DNA of 64,000 nt from Bradyrhizobium sp. SZCCT0153 (lineage in GTDB: Bacteria > Pseudomonadota > Alphaproteobacteria > Rhizobiales > Xanthobacteraceae): NCBI RefSeq assembly GCF_018129995.1, contig NZ_JAFCKS010000009.1, positions 1 to 64,000 on the forward strand. The letters are read 5' to 3'. Shown piece after piece: positions 1 through 64,000 of this stretch. The position numbers were made by a program, and so were the translations under genes. The notes below the pieces were generated by a model. That model was not told where the DNA came from, did not search any database, and saw nothing but the letters and a program-made list of their open reading frames with translations. Position 1 is the stretch's first letter; every line of letters begins with the position of its first letter.

Positions 1-639
1 GAGCACGGCATAAGCCGTCCAACCACTGCGCAGGGAAGGCCGAGTGATTGGCTACACCTGTATGCTGCTGTGCGGTTTTCTCTGCGTGTGCTTTTCGCGC
101 AGCGGACCGCGGGTGCAAGCCGGCACCCGGCCTTCCCTGCGCCCTCTTGGCTTAGAGGGTGGAGAAACGAAGCAGAGCTCGGGCGAAATGCGCCGCGAGG
201 ACGCGAAGCCGTGCCTGCAAGTCGAAATGTGTGTCGCAGGACTGCGATGTCGCCCCTTGCTCCGTCATTGCGATGTGTAAAGGCGAATACGTCGACTCAC
301 CTCGCTTGGCGCAATCGTCGAGCCGGATGGGGGGCGCGATGCGCCCGCACGAAATCTCAAGTTGTAGAGCGTCACCCCAGCAAGGGGTATCTCGGTAAGC
401 CAATTCGTGTCTTCCGGGTCACGATTGTGCCATCCACGCAACAGTCATCGCGGATTTAACCCATATCTCCGTCCGTTCGCATCGGCGCCGCTTTTTAGCC
501 ACACCTGAACATGAATAAAATAACTCGAATGTTTGGCGGCAGCGGTGGTCTTGGAAGGCGACGGGAAATCCCAAGGTCGATTCAAATCTTGGCTCTGATT
601 TTTCGGGTCTGAAAGGGTTGGCCGGGGAAACTGGTTGCG
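1..639. other. 5' intergenic stretch without a supported gene
   Basis: No convincing coding region is visible before ilvD. Open frames here overlap one another, are rich in Arg, Cys and Ser, and resemble no family I recognise. The first 160 bases hold a structured repeat described separately. From about 450 to 630 the sequence turns more AT-rich and probably carries the ilvD promoter, but I cannot assign -35 and -10 boxes with confidence. The DNA left of base 1 is not visible, so a gene ending just upstream cannot be excluded. Confidence 0.6.
28..160. repeat. Structured dispersed-type repeat with 14-bp inverted ends
   Basis: GCGCAGGGAAGGCC at 28-41 is exactly repeated in inverse orientation at 129-142. 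Inside lies a second stem (CGGGTGC at 110-116 with GCACCCG at 123-129), and immediately outside is a third small hairpin (CCCTCT at 142-147 pairing with AGAGGG around 154-160). From memory, elements of this design occur many times in Bradyrhizobium and relatives and give rise to spurious small ORF calls. Copy number cannot be verified here. It could be a mobile palindromic unit or a structured RNA. Confidence 0.6.
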
Positions 640-2364
640 ATGGACGCGAAGACCGACATCAAGCAGAGGCTGCCGAGCCGTCACGTGACGGAAGGGCCAA
701 CGCGCGCGCCCCATCGCTCCTACTTCTACGCCATGGGCCTGACTACCGCGCAGATCCACCAGCCTTTCGTCGGCGTCGCTTCCTGCTGGAACGAGGCCGC
801 GCCCTGCAACATTTCCCTGATGCGCCAGGCCCAGGCCGTGAAGAAGGGCGTGGCTTCCGCCGGCGGCACGCCGCGCGAATTCTGCACCATCACCGTGACC
901 GACGGCATCGCCATGGGCCATGACGGCATGCGCTCCTCGCTGCCGTCGCGCGAATGCATCGCCGACTCGGTCGAGCTGACTGTCCGCGGCCACGCCTATG
1001 ACGCCCTCGTGGGCCTCGCCGGCTGCGACAAGTCGCTGCCGGGCATGATGATGGCGATGGTCCGCCTCAACGTTCCCTCGATCTTCATCTATGGCGGCTC
1101 GATCCTGCCCGGCAATTTCCGGGGCCAGCAGGTCACCGTGCAGGACATGTTCGAAGCTGTCGGCAAGCACTCGGTCGGCGCCATGTCGGACGAGGACCTC
1201 GACGAGATCGAGCGCGTGGCCTGCCCGTCGGCGGGCGCCTGCGGCGCGCAGTTCACCGCCAACACCATGGCGACCGTCTCCGAGGCGATCGGCCTGGCGC
1301 TGCCGTATTCGGCCGGCGCTCCGGCGCCGTATGAAATCCGCGACGCTTTCTGCATGACCGCGGGCGAGCAGGTCATGGATCTGATCGCCCGAAACATCCG
1401 GCCGCGCGACATCGTCACCCGCAAGGCGCTGGAGAATGCGGCCGCCGTTGTCGCCGCCTCGGGTGGCTCGACCAATGCTGCACTGCACCTACCGGCAATC
1501 GCGCATGAGTGCGGCATCAAGTTCGACCTGTTCGACGTCGCCGAAATCTTCAAAAAGACACCATATGTCGCGGATTTGAAGCCGGGCGGCCGTTATGTCG
1601 CCAAAGACATGTTTGAAGTAGGTGGCATACCGCTTCTGATGAAGACGCTGCTCGACAATGGATTTCTCCACGGTGACTGCCTCACCGTCACCGGTCGAAC
1701 GATCGCCGAAAACCTCAAGAGCGTGAAATGGAATCCGCACCAGGACGTGGTGCACCCGGCAGACAAACCCATCACCGTCACGGGCGGTGTGGTCGGTCTG
1801 AAGGGCAATTTGGCGCCAGAAGGTGCGATCGTGAAAGTCGCGGGAATGTCCAACCTCAGGTTTACCGGTCCGGCCAGGTGCTTTGACCGTGAGGAGGATG
1901 CTTTCGAGGCGGTCCAGAAGCGTACCTACCGCGAAGGCGAAGTCATCGTGATCCGCTACGAGGGGCCGAAGGGCGGTCCCGGCATGCGGGAAATGCTCCA
2001 GACCACCGCGGCGCTGACCGGCCAGGGCATGGGCGGCAAGATCGCGCTCATCACCGACGGCCGCTTCTCCGGCGCCACCCGCGGCTTCTGCATCGGCCAT
2101 GTCGGGCCGGAAGCCGCCATCGGCGGTCCCATCGGCCTGCTCGAAGACGGCGACATCATCGAGATCGACGCGGTGGCCGGGACCCTTAACGTAAAATTGA
2201 GCGACCAGGAACTGGTCCAGCGCAAGACCAAATGGAGCGCTCGCGCGACTAACCACACGACGGGCGCGCTCTGGAAATATGCTCAGCAGGTTGGACCAGC
2301 GGTCGGTGGGGCAGTCACCCATCCGGGCGGCGCGCACGAGAAACAGTGCTATGCGGATATCTAG
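640..2364 (+). CDS. ilvD: Dihydroxy-acid dehydratase
   Basis: IlvD dehydrates 2,3-dihydroxy-3-methylbutanoate and 2,3-dihydroxy-3-methylpentanoate to the 2-oxo acids that precede valine and isoleucine, in the cytoplasm. At 574 residues it is the usual length of the IlvD/Edd family. Cysteines expected to bind the iron-sulfur cluster are seen at C56, C129 (in GCDKSLPG) and C201 (in CPSAGACG), and the second family signature ITDGRFSGATRG lies near residue 470. The ATG at 640 puts the conserved HRSYFYAMG segment about 25 residues in, as in homologues. The last 14 bases overlap the start of exoR in another frame. Some codons around 1560-1920 are less GC-biased than elsewhere in the gene, without any frame break. 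Confidence 0.97.
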   Translation: MDAKTDIKQRLPSRHVTEGPTRAPHRSYFYAMGLTTAQIHQPFVGVASCWNEAAPCNISLMRQAQAVKKGVASAGGTPREFCTITVTDGIAMGHDGMRSSLPSRECIADSVELTVRGHAYDALVGLAGCDKSLPGMMMAMVRLNVPSIFIYGGSILPGNFRGQQVTVQDMFEAVGKHSVGAMSDEDLDEIERVACPSAGACGAQFTANTMATVSEAIGLALPYSAGAPAPYEIRDAFCMTAGEQVMDLIARNIRPRDIVTRKALENAAAVVAASGGSTNAALHLPAIAHECGIKFDLFDVAEIFKKTPYVADLKPGGRYVAKDMFEVGGIPLLMKTLLDNGFLHGDCLTVTGRTIAENLKSVKWNPHQDVVHPADKPITVTGGVVGLKGNLAPEGAIVKVAGMSNLRFTGPARCFDREEDAFEAVQKRTYREGEVIVIRYEGPKGGPGMREMLQTTAALTGQGMGGKIALITDGRFSGATRGFCIGHVGPEAAIGGPIGLLEDGDIIEIDAVAGTLNVKLSDQELVQRKTKWSARATNHTTGALWKYAQQVGPAVGGAVTHPGGAHEKQCYADI

Positions 2365-3175
2365 GCGTACCATAGTTGCGTTTGTGTTGGGGGCCGGCGC
2401 GCTGGCCGCGCCGGCGCTCGCCTTTGACGGCGCACCTGTCAGCCCGAAGGATGCGACCATCCCGGTGGTCACGACCTTGCCGGGCGCAGCGGGCAAGGTG
2501 CGCAATGTGCCGCCGGCGGCCTTGCCCCAGGAAACCTCGCTCAGCGCCCTGCAATACGCCGCCGAAGGTGGCCACCCGATCGCGCAGTGGAAGCTCGGCC
2601 GCATGTACGCCAATGGCGACGGCGTCGCTCAGGACGACGTGCGCGCCTTCGAATATTTCAGCCGGATCGCCAACGCGCATGCCGAGGACAGCCCGTCGGC
2701 GCCGCAGGCGCAGGTCGTGGCCAACGCCTTCGTCGCGCTCGGCCGTTATTATCTCGCCGGCATCCCGAACTCGAAGATCAAGGCCGATCCGGACCGGGCG
2801 CGGGAGATGTTCTCCTACGCGGCGTCCTATTTCGGCAATGCGGATGCGCAATACGATCTCGCCCGGCTGTACCTGAAGACCCCGGACGCCTCGCGCGAGG
2901 ATTTCCGCTATGGCGCGCGCTGGCTTGGCCTCGCGGCCCAGAAGGGCCAGCACGAGGCGCAGGCGCTGCTCGGTCAGATGCTGTTCAACGGCGACCGCCT
3001 GCCGCGGCAGGCCGCCCGCGGTCTGATGTGGCTGACGCTCGCGCGTGACAGCGCCGGGACCGACGAGGTCTGGATCAAGGAAAGCTACAACCGCGCCTTC
3101 TCCAAGGCCTCCGACGACGACCGCGCCATGTGCCTGCAAATGCTGGAACAGTGGGTGCAGGGCCGCCGCGAATAG
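2351..3175 (+). CDS. exoR: ExoR-like periplasmic Sel1-repeat regulator
   Basis: This is a 274-residue secreted protein with a signal peptide (MRISRRTIVAFVLGAGALAA, cleavage likely after ALA) followed by Sel1/TPR-like repeats: AAEGGHPIAQWKLGRMYANG, then ASYFGNADAQYDLARLY, then LAAQKGQHEAQALLGQML. The repeats and the ending EQWVQGRR match, as I recall it, ExoR of Sinorhizobium, a periplasmic inhibitor of the ExoS/ChvI sensor system that controls exopolysaccharide and motility. The assignment of function is by family; no exoS or chvI lies in this window. The ATG at 2351 is preferred over upstream in-frame starts because it gives a clean signal peptide; it lies inside the ilvD 3' end, so the two may be co-transcribed. 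Confidence 0.85.
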   Translation: MRISRRTIVAFVLGAGALAAPALAFDGAPVSPKDATIPVVTTLPGAAGKVRNVPPAALPQETSLSALQYAAEGGHPIAQWKLGRMYANGDGVAQDDVRAFEYFSRIANAHAEDSPSAPQAQVVANAFVALGRYYLAGIPNSKIKADPDRAREMFSYAASYFGNADAQYDLARLYLKTPDASREDFRYGARWLGLAAQKGQHEAQALLGQMLFNGDRLPRQAARGLMWLTLARDSAGTDEVWIKESYNRAFSKASDDDRAMCLQMLEQWVQGRRE

Positions 3176-3190
3176 GCCGCTCTCTTAGGA

Positions 3191-3219
3191 TGGGCAAAGG
3201 CGCCTTGGCGCCGTGCCCA
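3191..3219. terminator. Hairpin between convergent exoR and xthA
   Basis: TGGGCA (3191-3196) pairs with TGCCCA (3214-3219), and inside it GGCGCC (3199-3204) pairs with GGCGCC (3207-3212) around a two-base loop. The hairpin sits between two genes that end toward each other, so a bidirectional terminator role is plausible, although no strong U-tract follows on either strand. The same type of stem, as I recall, is a frequent Bradyrhizobium intergenic repeat. Confidence 0.5.
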
Positions 3220-3239
3220 CCACCACCTCGGCATATTGC

Positions 3240-4037
3240 CTAAGCCGCCTCCAGATCGAGATCCGCCCACACCGGCACGTGGTCCGACGGCTTCCCCCAG
3301 CCGCGCACATAGCTGTCGATGCCGACATTGGCGAGCCGATCGCTGGCCTGCGGCGACAACAGCAGGTGATCGATCCGCAGGCCATGGTTCTTCTGCCAGG
3401 CGCCGGCCTGATAGTCCCAGAAGGTGTAGAGCCCGGGCTCGTCGGTGACGGCGCGCAAGGCATCGGTCAGGCCGAGGCCGAGCAGTGACTGAAAGCTCTC
3501 CCGTGTCTCGGCCTTGAACAGAGCGTCCTCGGTCCAGGCGGCGGGATTGTGGACGTCGCGGGCATGCGGGATGACGTTGAAGTCGCCTGCGAGGATCAGC
3601 GGCTCCTCGGTCTTGAGGCGCTCCTTCGAATATTCAAGAAGCCGCGACATCCATTTGAGCTTGTAGGGATATTTCTCGGTCCCGACCGGGTTGCCATTGG
3701 GCAGATAGAGGCAGGCAATGCGCAACACCCCGCGCTTGAGCGTCACCACGCCTTCGAGGAAGCGGGCATGGGCGTCCTCGTCGTCGCCGGCCAGCCCCGA
3801 CTTGGTCTCGTCGAACCGGAGCTTCGAGAGCAGGGCGACACCGTTGAAGGTCTTCTGTCCGTGGGTGACTACGTTGTAGCCGAGCGCCTCGATCTCCAGC
3901 CGCGGGAAGGCCTCGTCGACGCATTTGATCTCCTGGAGGCAGACGATGTCCGGCTGGCACTCCTTCAGCCAGCTCAGCAGGAGATCGATCCGCTGCCGAA
4001 CCGAGTTCACGTTCCAGGTGGCAATTCTGATGGGCAT
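3240..4037 (-). CDS. xthA: Exodeoxyribonuclease III
   Basis: A 265-residue member of the exonuclease III/AP endonuclease (EEP) family, which cleaves at abasic sites and removes nucleotides 3' to 5' in base-excision repair. All expected catalytic positions are visible: N9 (TWNVNS), E36 (LQEIKC), Y111 (CLYLPNG), D152 and N154 (AGDFNVIP), D223 (RIDHLL) and D252-H253 (SDHVPVW). Length is normal for the family and the ATG start directly precedes the first beta strand. It stands alone, convergent with exoR and divergent from the histidine kinase gene. There is no visible damage-response box upstream. Confidence 0.95.
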   Translation of the reverse strand: MPIRIATWNVNSVRQRIDLLLSWLKECQPDIVCLQEIKCVDEAFPRLEIEALGYNVVTHGQKTFNGVALLSKLRFDETKSGLAGDDEDAHARFLEGVVTLKRGVLRIACLYLPNGNPVGTEKYPYKLKWMSRLLEYSKERLKTEEPLILAGDFNVIPHARDVHNPAAWTEDALFKAETRESFQSLLGLGLTDALRAVTDEPGLYTFWDYQAGAWQKNHGLRIDHLLLSPQASDRLANVGIDSYVRGWGKPSDHVPVWADLDLEAA

Positions 4038-4170
4038 GTCGGCGGCTCCGGGCAGGGGCCATGGTTAGAACAAAATGCAAACGCGCCCGTCAAGGACGCC
4101 GCAAAATCTCCCACAAAATTAACCCGGCTTAAGCCCGCCCCGGGCCATTGATACCGAAAAGGTTTTTCGA

Positions 4171-6501
4171 ATGGGATGGCCAGACAAATCCATGAAGCGA
4201 ACCGAACCGCGCAGCGGCCTGATCGGCGCGTTTCTGTATTGGCTCGGCGGCTACGAGATCGAGGAGGGCCTGACCGCCGATCTCAGCGAGCGCGAGCTGC
4301 GCCGCATCCGCGCCAAGCAGATCGACGCGGTGACGCGGCTGATTCCGGTGACGATGGCCGTCACCATGCTCAACGTCGCCATCGTGCTGATCCTGTTCTG
4401 GGGCCGGGGCTGGAACGACTTCCTCGCGATCTGGGGCGTGACGCTCGCCGCCGTCGCCCTCGTCGCGTTCCGGTCATGGCAGCGATCGCACGCGAGCCCC
4501 CCGCAGGAAGCCTCGCCGCATGCCGCGCGGCAGATGCTGCGGCAGGCATTCTTCCTCGCCGCGATCTGGGGCACGTTGCCGCTCGCGCTGTTCAGCCGCG
4601 TCGAGCCGACCAGCCAGCTCATCCTGGCCTGCCTGATGGTGGGCATGATGTCCGGCGGCGCCTTCACGCTGTCGACCTTCCCGCGCGCCGGCCTCGCCTA
4701 TCTCGCCACCATGACGATCGCCTGCGCCGGTGCGCTGTTCGTGTGCGGGACGGGGCCGTATCTGGTGACGGCGGTGTTCCTGCTGCTGTTCGCGTTCTTC
4801 ATGGCGCGCAACATCGTCTCGCAGGGCAATTTGTTTCTCGGCAATCTCAAGGCCCGGCTCGAGCTCGAACGGCAGACCGAGATCATCTCGCTGCTGCTGA
4901 AGGATTTTCAGGAGAACGCCAGCGACTGGCTGTGGCAGACGGATGCCGAAGGACATCTCACCGACGTGCCCCAACGCTTCGCCGACGTCGCGCAATTGCC
5001 GCTTCCGCTCCTGAAGGGATCGCTCTTCGCCGACGTGCTCGACATGCTCTGTCCCGAGGACAAGGCGGCCGCCTACAACATCGTCGGCCTGATGGAGCAT
5101 GCCGAGCCGCTGCACGAGATGAACCTCAAGGTCGTTGCCGGCGGCGAGGCGCGGCTGTGGTCGCTGACCGCGAAGCCGGCCTATGACCGCGACGGCCAGT
5201 TTCTCGGCTATCGCGGCTTCGGGCGCGACGTCACCGAGCGCTGGCGCGCGGAAAAGGCCGAGGCCGAAAGCCGCGCCAAGTCCGATTTCCTGGCGGTGAT
5301 GAGCCACGAGATCCGCACCCCGATGAACGGCGTGCTCGGGCTCGCCAGCATGCTGCTGGAGACCAGGCTCGATCCTGAGCAGCACGAGGCCGTCACCACG
5401 ATCCGGGAGTCCGGCGACAATCTCCAGCGCATCCTCAATGACATCCTCGATCTCTCCAAGCTCGAGGCCGGGCGCTTCGCGTTCGAGGCGATCGATTTTG
5501 CACCGCAGTCGCTGGTCGAAGCGGTCGCAACCGTCGTGCGCGCGAGCGCCAAGAGCAAAGGATTGGCGGTCAAGGTCGAGCTCGATCCGACCCTGCCGCC
5601 GACGCTGCGCGGCGACGTCGCGCGCATCCGCCAGGTGCTGCTCAACCTTGCTTCCAACGCGGTGAAGTTCACCGATGAGGGCGAGGTGACGATATCCGCG
5701 ACCTGCCAGGCGCGCCGCGATCTGCTCGCGACCGTCGAATGGACGGTGACCGACAGCGGCATCGGCATCGCTCCGGAGAAGCTCGACAAGCTCTTCAGTG
5801 ACTTCGCGCAGGCCGACGCCTCGATCAGCCGCCGCTTCGGCGGCACCGGGCTTGGGCTTGCGATCTCCCGGCGCATCATCGAGCAGATGGGCGGCACCAT
5901 CGGCGTCACCTCGACGCCGGGCGAGGGCTCGACCTTCCGCTTCACGCTGGTGCTGCCCTGGAGCCAGGCGCAGGCCTCCGACCTGGCGGACGGCCGCGAT
6001 GAGGCCGACGAGCTCAAGGCGCGTATCGCCGGGCTCGACCGGCCGCTGAAGGTGCTGGTCGCGGAGGACGACGCCGTCAACCGGATGGTCGTGAGCAAGA
6101 TGCTCGGCGGTTTCGATGTCGAGCTGCGTGTCGTCACCGACGGCGTCGAGGCCGTCGCCGCGGTTTCCGAGGTCGATTACGACATCGTGCTGATGGACGT
6201 GCGCATGCCCGACATGGACGGCTTGGCCGCGACCCGTGCGATCCGCGCGCAAGGCGGGCGCTACGCGACGTTGCCAATCACCGCGCTGACCGCCAACGCG
6301 TTTCCCGAGGACGTGAGGATCTGCCGCGAGGCAGGCATGTCCGATTTCCTGGCAAAGCCGCTGCGCAAGCCGGCGCTGGTCGCGGCATTGCTGCGTGCGC
6401 TGGACGGCCACACGATGCCTGATGAGGCGCCGCTTCAGCCGGAACTGATTCCGGTCGAGGCGGACTGGACGGACGAGGAAAGGCAGATGACCGGCGCGTA
6501 G
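4171..6501 (+). CDS. Membrane hybrid histidine kinase (PAS-HisKA-HATPase-REC)
   Basis: This 776-residue sensor has about six hydrophobic segments within residues 50-225, a PAS-like domain around 235-350, a HisKA domain with phospho-acceptor H379 ([11 protein letters not shown]), an HATPase domain with the N box (NLASNAVKF) and G boxes ([17 protein letters not shown]), and a C-terminal receiver with phospho-acceptor D676 ([11 protein letters not shown]). No Hpt domain is present, so phosphotransfer to another protein is expected. No response regulator or target gene adjoins it, and the signal is unknown. An alternative start seven codons downstream (4192) cannot be excluded. Confidence 0.93.
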
Positions 6502-6505
6502 CCGG

Positions 6506-6835
6506 TCAGATCGAGAAGCTGGTCCCGCAGCCGCAGGACGCCGTCGCGTTCGGATTGTTGACGCGGAACGAAGCGCCGATCAGGTCGTCGACGAAATCGA
6601 CCTGCGAGCCCGCCAAGAACGGCTGGGAGGCGGAATCGACCAGGACCACCGCATTCTCCTGCTCGATCACGAGATCGTCGTCGGTGCGGTCGCGGTCGAT
6701 GTCGAACTTGTACTGGAATCCCGAGCAGCCGCCGCCCTCGACGGAGATGCGCAGCATCGCGCCAGAACCTTCGCCCTTGAGGATCTCCCCAATCCGGCGT
6801 GCGGCGCGGTCACTGATGGTCACGTCAGTCGTCAT
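6506..6835 (-). CDS. erpA: Iron-sulfur cluster insertion protein, ErpA/IscA family
   Basis: A 109-residue A-type carrier that delivers iron-sulfur clusters to apo-proteins. The three invariant cysteines are present: C37 in GGGCSGFQY and C101/C103 in the C-terminal SCGCGTSF. An acidic stretch DRDRTDDD between them is typical of ErpA. It is convergent with the histidine kinase gene (four bases apart) and divergent from dgt. The family assignment is secure; ErpA rather than IscA is preferred because no isc genes adjoin and because single A-type carriers next to dgt are common in Rhizobiales, which is from memory. Confidence 0.9.
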   Translation of the reverse strand: MTTDVTISDRAARRIGEILKGEGSGAMLRISVEGGGCSGFQYKFDIDRDRTDDDLVIEQENAVVLVDSASQPFLAGSQVDFVDDLIGASFRVNNPNATASCGCGTSFSI

Positions 6836-6861
6836 AGCTCGTCTCCGATAGTCCCGCGGTC

Positions 6862-6907
6862 ATACCAAATTCACTTGTCAGGATCACTTGCCCAATTCAT
6901 TTGGTAT
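6862..6907. promoter_or_regulatory. 9-bp inverted repeat in the erpA-dgt divergent promoter region
   Basis: ATACCAAAT at 6862-6870 is repeated exactly in inverse orientation (ATTTGGTAT) at 6899-6907. The 28 bases between contain a direct repeat of CACTTG (from 6872 and from 6885). The pair lies in the 136-base gap between the divergent erpA and dgt starts, so it could be an operator region or a small palindromic repeat. No regulator can be named. Confidence 0.4.
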
Positions 6908-6971
6908 CCCGCGTCCGGCATAGTTAAGTGCAAGGATACGCAGAATCAAATGGATAGGGACTAAATTCGCC

Positions 6972-8180
6972 GTGTCCGTCGGAATGGCTGCCCCCCGCGC
7001 GCCCTATGCCTGCGATCCCGATCGCAGCCGCGGCCGGCTGGTCGCCGAGCCGCCGAGCCGGACCCGCAGCCCGTTCCGGCGGGATTGCGACCGGGTGATC
7101 CATTCGACCGCGTTCCGCCGCCTGAAGTACAAGACCCAGGTGTTCGTGTTCCACGAGGGCGACCACTACCGCACCCGGCTGACCCATTCGCTGGAGGTGG
7201 CACAGATCGCGCGCGCACTGGCCCGGCAGCTTGGGCTGGACGAGGACCTCACGGAGACGCTGGCGCTCGCCCACGACCTTGGCCATCCGCCCTTTGGGCA
7301 TGCCGGCGAGCGGGCGCTGGACGCCTGCCTGAACGGTTTTGGCGGCTTCGACCACAACGCCCAGACGCTCCGCGTCGTCGCGGCGCTGGAGCACCGCTAT
7401 CCCGAGTTCGACGGACTCAACCTGACCTGGGAGTCGCTGGAGGGCATCGTCAAGCACAACGGCCCGCTGACCGATCGCAACGGCGCGCCGGTCGGGCGCT
7501 ATCGCGAGCACGGCATTCCCGTCGGGATCGCCGACTACGTCAAGGCCTACGATCTCGAACTGTGGAGCTTCGCCTCGCTGGAAGCACAGGTCGCCGCGAT
7601 CGCCGACGACATCGCTTATGATGCCCACGACATCGACGACGGCCTGCGCGCCGGCCTGTTCCATCTCGACGATCTCAAGGCGATGCCGCTCACGGCCGAG
7701 ATCATCGCCGAGACGTCCGCGCACTATCCAGATCTCGAAGACGTCAGGCGCGGGGCCGAGCTGGTGCGCGAACTGATCTCGCATCTGATCGGCGCCGTGT
7801 TTGCAGAGGCGCAGAAGAACCTCGCCGTCGTCAAGCCGCAATCGGCCCGGGACGTGCGCCAGCAGAGCCGGGCGCTGATCGCGTTCCCCGCCGCAGTCGC
7901 GGAGGAGGAGGCTGCCATCAAGCGCTTCCTCTACCAGCACATGTACCGCCACAAGCGGGTAATGCGGGTGATGGGGGAGGCGGAGCAGATCCTGTTCGAC
8001 CTGTTCGCGAAATACCTGAAGGTGCCGGCCGAGCTGCCGCCGGAATGGCTGCTGGGGGCGGAGGCGGACAACGCGGGCGACCGGGCTCGCCGGATCGGCA
8101 ATTTCATCGCCGGAATGACCGACCGTTTCGCCCTGACCGAGCACCAGCGGCTCTTTGACTCGACCCCGGATTTGCGTTAG
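6972..8180 (+). CDS. dgt: Deoxyguanosinetriphosphate triphosphohydrolase-like protein
   Basis: This 402-residue HD-domain phosphohydrolase belongs to the family that splits dNTPs to deoxynucleosides and tripolyphosphate. Metal ligands of the HD fold are visible at H72 ([10 protein letters not shown]), H101-D102 ([11 protein letters not shown]) and a later Asp in [11 protein letters not shown]. The short type without the E. coli insertions is usual in Alphaproteobacteria. The GTG at 6972 is chosen because an AGGGA lies about 12 bases upstream; an ATG at 6984 is the alternative. It begins a co-directional run through serS, with argS starting nine bases after its stop. Confidence 0.9.
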
Positions 8181-8189
8181 GCGGCGCCC

Positions 8190-9980
8190 ATGCCCGACAC
8201 ATCCTCATCCCTGCACCTGTTCGCCGACGTGCTCGCGCGCGTGCACGCCGCCTGCCGCGCGCTCGCGGTGGATGCCAGCTGGCCCGAGGGCATCGATTTC
8301 TCGCGCGTGGTGGTCGAGCCGCCGCGCGACGCCTCCCATGGCGACATGGCGACCAATGCCGCCATGGTGCTTGCGAAAGAGGCAAAGGCGAAGCCCCGCG
8401 ACCTCGCCGAGCAGATCGCCGAACGGCTGCGCGCCGATGCGCTGATCGCCAAGGTCGACATCGCCGGTCCCGGTTTCATCAATTTGACGCTCAGGCCGGC
8501 CGCATGGGCCGAGGCGTTGCGCACGGTGCTGCGCGAGGGCGCCGATTACGGCCGCGTCCGCGGCGGCTCCAAGGTCAATGTCGAATACGTCTCGGCCAAT
8601 CCGACCGGACCGATGCATGTCGGCCATTGCCGCGGTGCCGTGTTCGGCGACGCGCTCGCGAGCCTGCTCCAGTTCGGCGGCCACGACGTCACGCGCGAAT
8701 ATTACATCAACGACGCCGGCGCCCAGGTCGACGTGCTCGCGCGCTCAGCATTTCTCCGGTATCGCGAGGCGCTCGGCGAGGACATCGGCGCGATCCCGGA
8801 AGGGCTCTATCCCGGCGACTATCTGAAGCCGGTCGGGCAGGCGCTAGCCAGGGAGCATGGCGACAAGCTGCTCGCGATGAGCGAGGCGCAATGGCTGCCG
8901 ACGGTGCGCGCCAAGGCGATCGCGATGATGATGGACGAGATCAAGGATGATCTCGCCGCCCTCAACATCCGCCACGACGTGTTCTTCTCCGAGCGCTCGC
9001 TGATAGAGACCGGGGACAACAAGGTCGCCGAGACCATCGATTTCCTGAAGGCCAAGGGCGACATCTACGAAGGCCGCCTGCCGCCGCCGAAGGGCGCGCC
9101 GGTCGAGGATTGGGAAGACCGCGAGCAGCTGCTGTTCAAGGCGACCGCCTACGGCGACGACGTCGATCGGCCGCTGATCAAGTCGGACAATTCCTACACC
9201 TACTTCGCCTCCGACATCGCCTACCACAAGAACAAGTTCGACCGCGGTTTTGCGGAGATGATCGACGTCTGGGGCGCCGACCATGGCGGCTACATCAAGC
9301 GGATGCAGGCGGCGGTGAAGGCGACGACGTCCGGCAAGGGCGCGCTCGACGTCAAGATCGTCCAGCTCGTGAAGTTGCTGCGCAATGGCGAGCCGGTGAA
9401 AATGTCGAAGCGAAGCGGGGACTTCGTCACCTTGCGTGAGGTGGTGGATGAAGTCGGTCAGGACGCCGTGCGCTTCATGATGCTCTACCGCAAGAACGAC
9501 GCGGTGCTCGACTTCGACCTCGCCAAGGTCATGGAACAGTCGCGTGACAACCCGGTGTTCTACGTCCAGTACGGCCACGCCCGCGGCCACTCGATCTTCC
9601 GGAATGCGCGTACCGAGGTGTTCCCGGAACTCCCGGAGGACTCAGGCAAGCGCGTTGCATGGCTGCGTGAGTCGGCGGTGGAACGGCTGTCTGATCCGGT
9701 GGAACTCGACCTTCTTAAGCGCCTCGCAATTTATCCGCGCATGCTGGAAGCGGCCGCCAGTGCCCATGAGCCGCACCGAATTGCGTTCTATCTCTATGAG
9801 TTAGCCAGTGAATTTCATGCGCTTTGGACGAAGGGGCGCGATTTGCCCTATTTACGCTTCATTATCAATAATGATGCAGAGCTAACGAAGGCGCGGCTGG
9901 CCATGGTCCAGGGCGTCGTCTCCGTCCTGGCATCGGGCCTCGCCATCCTCGGCGTCCATGCTCCGGACGAGATGCGGTAG
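8190..9980 (+). CDS. argS: Arginyl-tRNA synthetase
   Basis: A 596-residue class I synthetase that charges tRNA-Arg. It has the N-terminal additional domain (residues 1-115), the HIGH-type motif as HVGH within [15 protein letters not shown] (about 135-149), the KMSKS-type motif as KMSKR around 404-408, and the C-terminal DALR anticodon-binding region with the characteristic ending about six residues after LAILGV. It follows dgt by nine bases. The last 300 bases, from about 9700, use noticeably more AT-rich codons (TTA, CTA, AAT) than the rest of the gene while the frame and protein remain normal. Confidence 0.97.
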
Positions 9981-10121
9981 TTTGGGGCGAACTACTTAAG
10001 GGGAATTTTGGGGGTAACCGGCAGAAGCCGGATCACTTAGACTTGGTTGAAAGCCTTGTGGGTCGAAAGCCGTGCCTTGGTCGAGGGGCGCGCGGCTTTC
10101 CCGAAGGGACGCATCATCACG

Positions 10122-11696
10122 ATGGCCGAACGATATCAGGACAGACCGTTTCCTTCCGATGACTACGGTCGCGGTGGCGACCAGCATGGCAAGGCGGAAA
10201 ATGATCCCCTGGCCGAACTTGCCCGCCTGATCGGACAGACCGATCCCTTCGCAGCGCAGGGACGGCCCGGTACCCGCACGCCGGCGGCGCCAGCGCCGGC
10301 CCAGAGCTATCAGGACGACGACTATTCGCAGGACGATGACCAGCAGGACTATGCCGAGCAGGCGTCGCCGCCTCCGGCCGGGCCGCCCTCATGGATGCGG
10401 CGCGCCAACGTGCAGCCGCAGCCGGCACCCGAACCCGACTATCCGGTCTCTGTGAACCCGGTTCATCCATTGCATCGCTATTCGGCCCAGCCGACCGCGC
10501 CCGAGCCTGATTTTCATCAGCCGCAAGCCTATCAGGATCACGCATATCAGGATCAGGCTTATCAAGCTCAGGCCTATCAAGGGCATGCTCGCCAGCAACA
10601 TGATCAGGCTTATCAGGAGCATGCCTATCAGGAGCTGCATCAGCAGCCCGATCCGGCGCGCTACGATGATGCGCTCTACGGACGGCTGGAGGCGGGCGAG
10701 CAGGACTACCAGCGCGATCCGGCCTATCCGGACGATCCCTACGCGTTCCAGAGCGATTATCCCGAAGCAGATCTCGACGAGCCGAAGAAGCAGCGCGGCG
10801 GCATGATGACCGTCGCGGCGATTCTCGCGCTCGCCGTGGTCGGCACTGGCGCGGCCTTCGCCTACAAGACCTATGTGGGCTCGCCCCGCAGCGGCGAGCC
10901 GCCGATCATCAAGGCCGACAACACCCCGACCAAGATCGTGCCTGCGCCGACGGATTCCTCGGCCAAGGTGCCGGATCGCATGGTCAGCGGCGATGGCACC
11001 GAGAAGATCGTGCCGCGCGAGGAGGCGCCTGTCGACGTCAACGCCAAGGCGGGCGGTCCCCGCGTGGTGTTCCCGCCGCTGAACCAGAATGCGAATCCGC
11101 CTCCGGTGGCGAGCGTTTCGCCGTCCATGGTTCCATTACAAAGCGCCGGCACAAACGCGAGCAACGGGACCCTGCCGAACAATTCGCCGCGCCCGATCAG
11201 GACTGTGGCCGTGAAGGGTGATCAGACCGATAGCACCGCGCCACAATCGGCTGCGGCCAAGCCGGCAACTGCACCAAAGCCGGTCGCTGCCCCGGCCGCG
11301 CCGCGCAATCCGCCGACCTCGGCCAATGCCAGCGCCAACCAGCCGATGTCGCTGGCTCCGCAGGCGGCGCCGGCTGAACCGCCGCAGCGGATGGCTGCGA
11401 CCAATCCGACGCAAATTGCGCCCCCCAGCAGCGGTGGCGGCGGCTATGTCGTGCAGGTCTCCTCGCAGCAGACGGAAGACAGCGCCCACGCCTCCTATCG
11501 CGTGCTTCAGAGCAAGTATGGCAGCGTGCTGGGCTCCCGCTCGCCGGTGATCAAGCGGGTCGATCTCACCGACAAGGGCAAGGGAATCGTCTACCGCGCT
11601 TTCGCAGGGCCCTATGGTTCGGCTGAGGAAGCGACGCAGGCCTGCAACAGCCTGAAGTCCGCAGGCCTGTCCGCCTGCTTCGTCCAGAGGAATTAA
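10122..11696 (+). CDS. SPOR-domain membrane protein with YQ-rich repeat
   Basis: A 524-residue bitopic protein. The cytoplasmic half is rich in D, Q and P and contains a tandem run of YQ-x-x-A units at about residues 133-178. One transmembrane helix follows (MMTVAAILALAVVGTGAAF, about 228-250), then a Pro/Ala-rich periplasmic linker and a C-terminal SPOR domain (440-524, beginning GGYVVQVSSQQTEDSAHAS). SPOR domains bind peptidoglycan stripped of stem peptides, usually at division sites, which fits its neighbour nagZ. The ATG at 10122 is preferred to the upstream in-frame TTG because GAAGGGA lies in front of it and the protein begins MAERYQDRPF. Confidence 0.88.
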   Translation: MAERYQDRPFPSDDYGRGGDQHGKAENDPLAELARLIGQTDPFAAQGRPGTRTPAAPAPAQSYQDDDYSQDDDQQDYAEQASPPPAGPPSWMRRANVQPQPAPEPDYPVSVNPVHPLHRYSAQPTAPEPDFHQPQAYQDHAYQDQAYQAQAYQGHARQQHDQAYQEHAYQELHQQPDPARYDDALYGRLEAGEQDYQRDPAYPDDPYAFQSDYPEADLDEPKKQRGGMMTVAAILALAVVGTGAAFAYKTYVGSPRSGEPPIIKADNTPTKIVPAPTDSSAKVPDRMVSGDGTEKIVPREEAPVDVNAKAGGPRVVFPPLNQNANPPPVASVSPSMVPLQSAGTNASNGTLPNNSPRPIRTVAVKGDQTDSTAPQSAAAKPATAPKPVAAPAAPRNPPTSANASANQPMSLAPQAAPAEPPQRMAATNPTQIAPPSSGGGGYVVQVSSQQTEDSAHASYRVLQSKYGSVLGSRSPVIKRVDLTDKGKGIVYRAFAGPYGSAEEATQACNSLKSAGLSACFVQRN

Positions 11697-11742
11697 CGGC
11701 CGTTTCCTTGACCCCCTCGCGGGGCAGGGTTAATCGGCCCTT

Positions 11743-12771
11743 ATGAGCACGCGGGCCTTCATTACGGGCGTATCCGGAACGGAACTGACCGCCGCCGAGC
11801 GGGAGTTTATCCGCAGCGAGCGCCCATGGGGCTTCATCCTCTTCAAGCGCAATGTCGAGACGCCGGCACAAGTTGCTGCACTCGTTGCTGAATTGCGTGC
11901 GGTTTCCGAAGCCGCCGACGCGCCGGTCCTGATCGATCAAGAGGGCGGTCGGGTGCAGCGGCTGGGGCCGCCACATTGGCCGGTCTATCCGCCGGGCGCC
12001 ATTTTCGCGGGTCTGTACAACACTGATTCGGCGCTTGGGCTGACTGCGGCGCGCCTGAGTGCCCGCCTGATCGCGGCCGATCTCGCCGAACTCGGCATTA
12101 CCGTGGATTGCTTGCCGTTGGCTGACGTACCGGTGGCGGGTGCCGATGCCGTGATCGGAAATCGGGCCTATGGCACTGAGCCCGGCAAGGTCGCGACGAT
12201 CGCCCGCGCGGTCACCGAGGGCCTGGAGCAGGGCGGCGTGCTGCCGGTCCTCAAGCACATTCCCGGCCATGGCCGCGCCACGGCCGACACCCATTTCAAG
12301 CTGCCGACGGTCGATACGCCACGGGATGAGTTGGAGCGGACCGACTTCGCAGCCTTCAAGCCGCTGGCGGATTTGCCGATGGCCATGACTGCACATGTTG
12401 TGTTTAGCGCGGTCGACCCCGCCCATCCGGCGACGACATCTGCGACAATGATCGCTCAGGTGATTCGCGGCGCAATCGGGTTCCAGGGTTTGTTGATGAG
12501 TGATGACGTGTCGATGAACGCGCTGTCGGGAAATATCGCGGAGCGGACCCGCGCCATCTTCGCGGCCGGCTGCGACATGGCCCTGCATTGCAACGGCAAC
12601 ATCGAGGAGATGCGCGAGGTCGCCGGCCAGACCCCTGAACTGTCGGGCAGGGCGCTGCAGCGGGCGAATGCTGCGCTCGCGGCGCGCAGAGAGCCGCAGC
12701 CGTTCGACCGGGCGGCCGCGCGCGCCGAACTGGACGCATTGATCGCACGGGCAAACACGGCATCCGCATGA
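11743..12771 (+). CDS. nagZ: Beta-N-acetylhexosaminidase (glycoside hydrolase family 3)
   Basis: A 342-residue cytoplasmic enzyme that releases N-acetylglucosamine from imported GlcNAc-anhydroMurNAc peptides during peptidoglycan recycling. It shows the NagZ signature KHIPGHGRATADTHFKLP (GH3 His/Asp general acid loop), IDQEGGRVQRL near the N-terminus and the nucleophile-containing segment LLMSDDVSMNAL at about 250-260. Single-domain length matches NagZ rather than the larger GH3 beta-glucosidases. Its stop codon overlaps the scpA start (ATGA), which implies translational coupling. Confidence 0.95.
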   Translation: MSTRAFITGVSGTELTAAEREFIRSERPWGFILFKRNVETPAQVAALVAELRAVSEAADAPVLIDQEGGRVQRLGPPHWPVYPPGAIFAGLYNTDSALGLTAARLSARLIAADLAELGITVDCLPLADVPVAGADAVIGNRAYGTEPGKVATIARAVTEGLEQGGVLPVLKHIPGHGRATADTHFKLPTVDTPRDELERTDFAAFKPLADLPMAMTAHVVFSAVDPAHPATTSATMIAQVIRGAIGFQGLLMSDDVSMNALSGNIAERTRAIFAAGCDMALHCNGNIEEMREVAGQTPELSGRALQRANAALAARREPQPFDRAAARAELDALIARANTASA

Positions 12772-13607
12772 CCGCAGAAATCCTATCGTTTGAAACCGGG
12801 CGGCCCGCAGAGCTTGCCGAGGGTGAGCCGGCGTTGGTGGTGGACGTCGAGGGCTATGAGGGCCCGCTCGACCTGCTGCTCGCACTGGCGCGGCAGCAGA
12901 AGGTCGACCTCGCCAAGATCTCCATCCTGGCGCTGGCCGACCAATATCTCCACTTCATCGAAGCCGCGCGAAAAATCCGGCTGGAGCTCGCTGCCGACTA
13001 CCTCGTCATGGCAGCCTGGCTTGCCTTCCTGAAATCGCGCCTGCTGCTGCCGGAGCCGCCGAGCGCGGAAGGTCCGAGCGCGGAAGAGATGGCGACCGCG
13101 CTCGCCAACCGTCTGCGCCGGCTGGAAGCCATTCGCGAAGCCGCCAACCGGCTGATGAACAGGCCGCAATTGCAGCGCGACATCTTCCCGCGCGGCGAGC
13201 CCGAACGGATCGCCGAGATCAAGCATCCGAAATACACCGCGACACTTTACGACCTGCTCACGGCCTACGCCGCGCAGCGTCAGTCGCGCGTGCTGGCGAG
13301 TGTGCATCTGGCCAAGCGCACGGTGTGGTCGCTCGCCGAGGCGCGCGCGACGCTGGAGCGGCTGGTCGGCAGCATCAGCGAACAGGACGACTGGGGCGTT
13401 CTCGACGATTTCCTGATCAGACACGTCGCCGATCCGACCCAGCGTGCGACGGTGTTCGCCTCGAGTTTCGCCGCTGCGCTCGAGCTGGTGCGCGAGGGGC
13501 AGCTCGAGCTGAACCAGAAAGAGGCATTTGCGCCCATCTACTTCCGGAAGGGGCGTCCCAAGCCGGTCCCGGACGCAGCTCCTGCGCCTGATGCGCCGGT
13601 CGCTTAA
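12768..13607 (+). CDS. scpA: Segregation and condensation protein A
   Basis: ScpA is the kleisin of the bacterial SMC-ScpAB condensin, which compacts and helps segregate the chromosome. The 279-residue product has the family N-terminal signature YEGPLDLLLALARQQKVDL, followed by the helical ISILALADQYL region and DYLVMAAWLAFLKSRLLLP, with a winged-helix C-terminus. The ATG overlaps the nagZ stop by four bases, and scpB follows 21 bases downstream, a standard pairing. An acidic/proline-rich tail closes the protein. Confidence 0.95.
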   Translation: MTAEILSFETGRPAELAEGEPALVVDVEGYEGPLDLLLALARQQKVDLAKISILALADQYLHFIEAARKIRLELAADYLVMAAWLAFLKSRLLLPEPPSAEGPSAEEMATALANRLRRLEAIREAANRLMNRPQLQRDIFPRGEPERIAEIKHPKYTATLYDLLTAYAAQRQSRVLASVHLAKRTVWSLAEARATLERLVGSISEQDDWGVLDDFLIRHVADPTQRATVFASSFAAALELVREGQLELNQKEAFAPIYFRKGRPKPVPDAAPAPDAPVA

Positions 13608-13628
13608 GTGCAAGAAGGAGAATCTGCC

Positions 13629-14381
13629 ATGGCAAGCCTGGCTGAAGTGCGGGTAGAAGAGGCCGAGCCGATGGAGAGCGAGTCCCAGGCACGTCCCGAG
13701 GAATTGCGGCTGCTGGAAGCGCTGCTGTTCGCTTCGAACGAACCGCTGGATACCGCGACGCTGGCCAAGCGCATGCCCGAGGGCGTGGACGTGAAGGCTG
13801 CGCTCGAGCAGCTGCAGGCGGACTATGCCTTGCGCGGCGTGAATCTGGTGCGGGTTGCCAACAAATGGACCTTCCGCACCGCGGGCGATCTCGCCTGGCT
13901 GATGACCCGCGAAAGCACCGAGACCCGCCGCCTGTCGCGGGCCGCGATCGAGGTGCTGGCGATCATCGCCTATCACCAGCCGGTGACGCGCGCCGAGATC
14001 GAAGAGATCCGCGGCGTCGTCACGTCGAAGGGCACGCTCGACGTGCTGCTGGAGACCGGCTGGATCAAGCCGCGCGGCCGGCGCAAGACGCCCGGCCGTC
14101 CCTTGACCTTCGGAACCACCGAGGACTTCCTGTCGCAGTTCACCCTGGAACAGCTCGGCGACCTGCCGGGCCTGGAGGAACTGAAGGGCACGGGCCTGCT
14201 GGATTCGCGCCTGCCGACCGGATTCAGCGTGCCGACGCCGTCGGATGACCCGCAGTTGCGCGAGGACGAGGATCCGCTCGAACCGGGCGAGGACCTTGAT
14301 CTGGCGCTGGCGCCTGCGGTGGAGCCCGAGACGCCGCCGGAAGGCGGCAATGAGGGTGGCGAGGGCGGCCGCGAGGACTGA
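13629..14381 (+). CDS. scpB: Segregation and condensation protein B
   Basis: ScpB is the tandem winged-helix partner of ScpA in the SMC condensin. The 250-residue product shows LRLLEALLFASNEPLD, the wing segment KWTFRTAGDLA and the second-domain signature LAIIAYHQPVTRAEIEEIRGV followed by RPLTFGTTEDFL. A strong AGAAGGAG at 13612-13619 sits nine bases before the ATG at 13629, so this start is chosen over the GTG at 13608. The C-terminal 60 residues are acidic and glycine-rich (EDEDPLEPGED), an extension of variable length in this family. Confidence 0.95.
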   Translation: MASLAEVRVEEAEPMESESQARPEELRLLEALLFASNEPLDTATLAKRMPEGVDVKAALEQLQADYALRGVNLVRVANKWTFRTAGDLAWLMTRESTETRRLSRAAIEVLAIIAYHQPVTRAEIEEIRGVVTSKGTLDVLLETGWIKPRGRRKTPGRPLTFGTTEDFLSQFTLEQLGDLPGLEELKGTGLLDSRLPTGFSVPTPSDDPQLREDEDPLEPGEDLDLALAPAVEPETPPEGGNEGGEGGRED

Positions 14382-14548
14382 CGTTGCAGCATTTTTGCGT
14401 CCCCCTGCGACCAGTTAACACTAGCAAGATTACGTAGTGCCAACAGCGAATTGGCGCTGCCTTGGTCCTTGTTTTTGACACCCGCCAAGCCTAGGTTTCG
14501 GTGAAGATCGGCCGGGTCCCCGGCCATGCGCGTTTGGAGGGTTGCAGG

Positions 14549-14782
14549 ATGGGTTCACTCAGCATTTGGCACTGGATCCTGGTGATCGCAGTGGTCCTGC
14601 TGCTGTTCGGTCGCGGCAAGATTTCGGATCTGATGGGCGACGTGGCACAGGGCATCAAGGCGTTCAAGAAGGGCATGCAGGACGACGACAAGGTCGCCGA
14701 CAAGCCCGAGCCGGCCAAGTCCATCGAGCACAATGCCGCCCCGACCGCGGCACGGTCCGACGTCGGCAGCAAGGCCGTCTGA
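14549..14782 (+). CDS. tatA: Sec-independent translocase subunit TatA
   Basis: TatA polymerises to form the pore of the twin-arginine translocase that exports folded proteins. The 77-residue protein starts [20 protein letters not shown], a single transmembrane helix, followed by the hinge FGRGK and the amphipathic helix [19 protein letters not shown], then a short charged tail. The ATG at 14549 is chosen because GGAGGGTTGCAGG precedes it, although an in-frame GTG exists at 14501. It heads tatABC, downstream of scpB with a gap of about 165 bases that may hold a promoter. Confidence 0.96.
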
Positions 14783-14872
14783 GCCAGAGAGCACGCGAGA
14801 CGCGGGTAGAGCGGCCCCGATCCTGCGCGCGAGGGATTGGGCCGGCTGCGGCTGGCGTGAACGGAAGACCTC

Positions 14873-15397
14873 ATGTTCGACATCGGGTGGAGTGAACTGG
14901 TCCTGATCGGGGTCGTGGCCCTGGTCGCCATCGGCCCGAAAGAGCTGCCGGGCGTGCTGCGCATGGTCGGGCAGTGGATGGGCAAGGCCCGCAAGATGGC
15001 CGCCGAATTCCAGGGCCAGTTCCAGGAAGCGATGCGCGAGGCCGAGATGGCCGACCTCAAGAAGAGCTTTGACGAGGTCAAGGAAGCCGCCTCCGGCTTC
15101 GCCGGCAACAATCTGATGACCTCGCTCCAGAAGGACGTCAGCGACGCGCTCCGCGTCGATGCGCTCGACAAGCCGGCCGAGACGCCGGCCATCGCCGCTG
15201 TCGAATCGCCCGTGACTATTGAAGCGCCGGCGACACCGACGACACCGGAAGCGCCGACACCGGAAACCTTCGTGGAAGCGGAAGCCCATGCGGCGGTGAA
15301 CGAGCCGCTCGCCATCACCCGTGAGGTCGAGCAGGCGTCGGTCGTTGCGCAGGACACCGCGCCATCCGAAGCGATCAAGGACGCCAAAGCGTCATGA
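14873..15397 (+). CDS. tatB: Sec-independent translocase subunit TatB
   Basis: TatB forms the Tat receptor complex with TatC. The 174-residue protein has the N-terminal helix [20 protein letters not shown], then [20 protein letters not shown], which is the TatB-type signature (Glu in the membrane segment and the GPKxLP hinge), and a long amphipathic helix. The C-terminal third is a low-complexity P/A/T/E tail. Its stop overlaps the tatC start (ATGA), indicating coupled translation. Confidence 0.96.
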
Positions 15398-16203
15398 GCG
15401 ACGCCGATATCGAGGCCAGCAAAGCCCCATTGATGGACCATCTGATCGAGCTGCGGTCGCGGCTGATCAAGGCGCTGCTCGGCTTCGGCCTGGCCTTCAT
15501 CTTCTGCTTCTTCTTCGCCAAGCAGATCTACAACGTGCTGGTCTGGCCGTTCGTGTGGGTCGCGGGTCCCGAGAATTCCAAGTTCATCTACACCGCGCTG
15601 CTGGAATATTTCATCACCCAGCTCAAGCTCGCTTTGTTCGGGGCCGGCTTCATCTCGTTCCCGATCATCGCGACCCAGATCTACAAGTTCGTCGCGCCGG
15701 GCCTGTACAAGCACGAGAAGAGCGCCTTCGTACCGTATCTGGTCGCGACACCGTTCTTCTTCGTGCTGGGTGCGGCGCTGGTCTATTTCGTCGTGCTGCC
15801 GATGCTGGTCCGCTTCTCACTCGGCATGCAACAGGCCGGCAGCGACGAGACCGCGCAGATTCAACTGCTGCCCAAGGTCGGCGAATATCTGTCGCTGATG
15901 ATGTCGCTGATCTTCGCCTTCGGCATCGCCTTCCAGCTTCCGGTGATCCTGACACTGCTCGGCCGCATCGGCATCGTCACGGCAAAAATGCTGCGCGAGA
16001 AGCGCCGCTATTTCATCGTCGTCGCCTTCGTGATCGCGGCCGTGCTGACGCCGCCCGACATACTCAGCCAGTGCTCGCTCGCGATCCCGTTGCTCTTGCT
16101 CTACGAGGGCTCGATCATCGCGGTGGCGATGGTGGAGAAGAAGGCTGCGGCGTCGCAGACCACCGGCACCGACGTGTCGACGCCGGCCAATCCGGCCGAA
16201 TAA
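15394..16203 (+). CDS. tatC: Sec-independent translocase subunit TatC
   Basis: TatC recognises twin-arginine signal peptides. The 269-residue protein has six membrane segments, begins with the cytoplasmic motif [20 protein letters not shown] and carries the conserved loop [18 protein letters not shown] and the segment [20 protein letters not shown] near the C-terminus. It overlaps tatB by four bases. A candidate Tat substrate in the window is the 38950-39465 product, with signal MLTRRTFVVASLLA, though that motif is minimal. Confidence 0.97.
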
Positions 16204-16217
16204 GGCGCGACGCCTCC

Positions 16218-16317
16218 GTCATTCCCCGCGAATGCGGGGAATCCGGTACGCCGTGCTCTCTCGGAGAATCACCGCCGTCTTCGGAATACTGGATCGCCCG
16301 CTTTCGCGGGCGATGAC
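16218..16317 (+). repeat. Double-palindrome REP-like element, copy 1
   Basis: Two palindromes bracket a 50-base spacer: an ATTCCCCGC/GCGGGGAAT pair at 16221-16242 and an ATCGCCCGC/GCGGGCGAT pair at 16293-16314. The unit is bounded by GTC and GAC. The same two palindromes occur at 21835-21893 in reverse orientation with a much shorter spacer. It lies between tatC and serS and could also act as a transcription stop or RNA-stabilising structure. Confidence 0.75.
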
Positions 16318-16350
16318 AGAGTGCTAGGGGAAACCCAGCCATTTGCATGA

Positions 16351-17730
<1,380 letters not shown>

Positions 17731-17827
17731 GGCAGCGTTGCTCGCCTGTAAACGCAGAAACGTTTGGTTGCGAAGATCGGGCGGCAGGTTATCCTGCCGG
17801 CCACCCGACAACGCGGACCCACCGTTC

Positions 17828-18190
17828 ATGGCCTTGCACCGCGATATCTTCTGGGTCGGCCGACAATGGGCGGTGACAGGTGCCGGCATCCAGGCCGTCG
17901 ATCAGCGCCTGCGCGGAGTGCTCGACATCGACATCGCGCGGCTCTGGGACGATCATCTCGTGCAAAGCCGGCGGGTCAAGCCCGGCGTCAATGCCGCGGA
18001 TTTCGACAAGGCCCTGACGCTCGCACGTGAACGTTTCCCGCAGGCGCCGGATGCGGATCTGATCGTGGCTCAGCTGGAAGCGCTCGGCGTGATCGAGACT
18101 CCCGTCGCGAGCCCTGTCGTGCCGGCCATGAATCTGCGCGGGGAAGGCAGCCTCGCACGCTTCCTGCCGCAATGGCGCATCCGCCGGTAG
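17828..18190 (+). CDS. Conserved protein of unknown function between serS and surE
   Basis: This 120-residue product starts MALHRDIFWVGRQWAVTGAG and is basic, mostly helical and without a signal peptide or membrane segment. I do not recognise a domain. The 5' half (residues 1-55) has the flavour of a short strand-rich fold, and the ending FLPQWRIRR is strongly basic. Codon use is like that of its neighbours, supporting a real gene. It lies between serS and surE on the same strand with about 100 bases on either side. An upstream in-frame TTG at 17738 would add a Cys/Arg-rich leader of poor coding quality. Confidence 0.75.
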   Translation: MALHRDIFWVGRQWAVTGAGIQAVDQRLRGVLDIDIARLWDDHLVQSRRVKPGVNAADFDKALTLARERFPQAPDADLIVAQLEALGVIETPVASPVVPAMNLRGEGSLARFLPQWRIRR

Positions 18191-18296
18191 CAGGATCAGG
18201 CCGGGAACCCGACGCCGGACCCAATCGGCTGGTTTGCCTGATCGGTCCCGGCCGGATAAGACGGCTTTAGGCCCGCTTCAGGAATCGAACCCTTCC

Positions 18297-19064
18297 ATGC
18301 GCATTCTCTGCACCAATGACGACGGCATTCACGCCCCCGGCCTCAAGGTCGTGGAGGAGATCGCACGCGCATTGTCCGAAGACGTCTGGGTGGTTGCGCC
18401 CGAGCTCGACCAGTCCGGTGTCTCGCATTCGCTGTCGCTGAATGATCCCTTGCGCCTGCGCGAGGTCGGTCCGCGCCATTTCGCGGTGCGCGGCACGCCG
18501 ACCGACTGCGTGATCATGGGTGCGCGCCATATCCTCGGCGCTCAGCTGCCCGATGTCGTGCTGTCCGGTGTCAACAAGGGCCGCAACGTCGCCGAGGACG
18601 TGGTCTATTCCGGCACCATCGCCGGGGCGCTGGAAGGCACCATCCTGGGGCTGCCGTCGTTCGCCCTGTCGCAGGAGTTCAGCGTCGAAACCCGCGAGCG
18701 TCCGCTGTGGGACACCGCGCGCAAATTCGGGCCCGATATCCTGCGCAAGGTGATCGCCGCCGGAATTCCGAAGGACACCGTCATCAACGTCAATTTCCCG
18801 GCCTGCGCGCCGGAGGATGTGCTGGGCATTCGCGTTACGCGCCAGGGCAAGCGCAATCTCGGCTTCCTCAGGATCGACGAGCGCAGGGACGGCCGCGGCA
18901 ATCCCTATTTCTGGATCGGCTTCGAGCGCGCGGCAATGATGGATACGCCGGCAGACGGCACCGATCTCGCGGCGCTCCGCGAGCGCTACGTCTCGGTCAC
19001 GCCGCTCAGGCTCGACCGCACCAACGAAGCGTTTTCAGAGGAACTGAGTGCGACGCTGAAGTAG
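18297..19064 (+). CDS. surE: 5'-nucleotidase SurE
   Basis: SurE is a metal-dependent survival phosphatase acting on nucleoside 5'- and 3'-monophosphates and polyphosphate. The 255-residue protein starts MRILCTNDDGIHAPGL, with the D8-D9 metal site, then SGVSHSLSL (Ser ligand) and LSGVNKGRNVAEDVVYSGT (Asn ligand and signature). Length is normal. In E. coli surE is followed by pcm and nlpD; here pcm and an NlpD-type gene also follow, but an antisense response regulator gene is inserted between surE and pcm. Confidence 0.96.
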   Translation: MRILCTNDDGIHAPGLKVVEEIARALSEDVWVVAPELDQSGVSHSLSLNDPLRLREVGPRHFAVRGTPTDCVIMGARHILGAQLPDVVLSGVNKGRNVAEDVVYSGTIAGALEGTILGLPSFALSQEFSVETRERPLWDTARKFGPDILRKVIAAGIPKDTVINVNFPACAPEDVLGIRVTRQGKRNLGFLRIDERRDGRGNPYFWIGFERAAMMDTPADGTDLAALRERYVSVTPLRLDRTNEAFSEELSATLK

Positions 19065-19067
19065 CGG

Positions 19068-19442
19068 CTAGCTGCCGCGAAGCGCGGCTTCGATGGTCTT
19101 GCCGAGCGCGTCGAGCTGAAACGGCTTCTGAAGCGCAGGCCGGTCGCGGTACTGCTCGGGCAGTCCGGAGGAGCCGTATCCGGTGGCGAAGATGAAGGGG
19201 CAGCCTTTCGCCTTGATCACATCGGCCACCGGCGAGATGACCTTGCCGTTGACGTTGACGTCGAGGATCGCGATGTCGAATTCGGTCGCCTGGGCGAGCC
19301 GCATGGCTTCGGCGATGTCGCCCGCTTCGGCTGCGACCTTGTAGCCGAGCTCTTCGAGCATGTCCGCGACCATCATCCTGATCATCACCTCGTCTTCGAC
19401 GAGGAATACAGAGCGGCCCGAAAGCCCTGTCGCGGCGGTCAT
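19068..19442 (-). CDS. Single-domain response regulator of FAT-GUY type
   Basis: A 124-residue stand-alone receiver domain without an output domain. The acidic pocket E16-D17 (LVEDE), phospho-acceptor D61 (AILDVNVNG), T87 and K106 (LQKPF) are all present. The segment CPFIFATGYG at 81-90 fits the PFxFATGY motif that defines the FAT-GUY receivers, which in Caulobacter and Sphingomonas take part in general stress phosphosignalling. AAGGA seven bases before the ATG at 19442 favours this start over one at 19460. The gene is antisense to its neighbours, ends four bases from the surE stop, and has no kinase next to it. Confidence 0.88.
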   Translation of the reverse strand: MTAATGLSGRSVFLVEDEVMIRMMVADMLEELGYKVAAEAGDIAEAMRLAQATEFDIAILDVNVNGKVISPVADVIKAKGCPFIFATGYGSSGLPEQYRDRPALQKPFQLDALGKTIEAALRGS

Positions 19443-19658
19443 GGTTGAGTCCTTGCCCATTGCCAAAAACGTTCGCAGATAACACGAATCGACGCAATGC
19501 GCGTTTCGACGAACGGATGTCTGAAAATGGCCATCGCGGCTCGCCCGTTGCAAGCCCATTTGTGGTCAGATACGCCATCCGAACGATATCATGGGTTCCT
19601 GCGCAGGAACAGGATTCTCCGCCCTCGGGCTTCGCGCCAAGGCCCCAAAGAGCAGGCA

Positions 19659-20309
19659 ATGACCTCCCATCAGCCCCCGCCCGAAAAGATGATGTTTCAG
19701 CTCACGCTGAGGCGTCGCGGCATCAGCGACCAGGCGGTGCTGCGGACCATGGAGGAGGTGCCGCGCGAGCAGTTCGTCGACGAAGCCGATCGCGAGGGCG
19801 CCTATCGCGATAGTGCGCTGCCGATCGCGTGCGGGCAGACCATCAGCCAGCCCTTCGTCGTCGCCTACATGACCGAGCAGCTGCAGCTCCGGAAGCAGCA
19901 CCGCGTGCTCGAGATCGGGGCTGGCTCCGGCTATCAGGCCGCGGTGCTGTCGCGGCTTGCCGGCCAGGTGCTGACCGTCGAGCGCTATCGCAAGCTCGCG
20001 GATGCCGCTCGCGCCCGGCTTGAAAAGCTCAACTGTCACAATGTCGAGGTGATGCTGGGCGACGGTCTCAACCTGCCTCCCAATATCGGCCCGTTCGACC
20101 GCATCATCGTCACGGCCGCGATGGAGCGGCTTCCGGAGAACCTGGTCGAGCGGCTGGAGGTGGGCGGTATCCTGATCGCGCCCGTTGGTCCGCATCAGGG
20201 CGTGCAGACGCTGATCCGCCTCGTCCGGACCGAAGCCGGGATAGAGCGCAAGGAACTCGTCGAGGTCCGCTTTGTGCCGGCGCTGCCCGGAGTGGCGCGG
20301 GAGCTGTAG
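19659..20309 (+). CDS. pcm: Protein-L-isoaspartate O-methyltransferase
   Basis: Pcm methylates L-isoaspartyl residues in aged proteins with S-adenosylmethionine, starting their repair. The 216-residue product has the substrate segment [18 protein letters not shown] (59-75), SAM motif I as [14 protein letters not shown] (84-97) and the later [17 protein letters not shown]. The start at 19659 gives the usual family length; longer in-frame starts would add an unlikely Arg-rich leader. It lies between surE and the LysM/LytM lipoprotein gene, as in the enterobacterial surE-pcm-nlpD order. Confidence 0.95.
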
Positions 20310-20418
20310 ATTTCCGGATCGGCTGTGCTGCCAACATCTTATTGGGAGGGTTAAGCCGTTATTTACTCGGCGCGTGTTTACTTAAAAGACCAGTTCAGTT
20401 GCGTACGAGTGAGTAACC

Positions 20419-21792
20419 ATGTCCGTCGTCGCCGAGTTGCTTTACTCGCGCCGCGCACCGCAGGTCGCGGTGCTGGCGCTGATCTCCTTCAGCTTCGCAG
20501 GGTGCAGCGCCGACATGTCGTCGCGGCTGTCCCAGTCGAACTTCTCCAATCCCTTCGCGTCCGAGCAGACCGGTTCGGTGCAGCAGGCACCGCCGCCGCA
20601 GCGTGAGCTGCCGCAATATTCGCGGCCGCAGACGCAGTCCGGCTATTACCAGTCGCAGCCCTTGCCGCCGCCGGCGGTATCCGCGCCGCAATCCTATCCG
20701 GTTGCGGCAGCTGGCGTGTCCGGAGGCGGCCGCGGTATCGGCTCCTACGCACCCCCGGCACAGCCGCATCTGGAGACCACGGCCACCGTGCCGCCGCGCT
20801 CGGTCGCGGCCGCCCAGCCAGCCGGCGGGACCAAGATCATCGTCGGCACCAGCGATACGCTCGACGTGCTGGCCAGGCGCTATCACGTCACGCCGCAGGC
20901 GATCCTTGCCGCTAACGGCTACAAGGGTCCGCGCGCACTGTCGCCCGGGCAGCAGATCATCATCCCGCATCCGGCCGCGACCGCGCCGGCGATGGCTCCC
21001 GTCGCCGCGGCGCCGGCGCCCGCTGCGAGGCCGGTTGCGGCCGTCGCTGCCGCGCCGGGCACCTACTTCGTCAATCATGGCGATACGCTCGCCAGCATCG
21101 CCCGCAAGAACCATATCTCTACCGCCGAACTCGCCCGTGCCAACGGCCTTGCGCCGTCGACCAAGCTCAAGCTCGGCACCAAGCTGACCGTGCCGGGTGC
21201 CAAGACCGCAGCTCTCACTGCGCCGGTTGCTGCGTCTCCCGTCATGGCCGCCCCCGTCGCGGGGACGCTGCAGCCCGTTGCTGCTGCGCCCGCTACCAAG
21301 ATGGCCGCTGCTGCCGCGCCGCTGCAGAGCGCGCGCCTGGCCCAGGCCACGGCCAATGTCGAGGAAAAGACCGCCGAGGCTCCGGCGAAAGCGGCGGAGA
21401 CCACCAGCGCGCTGCCGACCTTCCGTTGGCCGGTGCGCGGCAAGGTGGTCACGAGCTACGGCGCCAAGACCAATGGCAAATCCAATGACGGCATCAATCT
21501 CGCGGTGCCCGAGGGTACGCCGATCAAGGCGGCAGAAGACGGCGTCGTCGCCTATTCCGGCAACGAGCTGAAGGGTTACGGCAATCTGGTCCTGGTTCGG
21601 CACTCCAACGGCTACGTCACCGCATATGCCCATGCGAGTGAGCTGTTGGTGAAGCGCGGCGATACCATCAAGCGCGGTCAGGTCATTGCCAAGTCGGGTC
21701 AATCCGGGGAGGTGGCGTCGCCGCAGCTCCACTTCGAGATCCGCAAAGGATCGAGCCCGGTTGACCCGCTTCAATTCCTGAACGGCGCGTGA
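20419..21792 (+). CDS. NlpD-type lipoprotein: two LysM and a degenerate LytM (M23) domain
   Basis: A 457-residue lipoprotein with a signal ending in SFAGC (lipid-modified C29), a Pro/Gln-rich linker, two LysM domains (about 137-180 and 214-259), a long Ala/Pro linker and a C-terminal M23 domain (about 340-455). In the M23 domain the first zinc motif HxGxD is replaced by NDGIN, while AYAH and LHFE persist. This matches E. coli NlpD, an activator of cell-wall amidases rather than a hydrolase, so an activator role is inferred. The position after surE and pcm supports it. DipM-like function is the main alternative. Confidence 0.88.
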   Translation: MSVVAELLYSRRAPQVAVLALISFSFAGCSADMSSRLSQSNFSNPFASEQTGSVQQAPPPQRELPQYSRPQTQSGYYQSQPLPPPAVSAPQSYPVAAAGVSGGGRGIGSYAPPAQPHLETTATVPPRSVAAAQPAGGTKIIVGTSDTLDVLARRYHVTPQAILAANGYKGPRALSPGQQIIIPHPAATAPAMAPVAAAPAPAARPVAAVAAAPGTYFVNHGDTLASIARKNHISTAELARANGLAPSTKLKLGTKLTVPGAKTAALTAPVAASPVMAAPVAGTLQPVAAAPATKMAAAAAPLQSARLAQATANVEEKTAEAPAKAAETTSALPTFRWPVRGKVVTSYGAKTNGKSNDGINLAVPEGTPIKAAEDGVVAYSGNELKGYGNLVLVRHSNGYVTAYAHASELLVKRGDTIKRGQVIAKSGQSGEVASPQLHFEIRKGSSPVDPLQFLNGA

Positions 21793-21834
21793 GGCCTGCG
21801 CTTCAGCGGGGTACACTTCCGCCACATACGCGCT

Positions 21835-21893
21835 GTCATCGCCCGCGAAAGCGGGCGATTCAGTAGAGAATCCCCGCTTTCGCGGGGAATGAC
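21835..21893 (-). repeat. Double-palindrome REP-like element, copy 2 (inverted, short spacer)
   Basis: This carries the ATCGCCCGC/GCGGGCGAT palindrome at 21838-21859 and the TCCCCGC/GCGGGGA palindrome within 21869-21890. Read on the minus strand it has the same order and the same GTC...GAC borders as the copy at 16218-16317, but the spacer is about 9 bases instead of 50. It lies between the convergent NlpD-type and DUF815 genes. Confidence 0.75.
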
Positions 21894-21918
21894 AGTTGTG
21901 GGTGGCTTCGGGCTCCCG

Positions 21919-22923
21919 CTACGTCGCTGCCAGCTTCACGCCCAGCCGCCCGGCGAGTTCCTGCACGAACTGCCAGGCGACGCGGCCCGAGCGGGAGCCG
22001 CGCGTAGTCGACCATTCCAGCGCCTCGCGCTCCAGCGCCTCGTCGTCGACCTTGATGCCGAAATGGCTGCAATAGCCGCGGACCATCGCGAGGTATTCGT
22101 CCTGGCTACAGCGGTGGAAGCCGAGCCACAGTCCGAAACGGTCCGACAGCGAGACCTTTTCCTCGACGGCTTCGCCGGGATTGATCGCGGTCGAGCGCTC
22201 GTTCTCAATCATCTCGCGCGCGAGCAGGTGGCGGCGGTTGGAGGTGGCGTAGAGGATGACGTTCTCGGGCCGGCCCTCGATGCCGCCTTCGAGCACGGCC
22301 TTGAGCGACTTGTATGACGCATCATTGCCGTCGAAGGATAGATCGTCGCAGAACACGATGAAGCGGAAGAACGAGGCGCGGAGCTGCTCCATGAGGGCGG
22401 GCAGGCTCTCGATGTCCTCGCGGTGGATCTCGATCAGCTTCAGCCTGTCGGCCGGTCTGCGCTCCGCGTTGATGCTGGCGTGTGCGGCCTTCACCAGCGA
22501 CGACTTGCCCATGCCGCGCGCGCCCCAGAGCAGGGCGTTGTTGGCAGGCAGCCCGCCTGCGAAACGCTCGGTGTTCTCCATCAGGATGTCGCGCATCCGG
22601 TCGACGCCCTTGAGCAGGAACAGCTCGACGCGGCTGACCCGCGGCACCGCCGCGAGGCGGCCGTCCGGGTGCCAGACGAAAGCATCCGCCTGCTTGAACG
22701 ACTCACGTTCGACGGCGGGCTTGCCCTGGGCGGAGAGGTGCGCTGCGATGATCTCCAGCGCGCGGACGATACGCTCCTGGGAGAGGCCGGAAGCAGGCTT
22801 GGAAACTGCCTTTAAAACGGCCTTGGGGGCTGCCTTGGGGCGTTTTGCCGCGACGCGGGCAGGCTTCGTGGCAGGGGTGCGGGGGCCTTTGCTGGCCGGG
22901 CTTTTGCTTGGTTTTTTGGGCAT
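21919..22923 (-). CDS. DUF815-family AAA-type ATPase
   Basis: A 334-residue protein with a basic, Ala/Pro/Lys-rich N-terminus (residues 1-45) and a P-loop ATPase core: Walker A GARGMGKSS (K140), Walker B FIVFCDDLSF (D193-D194), then SLKAVLEGGIEGRPENVILY and the sensor-like YATSNRRHLL. These are hallmarks of DUF815, a widespread family of unknown biochemical role often annotated as ATP-binding protein. The ATG at 22923 is preceded by AGGAAC. It is divergent from yajC, so the 181-base gap should hold both promoters. Confidence 0.9.
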   Translation of the reverse strand: MPKKPSKSPASKGPRTPATKPARVAAKRPKAAPKAVLKAVSKPASGLSQERIVRALEIIAAHLSAQGKPAVERESFKQADAFVWHPDGRLAAVPRVSRVELFLLKGVDRMRDILMENTERFAGGLPANNALLWGARGMGKSSLVKAAHASINAERRPADRLKLIEIHREDIESLPALMEQLRASFFRFIVFCDDLSFDGNDASYKSLKAVLEGGIEGRPENVILYATSNRRHLLAREMIENERSTAINPGEAVEEKVSLSDRFGLWLGFHRCSQDEYLAMVRGYCSHFGIKVDDEALEREALEWSTTRGSRSGRVAWQFVQELAGRLGVKLAAT

Positions 22924-23104
22924 GTCCGAAGTTCCTGAGAATGCAGCCTTATCGGGCCTGACGGCGCGCCGCAAGGTGGCCAAAAGGGCGGTCTGGCAGC
23001 GTTGCAATTGGGGCAATGGCCGCTATAGTCCGCGCGAATTTGACCGAGCCGGTCGCCTTTGAGGGCCTGACCGGCTTTCCCCCGTTTCCACGAGGATCGT
23101 CCGA

Positions 23105-23485
23105 ATGCTGATTACCCCTGCGTATGCCCAGGCCGCGGGCGCCGGCGACACCAACAGCATGTTGATGTCGCTGCTGCCGTTCGCCCTGATCTTCGTGATC
23201 ATGTACTTCCTGATTCTGCGCCCGCAGCAGAAGAAGGTGAAGGACCATGCCGATCTCGTGAAGAACATCCGCCGCGGCGACACCGTGGTGACCTCGGGCG
23301 GCCTCGTCGGCAAGGTCACCAAGGTCGTCGATGACGACCAGATCGAGTTCGAGATTTCCGACGGCGTGCGCGTGCGGCAGATGCGCCAGATGATCTCCGG
23401 CGTTCGTGCCAAGGGCGAGCCGGCCAAAGAATCCGCCAAGGATAGCGCGAAGGAAAGCGCCAAGGACGACAGCGCGGCGAAGTGA
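23105..23485 (+). CDS. yajC: Preprotein translocase accessory subunit YajC
   Basis: YajC associates with SecDF in the inner membrane. The 126-residue protein has one membrane helix (LLPFALIFVIMYFLIL), followed by RPQQKKVKDHADLVKNI and the small beta domain GDTVVTSGGLVGKVTKV, which are the family hallmarks. The C-terminal 25 residues are a repetitive Lys/Glu/Asp/Ala/Ser tail (ESAKDSAKESAKDD). It leads the yajC-secD-secF cluster, with a gap of about 47 bases to secD. Confidence 0.95.
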   Translation: MLITPAYAQAAGAGDTNSMLMSLLPFALIFVIMYFLILRPQQKKVKDHADLVKNIRRGDTVVTSGGLVGKVTKVVDDDQIEFEISDGVRVRQMRQMISGVRAKGEPAKESAKDSAKESAKDDSAAK

Positions 23486-23532
23486 GCGCTTCCGCGAGCA
23501 TCTCAAGTCTCCCGATCTGACAGGTCCAGTCG

Positions 23533-25137
23533 ATGTTGTATTTCACGCGGTGGAAAGCGCTGGGGATTATCCTGACGGCGCTGATCGTGTGCCTCTGCGC
23601 GGTCCCGAATTTCTTTCCCGAAGCGCAGGTCAAGACCTGGCCCGGCTGGGCGCAGCGCCGGCTCGTGCTCGGCCTCGATCTCCAGGGCGGCTCTTATCTG
23701 CTGCTGGAGGTCGACGGCGCTTATGTGAAGAAGGAGAGGCTCGACCAGGTCCGCGACGACGTTCGCCGGACGCTGCGCGATGCGAAGATCGGCTTCACCG
23801 GCGGCGTCACCGTGCGCAATGACGCGGCCGAGGTTCGCATCACCAAGGAATCCGACGTGCAGCCCGCGCTCGCCAAGCTGCGAGAGCTGTCCCAGCCGCT
23901 GGGCGGGCTGATGGGATCCAGCGGTCAGCGCGACCTTGACGTGACGGACGCCACCGGCGGCGTGATCCGCCTGAGCATCCCGCAGGCCGCGATGCTCGAC
24001 CGCATGCGCAAGACCATCGAGCAGTCGATCCAGATCGTCGAACGCCGCGTCAACGAACTCGGCACCGTCGAGCCTGTGATCCAGCGTCAGGGCAACGACC
24101 GCATCCTGGTGCAGGTGCCCGGCCTTCAGGACCCGACCCGCCTGAAGGAACTGCTGGGCAAGACCGCGAAGATGGAATTCCGCATGGTCGACACGTCCGT
24201 GCCGCCGGATCAGGCGCAGCAGGGGCGGTTGCCGCCGGAATCCGAGCTCCTTATGAGCGCCTCGCCGCCGCCCACACCCTATGTGGTCAAGAAGCAGGTG
24301 CTGGTTGCCGGCGGCGATCTGACCGATGCCCAGGCGAGCTTCGACCAGCGCACGAGTGAACCGGTCGTCAGCTTCAAGTTCAACACCTCGGGTGCGCGCA
24401 AGTTCTCGCAGGCCACGCAAGAGAACGTGGGGCTGCCCTTCGCGATCGTGCTCGACAACAAGGTGATCTCGGCGCCCGTCATCCGCGAGCCCATCACCGG
24501 CGGCCAGGGCCAGATCTCGGGCAGTTTCACCGTGCAATCGGCCAACGATCTCGCGATCCTCTTGCGCGCCGGCGCGTTGCCGGCGCCTCTAACGGTCGTC
24601 GAGGAGCGCACCGTCGGTCCGGGCCTCGGCCAGGACTCGATCGAGAAGGGCGAGCTTGCTGCCTATGTCGGCTCGATCCTGGTCATCATCTTCATGCTGC
24701 TGACCTATCGCCTGTTCGGCGTGTTCGCCAACATCGCGGTGGCGATCAACGTCGCGATGATCTTCGGCCTGCTGTCGCTGCTCAACGCCACGCTGACGCT
24801 GCCCGGCATCGCCGGCATCGTCCTCACCGTCGGCATCGCGGTCGATTCCAACGTGCTGATCTACGAGCGCATCCGCGAGGAATTGCGCGGTGGCCGCAAC
24901 GCGATCTCGGCGATCGACGCCGGCTTCAAGCGGGCGCTCGCGACCATCCTCGATTCCAACATCACCACCTTCATTGCCGCCGCGGTGCTGTTCTACATCG
25001 GGACCGGTCCGGTGCGCGGCTTCGCCGTGACGCTCGGCATCGGCATCATCACAACGGTGTTCACCGCCTTCACCCTGACGCGGCTGATCGTCGCCGGGTG
25101 GGTGCGGTGGAAGCGGCCGCAGAGCGTGCCGATCTAG
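23533..25137 (+). CDS. secD: Protein translocase subunit SecD
   Basis: SecD uses the proton-motive force to help SecYEG complete protein export. The 534-residue protein has an N-terminal membrane helix, the first periplasmic P1 region starting with GLDLQGGSYLLLEVD, and a C-terminal five-helix RND-type membrane block that includes GIVLTVGIAVDSNVLIYERI and REELRGGRNAISAIDAGF. Start and length agree with the family. It is followed ten bases later by secF. Confidence 0.97.
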   Translation: MLYFTRWKALGIILTALIVCLCAVPNFFPEAQVKTWPGWAQRRLVLGLDLQGGSYLLLEVDGAYVKKERLDQVRDDVRRTLRDAKIGFTGGVTVRNDAAEVRITKESDVQPALAKLRELSQPLGGLMGSSGQRDLDVTDATGGVIRLSIPQAAMLDRMRKTIEQSIQIVERRVNELGTVEPVIQRQGNDRILVQVPGLQDPTRLKELLGKTAKMEFRMVDTSVPPDQAQQGRLPPESELLMSASPPPTPYVVKKQVLVAGGDLTDAQASFDQRTSEPVVSFKFNTSGARKFSQATQENVGLPFAIVLDNKVISAPVIREPITGGQGQISGSFTVQSANDLAILLRAGALPAPLTVVEERTVGPGLGQDSIEKGELAAYVGSILVIIFMLLTYRLFGVFANIAVAINVAMIFGLLSLLNATLTLPGIAGIVLTVGIAVDSNVLIYERIREELRGGRNAISAIDAGFKRALATILDSNITTFIAAAVLFYIGTGPVRGFAVTLGIGIITTVFTAFTLTRLIVAGWVRWKRPQSVPI

Positions 25138-25147
25138 GAGCCTGATC

Positions 25148-26167
25148 GTGACTCACACCGTTCTCATCGGGCTCGGCATCCTGATTGCCGTCCTCACCGT
25201 GGTTGCCGCGCTTGGGCTGCTGCCGTCGCTGCGCATCGTTCCGGACGATACGCATTTCGACTTCACGCGTTTCCGCCGCATCAGCTTCCCGATCTCGGCG
25301 GCGCTGTCGATCGTCGCCATCACGCTGTTCTTCACCCACGGCCTGAATTTCGGCATCGACTTCCGCGGCGGCACGCTGCTCGAGGTGCAGGCCAAGTCCG
25401 GCACTGCCGACATCGCCGCGATGCGCACGACGCTGGACGGCTTGCGTCTCGGCGAAGTCCAGCTCCAGCAATTCGGCGGTCCCGCCGACGTTCTGATCCG
25501 GGTCGCGGAGCAGCCGGGCGGCGACGCCGCCCAGCAGGAGGCGGTGCAGAAGGTCCGCACCGCGCTGGGTGATTCCGTCGACTATCGCCGCGTCGAGGTG
25601 GTCGGCCCGCGAGTCTCCGGCGAGCTCTTGGCCTACGGCATGCTCGGCCTGATGCTCGCGATCGTCTCGATCCTGATCTATCTCTGGTTCCGGTTCGAAT
25701 GGCAGTTCGCGCTGGGAGCCATGATCGCCAACGTGCACGACATCGTGCTGACGATCGGCTTCATGTCGATCAGTCAGGTCGATTTCGACCTGACCAGCAT
25801 CGCGGCGCTCCTGACGATTCTCGGATATTCGCTCAACGACACCGTCGTCATCTATGACCGCATCCGTGAAATGCTGCGGCGCTACAAGAAGATGCCGATG
25901 CCGCAGCTGCTCAACGAGTCCATCAACTCGACGCTGTCGCGTTCGATCATCACCCACTTCACGGTGACGCTGGCGCTGCTGGCGCTGCTCCTGTTCGGCG
26001 GTCATGCCATCCACAGCTTCACCGCGGTGATGATGTTCGGCGTGGTGCTGGTCGGCACCTACACCTCGATTTTCATCGCGGCGCCGATCCTGATCTATCT
26101 CGGCGTCGGCGAGCATCGCGAGGATGCGCCGGATACGGCTACGCCGGCGAAGAAAAACAAGGCATGA
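25148..26167 (+). CDS. secF: Protein translocase subunit SecF
   Basis: SecF pairs with SecD. The 339-residue protein has a first membrane helix, LNFGIDFRGGTLLEVQ as the start of its short periplasmic domain, and the conserved membrane block GYSLNDTVVIYDRIREMLRR followed by the INSTLSRSIITHF segment. Hydrophobic residues upstream of the usual first helix (TVLIGLGILIAVLTVVAALG) suggest an extra N-terminal membrane segment compared with E. coli SecF. The Mth938-domain gene follows about 50 bases downstream. Confidence 0.96.
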   Translation: MTHTVLIGLGILIAVLTVVAALGLLPSLRIVPDDTHFDFTRFRRISFPISAALSIVAITLFFTHGLNFGIDFRGGTLLEVQAKSGTADIAAMRTTLDGLRLGEVQLQQFGGPADVLIRVAEQPGGDAAQQEAVQKVRTALGDSVDYRRVEVVGPRVSGELLAYGMLGLMLAIVSILIYLWFRFEWQFALGAMIANVHDIVLTIGFMSISQVDFDLTSIAALLTILGYSLNDTVVIYDRIREMLRRYKKMPMPQLLNESINSTLSRSIITHFTVTLALLALLLFGGHAIHSFTAVMMFGVVLVGTYTSIFIAAPILIYLGVGEHREDAPDTATPAKKNKA

Positions 26168-26218
26168 TCCGAACCGCATGCCCTCGCAGGAGTTTACGGG
26201 GGCAGGAAGCCCATTCGG

Positions 26219-26611
26219 ATGAAGCTGATGGCCGGCGATCCCAACGCACCGCATTTCCCTCGTTCGGCACCGATCGAAGCCTATGGCAAGGGCGGCTTCG
26301 CCTTTGCCGGCATGTCGCATCGAGGCTCGCTGCTCTGCCTGCCTGACGCGATCTGGGCCTGGGACGTGACGGACCCGGCGAGTATCGATCGCTATTCGCT
26401 GGATCGGGTCTTCACGGCCGCGAGCAGCATCGACACGCTCCTGATCGGCACCGGAACCGGCGTGTGGCTGCCGCCGCCGGACCTGCGGCAGGCGCTGAAG
26501 GCGGCGAGGGTGGTGCTGGACACGATGCAGACCGGCCCTGCCGTGCGCACCTACAACATCATGATCGGGGAACGGCGCCGCGTCGCGGCCGCGCTGATCG
26601 CGGTGCCATGA
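26219..26611 (+). CDS. Mth938-domain protein, NDUFAF3 homologue
   Basis: A 130-residue soluble protein of the Mth938 (DUF498) fold: GGFAFAGMSHRGSLLCLP, then LLIGTGTGVWLPPPDLRQAL and a final segment typical of the family. The human member NDUFAF3 is a mitochondrial complex I assembly factor; the bacterial role is unproven. It follows secF and overlaps the next gene by four bases (ATGA), and that next gene is a homologue of another complex I factor. The conserved linkage of this family to secDF in Alphaproteobacteria is established knowledge. Confidence 0.88.
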   Translation: MKLMAGDPNAPHFPRSAPIEAYGKGGFAFAGMSHRGSLLCLPDAIWAWDVTDPASIDRYSLDRVFTAASSIDTLLIGTGTGVWLPPPDLRQALKAARVVLDTMQTGPAVRTYNIMIGERRRVAAALIAVP

Positions 26612-27471
26612 GCAGCACTGCGCCGGCGCCCGACACCGTGTCCTTCTGCGCCGACCTCGTGCGCAGCCACGACTTCTCCCGCTATGCTGCGACCCTGTTC
26701 GCGCCCGCCGCGGAGCGCCGTGCGCTGCTGGCGCTTTATGCCTTCAATGTCGAGATCGTCCGCGTCCGCGACCAAGTGAGCCAGCCTTTGCCTGGCGAAA
26801 TCCGCCTGCAATGGTGGACCGACATGCTCTCGGGTCATGTCCATGGCAGCGCCGAGGGCAATCCGGTGGCGGCGGAACTGCTGCGTGCGATCCGCGATTT
26901 CGACCTGCCGGTCGAGCCGCTGTCGCTGCTCGCCGACGAGCATCAATTCGATCTCTACAACGATCCGATGCCGACAATGGCTGCGCTCGAAGGCTATCTG
27001 GCCGCGACTTGCTCGGCATTGTTCGAGCTTGCGGCCCGGATCATGGTGTCACCTTCGGAAGCTGGCGAGCATATGGCCCGTCATGCAGGCTTGGCCCAGG
27101 GCATCGTGCAGGTGATTGCCAATCTGCCGCGTGATGCGGCGCACCGGCAATTGTTCCTGCCGCAGCAGCTGCTGGCGAGTCACGATTGCAACATGGAGGA
27201 TGTGTTCGCCGGCCGGGAGACGCCGAACTTGCGCGCCGTGCTGGACCAACTCGCGGGCGAGGCACAGCAGCATCTGGCAACGGCCTCGTCATTGCTGGCG
27301 GAGGTGCCGGCGTCGGCACGGCCGGCGTTTCTGCCGCTGAGCCAGGTGCGGGCCGACCTCAAGCGCCTGTCGCAGCCAGGGCGCAATCCGTTCACGCCGC
27401 AGTCCTCGTCGCGGTTGCGCACACTGTGGACGTTGTGGCGGGCTTCACGATCCCGGGAATTTACCAAATAG
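26608..27471 (+). CDS. Squalene/phytoene synthase-like protein, NDUFAF6 homologue
   Basis: A 287-residue member of the all-helical trans-isoprenyl synthase fold. It resembles the divergent NDUFAF6 branch: RRALLALYAFNVEIVRVRDQ, GEIRLQWWTDML and LADEHQFDLYNDPMPT. The Asp-rich DxxxD motifs needed for diphosphate chemistry are weak or absent in the places expected for real squalene synthases (for example EHQFDLYND), so a non-enzymatic or altered role is likely. It is translationally coupled to the Mth938 gene, which supports a respiratory complex I assembly role by analogy. No carotenoid or hopanoid genes adjoin. Confidence 0.85.
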   Translation: MSSTAPAPDTVSFCADLVRSHDFSRYAATLFAPAAERRALLALYAFNVEIVRVRDQVSQPLPGEIRLQWWTDMLSGHVHGSAEGNPVAAELLRAIRDFDLPVEPLSLLADEHQFDLYNDPMPTMAALEGYLAATCSALFELAARIMVSPSEAGEHMARHAGLAQGIVQVIANLPRDAAHRQLFLPQQLLASHDCNMEDVFAGRETPNLRAVLDQLAGEAQQHLATASSLLAEVPASARPAFLPLSQVRADLKRLSQPGRNPFTPQSSSRLRTLWTLWRASRSREFTK

Positions 27472-27516
27472 CGGTTGGCTTATCGCCTCGAGCCGCCAAA
27501 TGCCCTATGCTGTCCT

Positions 27517-28761
27517 ATGGCTGAGTTGTCCCCAATCACGTCCTCCGGTCTCAGCGGGTTTCCGGTCGCACCGGGCGACATTCATGCCGCCGCCGAGACC
27601 ATCCGCGGCGCCGTCATCGAGACGCCCTGCGGCTACAGCCGCACCCTGAGCAACATCTGCGGCTGCGACGTCTGGCTCAAATTCGAGAACCTCCAGTTCA
27701 CCTCCTCGTTCAAGGAGCGCGGCGCGCTCAACCGCCTCGCGGCGCTGACGCGGGAGGAGCGTGCGCGTGGCGTCGTTGCGATGTCGGCGGGTAATCACGC
27801 GCAGGGCGTTGCCTATCACGCCAGGCGGCTCGGCATTCCCGCCACCATCGTCATGCCGGTCGGCACGCCCATGGTGAAGATCGAGAACACCAGGCACCAT
27901 GGCGCTGAAGTGATGGTCACGGGCGCAACGCTGGAGGAGGCGGCCGCTTTCGCGCGCAGCCACGGTGAAGCCCGCGGCATGATCTTCGTCCACCCCTATG
28001 ACGATCCGCTCGTCATCGCGGGGCAGGGCACGGTCGGGTTGGAGATGCTGAAGGCGGTGCCGGAGCTCGATACGCTGGTCGTCCCGATCGGCGGCGGCGG
28101 GCTGATCAGCGGCATCGCCATTGCCGCGAAATCGATCAAGCCGTCGCTGCGGATCCTCGGTGTCGAAGCCTGGCTTTATCCCTCAATGTACAACGCCATC
28201 CATGACGGCAATCTGCCGGCTCGCGGCGACACGCTGGCCGAAGGTATCGCCGTGAAATCGCCGGGCAAGATCACGACCGAAATCGTCCGCCGCCTCGTCG
28301 ACGACATCGCGCTGGTGAACGAGGCCGAGCTGGAGCGTGCGGTTGCGACGCTGATCTCGATCGAGAAGACGGTGGTCGAAGGCGCCGGAGCCGCCGGCCT
28401 CGCTGCGCTGATGTCGGATTCGACCCGATTTGCCGGTCAGAAGGTCGGCCTCGTCCTGAGCGGCGGCAATATTGATACGCGGCTGATCGCATCCGTGCTC
28501 ACCCGCGAGCTCGCCCGCGAAGGGCGCCTGACTCAGCTGTCGCTCGATATTCCCGACAGGCCAGGCCAGCTGGCCGCTGTCGCGACGCTGCTGGCCGAGG
28601 CCGGCGCCAACATCATCGAGGTCTCGCACCAGCGCACCTTCTCGGACCTGCCGGCCAAGGCGACGTTGCTGCAGCTCGTCATCGAGACCCGGGACAGCGC
28701 CCATCTCGACGAGGTCATGGCGAGGCTCGGGGCATCCGGGTTGAGCGCGCGCTGCACCTGA
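27517..28761 (+). CDS. Threonine ammonia-lyase (threonine dehydratase) with ACT domain
   Basis: This 414-residue PLP enzyme converts threonine to 2-oxobutanoate and ammonia. PLP-binding K66 lies in TSSFKERGALNRL, the Gly-rich phosphate loop is PIGGGGLISG near residue 190, and a single C-terminal ACT-type regulatory domain begins near LSLDIPDRPGQLAAVATLL. This shorter architecture resembles the ~400-residue ilvA/tdcB-like type rather than the 510-residue E. coli IlvA. The ATG at 27517 is chosen over one at 27475 that would add a poorly coding leader. It closes the co-directional run that began at yajC. Confidence 0.93.
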   Translation: MAELSPITSSGLSGFPVAPGDIHAAAETIRGAVIETPCGYSRTLSNICGCDVWLKFENLQFTSSFKERGALNRLAALTREERARGVVAMSAGNHAQGVAYHARRLGIPATIVMPVGTPMVKIENTRHHGAEVMVTGATLEEAAAFARSHGEARGMIFVHPYDDPLVIAGQGTVGLEMLKAVPELDTLVVPIGGGGLISGIAIAAKSIKPSLRILGVEAWLYPSMYNAIHDGNLPARGDTLAEGIAVKSPGKITTEIVRRLVDDIALVNEAELERAVATLISIEKTVVEGAGAAGLAALMSDSTRFAGQKVGLVLSGGNIDTRLIASVLTRELAREGRLTQLSLDIPDRPGQLAAVATLLAEAGANIIEVSHQRTFSDLPAKATLLQLVIETRDSAHLDEVMARLGASGLSARCT

Positions 28762-28772
28762 GCGGCGCGGCA

Positions 28773-29951
28773 CTATCGCGGCGCCAGGGCCGCGAGGTGG
28801 CCGATCAACCGATCAATCTCGGCCTCCGTATTGTAGTAGTGCGGGGAAGCCCGCACCACCGGTGGCAGCGAGCGCACTTCGGCATCGATCCGTGTGCTCG
28901 CGGGATCTGAAGCGCCGATGGTGATGCCGGCCGCAAGGGCACTTTCGACGACAGCATCTGCCTGATGCCCCTCCATTGTGAAGCTGACGATGGCACCCGG
29001 TGCGCGTCCAAGGTCGCGAATCCTGATACCGCCAATGGCGGCTAGTCCGCTGCGAAGGCGGTCCGCAAGCAGGCGGCAGCGCTGCTCGATAGGACCGATT
29101 CCAATATCGAGCGCATAATCGACGGCAACCCCCAACCCAAGGCGTGCCGCGTAGTTGTTTTCCCAGGTCTCGAAACGGCGCGCATCGTCGCGAAGCCGAT
29201 ATTCGTCTCGCGAGACCCAGGGCGCTGCGAAGTGGTCGATCATCGGCGGCTCGAGCTGTTGCAGCATCGCGCGGCGGACGTAGAGAAAGCCGGTACCGCG
29301 CGGGCCGCGCAGGAATTTGCGCCCCGTCGCAGACAACATGTCACAGCCGATGGCTTCGACGTCGACCGTCATCTGGCCGACCGCCTGGCAGGCGTCGAGC
29401 AGATAGGGGATACCCCGCGCCCGCGCGATCTTGCCGATCGCCGCCGCGGGATTGACCAGTCCGCCATTGGTCGGAACCCAGGTGATCGCGATGAGCTTGA
29501 CGCGCTCGTCGATCATGCGTTCGAGCGCCTGGATGTCGAGCTCGCCGCTGGAATCGCTCGGCACCACGTCGATGATCGCGCCGGTGCGTTTGGCGACCTG
29601 AAGAAAGGCGACATAGTTGGCGGCATACTCCGCCTCGGCGGTCAGGATGCGGTCGCCCTTGCGAAACTCGAGCGCGTAAAACGCCATCTGCCAGGCGACC
29701 GTCGCGTTCTCGACAAGCGCGATCTCGTCAGGCGCGGCTTTCAGCAGCCGGGCCACCGAACCGTAGACCGCGTCGAGCCGATCGGCCTCGAGGTCGGCGG
29801 CGGCATAGCCTCCGACCTCGCTCTCCAGATCGATATGCTGCTTCATCACCTCGGCGACGGGCACCGGCATCAGCGCCGCCCCGGCATTGTGAAGGTAGGC
29901 AAGCCGGGAGGCGGCCGGCGTGTCGGCGCGAATTCGGTTGATGTCGATCAA
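28773..29951 (-). CDS. Class V PLP-dependent aminotransferase
   Basis: A 392-residue fold-type I PLP enzyme of the cysteine desulfurase/isopenicillin-N-epimerase-like group. The PLP-contacting D187 and Q189 (LLDACQAVGQ) and Schiff-base lysine K212 (SATGRKFLRGPRGTGFLY) are clear. No catalytic cysteine loop of the IscS type is visible, which argues against a housekeeping cysteine desulfurase. Substrate is unknown. It lies convergent with the threonine dehydratase gene and 27 bases after... its start faces the GFA gene stop on the same strand, so co-transcription with the upstream minus-strand genes is possible. Confidence 0.88.
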   Translation of the reverse strand: MIDINRIRADTPAASRLAYLHNAGAALMPVPVAEVMKQHIDLESEVGGYAAADLEADRLDAVYGSVARLLKAAPDEIALVENATVAWQMAFYALEFRKGDRILTAEAEYAANYVAFLQVAKRTGAIIDVVPSDSSGELDIQALERMIDERVKLIAITWVPTNGGLVNPAAAIGKIARARGIPYLLDACQAVGQMTVDVEAIGCDMLSATGRKFLRGPRGTGFLYVRRAMLQQLEPPMIDHFAAPWVSRDEYRLRDDARRFETWENNYAARLGLGVAVDYALDIGIGPIEQRCRLLADRLRSGLAAIGGIRIRDLGRAPGAIVSFTMEGHQADAVVESALAAGITIGASDPASTRIDAEVRSLPPVVRASPHYYNTEAEIDRLIGHLAALAPR

Positions 29952-29978
29952 GTGATTTTGCCTCGTGCTATCGTCGCT

Positions 29979-30392
29979 TCAGTGCGGCATTTCTTCGAAC
30001 TGCGGCAGGTTGAGCGGCGTGTTCCATGACATGCGGCGCTTGGTGAACATCTCGAGCTTCGGTGCGACGAGGTCGGGCCGGTCGAGACTGCCCAACTGGA
30101 CGAAGATCGTCCCAGGGAAACTGTCGAGGTTCGACGTGAAGACCCGCGAACCACATTCCGGGCAAAAATTGCGATCCAGGCCTTTGCCGGAATTGGCGAT
30201 GTAGTGAAATGTCTTCGGCTTGCCGCTGAGAAGCGTGAAGTCATCCTCGGGCACCGCGAAGAAGGTCGCCATCTCGCCGCCCGAGGCGCGCTTGCAATCG
30301 TTGCAATGACAATTGGCGATGAAGGACGGATCGGTGTTGAATTCGAACTTGATGGCGCCGCAAGCGCATCGAGCTGTATATTTTTTGGCCAT
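29979..30392 (-). CDS. GFA-family zinc protein (glutathione-dependent formaldehyde-activating fold)
   Basis: A 137-residue protein with the Gfa/CENP-V-type zinc sites: C9 and C11 (ARCACGAIKFEF), C28, C30 and C33 (NCHCNDCKRASG) and C77/C80 (RNFCPECGS). The family was named for glutathione-formaldehyde condensation, but most members have no tested activity. The ATG at 30392 starts directly at MAKKYTARC, as in homologues. It sits between the CAP-domain and the class V aminotransferase genes on the same strand. Confidence 0.9.
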   Translation of the reverse strand: MAKKYTARCACGAIKFEFNTDPSFIANCHCNDCKRASGGEMATFFAVPEDDFTLLSGKPKTFHYIANSGKGLDRNFCPECGSRVFTSNLDSFPGTIFVQLGSLDRPDLVAPKLEMFTKRRMSWNTPLNLPQFEEMPH

Positions 30393-30484
30393 AGATCGCC
30401 TCAGGTTGGTCCAAGACTCCGGCGCGGTAATATTGGCTGGCCTGAGACGTCCACGCAACAGTGCCGCCGCCGCGGCGTCTCGTC

Positions 30485-31045
30485 TCAGATGCAGAGGCCG
30501 AGCAGCCTGATGTGGCAGCTGCTGGATTTGGGCTTGCTTGCGGGCGCGGCCTCGCGCTTCACGGCAACCAGAGGCTCCCCGTCTTTCTTGCCTTTGCCCT
30601 TGCCCTTCGGTTCGTAGTCTCCGGCGATCACCATCGCCCAGTAGGTGCGCTTGCCGCTGTCGGTCTTGGCGCTCGCGATGCCGACGCGGGACGCATTGTG
30701 CAGCAGCAAATTCTTGCGGTGCCCTGACGAGTCGATCCACTGGCCGAGCGTCTTCTCGAAATTGTCGTAACCGTAGGCGATGTTCTCGGCGGCGCGACCT
30801 GCGCCGGCTGGTGCGACGCGGCGGTTGAACGGGCCGAGGGCGTCGTGACTGAGGTCGTCCTTCGCCGCCATCGCGCGGGCCTGATCCATGGCGATCCGGT
30901 CGAGGGTTGAATCGCGGACGACGCGGGCTTCACCATGCTTGAGGCGGAAGCTCGAGATCAGCTCGGCCGGGGATTCGGCCATTGCGGGAGCGGCGGCCAT
31001 CAGCAGAAGGCTGGCAATCAGGCCGCCAACCACACGACGCATCAT
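30485..31045 (-). CDS. Secreted CAP-domain (SCP-like) protein
   Basis: A protein of about 186 residues with signal peptide MMRRVVGGLIASLLLMAAAP ending in AMA, then a CAP/SCP domain with SSFRLKHGEARVVRDSTLDRI, DDLSHDALGPF, AAENIAYGYDN and DSSGHRKNLLLHNASRVGIA. These His and Glu positions match the putative CAP cavity. A basic Lys/Gly-rich linker and a short tail with two cysteines (SCHIRLLGLCI) follow. Bacterial CAP proteins are widespread with unclear function. A start 18 bases upstream (31063) is equally possible; both keep the signal peptide. Confidence 0.85.
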   Translation of the reverse strand: MMRRVVGGLIASLLLMAAAPAMAESPAELISSFRLKHGEARVVRDSTLDRIAMDQARAMAAKDDLSHDALGPFNRRVAPAGAGRAAENIAYGYDNFEKTLGQWIDSSGHRKNLLLHNASRVGIASAKTDSGKRTYWAMVIAGDYEPKGKGKGKKDGEPLVAVKREAAPASKPKSSSCHIRLLGLCI

Positions 31046-31137
31046 CGTCCCCCGAGTGCCCATGATCCCACCAAGTCCCGAATTATCCGGTCGCTTCTCT
31101 ATCGCCAATGTGGACGCTTCAAGGCGCGGGCGGCCTG

Positions 31138-32232
31138 TCAGCTCGCTGGCAAGTCCGCCTCGAAATTGAAGCGGTCGCGCAGGTTCTTGCGTTGCTCCAG
31201 GATGTCCTTGAGGAAGGCGCGGTCCTGGTCGTTCTTCATCATCGGCTCGATCAGGTCGAGCTGGTTCATGGCGACCAGTTGCAGGATCTCGGTGCGCGGT
31301 TTGCCGCCGGAATCGCGGGGCAGCGCGTGGACGATTTGGATATGTTCCGGAGGCTTCGGACCCTTGGCGGCCGCCAGCTCGTTGCGAAGCTGGCCTTCGA
31401 GTGCGGCCTGATCGGCTTCGACGAAAGCATAGAGTCCAACCCCGGAGCGGCGGTCGGCAAAGGCGACGATGGCGGTGTCGCGTACGGCGGGATTCTTGCG
31501 GATCAGTTCCGCCAGCACCGGGGCGTCGTTGACGAGCCGGCGGCCGCCGCCCTCACGGTCGGTGAAGTTGAACAGGCCGCGGGTGATCGCGCGATAGACC
31601 TTCTTGCCCGTGGCGAGCCACAGGCTCGCGGCAACGGATTTCTTTGCGAGGATCTTGCGCTCGCTCGGTGTCAGCGCTTCCGGCGCGTAGGAGCGCTTGT
31701 GCTTGAGCAAATGCCGGAGGTCTTCATAGGCGAGGATGCGATAGAGCCGGCCGCGTCGGTTGAAGCAGGCCGCGAGCTGGAAGTCGGTCACGTAGGCACG
31801 GCCGTCACGGCCGACCAGCCAGTTCTGTTCCTTGGCGAGATCATTGTGGCAGATGCCGGCGCGGCGCAGCCGGCGCAGCGCGGCCTTGGCCGAGCGGAAA
31901 TAGACGAGGTCGCCATGCGGTTTCGCCAGATGCAGCGCGACGCCGTCGACGAATCCGCGCACCAGCGCGCGGCGGCCGGCCCACAGCAGTTCGGGACCGA
32001 CGTTCAGGCCCTTGGCAAGCGTCAGCGCGTGCTTCTCGCGGGCGAACAAATGGCGCGCCAGCAGGAACGACCACCACGGCACCTCGTCGAGGCGGCGCAG
32101 CACCGCGTCGACCTCGCCATTGGCACCACGGAAGCGGCCGCGCTCGACGGTCGAGAACACGTCGCGCTTGAGCAGCACGCCCTCGGTCCAGCGCGCCGAG
32201 AGCACCGCGGCGTCGTCTTTTGGGAGGCTCAT
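31138..32232 (-). CDS. Protein-kinase-like domain fused to an AMP-binding-enzyme C-terminal domain
   Basis: A 364-residue protein with an unusual architecture. Residues 10-225 look like an atypical kinase (RIO/Kdo-kinase-like): catalytic-loop GICHNDLAKEQNWLV with D131 and N137, then VTDFQLA with D150. Residues 235-320 resemble the swivelling C-terminal domain of acyl-CoA synthetases: NPAVRDTAIVAFADRRSG, then ALPRDSGGKPRTEIL with K311 in the position of the catalytic lysine. The large adenylation domain is absent. The N-terminal kinase lobe is short and its ATP lysine uncertain. The gene starts seven bases after the trmFO stop, so they probably share a transcript. Substrate unknown. Confidence 0.8.
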   Translation of the reverse strand: MSLPKDDAAVLSARWTEGVLLKRDVFSTVERGRFRGANGEVDAVLRRLDEVPWWSFLLARHLFAREKHALTLAKGLNVGPELLWAGRRALVRGFVDGVALHLAKPHGDLVYFRSAKAALRRLRRAGICHNDLAKEQNWLVGRDGRAYVTDFQLAACFNRRGRLYRILAYEDLRHLLKHKRSYAPEALTPSERKILAKKSVAASLWLATGKKVYRAITRGLFNFTDREGGGRRLVNDAPVLAELIRKNPAVRDTAIVAFADRRSGVGLYAFVEADQAALEGQLRNELAAAKGPKPPEHIQIVHALPRDSGGKPRTEILQLVAMNQLDLIEPMMKNDQDRAFLKDILEQRKNLRDRFNFEADLPAS

Positions 32233-32239
32233 CGAAAAC

Positions 32240-33667
32240 TCACGCGGCTGCGGCAATGCGCAAATGATCGGCGATCCAGCGATCGAGATCGGCGAGCGCC
32301 AGCGCGCTCATCGCCTGCTTCTTGGCCACCGTCTTCTCGTTGCCGCGCAGGCGCGTGCCGTCGGGCTTCTTCGTCGGTGCGCTGGCGAGCGGCGGGAACA
32401 GGCCGAAATTGATGTTCATCGGCTGGAACGACCGCGTGCCGGGCTCGATGGTTTCGATATGGCCGCCGGTGATGTGGCCGAGCAGCGATCCGAGCGCCGT
32501 GGTGCCCGGCGGGCTCGCAAGCGTCTCGCCGCGTGCATCTGCGGCCGCATAGAGGCCGGCGATCAGGCCGACACTGGCAGACTCCACATAGCCCTCGCAG
32601 CCCGTCATCTGGCCGGCAAAGCGCAGCCGCGGCTGTGCACGCAGGCGCAACTGGCCGTCGAGCAGCTTTGGCGAGTTGAGGAAGGTGTTGCGATGCAGGC
32701 CGCCGAGGCGGGCGAACTCCGCCTTCTCAAGCCCCGGAATGGTGCGGAAGATACGCTGCTGCTCGCCGTATTTCAGCTTCGTCTGGAAGCCGACGATGTT
32801 GTAGAGCGTGCCGAGCTTGTTGTCCTGGCGCAGTTGAACGATCGCGTAGGCTTTCGTCGCAGGATCGTGTGGATTGGTGAGGCCAACGGGCTTCATCGGC
32901 CCGTGGCGCAAGGTCTCGGGGCCGCGCTCCGCCATCACCTCGATCGGCAGGCAGCCGTCGAAATAGGGCGTGTTGGTCTCCCATTCCTTGAACTCGGTCT
33001 TCTCGCCGGCGATCAGCGCGGCGACGAAGCCGTCATACTGCTCCCTGGTCATCGGGCAGTTGATGTAGTCGGCACCGGTGCCGCCGGGACCGACCTTGTC
33101 GTAGCGCGACTGGAACCAGGCCACCGACATGTCGATGGATTCGCGGTGGACGATCGGTGCGATCGCGTCGAAGAAGGCGAGCGCATTCTCGTCGGTCAGC
33201 TCGCGGATGGCATCAGCCAGCGGCGCGGAGGTGAGGGGGCCGGTGGCAACGATGACGTTGCTCCAGTCGGCCGGCGGCAGGCCTGCAATCTCGCCGCGCG
33301 CAATCTCGATCAGGGGGTGATCGTTCAGCGCCTTGGTGACGGCCGCTGAGAAGCCGTCACGGTCGACCGCCAGCGCGCCGCCGGCGGGCACCTGGTTGGT
33401 GTCTGCCGCGCGCATGATCAACGAGCCGAGGCGGCGCATTTCGGCATGGAGCAGGCCGACGGCGTTGTTGGCGGCATCGTCCGAGCGGAACGAATTGGAG
33501 CAGACGAGTTCGGCAAGTCCGTCGGTGCGGTGCGCCTCGGTCGTGCGGGTCGGCCGCATCTCGTGCAGCACCACGCGCACGCCGGATTTGGCCACCTGCC
33601 AGGCGGCTTCTGAGCCGGCAAGGCCTGCGCCGATAACGTGCACGGTATTGGATTGGGGTCCTGTCAT
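32240..33667 (-). CDS. trmFO: Methylenetetrahydrofolate-tRNA-(uracil-5-)-methyltransferase TrmFO
   Basis: TrmFO makes 5-methyluridine at position 54 of tRNA with methylene-THF and FADH2, in place of the SAM-dependent TrmA. The 475-residue protein has the FAD motif [13 protein letters not shown] (11-23), the cysteine C56 in LVCSNSFRS and C204 in [11 protein letters not shown], matching the two functional cysteines of the family, and the ending ANLLG-type segment [14 protein letters not shown]. TrmFO is typical of Gram-positives, Alphaproteobacteria and Deltaproteobacteria. It precedes the kinase fusion gene. Confidence 0.95.
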
Positions 33668-33741
33668 GGGGCGGACAGGTAGCGCTTTTCGGCGGCCAGT
33701 GGAATCGCCGAGATCGAGTTTTCTGCCATCGGATACGACAA

Positions 33742-33760
33742 CGCCCGCACGAGGCGGGCG
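33742..33760 (-). terminator. Hairpin between DUF1127 gene and trmFO
   Basis: CGCCCGC at 33742-33748 pairs with GCGGGCG at 33754-33760 around a five-base loop. It lies downstream of the DUF1127 gene on the minus strand and is followed on that strand by TTGTCGT, a weak U-tract. It probably ends the small transcript upstream of trmFO. Confidence 0.45.
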
Positions 33761-33792
33761 CTATCGGTTCGTCCAGTTAGGGCTGAACGATT

Positions 33793-33945
33793 TCAGCCCT
33801 GATACTGACCGGCGGCAACGCGCGGGATGTCCGAGCGATCGAGGCCGATGTCGGCCAGTTCGCGATCGCTGAGCTGGGACAGCTCGGCAACATTGCGCTG
33901 ATAGTCCCGGAAAGCCTGGATCATGCGGATGAGCGAGAGCAGCAT
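33793..33945 (-). CDS. DUF1127-domain micro-protein
   Basis: A 50-residue protein starting MLLSLIRMIQAFRDYQRNVA, with the DUF1127 core LSQLSDRELADIGLDRSDIP. The family (YjiS-like) is very common in Rhizobiales; in Agrobacterium and relatives some members affect phosphate uptake and RNA turnover. AGGAGA seven bases before the ATG fixes the start. It has about 700 bases of non-coding DNA upstream and a hairpin downstream, so it is probably expressed on its own. Confidence 0.88.
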   Translation of the reverse strand: MLLSLIRMIQAFRDYQRNVAELSQLSDRELADIGLDRSDIPRVAAGQYQG

Positions 33946-34145
33946 AGGTAGTCTCCTGTAGTTCGATTCAGCCCTTGCCCGGGCCTCATCGTTGAAATGA
34001 ATATAGGTGAGAGTGGTGCACTGCGAAAGTTCCGATGTTGCGATGCAGCTAAGCGCCGAATGCATAGCGTCGGTAACGGACGATTAACTTGAAAGCACTC
34101 CCGCCCAAAGGGCAGGCGGAGTGAGGACTAAGGGGCAGTAAAATC

Positions 34146-34159
34146 CCGTGAATTCACGG
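34146..34159. promoter_or_regulatory. 14-bp perfect palindrome, possible operator
   Basis: CCGTGAATTCACGG is self-complementary; with one bulged C on the left the stem extends by four A-T pairs to 34141-34163. A few 14-bp palindromes are expected by chance in a window of this size, so only its place in a long non-coding gap makes it notable. Confidence 0.3.
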
Positions 34160-34478
34160 ATTTAGTCGAGATTTTCGTGCTCGTCTGGATCTGAAATAGG
34201 TTCAGTTCCAATCATTCACAAGGCAATCGATCAGCGCCTACACCCAATTCTCGCATGCGCGAATCGCATGAGCCTCAAATATAAAAACTGATTTTAAATT
34301 CATTTCAATCGCCTGCGAGCTGACTCTGCTCCGACGGGTATGCGCCAGCGAAGCGTTTGGATTGGGCCGCCTGATCAACATGCGAAAGAGGGCCAAGCTA
34401 GGGGCGGACCGGATCCTGGCTTCGCTTGACAGCCGAAGCCGCCGCCTAATGCAGTGCACACACGCCGAACGTGTAGGA

Positions 34479-34500
34479 TTCATTACGAGATTGTAATGAA
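34479..34500. promoter_or_regulatory. 8-bp inverted repeat, possible operator upstream of small periplasmic gene
   Basis: TTCATTAC at 34479-34486 and GTAATGAA at 34493-34500 form a perfect inverted repeat with a six-base spacer, 160 bases before the start at 34661. The size suits a dimeric repressor site, but no adjoining regulator gene suggests which one. Confidence 0.35.
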
Positions 34501-34660
34501 AATCAGAAATTCCGCATGCGCCTCTGCTTCCCGCGCAACATCACGCAATTCTCGCGAGGAATTTATTGCGGCAAGTTGTCGCGCCCGATGAAAAGTCATG
34601 TCGCAGATTCCGGCAATGTCGCCGGGTCTGTCGCAAGAACAAGAGAAGGAAAGTAACGTC

Positions 34661-34924
34661 ATGACGAAGTTACTCGGGGTTATCGCAATTGCTGTCGCCG
34701 CATTCGCCGTCGCGCCGGCTCAGGCTGCCAAGCACGCTGCCGGGGGCTGCAACTCGGGCAATCTGGAGAAGACCGAGACCGCGATCGAGAACATGGCCGA
34801 TGGTGACGGCAAGTTCGTCGCGCAGAAGGAGATCGCGGCTGCTCAGGACGCGCTGCTCAACGGCAAAATGGGTGCGTGCGGCGCGCATCTGAACAAGGCG
34901 ATGCACGCCACCATGGGCAAATAG
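34661..34924 (+). CDS. Small periplasmic protein of unknown function
   Basis: An 87-residue precursor with signal peptide MTKLLGVIAIAVAAFAVAPA (cleavage likely after AQA) and a mature part of about 65 residues with two cysteines, C30 and C73, that could form a disulfide. The mature sequence is helical and charged (NLEKTETAIENMADGDGKFV, then HLNKAMHATMGK). I do not recognise a domain. AAGGAAAG precedes the ATG at 34661. It stands alone between a long non-coding region and a strong terminator. Confidence 0.8.
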   Translation: MTKLLGVIAIAVAAFAVAPAQAAKHAAGGCNSGNLEKTETAIENMADGDGKFVAQKEIAAAQDALLNGKMGACGAHLNKAMHATMGK

Positions 34925-34950
34925 AAACGTCGAGAGGAAGACGCACTGAG

Positions 34951-34977
34951 AGGGCCGGTCGCCAGCCGACCGGCCCT
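34951..34977. terminator. Strong hairpin terminator after the small periplasmic gene
   Basis: An 11-bp perfect stem (AGGGCCGGTCG at 34951-34961 with CGACCGGCCCT at 34967-34977) with a five-base loop, followed on the plus strand by ACGCGTTTT. It lies between two convergent genes and could serve both. Confidence 0.75.
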
Positions 34978-35003
34978 ACGCGTTTTGACGAGGGGTTGCT
35001 AGA

Positions 35004-35828
35004 CTAAGGGGCGTGTGCGAGCTGGGTGGCGAAATGCGCGACGGTCTTCGAGTAGACCTCGCTCTTGTTCCACTGCTGCAGCACCGCGAAGTTCGGACTG
35101 CCCGGCTGCCAATCCTTGCCCTTCTGCCAGCCATAGCCGGCGAGATAGTTGGCGGTGGAGGCGAGCACGTCGGGCGCGTTGTGCAGGAGATCGCGCTTGC
35201 CATTGCCGTCGAAATCGACGGCGTATTTCATCCAGGACGACGGCATGAACTGGGTCTGGCCGAGCTCGCCGGCCCAGGCGCCCTTCATGTCGGCCGGCGC
35301 GAGGTCGCCGCGCTGGACGATGCGCAGCGCGTCCAATAGCTCGGCCCGAAACTGCTCGGCGCGCCGGCAGTCGTAGGCCAGCGTCGCCAGCGAGCGGATG
35401 GTTGCGAACTTGCCGGTATTGACGCCGAAATCGGTCTCGAGACCCCATATCGCGACCAGGACCTCGCCCGGGACGCCGTAGGTCTGCTCGATGCGCGAGA
35501 GCACCGAGCCGTACTGCTTCATCATGTTGGAGCCGCGCATCATCCGCGGCGGCACCATGCGGCCGGAGAACTCCTCGAAAGTCTGGTTGAACACCTTTTG
35601 CGATCGGTCGCGGTTGAGCACGCTTTGGTCGAGCGTGACGCCGGCAAGTCCGGCGGAAATCGCCTGCTGCGAGATACCTTTGGCGGCGGCGTCGGTTTTG
35701 AAGTCCGCAAGCCAGGCGTCGAAATTGCCCGAGCCGCAGGCGACAGCGGCAAGCGCTGGTGCGGTGGACAGGATTGAGGCGGAGAGGATGAAGGCTGCGA
35801 GAGCGAGACGAGAAATCGTCGGGGTCAT
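35004..35828 (-). CDS. Lytic murein transglycosylase, MltB/SLT_2 type
   Basis: A 274-residue periplasmic enzyme that cleaves the glycan strand with formation of 1,6-anhydro-MurNAc ends. It has a signal peptide (MTPTISRLALAAFILSASIL, cut near APALA), the catalytic glutamate E131 in AIWGLETDFGVNTG, and the MltB-type segment GAWAGELGQTQFMPSSW followed by VDFDGNGKRDLL. It ends shortly after the catalytic domain, without the C-terminal peptidoglycan-binding domain that many relatives carry. Its products would feed the recycling route in which NagZ acts. Confidence 0.92.
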   Translation of the reverse strand: MTPTISRLALAAFILSASILSTAPALAAVACGSGNFDAWLADFKTDAAAKGISQQAISAGLAGVTLDQSVLNRDRSQKVFNQTFEEFSGRMVPPRMMRGSNMMKQYGSVLSRIEQTYGVPGEVLVAIWGLETDFGVNTGKFATIRSLATLAYDCRRAEQFRAELLDALRIVQRGDLAPADMKGAWAGELGQTQFMPSSWMKYAVDFDGNGKRDLLHNAPDVLASTANYLAGYGWQKGKDWQPGSPNFAVLQQWNKSEVYSKTVAHFATQLAHAP

Positions 35829-35958
35829 TCGAGTAAATGAATTCCGTGAAGTGATCTGACCGGCGGGGCGTAATCTCGATTGTAACCGCGGCCAAAGCAA
35901 GGCGCGTGACAGCGCGATCCTGCCCGGCCCGGGGGCAGGATCGCATGTCACGATATCG

Positions 35959-36864
35959 TCAGGCGTCCGTCCGATTGCGCCAGGGGAAGAGGTTGGCGGG
36001 GAAGTCGGCGGCCGGCTTGCGCGGACGATGCGGCGGCGGCACCGGACGCGCGCTCGGATCGGACACGATTACCTTGCGGTAGAGATGCCAGGTGGCGTGG
36101 CCGAGCAGTGGGATCACCACGGCAAGGCCGAGGAAGGCCGGGATCGTGCCCAGCGCCAGCAGCACCGCCACGATCAGACCCCAGGCTGCCATCGGGACGG
36201 GATTTTTGGCGACGACGCGCAGCGACGTCACCATCGATTCGAACGCGCCGGCATGGCGATCGAGCATCAGGGGGAATGATACGGCGCTGATGCAGAGGGC
36301 GGCGAGCGCGAACAGGAATCCGGCGCCGCAGCCGACCACGATCAGCCACCAGCCTTGCCTTGTCGTCAGCACGCGGATCAGAAAATCCGAGATCCCGGAC
36401 GCGCCCTCATAGCCGAACGCCGCGACATAGATCGCCTGCGCGGTCGCGACCCAGGTCACGAACAGTGCGAGCAGCAGCGTGCCGAGTCCCAGCATGGCGC
36501 CGAACGAGGGCGAGCGCAGCACTTCCATGGCATCCCAGGCGCTGGCCTCCTCATAGCGTTCGCGCCGGCTGGAGAGTTCGTAGAGGCCGAGCGCGGCGAA
36601 CGGGCCGATCAGCGCGAAGCCTGCGGCCAGCGGGAACAATAGCGGCAGCACTGAATAACCCATCACCACGCGGGCGAGCACGAGGCCCAGCACCGGATAG
36701 ATCACGCAGAGGATGATGGCGTGGCTCGGCACCGCCTTGAAATCCTCCCAGCCGCGCCGGAGCGCGTCGTGCAGATCGGAGAGTTGGATGGTTCGGATCA
36801 CCGGTCCATCCGCATCCGCGGTCTGGACCACTGTGGGCACATTGCCCTGGTAGAGGGTGGCCAT
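35959..36864 (-). CDS. DUF2189-family membrane protein
   Basis: A 301-residue protein with about six membrane segments (IILCVIYPVLGLVLARVVMG onward) and the DUF2189 features RTIQLSDLHDALRRGWEDF at the N-terminus, SSRRERYEEAS between helices and HATWHLYRKVI at the end. Function unknown; the family is often near respiratory genes such as cytochrome c oxidase in other bacteria. AAGGAG precedes the ATG at 36864. A longer in-frame start at 36984 would add a basic leader that looks non-coding. Confidence 0.88.
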   Translation of the reverse strand: MATLYQGNVPTVVQTADADGPVIRTIQLSDLHDALRRGWEDFKAVPSHAIILCVIYPVLGLVLARVVMGYSVLPLLFPLAAGFALIGPFAALGLYELSSRRERYEEASAWDAMEVLRSPSFGAMLGLGTLLLALFVTWVATAQAIYVAAFGYEGASGISDFLIRVLTTRQGWWLIVVGCGAGFLFALAALCISAVSFPLMLDRHAGAFESMVTSLRVVAKNPVPMAAWGLIVAVLLALGTIPAFLGLAVVIPLLGHATWHLYRKVIVSDPSARPVPPPHRPRKPAADFPANLFPWRNRTDA

Positions 36865-37195
36865 GGTCGCTAGCTCCTTGCCAAGCGGCCGAATTCGGCG
36901 CCGGTAACGGCGCAAGCGGCCGCACTTCTGAGTTTCGCGATCCCAACCAGACGCGAATTCCGGGTGGCATCGCGAACTGAACATGAACCGTACGCCTATT
37001 TCCGAGTCCTGTCCCTCACGCCTGGGTGAGATTCGATGCCGCAGCGCAACCTCGATGACGTCATTCGGTCGTCATTTCGCCGCAGATAAGCTGATGCTGG
37101 TTGCTGTTTCGCGGAACTTCGCGGGCGCAACGCAGTAACTTCGTCTATAAGTGCCACTCAAGGCCTTTCCAACGGATCCTTCTCGGGGAGCAGAC
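36865..37195. other. Divergent intergenic region with a GAAC-N7-GAAC match
   Basis: The 331 bases between the divergent DUF2189 and DUF3597 genes hold no gene. At 36974-36988 there is a GAAC-N7-GAAC match to the alphaproteobacterial LexA box (discussed in the findings; it may be chance). A TATA-like CTATAA lies at about 37144, 50 bases before the DUF3597 start, but without a clear -35 box. Confidence 0.45.
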
Positions 37196-37597
37196 ATGAG
37201 CATTTTCGGAAAAATCATGGGCGCGATCTTCGGCAGCCACCCGGCTTCCGCCGCGCCCGCAGGCGGCGCTCCCTCGGGCAGCGCGCCCGCAGGCGCCGCT
37301 CCAGGTGGATCGGCGCCTGCTGCCGCGCCCGCGTCGACAGTGGACGTTGCTGCGATCGTCGACGCGGCGGTCGCGGCGCACAAGGGCGAGAAGCTCGAAT
37401 GGCGCACCTCGATCGTCGACCTCATGAAGGCGCTCGACATCGACTCCAGCCTTGCTGCGCGCAAGGATCTCGCCAAGGAGCTCGGCTACACCGGCGACAC
37501 CAACGATTCCGCGAGCATGAACGTCTGGCTGCACAAGCAGGTGATGTCAAAGCTCGCCGCCAATGGCGGCAAGCTGCCGCCGGAAATCAAGCACTGA
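37196..37597 (+). CDS. DUF3597-family protein
   Basis: A 133-residue soluble protein: MSIFGKIMGAIFG, a low-complexity Ala/Pro/Gly/Ser linker (residues 15-45), then the DUF3597 core with KGEKLEWRTSIVDLMKALDI, SSLAARKDLAKELGYTGD and the ending MNVWLHKQVMSKLAANGGKL. The core resembles a helical YgaU-like/LysM-neighbouring domain of unknown role. GGGAGC precedes the ATG. A strong terminator follows directly. Confidence 0.88.
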   Translation: MSIFGKIMGAIFGSHPASAAPAGGAPSGSAPAGAAPGGSAPAAAPASTVDVAAIVDAAVAAHKGEKLEWRTSIVDLMKALDIDSSLAARKDLAKELGYTGDTNDSASMNVWLHKQVMSKLAANGGKLPPEIKH

Positions 37598-37620
37598 CCG
37601 ATCGTTCGGTTGCAAGCCAA

Positions 37621-37648
37621 GGGCCCGCGCGATGCCGCGGGCCCTTTT
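37621..37648. terminator. Rho-independent terminator after DUF3597 gene
   Basis: GGGCCCGCG at 37621-37629 pairs with CGCGGGCCC at 37636-37644, and TTTT follows on the plus strand. It lies five bases before the end of the convergent GNAT gene. Confidence 0.8.
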
Positions 37649-37652
37649 GCTT

Positions 37653-37928
37653 TCAGGCCAGCAAATCGGCATCTTCCGGATGCCTGTCGAGATAGTCGAC
37701 GACGAAGCCGCAGCCGGGGATCACCTTGTTGCCGTCGCGGCGGATCAAGTCGAGCGCGCCCTTGACGAGCTCGGATGCGATGCCGCGGCCGCGGAGCGCG
37801 CGCGGCGTCTCGGTGTGGGTGATGATGACCGCCGATGGCGTCAGCCGGTAATTGGCGAAGGCGATTTCGTTGCCGACATCGAGCTCGAAGCGGCTTCTAT
37901 CCTTGTTATCGCGTACCGATGCCGCCAT
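37653..37928 (-). CDS. Small GNAT-like acetyltransferase (YjdJ type), copy 1
   Basis: A 91-residue protein of the short GCN5-related family (Acetyltransf_CG). It shows RFELDVGNEIAFANYRL, ITHTETPRALRGRGIASELV (acetyl-CoA loop RGRGIA) and VIPGCGFVVDYLDRHPED. These mini-GNATs lack most of the normal GNAT fold; substrates are unknown. The ATG at 37928 gives the usual length. A paralogue of the same length is encoded at 38663-38938, also on the minus strand, with the SPW-repeat gene between them. Confidence 0.88.
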   Translation of the reverse strand: MAASVRDNKDRSRFELDVGNEIAFANYRLTPSAVIITHTETPRALRGRGIASELVKGALDLIRRDGNKVIPGCGFVVDYLDRHPEDADLLA

Positions 37929-38226
37929 GCAAAATCCTTCCGAAGTGCGTATTGCTTGCCGATCTAGGAAGCCCGATCCCGCCCTTGGCAAGCGAGGCCA
38001 GAGGGGGCGCACGGGAGATATCTGCAAACGCGCATCCCTGTGGCCGCAGCGCAATAGGTCTTGTCCCGCAAGAGTCTAATAATTCCCGACATCGCTCTTG
38101 CAAGTTCCACGGCGACTCCCACGTCTTTTGGAGGACATACGCCCGAATGCGGCCGGCAGGTCGCCAGACATTCGGTATGTCACGATCGCCAGCCGCAGAC
38201 GTATGCCTCTGTTGTAGGAGGGTACT

Positions 38227-38625
38227 ATGTCGGACTTTGGTTTCTTGAATACTCATCGAACATGGGAAGATTGGTGCGGGATGCTGCTCGGCGCGCTGAT
38301 TGTCGTTTCGCCGTGGTTCCCTATCCAGGATCGGTCGCCCATCGCCGGACACGAGATGATGATCCTGAACGCGGTCGCAGTCGGCCTGATCGTGTTTGGC
38401 ATCAGCCAGCTCGAGTATGTCGCGCTGCAACGCTGGCAAGAGGTGACGACGATCCTGGTCGGATTGTGGCTCATCGCCTCGCCCTATGTCCTCGGCTATT
38501 CCGGTGAAGGCTTTGTCCGCATCTACCATACGAGCCTCGGTGCGATGGTGGTGCTGCTCGGCGTGCTCCAGCTCTGGCAGGACTGGGATTTGAATGACCA
38601 GGACATGCTCAGGCATGGGCATTAG
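38227..38625 (+). CDS. SPW-repeat membrane protein
   Basis: A 132-residue protein with four hydrophobic segments and two copies of the SPW-type motif: LIVVSPWFPIQDRSP and WLIASPYVLGYSG. The N-terminal segment WEDWCGMLLGALI is typical. Function is unknown; members are common in Rhizobiales and actinobacteria. TAGGAGGGTACT before the ATG is a strong ribosome-binding site. It is flanked by two small GNAT genes facing the other way. Confidence 0.88.
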   Translation: MSDFGFLNTHRTWEDWCGMLLGALIVVSPWFPIQDRSPIAGHEMMILNAVAVGLIVFGISQLEYVALQRWQEVTTILVGLWLIASPYVLGYSGEGFVRIYHTSLGAMVVLLGVLQLWQDWDLNDQDMLRHGH

Positions 38626-38662
38626 GCCGTAGGCGAGGCCCGTCAGCAGCGGGCCTGCGCGC

Positions 38663-38938
38663 TCATCGCTCCATCAGGTCCTGATAGTCGGGGTGCTTCT
38701 CGATCCACGCCTTCACGAACGGGCATTGCGGGATCAGCTTCAATCCGGCGGCGCGGACCTGGTCGAGCGCGCCTTGCACCAGCTTTGAGCCGACACCCTT
38801 GCCGCCGAGCTCCTTCGGCACCTCCGTGTGCTCGAACGTGATGAATTTGCCGTCGAGCTTGTAGTGTTCGGTGGCAAGATAGCCCTCCACCTCCAGCTCG
38901 AAGCGGTGATGGTCCCTGTTGTCGATGACGTCGCTCAT
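38663..38938 (-). CDS. Small GNAT-like acetyltransferase (YjdJ type), copy 2
   Basis: A 91-residue paralogue of the 37653-37928 product. It shows HHRFELEVEGYLATEHYKLD, FEHTEVPKELGGKGVGSKLV with the acetyl-CoA loop GGKGVG, and LIPQCPFVKAWIEKHPDYQD. This copy has the more canonical YjdJ/YidJ sequence. Its ATG at 38938 lies 12 bases after the stop of the upstream minus-strand gene, so the two are probably co-transcribed. Confidence 0.88.
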   Translation of the reverse strand: MSDVIDNRDHHRFELEVEGYLATEHYKLDGKFITFEHTEVPKELGGKGVGSKLVQGALDQVRAAGLKLIPQCPFVKAWIEKHPDYQDLMER

Positions 38939-38949
38939 GGCGTCTCCGG

Positions 38950-39465
38950 TCAGCTCTTCAGCGAGTCCGTCAGCATCTTGCGGATCGACCAGGCTTCGCC
39001 TTCGGACGAGCCCTTGATGTCGTCGATCTTCCAAGTGCTGGCCTCGCGCACGAAGTCGTAACGCACGATCAGGTCGGCCGGTTTCCGGTCGTTGCGGTGG
39101 CCGGTGATGGTCACCGCGAACGTCGCCTTGTCGGCCCCCATCTTCTCCGCGTCAACCTTGAATGACTTCACGTCGGGTTCCTGCGAGTTGGTGACGGGAT
39201 CGAAATCGACCGGTCCGACGTCGCCCTTGGGCGTGTGCGCATCCGCCTTGGCCCACAGCGCGATCAGCGCCTTGGAGAGATATTGGCTCTTGGCCGCCTT
39301 GTCCTCGATGATGAAGGCACCGCCGCCATCGCCCTTGCCATTGGCCGCGCGGGTGTAGATCGCGGTCACGATGGCGACGGGATCGCCGGGGGCGGGCATC
39401 ACGGCGAATGCCGGGGAGGTACTGGCAAGCAGAGAGGCGACGACGAAGGTCCGGCGGGTGAGCAT
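38950..39465 (-). CDS. Secreted protein, possibly DUF3828 family
   Basis: A 171-residue precursor. The N-terminus MLTRRTFVVASLLASTSPAFA is a signal peptide with twin arginines (RRTFVV), a possible Tat substrate. The mature part contains AIVTAIYTRAANGKGDGG, DPVTNSQEPDVKSFKVD and a C-terminal KPADLIVRYDFVREASTWKIDDI, which resembles the NTF2-like DUF3828 proteins; this family call is from pattern memory. It is upstream of the second mini-GNAT gene on the same strand. Confidence 0.72.
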   Translation of the reverse strand: MLTRRTFVVASLLASTSPAFAVMPAPGDPVAIVTAIYTRAANGKGDGGGAFIIEDKAAKSQYLSKALIALWAKADAHTPKGDVGPVDFDPVTNSQEPDVKSFKVDAEKMGADKATFAVTITGHRNDRKPADLIVRYDFVREASTWKIDDIKGSSEGEAWSIRKMLTDSLKS

Positions 39466-39554
39466 GAAATGTCCCTGGGGTGATGGCGCGCGACGACAGG
39501 CCGGCGGCCGGAGTCAGCGCGCATCTGTGTAGACCAATGGAGCGGCCGTTCGGT

Positions 39555-39914
39555 TCAATCGGTCGCTTTGGCCAGCCGCGCATCCTCGGGCTGCGGCTGC
39601 GGGCGGAGGCAGCCCTGGCAGATGACGAGGGAGCGGTTGACCCTCGCGTCCTGCTCGGCCTCGATGCCGTCCTGGGCCTGCCACCATTCCTTCGAATAGG
39701 GTTGAAGCCCGGCTTGCGCCCCGTTGCGCTCGGATCGGGCCGCGGTCCGCGCAGGTGCGGAGGCCGCACGCGGCTGATTGGGATTCTCGCCGGCGCCATC
39801 CCAGGCATAGCGCGCCGGCTTGAAGGCGGGATCGGACGCCAGATGGGCTTGCGGGCCCACGGCACATCCGGCGAGCGCCAGCGACAACAGGAGGAAGGCG
39901 GGCACTTTGACCAT
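39555..39914 (-). CDS. Small lipoprotein of unknown function
   Basis: A 119-residue lipoprotein precursor: MVKVPAFLLLSLALAGCAVG gives lipobox LAGC with lipid-modified C17. The mature part is polar, with WDGAGENPNQPRAAS and YSKEWWQAQDGIEAEQDARV, and a C-terminal CQGC pair about 20 residues from the end. No domain recognised. A longer in-frame start would add an Arg-rich leader and overlap the divergent neighbour, so the ATG at 39914 is chosen. Confidence 0.75.
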   Translation of the reverse strand: MVKVPAFLLLSLALAGCAVGPQAHLASDPAFKPARYAWDGAGENPNQPRAASAPARTAARSERNGAQAGLQPYSKEWWQAQDGIEAEQDARVNRSLVICQGCLRPQPQPEDARLAKATD

Positions 39915-40008
39915 GATGCGGCACTCTGTACGCGGAGACTGATCAAGGGTGCGCCGATCATGTTTAAAATTCCCTGAACGATTGCGGCCTCGGCTGCGAC
40001 CAACGCGA

Positions 40009-40506
40009 ATGCGATATCTCGTCTTCCTGCTCGCTCTCTTCGCCACCGCTGCGCGTGCCGAGGAGGCAAAACCGTTCAACCCCTCCGATTATCCGCCCGG
40101 GGTGCAGAAGGCGCTGCACTATGCCAATGAGGAATGCGAGAGCCAGGGCGGCGGCGCGGTGACCTTTGCGGCGGACACGGTGCGCAAGATCGATCTGACC
40201 GGCGACGGCCGCGACGACTACGTCGTCGACTTCCGCGACACCAAATGCGGGGAGCGCGAGACCACCTATTGCGGAACCGGCGGCTGCGTCATGACCATCC
40301 TGGTGACGCTGCCGGATGGCGGCGTGCGCCCGGTGTTCGACGGCTATGTGCGCAGCTACAAGATCGTGGCGCCGCCGATCAAGCGCGGCGCCGCGCGCAC
40401 GATCCGATTCGACCTGCATGGCAGCTTCTGCGGCGGCTTTGGCGCGCAGGCCTGCTGGAAAGAGAAGGCCATTACGGCGACGCCGTTCGCATTCAGGCAG
40501 CCGTAA
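40009..40506 (+). CDS. Secreted cysteine-containing protein of unknown function
   Basis: A 165-residue precursor with signal peptide MRYLVFLLALFATAARA. The mature protein has an FG-GAP/EF-hand-like segment KIDLTGDGRDDYVVDFRD and several cysteines (NEECESQGG, DTKCGERETTYCGTGGCVM, GSFCGGFGAQACW) that probably form disulfides. I cannot name the family, though proteins of this shape are common in Rhizobiales. It is divergent from the lipoprotein gene at 39555, with under 100 bases between starts, and precedes the acyl-CoA synthetase gene. Confidence 0.78.
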   Translation: MRYLVFLLALFATAARAEEAKPFNPSDYPPGVQKALHYANEECESQGGGAVTFAADTVRKIDLTGDGRDDYVVDFRDTKCGERETTYCGTGGCVMTILVTLPDGGVRPVFDGYVRSYKIVAPPIKRGAARTIRFDLHGSFCGGFGAQACWKEKAITATPFAFRQP

Positions 40507-40611
40507 GGCAGGTGTGCGGCCGGTGGTCTTGCAGGGGCGCGTTCGATGGCGATAAATGGGCTGCAATGAGCGGGCGGCTCGCGTGCCGTCCGCCGCCCAA
40601 GAGGAAGCCCG

Positions 40612-42219
40612 ATGCAGCCCCTGCGCATGTCCCGCCGCGTCATGAATCTCGCTTACATGCTGACCCAGAATGCGCGGCGGCATGGGGCGCGTCCCGGCTT
40701 CGTCTGGGGTGACAAATCCTGGACCTGGCGCGAGATCGATGCGCAGGTCTCGGCGCTCGCCGCCGCACTCGCCGCGCGTGGTATCGCCAAGGGCGACCGC
40801 ATCCTCGTCCATTCCAAGAACGGCGACGAGATGTTTCTCTCGATGTTCGCGGCGTTCCGGCTTGGCGCCGTCTGGGTGCCCACCAATTTCCGCCTGATGC
40901 CGGACGAGGTGACCTATCTCGCTCAGGCCTCCGGTGCGAAGGCGTTTCTGTGCCATGTCGATTTTCCCGAGCACGCCGCGGCCGTGAGCGGTGGCGCGCT
41001 GGAATTCACCTGGAGCATCGACGGCGAGGCCGCCTTCGGCGAGCGCTCGGTGGCTGATGCCATCGCTTCGCAGGCCGGCAGTACCGTAGAGAACGTTGCG
41101 GTCGAGCACGACGATCCCTGCTGGTTCTTCTTCACCTCCGGCACCACCGGCCGCTCCAAGGCTGCGGTGCTGACTCATGGCCAGATGGGCTTTGTCGTCA
41201 CCAATCATCTTGCCGATCTGACGCCAGGCGTCACCGAAGACGATGCCTCGCTGGTGGTGGCGCCGCTGTCGCATGGCGCCGGCGTGCATCAGCTGGTGCA
41301 GGCCGCGCGCGGTGTGCGGACCGTGCTGCTGCCGACCGAGAAGTTCGACATCGACGAGGCGTTCCGCCTGATCGAGACACATCGGGTCGCCAATCTCTTC
41401 ACCGTGCCGACGATCCTGAAGATGATGGTCGAGCATCCGGCGGTGGACAAATACGATCATTCTTCGCTGCGCCATGTGATCTATGCGGGCGCGCCGATGT
41501 ATCGCGAGGACCAGAAGGCCGCGCTGAAGAAGCTCGGCAAGGTCATCGTGCAGTATTTCGGTCTCGGCGAGGTCACCGGCAACATCACCGTGCTGCCGGC
41601 GGCGCTGCATGATCCCGAGGATGGTCCGCATGCGAAGATCGGCACCTGCGGCTTCGAGCGCACCGGAATGCAGGTCTCGATCCAGGACGACGAGGGCCGC
41701 GAACTCGCGGCCAACCAGAGCGGCGAGATCTGCGTGATCGGCCCCGCCGTGCTCGCCGGCTACTACGACAACCCTGAAGCCAATGCGAAGGCGTTCCGCA
41801 ATGGCTGGTTCCGCACCGGCGATCTCGGCCACATGGACGAGGAGGGGTTCGTCTACATCACCGGCCGCGCCTCCGACATGTACATCTCCGGCGGCTCCAA
41901 CATCTATCCGCGCGAGATCGAGGAGAAGATCCTGACGCATCCTGCGGTCGGTGAGGTCGCCGTGCTCGGCGTGCCCGATGCGACCTGGGGCGAGGTCGGC
42001 GTCGCCGTCTGCGTTGCGCGTGAGGGCGAGAAGCCGGTGAGTGAAGCGGAGATGGCGGCGTTCCTGTTGCCGAAGGTGCCGCGCTACAAGATGCCGAAGC
42101 GCTTCTTCTTCTGGGAGGCGTTGCCGAAATCCGGCTATGGCAAGATTCCAAAACGCATGGTGCGCGACGAGCTCGAGGCACGCGGGCTGCTCGACCTCGA
42201 CAAGACGAAGACGGGCTGA
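40612..42219 (+). CDS. Acyl-CoA synthetase (AMP-forming)
   Basis: A 535-residue member of the ANL superfamily that adenylates a carboxylic acid and transfers it to CoA. The P-loop-like SGTTGRSKAAVLTHGQ is at about 176-191, followed by the FGLGEVTGN motif, WFRTGDLGHMDEEGFVYITG (hinge Asp region) and the C-terminal domain ending PKSGYGKIPKRMVRDEL with the catalytic lysine. Substrate cannot be told; a medium- or long-chain or aromatic acid is likely. It is followed nine bases later by a DUF296 gene, so the two are probably co-expressed. Confidence 0.92.
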   Translation: MQPLRMSRRVMNLAYMLTQNARRHGARPGFVWGDKSWTWREIDAQVSALAAALAARGIAKGDRILVHSKNGDEMFLSMFAAFRLGAVWVPTNFRLMPDEVTYLAQASGAKAFLCHVDFPEHAAAVSGGALEFTWSIDGEAAFGERSVADAIASQAGSTVENVAVEHDDPCWFFFTSGTTGRSKAAVLTHGQMGFVVTNHLADLTPGVTEDDASLVVAPLSHGAGVHQLVQAARGVRTVLLPTEKFDIDEAFRLIETHRVANLFTVPTILKMMVEHPAVDKYDHSSLRHVIYAGAPMYREDQKAALKKLGKVIVQYFGLGEVTGNITVLPAALHDPEDGPHAKIGTCGFERTGMQVSIQDDEGRELAANQSGEICVIGPAVLAGYYDNPEANAKAFRNGWFRTGDLGHMDEEGFVYITGRASDMYISGGSNIYPREIEEKILTHPAVGEVAVLGVPDATWGEVGVAVCVAREGEKPVSEAEMAAFLLPKVPRYKMPKRFFFWEALPKSGYGKIPKRMVRDELEARGLLDLDKTKTG

Positions 42220-42228
42220 GCGCAGGTC

Positions 42229-43089
42229 ATGCGGAGCATCAAGCAGCCGGGCGCGCCAGTCGCAGAACGCATCCAATGGGTGGAGGCGAGGGGGCGCGCT
42301 TTCTCCTTCGCGCTTCAGGCCGGTGTGCCGCTGCTGGAGGCCGCGCGCCGCGGTTTCGCCGCCGAAGGCTTTGCCGGCGGCGTGCTGAACTTCGGTAGCG
42401 GCGCGGTCGGGCCGTTCGCTTACGTCATGCCGGCACTGTCGAAGACCGGCGAGAATGCTGCGTTCTACAGCGATACATATCGCCCCGCGGGCCTGACGCG
42501 CGTGAAGTTCGGCAGCATGACGCTCGGTATGCGCGACGGCGCGCCGTTCTTTCATTGCCACGGGCTGTGGACCGAGGCGGACGGCAAGCCAGGCGGCGGC
42601 CACATGATGCCGGACGAGACTGTTGTCGCAGAACCGTTCGAGGTCGAGGCCTTCGGTCTCGATGGTGCGATGTTCACCACCGAGCCCGACCCCGAGACCA
42701 ATTTCAAGCTGTTCGGGCCGGTCGCCTCCGCGAGCACCGGCGCGCGCACGACCAGCCGCGCCTTCGCGCTCCGGCTGCGCCCCAACCAGGATTTTGCCGG
42801 CTGCCTCGAAGAGTTCTGCCGCGCGCGCGGCATCGCGCGCGCGAAAATCCACGGCGGCGTCGGCTCGACCGTCGGCGCGCGTTTCATCCATGGCGACGTG
42901 ACCGAGCCGTTCGCAACGGAGCTTGCGGTGACGGCCGGGACGATCGCGCCGGGCCCTTCGGGTGCGCTCGAAGCCGCACTGGATGCCGCCCTGATCGACT
43001 ACACCGGCGGCATTGCGGAGGGCCGTCTGATCCGTGGCGACAATCCCGTGCTGATGACCATGGAGCTGGTGCTCGAGGTGTTGGGCTAG
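42229..43089 (+). CDS. Tandem PPC/DUF296-domain protein
   Basis: A 286-residue protein made of two related halves, about residues 15-145 and 155-285, each resembling the PPC/DUF296 fold: FSFALQAGVPLLEAARRGF and later FALRLRPNQDFAGCLEEFCR, with MRDGAPFFHCHGLW and IHGGVGSTVGARF. In plants PPC domains join AT-hook proteins; the bacterial role is unknown. An HxH pair (HCH) in the first half could bind metal. It directly follows the acyl-CoA synthetase gene. Confidence 0.75.
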   Translation: MRSIKQPGAPVAERIQWVEARGRAFSFALQAGVPLLEAARRGFAAEGFAGGVLNFGSGAVGPFAYVMPALSKTGENAAFYSDTYRPAGLTRVKFGSMTLGMRDGAPFFHCHGLWTEADGKPGGGHMMPDETVVAEPFEVEAFGLDGAMFTTEPDPETNFKLFGPVASASTGARTTSRAFALRLRPNQDFAGCLEEFCRARGIARAKIHGGVGSTVGARFIHGDVTEPFATELAVTAGTIAPGPSGALEAALDAALIDYTGGIAEGRLIRGDNPVLMTMELVLEVLG

Positions 43090-43105
43090 GATCGGCGAGC
43101 GGTCA

Positions 43106-43413
43106 TCAGGGGTGAGAACGTAGCTTGGCAATGGCCAGGTACGTAGATTGACTTACCCCTGAGTTCGATCCTTGAAAGAGGTCGAGCAATGGAGATTGGC
43201 CCTGACCGGTGCTCTGGCTGTTTCTGACGTCATACATCGCGGAGAAACGGTTCAACAGCTTTGCAACTTTCGCGGGATCGGACAGATCCTTGATCTTCAA
43301 GAATTTGTCCACGACTTGGCTTGCTGATCGATCGGCATCGCAGCCATCGAGTCAGGCAGATCGAACGTGGTCCTGAACACCTCCGAAAGAACGCGGGTGC
43401 GCGCCCCAACGAG
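43106..43413 (-). pseudogene. Frameshifted 3' remnant of a DUF1217 flagellar-type gene
   Basis: Two minus-strand frames join to give one DUF1217-like C-terminus. The upstream frame (43413 to about 43310) reads VLSEVFRTTFDLPDSMAAMP then IDQQAK; the downstream frame (about 43312 to 43106) reads KIKDLSDPAKVAKLLNRFSA, MYDVRNS and a typical end STYLAIAKLRSHP. A one-base shift around 43305-43320 separates them, and nothing recognisable is left of the N-terminal three quarters. DUF1217 genes belong to rhizobial flagellar clusters; no other flagellar gene is visible here. The family call is from pattern memory. Confidence 0.6.
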
Positions 43414-43509
43414 GCCATGAACAGGTCTCCCCTCGGCCGCAAAATGAGCTACGATGATCCCAGCGCGCTTCAAGTCGCGCACGATCAACGAGACGCATGG
43501 GGAAACGAG

Positions 43510-44091
43510 ATGAGGGTGACGATTGGACGGCGCATGGTCTTGGCCGCGGTGCTGACTGCCGCGAGTGCGGCGGCTTTGGCGGCGGCGTTTGGCCCGGCTT
43601 CTACACCGGCCTGGGCGCATGGGCCGACCCGGCAGAAGGTGCGCGAATCCATCGAGATCAACGCAGCCCCGGCCAAAGTGTGGGCCGCAATCGGCAATTT
43701 CCAGGACATGAGCTGGCTCCCGCCGGTCACCAAGACCGAGGGCGAGAAGGGCAACGAGATCGGCGCCACGCGGAAGCTGACGCTGACGGGAGGCGCGACC
43801 GTCGACGAGGAGCTCTACAAGTTCGACGCCGCCGCGATGACCTATTCCTACCGGATCACCACCGTTGACGTGAAGGTGCTGCCGGTCACCAATTATTCCT
43901 CGACGCTGACGGTGACGCCGAGCGCTGACGGCAAGGGCTCGACCCTGGAATGGGCTGGTGCGTTCTACCGCGGCTTTCCCAACAACGACCCGCCGCCGGA
44001 GCTGAGCGACGAGGCTGCCAAGACCGCTGTGAGCGGGCTCTACAAGGCCGGCCTCGCGGCGCTGAAGAAGAAGGTCGAGAGCGGAAGCTGA
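43510..44091 (+). CDS. MxaD-like SRPBCC-fold periplasmic protein
   Basis: A 193-residue precursor: a basic start and hydrophobic signal (MRVTIGRRMVLAAVLTAASA, cleavage near PAWA), then an SRPBCC/polyketide-cyclase domain with SIEINAAPAKVWAAIGNFQD, NEIGATRKLTLTGGATVDEE, VKVLPVTNYSSTLTV and GAFYRGFPNNDPPPELSDEA. This sequence pattern fits MxaD, an accessory protein of PQQ methanol dehydrogenase systems. No dehydrogenase gene adjoins. The ATG at 43510 follows GGGGAAACGAG. The beta-propeller gene starts two bases after its stop. Confidence 0.85.
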   Translation: MRVTIGRRMVLAAVLTAASAAALAAAFGPASTPAWAHGPTRQKVRESIEINAAPAKVWAAIGNFQDMSWLPPVTKTEGEKGNEIGATRKLTLTGGATVDEELYKFDAAAMTYSYRITTVDVKVLPVTNYSSTLTVTPSADGKGSTLEWAGAFYRGFPNNDPPPELSDEAAKTAVSGLYKAGLAALKKKVESGS

Positions 44092-44093
44092 CG

Positions 44094-45041
44094 GTGCGCA
44101 TCCCAGTCATGGCGGCACTGGCCGCCAGTCTTGCTTGCCTCGGCAGCGCCTTCGCCGAAGAGGCGTTCGTCACCAACCAGCTCAGCGACGATATGATGGT
44201 CGTGGACCTCGCCACGGCACGCAGCGTGGCGACCATCCCGATCGGCGGCAAGCCGGCGGGCGTCGCCGTCAGTGCCGACGGCCGATTTGCCTATGTCACG
44301 AGCCCGGACGCCAAGGCCGTAACTGTGGTGGACGCAGCAACGCGGCAGGTCGCGGGGCGGATCGAGGTCGGCGGCGGGCCGCTCGGCATTGCGGTCGCGC
44401 CCGATGGCAAGACGGTCTATGTCGCCGACTGGTACGCCGCGGCGGTGCGTGTGATCGACGCGGCGACGCGCAGCGTCACGGCCAGCATCGCAGTCGGCGC
44501 CTCGCCGTCGGGCCTGGCGGTGACACCTGATGGCAAGCTGCTGCTCTCGGCGGACCGCGACGACGACAGCGTCTCGGTCGTGGATACCGCGACGCGCCAA
44601 CGCAAGGCGACCATCAAGGTCGGCACGCGTCCGTTCGGTGTCACCATCGACGCCGAGGGCAAGCGCGCCTACACCGCCAATGTCGGCTCTGACGACGTCT
44701 CCGTGATCGACATCGCGGCAGGTCAGGCGATCGGTCGCGTGCCGGTCGGGATGCGTCCCTATGCGGTGGCGATGGCGCAGGGCCGCGGCTTCGTGACCGA
44801 CCAGTATGGCGGCACCGTCAGCGTGTTCGACCTGGCGACGCTGAAGCCGATCAAGCGCATCAATGTCGGCGACTATCCCGAAGGCATCAATGCGACCGCA
44901 GACGGCAAGCGCATCATCGTCGCCAATTGGGAGAGCAACACGCTTCATATCATCGATGCAGCCGAGCTGAAGGTCGTCGGCGAGGTCAAGGTGGGCGACG
45001 GCCCGCGCGCGTTCGGGGCGTTCTTGCGCAGGACGGAGTAG
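44094..45041 (+). CDS. Secreted YVTN-family beta-propeller protein
   Basis: A 315-residue precursor with signal VRIPVMAALAASLACLGSAF and seven repeated blades of the type VVDAATRQVAGRIEVGGGPL, GIAVAPDGKTVYVADW, ending EVKVGDGPRAFGAFL. Such propellers act as periplasmic partners in PQQ-dependent alcohol oxidation in several methylotroph-like clusters. The GTG at 44094 is chosen over ATG 44109 because it supplies the basic residue of the signal peptide and sits just behind the MxaD-like stop. Together they look like an accessory pair whose main enzyme is elsewhere. Confidence 0.85.
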   Translation: MRIPVMAALAASLACLGSAFAEEAFVTNQLSDDMMVVDLATARSVATIPIGGKPAGVAVSADGRFAYVTSPDAKAVTVVDAATRQVAGRIEVGGGPLGIAVAPDGKTVYVADWYAAAVRVIDAATRSVTASIAVGASPSGLAVTPDGKLLLSADRDDDSVSVVDTATRQRKATIKVGTRPFGVTIDAEGKRAYTANVGSDDVSVIDIAAGQAIGRVPVGMRPYAVAMAQGRGFVTDQYGGTVSVFDLATLKPIKRINVGDYPEGINATADGKRIIVANWESNTLHIIDAAELKVVGEVKVGDGPRAFGAFLRRTE

Positions 45042-45057
45042 GGGGCGGAGAGGCGAC

Positions 45058-45978
45058 CTACGTCGTCCCGGCGTAGGCCCTCAATTTCAGGAAGAAGTCC
45101 CTCAGGATGGGGTTGCGATCCACATAGGTCACGTAGCGGATCGCATGCCGGCTGCGATCGACGCTCCAGGTCATCTGCTCCGTCAGGACCGGCGCCGGGA
45201 TGATCACGCTCGGCGCCCACACGGGGTTCAGCAGCCATCCGACCGGCGCCATGTCCCAGATCTCCTTCGCCCAACCCAGATGGTCGGACGAATATTCCTT
45301 GAAGCGCATGGCGAGGAACGCGCCGATGCTGCCGTGCGGTTCGACGTAACGCTCGATCTCCGGCACTGTCGAGTGAAGGTGCGAGGTGACGCCCTTGCAC
45401 GGCACCAGAACCAGCGGCACGCCGCTGTCGAGCAGCACCTGAGCGCCGCCGACGTCCTGCTTGAGGTTGAACTCGATCGTGTGCGGCCATTCCAGCGCAT
45501 GGCCGCCGAGCCACACGACGACGATGCGTTCGATGATATCGGGGGCTTTGAGAAGCGCAGAGGCGACGTTGCTGATGGCGCCAATGGCGATGACGTAGAG
45601 CGGTTGGTCCGGCGAGCCCGCGCGCGCCCGGGCCACGAGGTCGTCGACGGCAGGCGCCTCGCGCGCGGCCTTGCCGGGCCCGACATAGGCGGTGACGCCG
45701 CGATGAACCAGGCCCTCGGCTGCGATGTTCAGACGCTCCAGCAAGCGCAGGATTTCCTGATAGCTCAGCTCCATGCCGTGGCCGGGGCTGTCCGCGCGCG
45801 CGTTCAAGAACGGCGCGGCATAGATCGCCTCGACGTCGAAGCGATCCTTCGACAGCAGCATTTGAACCAGCGCAAACTGATCGTCGATCTCGTTGTAGGT
45901 GTCGGTGTCGAGCACGACGCGGATCCGGCCGACCGGCGGCTCCAGCAGCTTGAGGCGGGCTGCATCCGTGAGTGTCAT
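45058..45978 (-). CDS. Nucleoside hydrolase
   Basis: A 306-residue member of the inosine/uridine-preferring nucleoside hydrolase family, which splits the N-glycosidic bond of ribonucleosides. The calcium and ribose site is DTDTYNEIDDQFA (24-36), with the family GAISNVASALL and the later EFNLKQDVGGAQVLL. The specific base preference cannot be told. It is convergent with the propeller gene and is followed on the minus strand by nothing in the same direction before 45041; the HAD gene lies just upstream. Confidence 0.9.
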   Translation of the reverse strand: MTLTDAARLKLLEPPVGRIRVVLDTDTYNEIDDQFALVQMLLSKDRFDVEAIYAAPFLNARADSPGHGMELSYQEILRLLERLNIAAEGLVHRGVTAYVGPGKAAREAPAVDDLVARARAGSPDQPLYVIAIGAISNVASALLKAPDIIERIVVVWLGGHALEWPHTIEFNLKQDVGGAQVLLDSGVPLVLVPCKGVTSHLHSTVPEIERYVEPHGSIGAFLAMRFKEYSSDHLGWAKEIWDMAPVGWLLNPVWAPSVIIPAPVLTEQMTWSVDRSRHAIRYVTYVDRNPILRDFFLKLRAYAGTT

Positions 45979-46009
45979 CGGCGTCTCCCTGGATGGGCGG
46001 ATGCCGGGC

Positions 46010-46651
46010 TCAGGCCTTCAACGGCATCCGGCAGACCGCGTCCGCGATCTCATCCATCTGCGCGAAGATGCGATCGGGCGCAAGCGCCCGCAGCGCGGCC
46101 GGTGCCGCATAGCCCCAGCACACCGCGCCACAGGCGATGCCGACGGCCCGCGCCGCCTCAATGTCGCGCGCCTCGTCGCCGATCGAAATCACGTGAGCGG
46201 GGTCCACGCCGGCGCGGCGGATGACCCGGCGGAATTTCGTGGGCTTGCCGAAGATCGATGCCGCGCAATCGAAATGCGCGAACAGCGCCGCGGCCTCGCC
46301 GAGCTTCTCGCGCGCATTGGCTTCGCTGTCCGATGTCACCAGCGCCAGCTGCACGCCGCGCTCGGCCAGCGTCCGCAGCATCGCCTCGACGCCCGCGAAC
46401 AGCGAGATCTCCGCAGCCGCCTCCGCCTTCAGCCGCCGCGCATATCGCGCGATCGCCGGCAGCTTCCAGAGCGGCACCTCGAGCCGGCTGAGGATCTCCC
46501 GCGTCGAGGCATGCCGCAGCCCCTCGACGTCCTCATCGGCCACACGACGAAAGCCGAAGCGATCGGCGACGTCGTTGATTGTGCGCAGGAACCACGGAAA
46601 GCTGTCGGCGAGGGTACCGTCGAGATCGAAGATGGCGAGGGCGTAGGGCAT
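46010..46651 (-). CDS. HAD-superfamily hydrolase, phosphoglycolate-phosphatase-like
   Basis: A 213-residue HAD phosphatase. Motif I is FDLDGTLADS (nucleophile D9, D11), motif II is the LVTSDSEANAREK region, the conserved lysine lies in FGKPTKFRRVIRRAG, and motif IV is SIGDEARDIEAARAVG. A helical cap domain sits between motifs I and II. Phosphoglycolate phosphatase is the usual annotation, but substrates vary within this group. It starts 19 bases before the DinB-like gene end, on the same strand. Confidence 0.88.
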   Translation of the reverse strand: MPYALAIFDLDGTLADSFPWFLRTINDVADRFGFRRVADEDVEGLRHASTREILSRLEVPLWKLPAIARYARRLKAEAAAEISLFAGVEAMLRTLAERGVQLALVTSDSEANAREKLGEAAALFAHFDCAASIFGKPTKFRRVIRRAGVDPAHVISIGDEARDIEAARAVGIACGAVCWGYAAPAALRALAPDRIFAQMDEIADAVCRMPLKA

Positions 46652-46669
46652 GGGGAAGAAATTACACCG

Positions 46670-47233
46670 CTAGGATTTCCACACGGTCTCCTCGGTCCAT
46701 CCGAGCTCGTCGAACTCGGCGGCCCTGAGCGGTGCTTCTCCCTCGGCAAAGAATTCGTCGAGCTGAGGCGGCGGGACACTTGTTGCAGAGAGCATCGCGT
46801 GCGCCTGTCCGCGGTGATGAATTTGATGCTGAAACAGATGCATGAGCAGTCGGTCGCGACGTTCGGTCTGGACGCGCGTGTCGCGGTTGATCCGCACAAT
46901 GCCGTCGAGAAGTTCGGGTGTCAGCGCATCGCAGACGGCGAGCAAACGCTTGTCCATTTCGGCTTGGGCAGGTTTCAGCTCAGAGAGTGAGGGGTACGGA
47001 ATCTGGTTCTTCCAGGCCGCAGGCCCGAGCCATCCGCCCTCCAGTGCATCGACATAGAAGAGGTCGATGACATGGATGTGGTTCAGTGTGCGTTGCAGGC
47101 TCGGAAAGAAGCCGGTCCGCTCGGCTTCGAAGTCGGTCTGAGACAGCGCAGCACAAGCGGTGAGCAGCCGGTGGTTGGCCCAAGCATTATTGTGGGCGAA
47201 CGCACTGTAGGTTTGCACAAGTCCGGCAGGCAA
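46670..47233 (-). CDS. DinB/DUF664-fold metal-dependent protein
   Basis: A 187-residue four-helix protein of the DinB (DfsB) superfamily. It begins YSAFAHNNAWANHRLLTACA, contains TLNHIHVIDLFYVDAL and the C-terminal LFQHQIHHRGQAHAML, which together give the three-histidine metal site. DinB-like proteins are often thiol transferases or of unknown role; the E. coli DNA polymerase IV is unrelated despite its name. It lies downstream of uvrA on the same strand with no SOS box of its own. Confidence 0.85.
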   Translation of the reverse strand: MPAGLVQTYSAFAHNNAWANHRLLTACAALSQTDFEAERTGFFPSLQRTLNHIHVIDLFYVDALEGGWLGPAAWKNQIPYPSLSELKPAQAEMDKRLLAVCDALTPELLDGIVRINRDTRVQTERRDRLLMHLFQHQIHHRGQAHAMLSATSVPPPQLDEFFAEGEAPLRAAEFDELGWTEETVWKS

Positions 47234-47280
47234 ACTCCGTCTCCCTCAGACAATGTGTCGGCACGCTCCCGGTACGTAAC

Positions 47281-50265
<2,985 letters not shown>

Positions 50266-50363
50266 CCTGGTGGTCCTCAAGGAATCCCAAAGGCGCGCGA
50301 TCGCGCCAACGTTGAAGGCGCGCTTCGCCCGGAACCGGGATCGGCGCCGATGGGTATGTCAGC

Positions 50364-50378
50364 GAACGTAGGAAGAAC
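50364..50378. promoter_or_regulatory. SOS (LexA) box upstream of uvrA
   Basis: GAAC at 50364-50367 and GAAC at 50375-50378 with seven bases between (GTAGGAA) match the alphaproteobacterial LexA box GAAC-N7-GAAC (GTTC-N7-GTTC on the uvrA strand). It lies about 100 bases before the uvrA start, and uvrA is an established SOS gene in this class. Confidence 0.85.
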
Positions 50379-50487
50379 GAGCACGGATTTCCAGTGGGAC
50401 TTGCGAATCGTCAACGGATTGTTGGCGCGCTGGCGGCATCTGGCAGGAGCACGTGCGCGGAACTGCGCGGGGACCGGCCGGTCAAAC

Positions 50488-50514
50488 AAAAAGGCCGGCG
50501 CAAGGCCGGCCTTT
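50488..50514 (-). terminator. Rho-independent terminator after first porin
   Basis: A 10-bp stem (AAAGGCCGGC with GCCGGCCTTT) and a five-base loop at 50490-50514, followed on the minus strand by a T-run. It lies 28 bases after the porin stop and precedes the uvrA upstream region. Confidence 0.85.
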
Positions 50515-50542
50515 CGTAACACGATGGCGTTGGAGGCGAAGA

Positions 50543-51232
50543 TCAGTACTTCGCGACCACCGGGCCCCCGAAGTGATAGTTCACGCCGACCTGCACGGTG
50601 TGGAAGTTGAGCGTGCCGGTGGGCAGGGCGCCCGAGAAGTAGCTCTCGCCGCCGAGGCTGCGATAGAGGTACTCGCCCTTGACCGACCACTGCGGCGCGA
50701 AGAACGCTTCGACGCCCGCACCGACGGTCCAGCCGGAGTGCCACTTGCTGTCCGAAGCGGTCACGCCGAGCGCGGAGAGGGTGATCTTGTTGTCGATCCA
50801 GGCGTAACCACCGGTGCCGTAGAACAGGACGTTGTTGACGGCCCAGCCGAGGCGGCCGCGCACGGTGCCCATCGCGTCGGTCTTCGAGGTCGCGGTTGCG
50901 GTCACGACGCCGAAGCCGGGAACGACGGTGGCGCCGGTCGCGGTAGCGCTGACGTCAGCCCAGGCGCCATCGGCCTCGACGCCGAACACGACGTTGCCGG
51001 TCTGCCAGTTGTAGCCGGCGGTGCCGCCGACGAAGCCACCCTTCATCTTCGGGTCGCCGGAAGCGTTTTCCCAGGCGCCGCCGCCGACGATACCGAGGTA
51101 GAAGCCGGTCCAGTTGTAGACCGAAGCCATAGCCACCGGGGCCTTGGTGTAGGGGCGAGCCGCCAGATCAGCGGCCGAAGCCGGAGCGGCAAGTGCGAAC
51201 AAACAGGCCGAAGCCAACAAAACCTTCTTCAT
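50543..51232 (-). CDS. Outer-membrane beta-barrel protein, Omp25/RopB type (porin 1)
   Basis: A 229-residue precursor with signal MKKVLLASACLFALAAPASA and mature start ADLAARPYTKAP. The rest is an eight-stranded barrel of the Omp25/Omp31 family: YNWTGFYLGIVGGGAWEN, AGYNWQTGNVVFGVEADGAW, GRLGWAVNNVLFYGTGGYAW and the terminal aromatic strand VQVGVNYHFGGPVVAKY. Such proteins are abundant rhizobial surface proteins. Weak paralogy with the next upstream gene (51470-52237) is clear. A strong terminator follows, and its ATG is at MKKVLL, 150 bases inside a longer non-coding extension. Confidence 0.92.
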   Translation of the reverse strand: MKKVLLASACLFALAAPASAADLAARPYTKAPVAMASVYNWTGFYLGIVGGGAWENASGDPKMKGGFVGGTAGYNWQTGNVVFGVEADGAWADVSATATGATVVPGFGVVTATATSKTDAMGTVRGRLGWAVNNVLFYGTGGYAWIDNKITLSALGVTASDSKWHSGWTVGAGVEAFFAPQWSVKGEYLYRSLGGESYFSGALPTGTLNFHTVQVGVNYHFGGPVVAKY

Positions 51233-51394
51233 TTTCGATCTAATCCCAGTCCCAGTTTCTGTTTGTGCCTTCCACGATCGGGAAGGGGTATCGGACGCTC
51301 TCGTCCAACTGATGTCGTGCTTACACCAGCAAAGCCGCAAGTTGTGTGTCCCATCAGCCACAGCAGCCTGAAAATGTAGCAAGTGCTGACCTAT

Positions 51395-51412
51395 TGTTCC
51401 TCAAGGGGAACA
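51395..51412. promoter_or_regulatory. 6-bp inverted repeat upstream of porin 1
   Basis: TGTTCC at 51395-51400 and GGAACA at 51407-51412 form a perfect inverted repeat with a six-base spacer. It lies about 165 bases upstream of the porin 1 start and directly beyond the porin 2 terminator. Function is only a guess. Confidence 0.25.
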
Positions 51413-51416
51413 GAAA

Positions 51417-51443
51417 CGAAAAGGCCGGCGCGAGGCCGGCCTT
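51417..51443 (-). terminator. Rho-independent terminator after second porin
   Basis: AAGGCCGGC at 51421-51429 pairs with GCCGGCCTT at 51435-51443, and TTTTCG follows on the minus strand. It is nearly identical to the terminator after porin 1, which suggests the porin genes arose by duplication with their 3' ends. Confidence 0.85.
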
Positions 51444-51469
51444 CAAGTCTTTGAATGATATCAGTAGGT

Positions 51470-52237
51470 TCAGTACCTCGCGACGATCGGGCCACCCCAG
51501 CGATAGTTCAAGCGGATGAGGCCGATATCGACGTCCTGGCTGATGCGATCTGAGCGTGTGGCAGCGCCAAGCGGCGCGAACAGGAAATTGCCGGAGCCGG
51601 TGAAGCCGATGGTGCGGTTACCGAGGAAGATGTGGTCGTACTCGAAGCCCACGGTCCAGTTCGGTGCGAAGCCTACCTCGATGCCTGCGCCCACGGTGCC
51701 GCCCCAGCGGGTCTCGTCGGCCCGGTCGACCTCGAGGCCGGAGACGACGTCGAAGCTGCGGTAGCGGTCGCCGACGACGGCGCCGCCGCCCTTGACGTAG
51801 AGCAGGACGTTGTTCCAGGCATAGCCGACCTGGCCGGTGATCAGGCCGAAGGCGTTGATCTTTGAACGATCGCGCAGGCCGGTGATCGCGCTGATGTTGT
51901 CACCCGAGAAGTCGGCCCAGTTGCCCTGGCCCTCGAGGCCGAACACCCAATTGGCCGACTGCCAGCGGTAGCCGACCTGGCCACCGGCAGTGCCGCCGAC
52001 CGCGTTGTGGCAGCCTTCGCCGACGAAAACGCCACCGCCGACATCGCCGTCCCAGCACTTGTGGCTGGTGCCACCGCCGCCGTTGAAGCCGATGTAGAAG
52101 CCGCTCCAGTCGTAGATGGCGGCGACCATCGGCGCCGGAGCCTTGGTGTAGGGACGCGCGGCCATGTCCGCCGCGCTGGCGGGAGCCGACAGGCTCAACG
52201 CCACTGCACCGATTGCACCAATCAGGATCTTATTCAT
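51470..52237 (-). CDS. Outer-membrane beta-barrel protein, Omp25/RopB type (porin 2)
   Basis: A 255-residue precursor with signal MNKILIGAIGAVALSLSAPA and mature start ADMAARPYTKAP, matching porin 1 there. Barrel strands include YDWSGFYIGFNGGGGTSHKC, VGYRWQSANWVFGLEGQGNW, GQVGYAWNNVLLYVKGGGAV and the closing IRLNYRWGGPIVARY. Two cysteines (C near SHKC and GEGCHN) could form a surface-loop disulfide. It is longer than porin 1 by about 25 residues, mainly in loops. A near-identical terminator follows both genes. Confidence 0.92.
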   Translation of the reverse strand: MNKILIGAIGAVALSLSAPASAADMAARPYTKAPAPMVAAIYDWSGFYIGFNGGGGTSHKCWDGDVGGGVFVGEGCHNAVGGTAGGQVGYRWQSANWVFGLEGQGNWADFSGDNISAITGLRDRSKINAFGLITGQVGYAWNNVLLYVKGGGAVVGDRYRSFDVVSGLEVDRADETRWGGTVGAGIEVGFAPNWTVGFEYDHIFLGNRTIGFTGSGNFLFAPLGAATRSDRISQDVDIGLIRLNYRWGGPIVARY

Positions 52238-52429
52238 TGCAAGTTTCCCCAGGTTCGTCCGCTTCTTGAAATCCCCGAAGCGGTTTGATCAGGCGCGAGG
52301 CCCAAATGCATTAATTCCAAGGCAAGCCTAGTCCGAGCGAGGGACAGAGTCCGTCGCCGAAATGCCACAGTCGCAGATCGGCGGAGCCGCGATAACTTGC
52401 TGAATGTTAAGTTGTTTTGCTCTTTTCAG

Positions 52430-52447
52430 GGAACCCGAAAAAGTTCC
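52430..52447. promoter_or_regulatory. GGAAC-N8-GTTCC inverted repeat upstream of porin 2
   Basis: GGAAC (52430-52434) and GTTCC (52443-52447) form a perfect five-base inverted repeat around CCGAAAAA, about 195 bases before the porin 2 start. Possible operator; the support is weak. Confidence 0.2.
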
Positions 52448-52515
52448 ATGTTTGCGCCTGCCTTCCGCAGGACGCTGGCCGCTCAAGGCCGCCCCTTCGG
52501 CTCCGTCATTTGCAA

Positions 52516-52530
52516 GAACAAATCTGGAAC
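52516..52530. promoter_or_regulatory. SOS (LexA) box upstream of ssb
   Basis: GAAC at 52516-52519 and GAAC at 52527-52530 with AAATCTG between match GAAC-N7-GAAC exactly. It lies 166 bases before the ssb start, in front of a TATATG. LexA control of ssb in Alphaproteobacteria is established. Confidence 0.82.
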
Positions 52531-52695
52531 AAACCGGAGGTCGATGCTATATGTGGGGATAACCTGAGGGGTGGCGCGGTGATCGGCGTCCGCAAGCGTC
52601 CGGCGAGCGTATAGGGTCGCCTCAACAGGGGCAGCGGAACGCGGGGAGCGGGCCGGCCTTTTTAAATTCAGTGGCATTCGGAGTGGAGAGCGGCG

Positions 52696-53193
52696 ATGGC
52701 GGGAAGCGTCAACAAGGTCATTCTGGTTGGAAATCTCGGCAAGGATCCTGAAATCCGCCGCACCCAGGACGGGCGGCCGATCGCGAATTTGAGCATCGCC
52801 ACCTCGGAGACCTGGCGCGACAAGAACAGCGGCGAGCGCAAGGAAAAGACCGAGTGGCATCGCGTGGTGATCTTCAATGAAGGGCTGTGCAAGGTCGCCG
52901 AGCAGTACCTGAAGAAGGGCGCCAAGGTTTACATCGAGGGCGCGCTCCAGACCCGCAAATGGACCGACCAGGCGGGCGTCGAGAAGTACTCCACCGAGGT
53001 CGTGCTCCAGGGCTTCAACTCGACCCTGACGATGCTCGATGGCCGCAGTGGCGGCGCGGGAGGCGGCAGCTTCGGCGATGAGCCGGCCGGCGATTTCGGC
53101 TCCTCCGGTCCAGTCAGCAGCGCACCGCGCCGTCCCGTTGCCGCTGGCGGCGGTGGCCGCAACAGCGACATGGACGACGATATCCCGTTCTGA
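52696..53193 (+). CDS. ssb: Single-stranded DNA-binding protein
   Basis: A 165-residue SSB that coats single-stranded DNA in replication, repair and recombination. The OB fold spans residues 1-115 ([20 protein letters not shown], then [20 protein letters not shown] and [11 protein letters not shown]). A Gly/Ser/Pro-rich linker is followed by the acidic C-terminal tip DMDDDIPF that recruits partner proteins. Length and tip match the family exactly. Upstream SOS box fits damage induction; the gyrA gene lies downstream on the same strand. Confidence 0.97.
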
Positions 53194-53334
53194 GCGGCGG
53201 GGCGCTTCGTCCTTAACGTCGCCTTGCTCGCGTGATGCGGCAGGATTTCTTACCAATTTGCGGGTAAGGCTCGGGTTTCCCGGGCTTGCCTCATGTGCTG
53301 CTTCAAGCTTTTTACGGGCAGTCATGTGAATGGT

Positions 53335-53351
53335 ATTAACTTGATGTTAAT
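53335..53351. promoter_or_regulatory. Inverted repeat upstream of DUF2306 gene
   Basis: ATTAAC at 53335-53340 and GTTAAT at 53346-53351 form a perfect inverted repeat with spacer TTGAT, 43 bases before the preferred start of the next gene. It overlaps the AT-rich part of that promoter region, so it may be an operator. Confidence 0.3.
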
Positions 53352-53393
53352 CCTGTTTACATGGCTCGCGCCTCTAACGGGGGAAGCCTCGCA

Positions 53394-53792
53394 ATGAGCC
53401 TTGCGCCGCTGCTTGAGGCTGCTCCGGCCATTCCGCTGCACGCATTTGCCGCGATGGCGGCCTTTCTGCTGGGCCTGGTCCAGTTCGCGGCTCCCAAGGG
53501 CACGTTGCCGCACCGGACGATCGGGTGGATCTGGGTCGCGCTGATGGCGGTGGTGGCTGCATCGTCGTTCTGGATCCACCAGATCCGCCTGGTCGGGCCG
53601 TTCAGTCCGATCCACCTGTTGTCGATCTTCACGTTGGTGATGCTTCCGCTGGCGGTGTGGCGGGCGCGCACCCATCGCGTTGCCGATCACCGGCGCATCA
53701 TGATCCTCGTCTTCGCGGGCGCGCTGGTTGTGGCGGGCCTGTTCACGCTGGTGCCCGGACGCATCATGCATCGGGTGATTTTCGGCGCGTAA
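53394..53792 (+). CDS. DUF2306-family small membrane protein
   Basis: A 132-residue protein with four membrane helices (FAAMAAFLLGLVQFA, IWVALMAVVAASSF, HLLSIFTLVMLPLAVW, MILVFAGALVVAGL) and the DUF2306 features KGTLPHRTIGWIWV and HRVADHRRIM. Function unknown. The ATG at 53394 is chosen because GGGGAAG precedes it; an in-frame ATG at 53361 lacks a ribosome-binding site. It lies between ssb and gyrA on the same strand. Confidence 0.8.
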   Translation: MSLAPLLEAAPAIPLHAFAAMAAFLLGLVQFAAPKGTLPHRTIGWIWVALMAVVAASSFWIHQIRLVGPFSPIHLLSIFTLVMLPLAVWRARTHRVADHRRIMILVFAGALVVAGLFTLVPGRIMHRVIFGA

Positions 53793-53960
53793 GAGGGCGG
53801 CTCCCGGCGGCGCATCCGGCCCCGTTCAAGGTGGTGGCGCGGAGCACGTAAGTCTCTGGAAAAACAGTCGGAAAAAGCGCTTCCCTTGACCCCCGCGAGG
53901 GTGGTTATCAGGGGCCTGATGCGCTATATGATTCCCAGATAAACCTCATCGGATTCCCCC

Positions 53961-56696
<2,736 letters not shown>

Positions 56697-56697
56697 C

Positions 56698-56741
56698 GAG
56701 TGGCGAATAGGGTGTACAACTCCAATCGCTATTCGCCACTC
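56698..56741. terminator. Long hairpin between convergent gyrA and kup
   Basis: GAGTGGCGAATAG at 56698-56710 pairs perfectly over 13 bases with CTATTCGCCACTC at 56729-56741, with an 18-base loop. It fills almost the whole gap between the two gene ends and is followed by ACCCTTT on the plus strand. A bidirectional terminator is likely. Confidence 0.75.
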
Positions 56742-56746
56742 ACCCT

Positions 56747-58657
56747 TTAAATCTCCAGCTCCGTGCCGAACTCCACCACCTGCTTGGTCGGCACGCCGAA
56801 GAACGCGGCCGAGCGCTCGGCGTTGCGTTGCAGGAAGGCGAACACGGTTTCGCGCCAGACCCACATGCCCGGCACGTCCTCGCGCGGGATGATGGTCTCG
56901 CGGCCGACGTAATAGGTGATCTCGGAGAGGTCGATGCCGGGCAGCTTGCCCTGCCGGCAGGTCAGCGTCAGCCCCTCATAGATCGTCGGGTTCTGCATGA
57001 AGCCGTAATGCAGGATGATGCGGGTGATGCCGGGGATGATCTCGATCACCTCCGCGCGCTCCTCGTCCGTGATGTGCGGGGATTCCTCGATCAGCACGGT
57101 GGCGAGGAGCACGCGCTCGTGCAGCACGTGGTTGTGCTTGACGAACTGGGTCAGCGCGAGCGGCACGCCGCGCGGCGCGGAGGCCAGGAACACCGCCGTT
57201 CCCGGCAACCGGGTGTGGCACTTGTTGACCGCGGTCTCGATCAGATCCTCCTCGGGCTGGCGCAGCTTCGCGCGCGCGGCCTCGACCAGCTTCACGCCGG
57301 CGCGCCAGGTCAGCATCAGGAAGGCGACGAAGGCCGCGAGCAGCAGCGGAAACCAGCCGCCCTCGAACAGCTTGATCGAATTGGCCGAGAAGAAGATCAC
57401 GTCGATCACGAAGAAGAATCCGTTCACGGCAACCACGAGCCACGGCGAATAGCCCCACTGGATCGCGACCAGTGCCGCAAGCAGCGTGGTGATCGCCATC
57501 AGCAGCGACACCGCGATGCCATAAGCGCCGGCGAGCGCGTCCGACGTGCCGAAGCTGAGGACCGCACCCAACGTCGCGGCGGCGAGCAGCCAGTTCACCA
57601 GGGGCACGTAGATCTGGCCGATCGCATCGCTCGTGGTGTGACGGATCTGCATGCGCGGCAGGAAGCCGAGCTGGATCGACTGCTGGGTCAGCGAGAACAC
57701 GCCGGAGATGATCGCCTGCGAGGCGATCACGGTCGCAACAGCCGAAAACGCGACCAGCGGATAGTGCAGGGCGTCGGGGCAGAGCTGGAAGAACGGATTC
57801 TCGATCATCGTGGGGTCGGTGATCAGCAGCGCGGCCTGGCCGAAATAGTTCAGCACCAGCGCGGGCAGGCAGATCGCGAACCAGGCCAGCCGGATCGGCA
57901 GGCGACCGAAATGCCCCATGTCGGCATACATGGCCTCACCGCCGGTCACCGCGAGAAAGGCGGCTCCGAGGATTGCAAAGGAGACATGGAAATCCTGGTG
58001 GATCAGGAAGTCGAAGGCATAGAGCGGGCTGAGCGCGGCCAGCACCGCCGGCGCCTTGACGATGCCGTGGATGCCGAGCACGGCGAGCACCACGAACCAG
58101 GCCAGCATCACCGGTCCGAAGATGCGGCCGATGAATCCGGTGCCCTGCTTCTGCATCATGAACAGGCCGATCAGGATGGCCACCGTGATGGGTACCACCA
58201 CAGGCGCGAGCGAGGGCGCGTCGACCTTGAGGCCCTCGATGGCGCTGAGCACCGAGATCGCAGGGGTAATGGCGCCGTCGCCATAGAGCAGCGCGGCGCC
58301 AACGAGGCCGACTACCAAAAGATGTGCGCGCCATGTCCCCGGCAGGGCATTGCGGGCATGCAGCAGCGCCAGCAGCGCCACGATGCCGCCTTCGCCGCGG
58401 TTGTCCGCGCGCAGGATCAGGAGCGCATATTTCAGCGAGATGATCAGCAAGAGTGCCCAGAGGATGAGCGATGCGATCCCCAGCACGGCGTCGGGAGCGA
58501 GAGCAGCGCCATGGGCCGCCGCCTTGGCTGCTTCCTTCAGGGCGTAGAGGGGGCTGGTGCCAATATCGCCATAGACCACCCCAAGGGCGCCCATGGTCAT
58601 CGCAATCGGCAGAGGCGCGGGATGGTGGCCGGAAGCGACTGCGGGCGTACTGGACAC
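56747..58657 (-). CDS. kup: Kup-family potassium transporter
   Basis: A 636-residue proton-coupled potassium uptake protein with about twelve membrane segments in the first 440 residues. It begins TMGALGVVYGDIGTSPLYAL (family signature), includes DNRGEGGIVALLAL, FGRLPIRLAWF and ENPFFQL, and ends in a soluble C-terminal domain (about 450-636) typical of Kup/HAK/KT. Kup works at low external potassium. It is convergent with gyrA and followed by a bidirectional hairpin; a second copy is common in rhizobia but none is visible here. Confidence 0.95.
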   Translation of the reverse strand: MSSTPAVASGHHPAPLPIAMTMGALGVVYGDIGTSPLYALKEAAKAAAHGAALAPDAVLGIASLILWALLLIISLKYALLILRADNRGEGGIVALLALLHARNALPGTWRAHLLVVGLVGAALLYGDGAITPAISVLSAIEGLKVDAPSLAPVVVPITVAILIGLFMMQKQGTGFIGRIFGPVMLAWFVVLAVLGIHGIVKAPAVLAALSPLYAFDFLIHQDFHVSFAILGAAFLAVTGGEAMYADMGHFGRLPIRLAWFAICLPALVLNYFGQAALLITDPTMIENPFFQLCPDALHYPLVAFSAVATVIASQAIISGVFSLTQQSIQLGFLPRMQIRHTTSDAIGQIYVPLVNWLLAAATLGAVLSFGTSDALAGAYGIAVSLLMAITTLLAALVAIQWGYSPWLVVAVNGFFFVIDVIFFSANSIKLFEGGWFPLLLAAFVAFLMLTWRAGVKLVEAARAKLRQPEEDLIETAVNKCHTRLPGTAVFLASAPRGVPLALTQFVKHNHVLHERVLLATVLIEESPHITDEERAEVIEIIPGITRIILHYGFMQNPTIYEGLTLTCRQGKLPGIDLSEITYYVGRETIIPREDVPGMWVWRETVFAFLQRNAERSAAFFGVPTKQVVEFGTELEI

Positions 58658-58792
58658 GGTCGACCCCCCGATGGGTTCACGCCCGGCGGGCCATTCCGCA
58701 GGGCGCGAGCATCACCCAGTCTGCGACGGGACGTCGCAAATATCCATGGGGTTTATCTTGAGGGTAACCGGACGCGAAGCTGACAGACGCGA

Positions 58793-59050
58793 CTACGGGG
58801 TGCGGTCGGCGGTCACGAGGCGAGCCTCGCGGATGTTGGTCTTGGTACCGGCCTGACGGAGGCACGATGCCTCGAAGTTCGGCCAGGCCTGCTGCGAGCA
58901 GTCCTTGCCGATGGTGCGGATATCGAGCCGGTCGCTCTTGGCGAGCGGCTGCGGCACGCTGGCTTCGACGGTCGGGGCAAAGCCGGGCAGGATGGTGAGG
59001 GCGGCAGCAACACATGCAGAGATGGCGATCGCTGAAAGAGCCTTGATCAT
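58793..59050 (-). CDS. Small secreted protein of unknown function
   Basis: An 85-residue precursor with signal MIKALSAIAISACVAAALTI and a mature part that contains LDIRTIGKDCSQQAWPNFEA, SCLRQAG, that is two cysteines about 15 residues apart, and ends EARLVTADRTP. I do not know a named family, but proteins with this CSQQxWPxxExxC pattern recur in Rhizobiales. It is divergent from coaD and upstream of kup on the minus strand. Confidence 0.8.
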   Translation of the reverse strand: MIKALSAIAISACVAAALTILPGFAPTVEASVPQPLAKSDRLDIRTIGKDCSQQAWPNFEASCLRQAGTKTNIREARLVTADRTP

Positions 59051-59296
59051 TGACGGTCCCCTGTGATGTGGCCGCCACGCCCAGTGTGCGGCCCGTCATT
59101 CGTTGGCCGGATTAGTAACCATGGCCAGTTTCCGGACGTCTTCGCCGGCACGGGAAATGGTTTCGTTCGCGCGTCCTTTGTTTCGTGGCCGCCCTCAGGA
59201 CGAAACAATTCGCGGAATCCGACATGGTTTTGCGGAAATAACGCCGGGGAACCTGCCCGGCTTGCCGGGCCGGGCCGGGCGCGGTAGGAGGGAGCT

Positions 59297-59794
59297 ATGC
59301 CGCGCATCGCCTTCTATCCCGGTTCCTTCGACCCCATCACCAACGGCCATCTGGACGTGGTCCGGCACAGCGTGTCCCTGTGCGACAGGCTCGTTGTCGC
59401 GATCGGGGTCCATCCCGGCAAGAAGCCGCTGTTCTCGACCGAGGAGCGGCTGAAGATGCTCGAGGACGTCTGCGGGCCGGTCGCAGTGCAGGCCGGCTGC
59501 GTGCTCGAGACTGTGACGTTCGACGATCTGTCGGTGACGGCCGCGCGCAAGCATGGCGCGACCATCATGATTCGCGGCCTGCGCGACGGTACCGACCTCG
59601 ACTACGAGATGCAGCTTGCCGGAATGAACGAGGCCATGGCGCCGGAGGTGCACACGGTGTTTCTGCCGGCCTCTCCCATGGTCCGCCCGATCACCGCCAC
59701 TTTGGTGCGCCAGATCGCGGGCATGGGCGGAGATGTTTCGACCTTCGTGCCGCCGCTCGTAGCAAGTCTGCTCAAGGCCAAATTCGCCGGATAA
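59297..59794 (+). CDS. coaD: Phosphopantetheine adenylyltransferase
   Basis: CoaD makes dephospho-CoA from 4'-phosphopantetheine and ATP, the penultimate step of CoA synthesis. The 165-residue protein has the nucleotidyl-transferase motif [16 protein letters not shown] (T15/H18) and [20 protein letters not shown]. The E. coli ISSSLVKE motif reads ITATLVRQI here, as is usual in Alphaproteobacteria to my knowledge. GTAGGAGGGAGC precedes the ATG. It heads a co-directional group with two cyclophilin genes and queA. Confidence 0.96.
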
Positions 59795-59831
59795 CGGCGC
59801 ACTTCTTCATCTCACCTGATCCGGAGTTTTC

Positions 59832-60407
59832 ATGATCCGTCGTCTCGCAATTCTTGCCACGATCGTTGCCGCGCTCGTCAGCGCGGTCCCGGCGGTGGCG
59901 CAGCAACTACCGGCGAACCTCGACAAGGCCAACGCGCTCGTCATCGACACCACCAAGGGCCGCATCGTCATAAAGCTGAGGACCGACCTGGCGCCGCAGC
60001 ATGCGGAGCGCCTCAAGCAGCTCGCGCGCGAGGGCTATTACAACAACGTGCCGTTCCACCGCGTCATGGACGGCTTCATGGCGCAGACCGGCGACGGCCA
60101 GAACTTCAACGGCACCGGCGGCTCGAAATACCCGAACCTGAAGCAGGAATTCTCCAAGGTGCATTTTGCGCGCGGCATCGTCGGGATGGCGCGGCGCGGC
60201 GACAGCGTCGACACCGCCAATTCGCAGTTCTTCATCATGTTCGCCGACGGCGGCAGCCTCGACAACCAGTACACAGTGATCGGCGAGGTCGTGCAGGGCA
60301 TGGACGTCGTCGACAAGCTGAAGAAGGCGCCGCCCGGATCGAGCAGCGGCACCGTCACCGATCCCGACAAGATGGTGAAGGTGCAGGTCGCCTCCGACAT
60401 CAAATAG
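59832..60407 (+). CDS. Periplasmic cyclophilin-type peptidyl-prolyl isomerase
   Basis: A 191-residue precursor with signal MIRRLAILATIVAALVSAVP (cleavage near VAQ) and a cyclophilin domain: RIVIKLRTDLAPQHAERLKQ, YYNNVPFHRVMDGFMAQTGD, GIVGMARRGDSVDTANSQFF and NQYTVIGEVVQGMDVVD. These match the catalytic Arg and substrate pocket of PpiA-type enzymes. It catalyses proline isomerisation during envelope protein folding. A cytoplasmic paralogue follows two genes later, separated by a small secreted protein gene. Confidence 0.93.
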   Translation: MIRRLAILATIVAALVSAVPAVAQQLPANLDKANALVIDTTKGRIVIKLRTDLAPQHAERLKQLAREGYYNNVPFHRVMDGFMAQTGDGQNFNGTGGSKYPNLKQEFSKVHFARGIVGMARRGDSVDTANSQFFIMFADGGSLDNQYTVIGEVVQGMDVVDKLKKAPPGSSSGTVTDPDKMVKVQVASDIK

Positions 60408-60416
60408 GAGAGGGCG

Positions 60417-60827
60417 ATGACGCGCTGCGGCGGCAAGCTCCTGCTGATCGCCGCTGCGCTGCTGCTCGGCGCCTGTCCCGCGACTGCCGAGGACGCGCAG
60501 GTCAACACCATCCAGGACATCTTCCGGCATCTGCGCACCTGCTGGAAGCCGCCGCCGCCGGCCAAGGCTCGCCCACTCGACATCACCGTCGTCGTGAGCT
60601 TTAACCGGTCCGGAAACATTCTGGGCCATCCGAGGATTACCTATGAATCCGCGGAGGCCTCCGACGATGACCGGCTGCAATACCGGATCGCAGTGATGGA
60701 GGCGTTGCAACGTTGCACGCCGATGCCATTTACCGATGCGATGGCCGGCGCCGCCGCAGGGCGTCCATTTACGATCCAGTTCCGTAGCCGGAAGACTTCA
60801 CCCCCAACGCAAGAGAGACGAGCATGA
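60417..60827 (+). CDS. Small secreted protein with TolA/TonB-C-like domain
   Basis: A 136-residue precursor with signal MTRCGGKLLLIAAALLLGAC (a lipobox-like GAC suggests a possible lipoprotein). The mature part reads FRHLRTCWKPPPP, then DITVVVSFNRSGNILGHPRI and VMEALQRCTPMPFTDA with GRPFTIQF, a layout that resembles the C-terminal domain of TolA/TonB. There is no membrane anchor helix or long helical linker as in TolA itself. It overlaps the next cyclophilin start by four bases, so the two are translationally coupled. The domain call is from pattern memory. Confidence 0.72.
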   Translation: MTRCGGKLLLIAAALLLGACPATAEDAQVNTIQDIFRHLRTCWKPPPPAKARPLDITVVVSFNRSGNILGHPRITYESAEASDDDRLQYRIAVMEALQRCTPMPFTDAMAGAAAGRPFTIQFRSRKTSPPTQERRA

Positions 60828-61288
60828 GCGCCACCGAAAACACATTGATCCTCGAGACCACGCAGGGCCCCGTCACCATCGAGATGCGGCCTGATCTGGC
60901 GCCCGGCCATGTCGCGCGCATCAAGGAGCTGGTGCGCGAGGGCTTCTACGACGGCATCGTGTTCCACCGCGTCATCGACGGCTTCATGGCGCAGACCGGC
61001 TGCCCGCAGGGCACCGGCACCGGCGGCTCCGGCAAGAAGCTGAAGGCAGAATTCAACAAGGAGCCGCATGTGCGCGGCACCACCTCGATGGCGCGCGCCG
61101 CGAGCCCCGATTCCGGCGACAGCCAGTTCTTCATCTGCTTCGACGACGCCCGCTTCCTCGACAACCAGTACACGGTGTGGGGCAAGGTCACCGAGGGCAT
61201 GGAGAACGTCGACAAGATCAAGCGCGGCGAGCCGGTGCAGAACCCGGACAAGATCGTCAAGGCGCGGATGGCCGCGGACGCGGAATAA
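60824..61288 (+). CDS. Cytoplasmic cyclophilin-type peptidyl-prolyl isomerase
   Basis: A 154-residue protein without a signal peptide, made of one cyclophilin domain: GPVTIEMRPDLAPGHVARIK, FYDGIVFHRVIDGFMAQTGC, TSMARAASPDSGDSQFFICF and NQYTVWGKVTEGMENVDKI. It corresponds to PpiB-type cytoplasmic isomerases. It is coupled to the TolA/TonB-C-like gene and is followed by a palindromic repeat before queA. Confidence 0.93.
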   Translation: MSATENTLILETTQGPVTIEMRPDLAPGHVARIKELVREGFYDGIVFHRVIDGFMAQTGCPQGTGTGGSGKKLKAEFNKEPHVRGTTSMARAASPDSGDSQFFICFDDARFLDNQYTVWGKVTEGMENVDKIKRGEPVQNPDKIVKARMAADAE

Positions 61289-61297
61289 TTGCTCGCC

Positions 61298-61405
61298 CCT
61301 CATCCTGAGGAGCGCGGAACGCGCGTCTCGAAGGATGAAGGCCCCGCTGCTGCAGCTCGGCTTTCATGGTTCGAGGCGGGCTAAGCGCCTCCTCACCTTG
61401 AGGGT
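61298..61405. repeat. Palindromic intergenic repeat with CCTCATCCTGAGG-type ends
   Basis: The left end CCCTCATCCTGAGGAGCGC (61298-61316) is matched by an imperfect inverted right end at about 61386-61405 (GCGCCTCCTCACCTTGAGGG), with GTCTCGAAGGATG and CATGGTTCGAGGCGG as a second inner pair. Repeats with these ends are, as I recall, very common between genes in Bradyrhizobium. It separates the cyclophilin gene from queA. Confidence 0.65.
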
Positions 61406-61430
61406 TTGACTGTGTGGCGCTGAGCCCGAC

Positions 61431-62504
61431 ATGCGCACCGATCTCTTCGATTTCGACCTGCCTGCCGAGCGCATCGCGTTGCGCCCGGCAAGCCCGCGCG
61501 ACTCCGCGAAGATGTTGGTCGTGGAAGGCGGCGCGCTGCGCGATCAAGCGATCGCCGACCTGCCGCACTGGCTCCGCCCCGGCGACCAGCTCGTCGTCAA
61601 CGACACCAAGGTGATCGCGGCGCAATTGAAGGGCCGGCGCATCGGCCGCGAGACCGAGCCGAAGATCGAGGCGACGCTGATCAAGCGCATCGACGGCTCG
61701 CGCTGGCAGGCGCTGGTTAAGCCCGCCAAGAAACTTGCCGCCGGCGATCGCATCCGCTTCGGCAACGAGGGCAAGGTCTGCCTGCTCGGCCATCTCGACG
61801 CCGAGGTCGAGGCCAAGGGCGCCGAGGGCGAGGTGACGCTTGGCTTCTCGTTCCACGGCCCGGCGCTCGACCAGGCGATCGCCGATCTCGGCAGCCCGCC
61901 GCTGCCGCCCTATATCGCCTCCAAGCGCACGCCCGACGATCAGGACCTTGCCGACTACCAGACCATGTTCGCGGCGAACGAGGGCGCCGTTGCCGCGCCG
62001 ACCGCGGGCCTGCATTTCACGCCCGCGCTGGAGCAGGCGCTGCGCGCGCGCGGCGTCGGCCTCAACCGCGTGACGCTGCATGTCGGGGCAGGCACGTTCC
62101 TGCCGGTGAAGGTGGACGATACCGAAGGCCACAAGATGCATGCCGAGTGGGGCACGATCTCGGCCGAAACGGCTGCGAGGCTCAACATCGCGCGAAACAA
62201 CGGCGGCCGCGTCATTGCCGTCGGCACCACGTCGTTGCGGCTGCTTGAAAGCGCCGCGAGCGTGGACGGCACCATCCAGCCGTTTGCGGCCGAGACGTCG
62301 ATCTTCATCACCCCCGGCTATCGCTTCCGCGCCGTCGACGTGCTGATGACCAATTTCCACCTGCCGAAGTCGACGCTGTTCATGCTGGTGTCGGCATTCT
62401 CGGGGCTGGAGACGATGAAGCAGGCGTACGCGCATGCCATCGCGAATGGCTATCGGTTCTACTCGTATGGGGATGCCTGCCTGCTGTTCCGCTCGCAGGA
62501 TTAG
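61431..62504 (+). CDS. queA: S-adenosylmethionine:tRNA ribosyltransferase-isomerase
   Basis: QueA transfers and isomerises the ribose of SAM onto 7-aminomethyl-7-deazaguanine in tRNA, giving epoxyqueuosine. The 357-residue protein starts [20 protein letters not shown] and has the family segments [52 protein letters not shown] and [20 protein letters not shown]. tgt, which often follows, is not next; instead an acyltransferase gene does. Confidence 0.96.
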
Positions 62505-62692
62505 CGCCGCGCCGCCAGGTTCGAGGCATGTTTGCTGTTTCGCAAGTAATTGAGCGTATCGTCGTGCCGATTTGATGGACGATCGAGGTGTTCCCGATGC
62601 GGGCGGTTTGCCGGGCGGGGAGGGTTCGCCAGCCGGCGTCGTCGATCAGCTGAGGAACCGCACACTTGCCGAGCCCGGCAACGCCCACCGCA

Positions 62693-63796
62693 ATGGCCCC
62701 GTTCACGGAACGAACATTCGTCGCACTCGACGGGTTGCGGGGTATCGCGGCAATCATGGTCGCCCTGCGGCATGCTCCGTTCCTCTGGGACGTCCCGGCC
62801 GGGTCGACCGGATGGATGAGGAACAGCTATCTGGCTGTCGATCTGTTCTTCGTTCTGTCGGGCTTCGTGCTGGAGCACGCCTATCGAAAACGCTTCCGCC
62901 AGGGGTTGTCGGTCCGGTCTTTCATGCTCGACAGGCTGCAGCGGCTATACCCGTTATACGCTCTGGCGTTCCTCGTCTCCTTGCCTTTCCTCCTCGGGCA
63001 ATTTGCAGATGGCGTGCCGGATCCGGCGCAAATGATCCTCGGCCTCCTTTGCAGCGCGCTGATGCTGCCGACCCCCAATCCCGGTCATCCCGGCGCCGAT
63101 CTCTACCCGTTCAACTTCGCCGCCTGGTCGCTGTTCTTCGAGCTTGCGGCAAACCTGCTGTTCGCGGCCTTCGGACCACGGCTCGAGACGAAAACCCTGA
63201 TCTGGCTCGTCAGCGGCTTCGCGCTTGGCCTTGTGGTCTGCGCCATCACGGGATGGCTCGGGTTCGGCATCGAAGTCGGCAAGCGGGGAGTTCTCGGCGG
63301 TGGACCGACCTGGGAAACCATGGGCGCGGGTGTGATCCGGGTCGGGTTCTCGTTCTTTGCGGGGGTCCTGATCTACCGATTCTATGAAAAGGCCCGATTG
63401 CCGCCGGCGAGTCCCGGAATGGCAATCGGGGCCTTTGCTCTCGTCAGCGTTGTTCTCGCAACGGGTTTTCCCGGAGGTCTCGATCTCGCGTTGAGCCTGC
63501 TCTCCGTCATCGTCGTATTTCCGCTGGCCATCATGATCTGCGCGCGATTTGATCCTCCGAGCGGCGCCTTGACGAATACGATGCAGACCCTCGGACTGCT
63601 GTCCTACGGGATCTATGTCCTGCAGGTCGTGACGTTCCATGTGGTGGAGGTCTGCGCGCAGCATCTCGGGACCCGATCCGCAATCGTCGGGCTTGCCGCA
63701 CTACCGGTTGTCTTGGCGGCGGCGTACGCAGCCACCGTTTTCGTCGACGTTCCAGTCAGGCTTGCGATGAAACAGGCATTGAAGCGGCGCGCGTAG
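62693..63796 (+). CDS. Acyltransferase 3-family membrane protein
   Basis: A 367-residue integral membrane protein with about ten hydrophobic segments. The N-terminal signature FVALDGLRGIAAIMVALRHA includes the proposed catalytic H27 and the following YLAVDLFFVLSGFVLEH region of the OafA/NodX-type family, which O-acylates surface sugars. The substrate is unknown, though exopolysaccharide or O-antigen is likely. The ATG at 62693 is preferred to a TTG at 62666. It stands between queA and the asd 3' end. Confidence 0.88.
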   Translation: MAPFTERTFVALDGLRGIAAIMVALRHAPFLWDVPAGSTGWMRNSYLAVDLFFVLSGFVLEHAYRKRFRQGLSVRSFMLDRLQRLYPLYALAFLVSLPFLLGQFADGVPDPAQMILGLLCSALMLPTPNPGHPGADLYPFNFAAWSLFFELAANLLFAAFGPRLETKTLIWLVSGFALGLVVCAITGWLGFGIEVGKRGVLGGGPTWETMGAGVIRVGFSFFAGVLIYRFYEKARLPPASPGMAIGAFALVSVVLATGFPGGLDLALSLLSVIVVFPLAIMICARFDPPSGALTNTMQTLGLLSYGIYVLQVVTFHVVEVCAQHLGTRSAIVGLAALPVVLAAAYAATVFVDVPVRLAMKQALKRRA

Positions 63797-63835
63797 GACA
63801 GGCGGACGCTTGGCGCCGCCTGTCCGCTGGTCAAC

Positions 63836-64000
63836 TCACGCCATCACGCGCTGCGGCAAGAGTTCGGCGATCTGCACCGCGTTCAGCGCCGCGCCCTTGA
63901 GCAACTGATCCGCCGCCACGAACATCGAGATCGAATGACCCGAGGGATCGCTGAGATCCTTGCGGATGCGGCCGACCAAAACGTCGTCCTGGCCCGAGGC
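63836..64000 (-). CDS. asd: Aspartate-semialdehyde dehydrogenase, C-terminal end (cut by window edge)
   Basis: Only the last 54 residues are visible. They read [20 protein letters not shown] then [20 protein letters not shown] and end LLPQRVMA. The segment with GRIRxD and the [15 protein letters not shown] stretch is the hallmark C-terminus of Asd, which reduces aspartyl phosphate to aspartate semialdehyde for lysine, threonine, methionine and cell-wall diaminopimelate. The start lies beyond the right edge. Confidence 0.93.

Follow-up and report, generated by a model that had tools for sequence, protein, structure and literature searches.

Directly behind yajC, secD and secF in an alphaproteobacterial genome of 7.4 Mb, a gene for a Mth938-domain protein (hereafter, mth938) runs into a gene for a squalene-synthase-like protein (hereafter, naf6), and the question that this locus raises is whether the two proteins share a task. 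The original prediction, made for the window, that is, the whole stretch of 64,000 nucleotides analyzed here, was that they do, namely, in the biogenesis or insertion of complex I, for which human members of both families are assembly factors. The first gene resembles NDUFAF3 (C3orf60)/Mth938/DUF498 in its Pfam domain, PF04430, which NDUFAF3 contains, and in its linkage to secDF, which is already known for the Mth938 family in Alphaproteobacteria. “NDUFAF3-like” is nevertheless used here as a label: the only human chain among the PDB matches of the Mth938 protein is instead another Mth938 protein, C11orf67 (2ab1, 3.6e-06 by profile), and the PDB searches recovered no chain of NDUFAF6 or NDUFAF3.

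The second protein is similar to the NDUFAF6 family in that it has the PF00494 fold, lacks the DxxxD motifs and stands apart from the squalene and phytoene synthases. Unlike NDUFAF6, it is bacterial, its putative complex I role comes from gene distribution, and its orthology rests on published work. According to PMC8007014, human NDUFAF6 acts on ND1, its orthologs lack DxxxD, NDUFAF6 (C8orf38) is “cluster 1” of the head-to-head group of trans-IPPS enzymes (Lemire 2017, as cited there), and prokaryotic members group with eukaryotic NDUFAF6. Both the prokaryotic orthologs and the motif loss are already known; the mitochondrial function of NDUFAF6-like proteins is called unknown in the same text. 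Among the matches listed from the open-licence literature, outside which most subscription journals fall, no paper addresses the linkage of mth938 to naf6 or the dependence of naf6 on the type of complex I.

The gene pair and its overlap

Both genes lie on the same strand as yajC, secD and secF, upstream, and are followed by a gene for threonine ammonia-lyase (Table 1). The predicted ATGA overlap of the two genes behind yajC-secD-secF is confirmed by the coordinates of the open reading frames together with the Pfam matches. A scan for promoters and terminators yielded, at no higher a level than shuffled sequence does, one weak promoter-like site before yajC; nothing resembling a terminator turned up on the + strand.

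Table 1. Features of the window, with the evidence for each
Feature	Coordinates	Strand	Evidence
pcm, member of the conserved neighborhood	19497..20309	+	PF01135, 188.9 bits
dipM-like LysM/M23 gene, member of the conserved neighborhood	20419..21792	+	best NCBIfam match DipM, below cut-off; relatives in the same place in many loci
DUF815 ATPase gene, member of the conserved neighborhood	21919..23016	-	PF05673, 350.7 bits; relatives in the same place in many loci
yajC	23105..23485	+	PF02699, 92.3 bits
secD	23533..25137	+	SecD_1st and SecDF_P1_head over cut-off
secF	25148..26167	+	SecD_SecF_C, 217.6 bits
mth938, Mth938-domain gene (NDUFAF3-like), 130 aa	26219..26611	+	PF04430, 104.9 bits (cut-off 33); solved relatives 2fvt, 2fi9
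ATGA, stop of mth938 and start of naf6	26608..26611	+	both ORF coordinates
naf6, NDUFAF6-like gene, squalene/phytoene-synthase fold (model) without Asp motifs, 287 aa	26608..27471	+	PF00494, 195 bits (cut-off 26); own clade; model pLDDT 92.9
Place of Asp motif I, LYAFNVEIVRVRD versus DDxxD	26734..26772	+	alignment with synthases
Place of Asp motif II, GIVQVIANLPRDAAHRQLFLP versus DxxED	27100..27162	+	alignment with synthases
Predicted C-terminal helix, residues 271-285	27418..27462	+	model; lower confidence, blocks of pLDDT 67-68
trmFO, conserved downstream neighbor, here ~4.8 kb away	32240..33667	-	NCBIfam TrmFO, 684.8 bits (cut-off 262)

Among the named loci most like the window, which were retrieved with one peptide pattern and, as the best 80 among 582 that were confirmed, favor window relatives, the two genes are adjacent in all 80. 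By title, these loci come mostly from Rhizobiales, from Bradyrhizobium to Rhizobium, Methylobacterium, Microvirga, Kaistia and Stappia, and the closest, within the same best 80 of 582, are those of Bradyrhizobium sp. AS23.2 and B. hipponense, at 89% protein identity, which marks the window genome as a Bradyrhizobium. The 4-base overlap occurs in 38 of the 79 loci measured, and in 38 of the 41 others, the start codon is at most 62 bases from the stop; in further loci of the window's own family, the pair is adjacent in 10 of 11, with the 4-base overlap in 4 of these 10. The ATGA overlap as such is ordinary, and it is the conserved adjacency that exceeds chance. As a spacing common in related loci, the overlap was set aside as strong evidence. 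Translational coupling is possible in the relatives of the window, without being a feature of the class.

A conserved neighborhood

For the class as a whole, we sampled 115 genomes, one per family; 62 of them contain PF04430, and 82 contain PF00494 genes of one kind or another. We surveyed up to 9 kb on each side of 62 PF04430 places, one genome contributing two and the window genome standing outside the set. A secF, secD or fused secDF gene ends at most 150 bp upstream of the PF04430 gene in 57 of the 62 loci (L096, L118, L126, L131 and L134 are the exceptions), and the predicted linkage to secDF accordingly holds across the class. Downstream, 43 loci have a linked NDUFAF6-like hit on the same strand; with the weak matches in G119 (38 bits) and G046 (22 bits) excluded, this leaves 41 of the 62 loci. 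Put differently, both genes are present in 54 class genomes besides that of the window and are linked in 41 of them, and 6 of the 13 unlinked genomes have less than 7.5 kb of contig past the PF04430 gene.

The pair is, then, conserved in Alphaproteobacteria, mainly as part of a larger neighborhood, and the refuting outcome named with the original prediction, a pair that lacks conservation, did not materialize. Direct adjacency occurs in 3 of the 41 linked class loci, and a PF06181 (Urate_ox_N) membrane protein or a Fe/Mn superoxide dismutase is encoded between the two genes in 36. At least one intervening gene is on the opposite strand in 34 of these 36 loci, a layout incompatible with a single simple transcript across the neighbors. 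That the PF06181 protein and the superoxide dismutase share a single slot, mostly on the opposite strand, is an observation in its own right. The full order, with gene labels verified on example loci, is pcm, dipM, DUF815 (reverse), yajC, secD, secF, mth938, PF06181 or superoxide dismutase (reverse), naf6, trmFO (reverse), uvrA (reverse), ssb and gyrA. This order from pcm to gyrA would be ancestral, and the window retains much of it, from pcm to the more distant trmFO (Table 1).

It is about an even bet that nothing beyond such inertia accounts for the pair, that is, that the two genes adjoin only through an old, slowly rearranged region and perform unrelated tasks. The genes dipM, DUF815, trmFO, uvrA, ssb and gyrA, which are unrelated in function, hold their places equally well, and trmFO, on the other strand, lies within 2 kb after the NDUFAF6-like gene in 28 of the 41 linked loci. 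Because trmFO is linked nearly as often, linkage by itself is weak evidence and, with trmFO as the control, was set aside as a strong argument. In one family, f28, considered below, mth938 is present in 2 and naf6 in all 16 of the stretches read, which were fetched by naf6; this, too, favors inertia. Against it stands the joint occurrence of the two genes: across the 115 genomes, 55 have both, 13 the NDUFAF6-like gene alone (out of 68 with this gene), 7 PF04430 alone (out of 62) and 40 neither, and among those of at least 2 Mb, the respective numbers are 55, 8, 3 and 5 (p 0.004, Fisher test, which ignores phylogeny). The rates of NDUFAF3 and C8orf38 in eukaryotes also co-vary, according to PMC3436739, which likewise speaks against mere inertia. 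With adjacency limited to the relatives of the window and 3 of 41 class loci, and with trmFO linked nearly as well, the argument from a coupled pair to a shared complex I role does not carry.

A synthase fold without the aspartate motifs

The NDUFAF6-like protein of the window was modeled with AlphaFold (pLDDT 92.9, 33 sequences); the model adopts the synthase fold, and the nearest structure is CrtM-like 8is6 (TM 0.82 and 0.85, 18% identity), with HpnC 4hd1 also close. At the place of motif I the protein reads FNVEIVRVRD, and at that of motif II, NLPRD. All five aspartates of the two motifs are kept in 43 of 43 sequences of the HpnC, HpnD and CrtB types. Of 44 NDUFAF6-like sequences, none has aspartate at position 1 or 2 of motif I, 7, the window protein included, have it at the last position of that motif, and 1 and 5 have it at the first and last positions of motif II, respectively. 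The fold thus appears, by the model, to be kept with the metal-binding motifs gone, and the weakness of the DxxxD motifs noted in the original prediction proves to be common to the clade. The loss of these aspartates suggests, as the original prediction has it, that the protein is not a terpene synthase, and it probably lacks synthase activity.

In a FastTree phylogeny of 90 sequences, built without support values and after ten matches shorter than 200 residues were left out, the PF00494 genes linked to mth938 on the same strand form one clade outside the HpnC, HpnD and CrtB types. Outside that clade fall the linked genes in L086 and L105 that keep DDxxD and the opposite-strand gene of L121. 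A profile made from the linked genes, A1, scores the NDUFAF6-like clade higher than PF00494 does. At L086:8109-8930 (G117) and L105:11124-11978 (G044), a second squalene-synthase-like gene, with DDxxD kept, sits beside the NDUFAF6-like gene near mth938. The NDUFAF6-like protein, accordingly, is like HpnC, HpnD and CrtB in fold and length, and unlike them in lacking the aspartate motifs, in scoring below the NCBIfam cut-offs and in belonging to a separate clade.

The NDUFAF6-like protein could still handle an isoprenoid (a quinone, a prenyl chain or a lipid) and supply or shield a ligand of the Q site, rather than act as a pure chaperone. The helical fold is kept, and other polar positions are conserved instead (D22, E49, R66, W70 and P185 are invariant in 33 NDUFAF6-like sequences), but the metal-binding aspartate positions are changed, and we consider such a function rather unlikely. 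The C-terminal helix of the model possibly contacts the membrane, where the protein may have a role.

Co-distribution with complex I across the class

The presence of NuoH, called from PF00146 at 1e-50 or better, was used to follow complex I, and 97 of the 115 class genomes have it (132 unknown letters were ignored in the NuoH tree). The set of 68 genomes with a NDUFAF6-like gene was sorted by hand among the matches listed, either because profile A1 outscores PF00494 at the same place or for the only such gene of a genome, or because a match begins at model position 1-4 at a place outside the PF00494 list; the match in G119 (38 bits) was again excluded. NuoH is present in 66 of these 68 genomes and in 60 of the 62 with PF04430, and on both counts the exceptions are G021 and G097, two incomplete genomes that carry both genes. 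Conversely, among the 97 genomes with NuoH, 37 lack PF04430 and 31 lack the NDUFAF6-like gene, 23 of the latter being smaller than 2 Mb. Within the NuoH genomes, too, the two genes tend to occur together (53 with both, 13 with the NDUFAF6-like gene and 7 with PF04430 alone, 24 with neither; phylogeny is ignored).

Apart from G021 and G097, 16 genomes lack NuoH, and every one of them is smaller than 2 Mb, which confounds the association with complex I in this sample; among genomes below that size, the NDUFAF6-like gene does not track NuoH significantly (5 of 28 versus 0 of 16, p 0.14, phylogeny ignored). Moreover, many small genomes, for example, G015 and G040, have an alpha-type complex I and neither gene, so neither is strictly required. 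Short, divergent nuo sets (nuoA-D and pieces of nuoH) occur in G012, G031 and G083 (L367, L368 and L370), where both assembly-factor genes are absent; no nuoE or nuoF was seen beside these sets, the G012 contig being short. The E. coli control has a NuoH match and no match to PF04430 or PF00494; Caulobacter vibrioides matches PF04430 and also PF00494, the latter possibly through a NDUFAF6-like gene. A search for relatives without complex I in the families of G014 (NuoH in 67 of 70) and G101 (4 of 5) gave no useful contrast.

Different complex I types within one family

A clearer contrast comes from family f28, which is probably Acetobacteraceae, judging by nuo operons that are lost or doubled, a pattern for which PMC4596401 gives the precedent. 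Among its 110 genomes that are at least 95% complete, 98 have NuoH, 87 with an alpha-type score (form A) and 11 with the other, E. coli-type form (form B) only. The NDUFAF6-like gene is present in 85 of the 87 genomes with alpha-type NuoH, in 0 of the 11 with E. coli-type NuoH only and in 3 of the 12 without NuoH. All seven genomes that by score have both forms of NuoH (G431, G446, G457, G465, G471, G491 and G496) keep the gene. The gene was called from a match starting at model position 1-3 or from follow-up reading, the matches in G410, G427, G465, G471 and G424 being partial and that in G504 carrying one internal stop. The two misses in spite of alpha-type NuoH are G448, with no match among those listed, and G459, with broken pieces; the three genomes with the gene and without NuoH at 1e-50 (G420, G450 and G463) are drafts of 160-550 contigs. 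The broken remains in G459, a genome that keeps an alpha-type complex I, lie at G459:C1:289821-290243.

The NuoH forms were assigned by score and span, and operons were read for 7 of the 87 form-A genomes (G423, G036, G434, G448, G459, G457 and G473; in G424, NuoH is split into two pieces). In the alpha-type operons read, nuoC and nuoD are separate. They are fused into nuoCD in each of the six operons that were read among the 11 form-B-only genomes, as they are in the second operon of G457, the one read among the seven two-form genomes, and the NuoH of this form groups with that of E. coli. Such E. coli-type operons with fused nuoCD, which replace the alpha-type operon or stand beside it, can be seen at L348-L353 and L360. 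The nuo set of G422 resembles that of E. coli much more closely than the remaining sets do, which suggests separate acquisitions.

How many independent events underlie these counts was read by eye from a HpnD tree that covers 60 of the 110 genomes (37 of 87 with form A, 11 of 11 with form B only and 12 of 12 without NuoH). The losses on it comprise a clade of 18 genomes (support 69), the pair G422 and G485, whose branch is long and doubtful in position, and two single losses; the sister group of the clade of 18, G423 and G486, keeps both. With the losses so clustered, the counts amount to one or two joint losses, not twenty.

A candidate factor for the alpha-type complex I

The reading that we favor, with a probability of roughly 0.62, is that naf6 is the counterpart of NDUFAF6 and aids the alpha-type complex I, that mth938 is tied to secDF, and that an old neighborhood accounts for their proximity. 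The naf6 product would be a protein with a squalene-synthase fold and without the aspartate motifs that helps to build the alphaproteobacterial (mitochondrial) complex I, probably acts at the membrane, at the step of NuoH (ND1), and is dispensable for the E. coli-type complex. A role specific to the alpha-type complex I can be proposed for it with moderate confidence from the distribution of the gene, and to that extent the link of naf6 to complex I in the original prediction is supported; NuoH is proposed as the site of action by analogy with the human protein, which acts on ND1 (PMC8007014). The Mth938-domain protein may aid the same process, possibly in cooperation with naf6, and is more easily lost. 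The two genes sit together, it seems, because the old neighborhood from pcm to gyrA has closed up in the relatives of the window.

If naf6 is specific for its client, it would be dropped when an E. coli-type complex I is swapped in and kept when both types are present. Tentatively, one might go further and see in NDUFAF6 a client-specific factor for the alpha-type complex I that was passed on to mitochondria, and in the secDF-mth938-naf6 locus an ancestral assembly module for the Sec-assisted insertion of NuoH. Should the gene follow the alpha-type complex I in bacteria, two assembly factors linked to human disease would date to before the mitochondrion, and the way it acts could be approached by straightforward genetics, most readily in an acetic acid bacterium that carries two nuo operons, in which loss of the gene would be expected to impair one enzyme and leave the other intact. 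Gluconacetobacter diazotrophicus has two such operons, according to PMC4596401.

For mth938, a part in complex I assembly is weakly indicated, and the joint role predicted for the pair would go beyond what the gene distribution shows. In f28, none of the 16 stretches read contains secD or secF, and in 13 of the 14 without mth938, this gene could sit elsewhere in the genome; G036, however, has an alpha-type complex I and a NDUFAF6-like gene, yet PF04430 is absent from the entire genome. Together, G036 and the f28 stretches suggest that mth938 is less tied to complex I than naf6. The same stretches bear on the notion that the pair is an accessory module of the Sec translocon for membrane proteins generally, with complex I as its most visible client. 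Such a module would fit the 57 of 62 loci in which secDF immediately precedes mth938, but naf6 stays in all 16 f28 stretches without secD or secF, and it tracks the type of complex I, which makes this notion quite improbable. That naf6 encodes a working squalene or phytoene synthase of hopanoid or carotenoid synthesis can be dismissed: it passes the PF00494 cut-off, but scores 135.9 against the NCBIfam cut-off of 278.6 for HpnD, 50.9 against 250.45 for HpnC and 49.6 against 500 for CrtB (five CrtB references have CrtB as their best NCBIfam match and also fall below its cut-off), the motifs are lost, and a separate adjacent PF00494 pair on contig C12 of the window genome passes the cut-offs for HpnD (344.1 bits) and HpnC (291.3 bits).

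A minor observation concerns the Mth938 family away from the translocon genes: at L126 (G026:C98), a second, divergent PF04430 gene lies apart from secDF.
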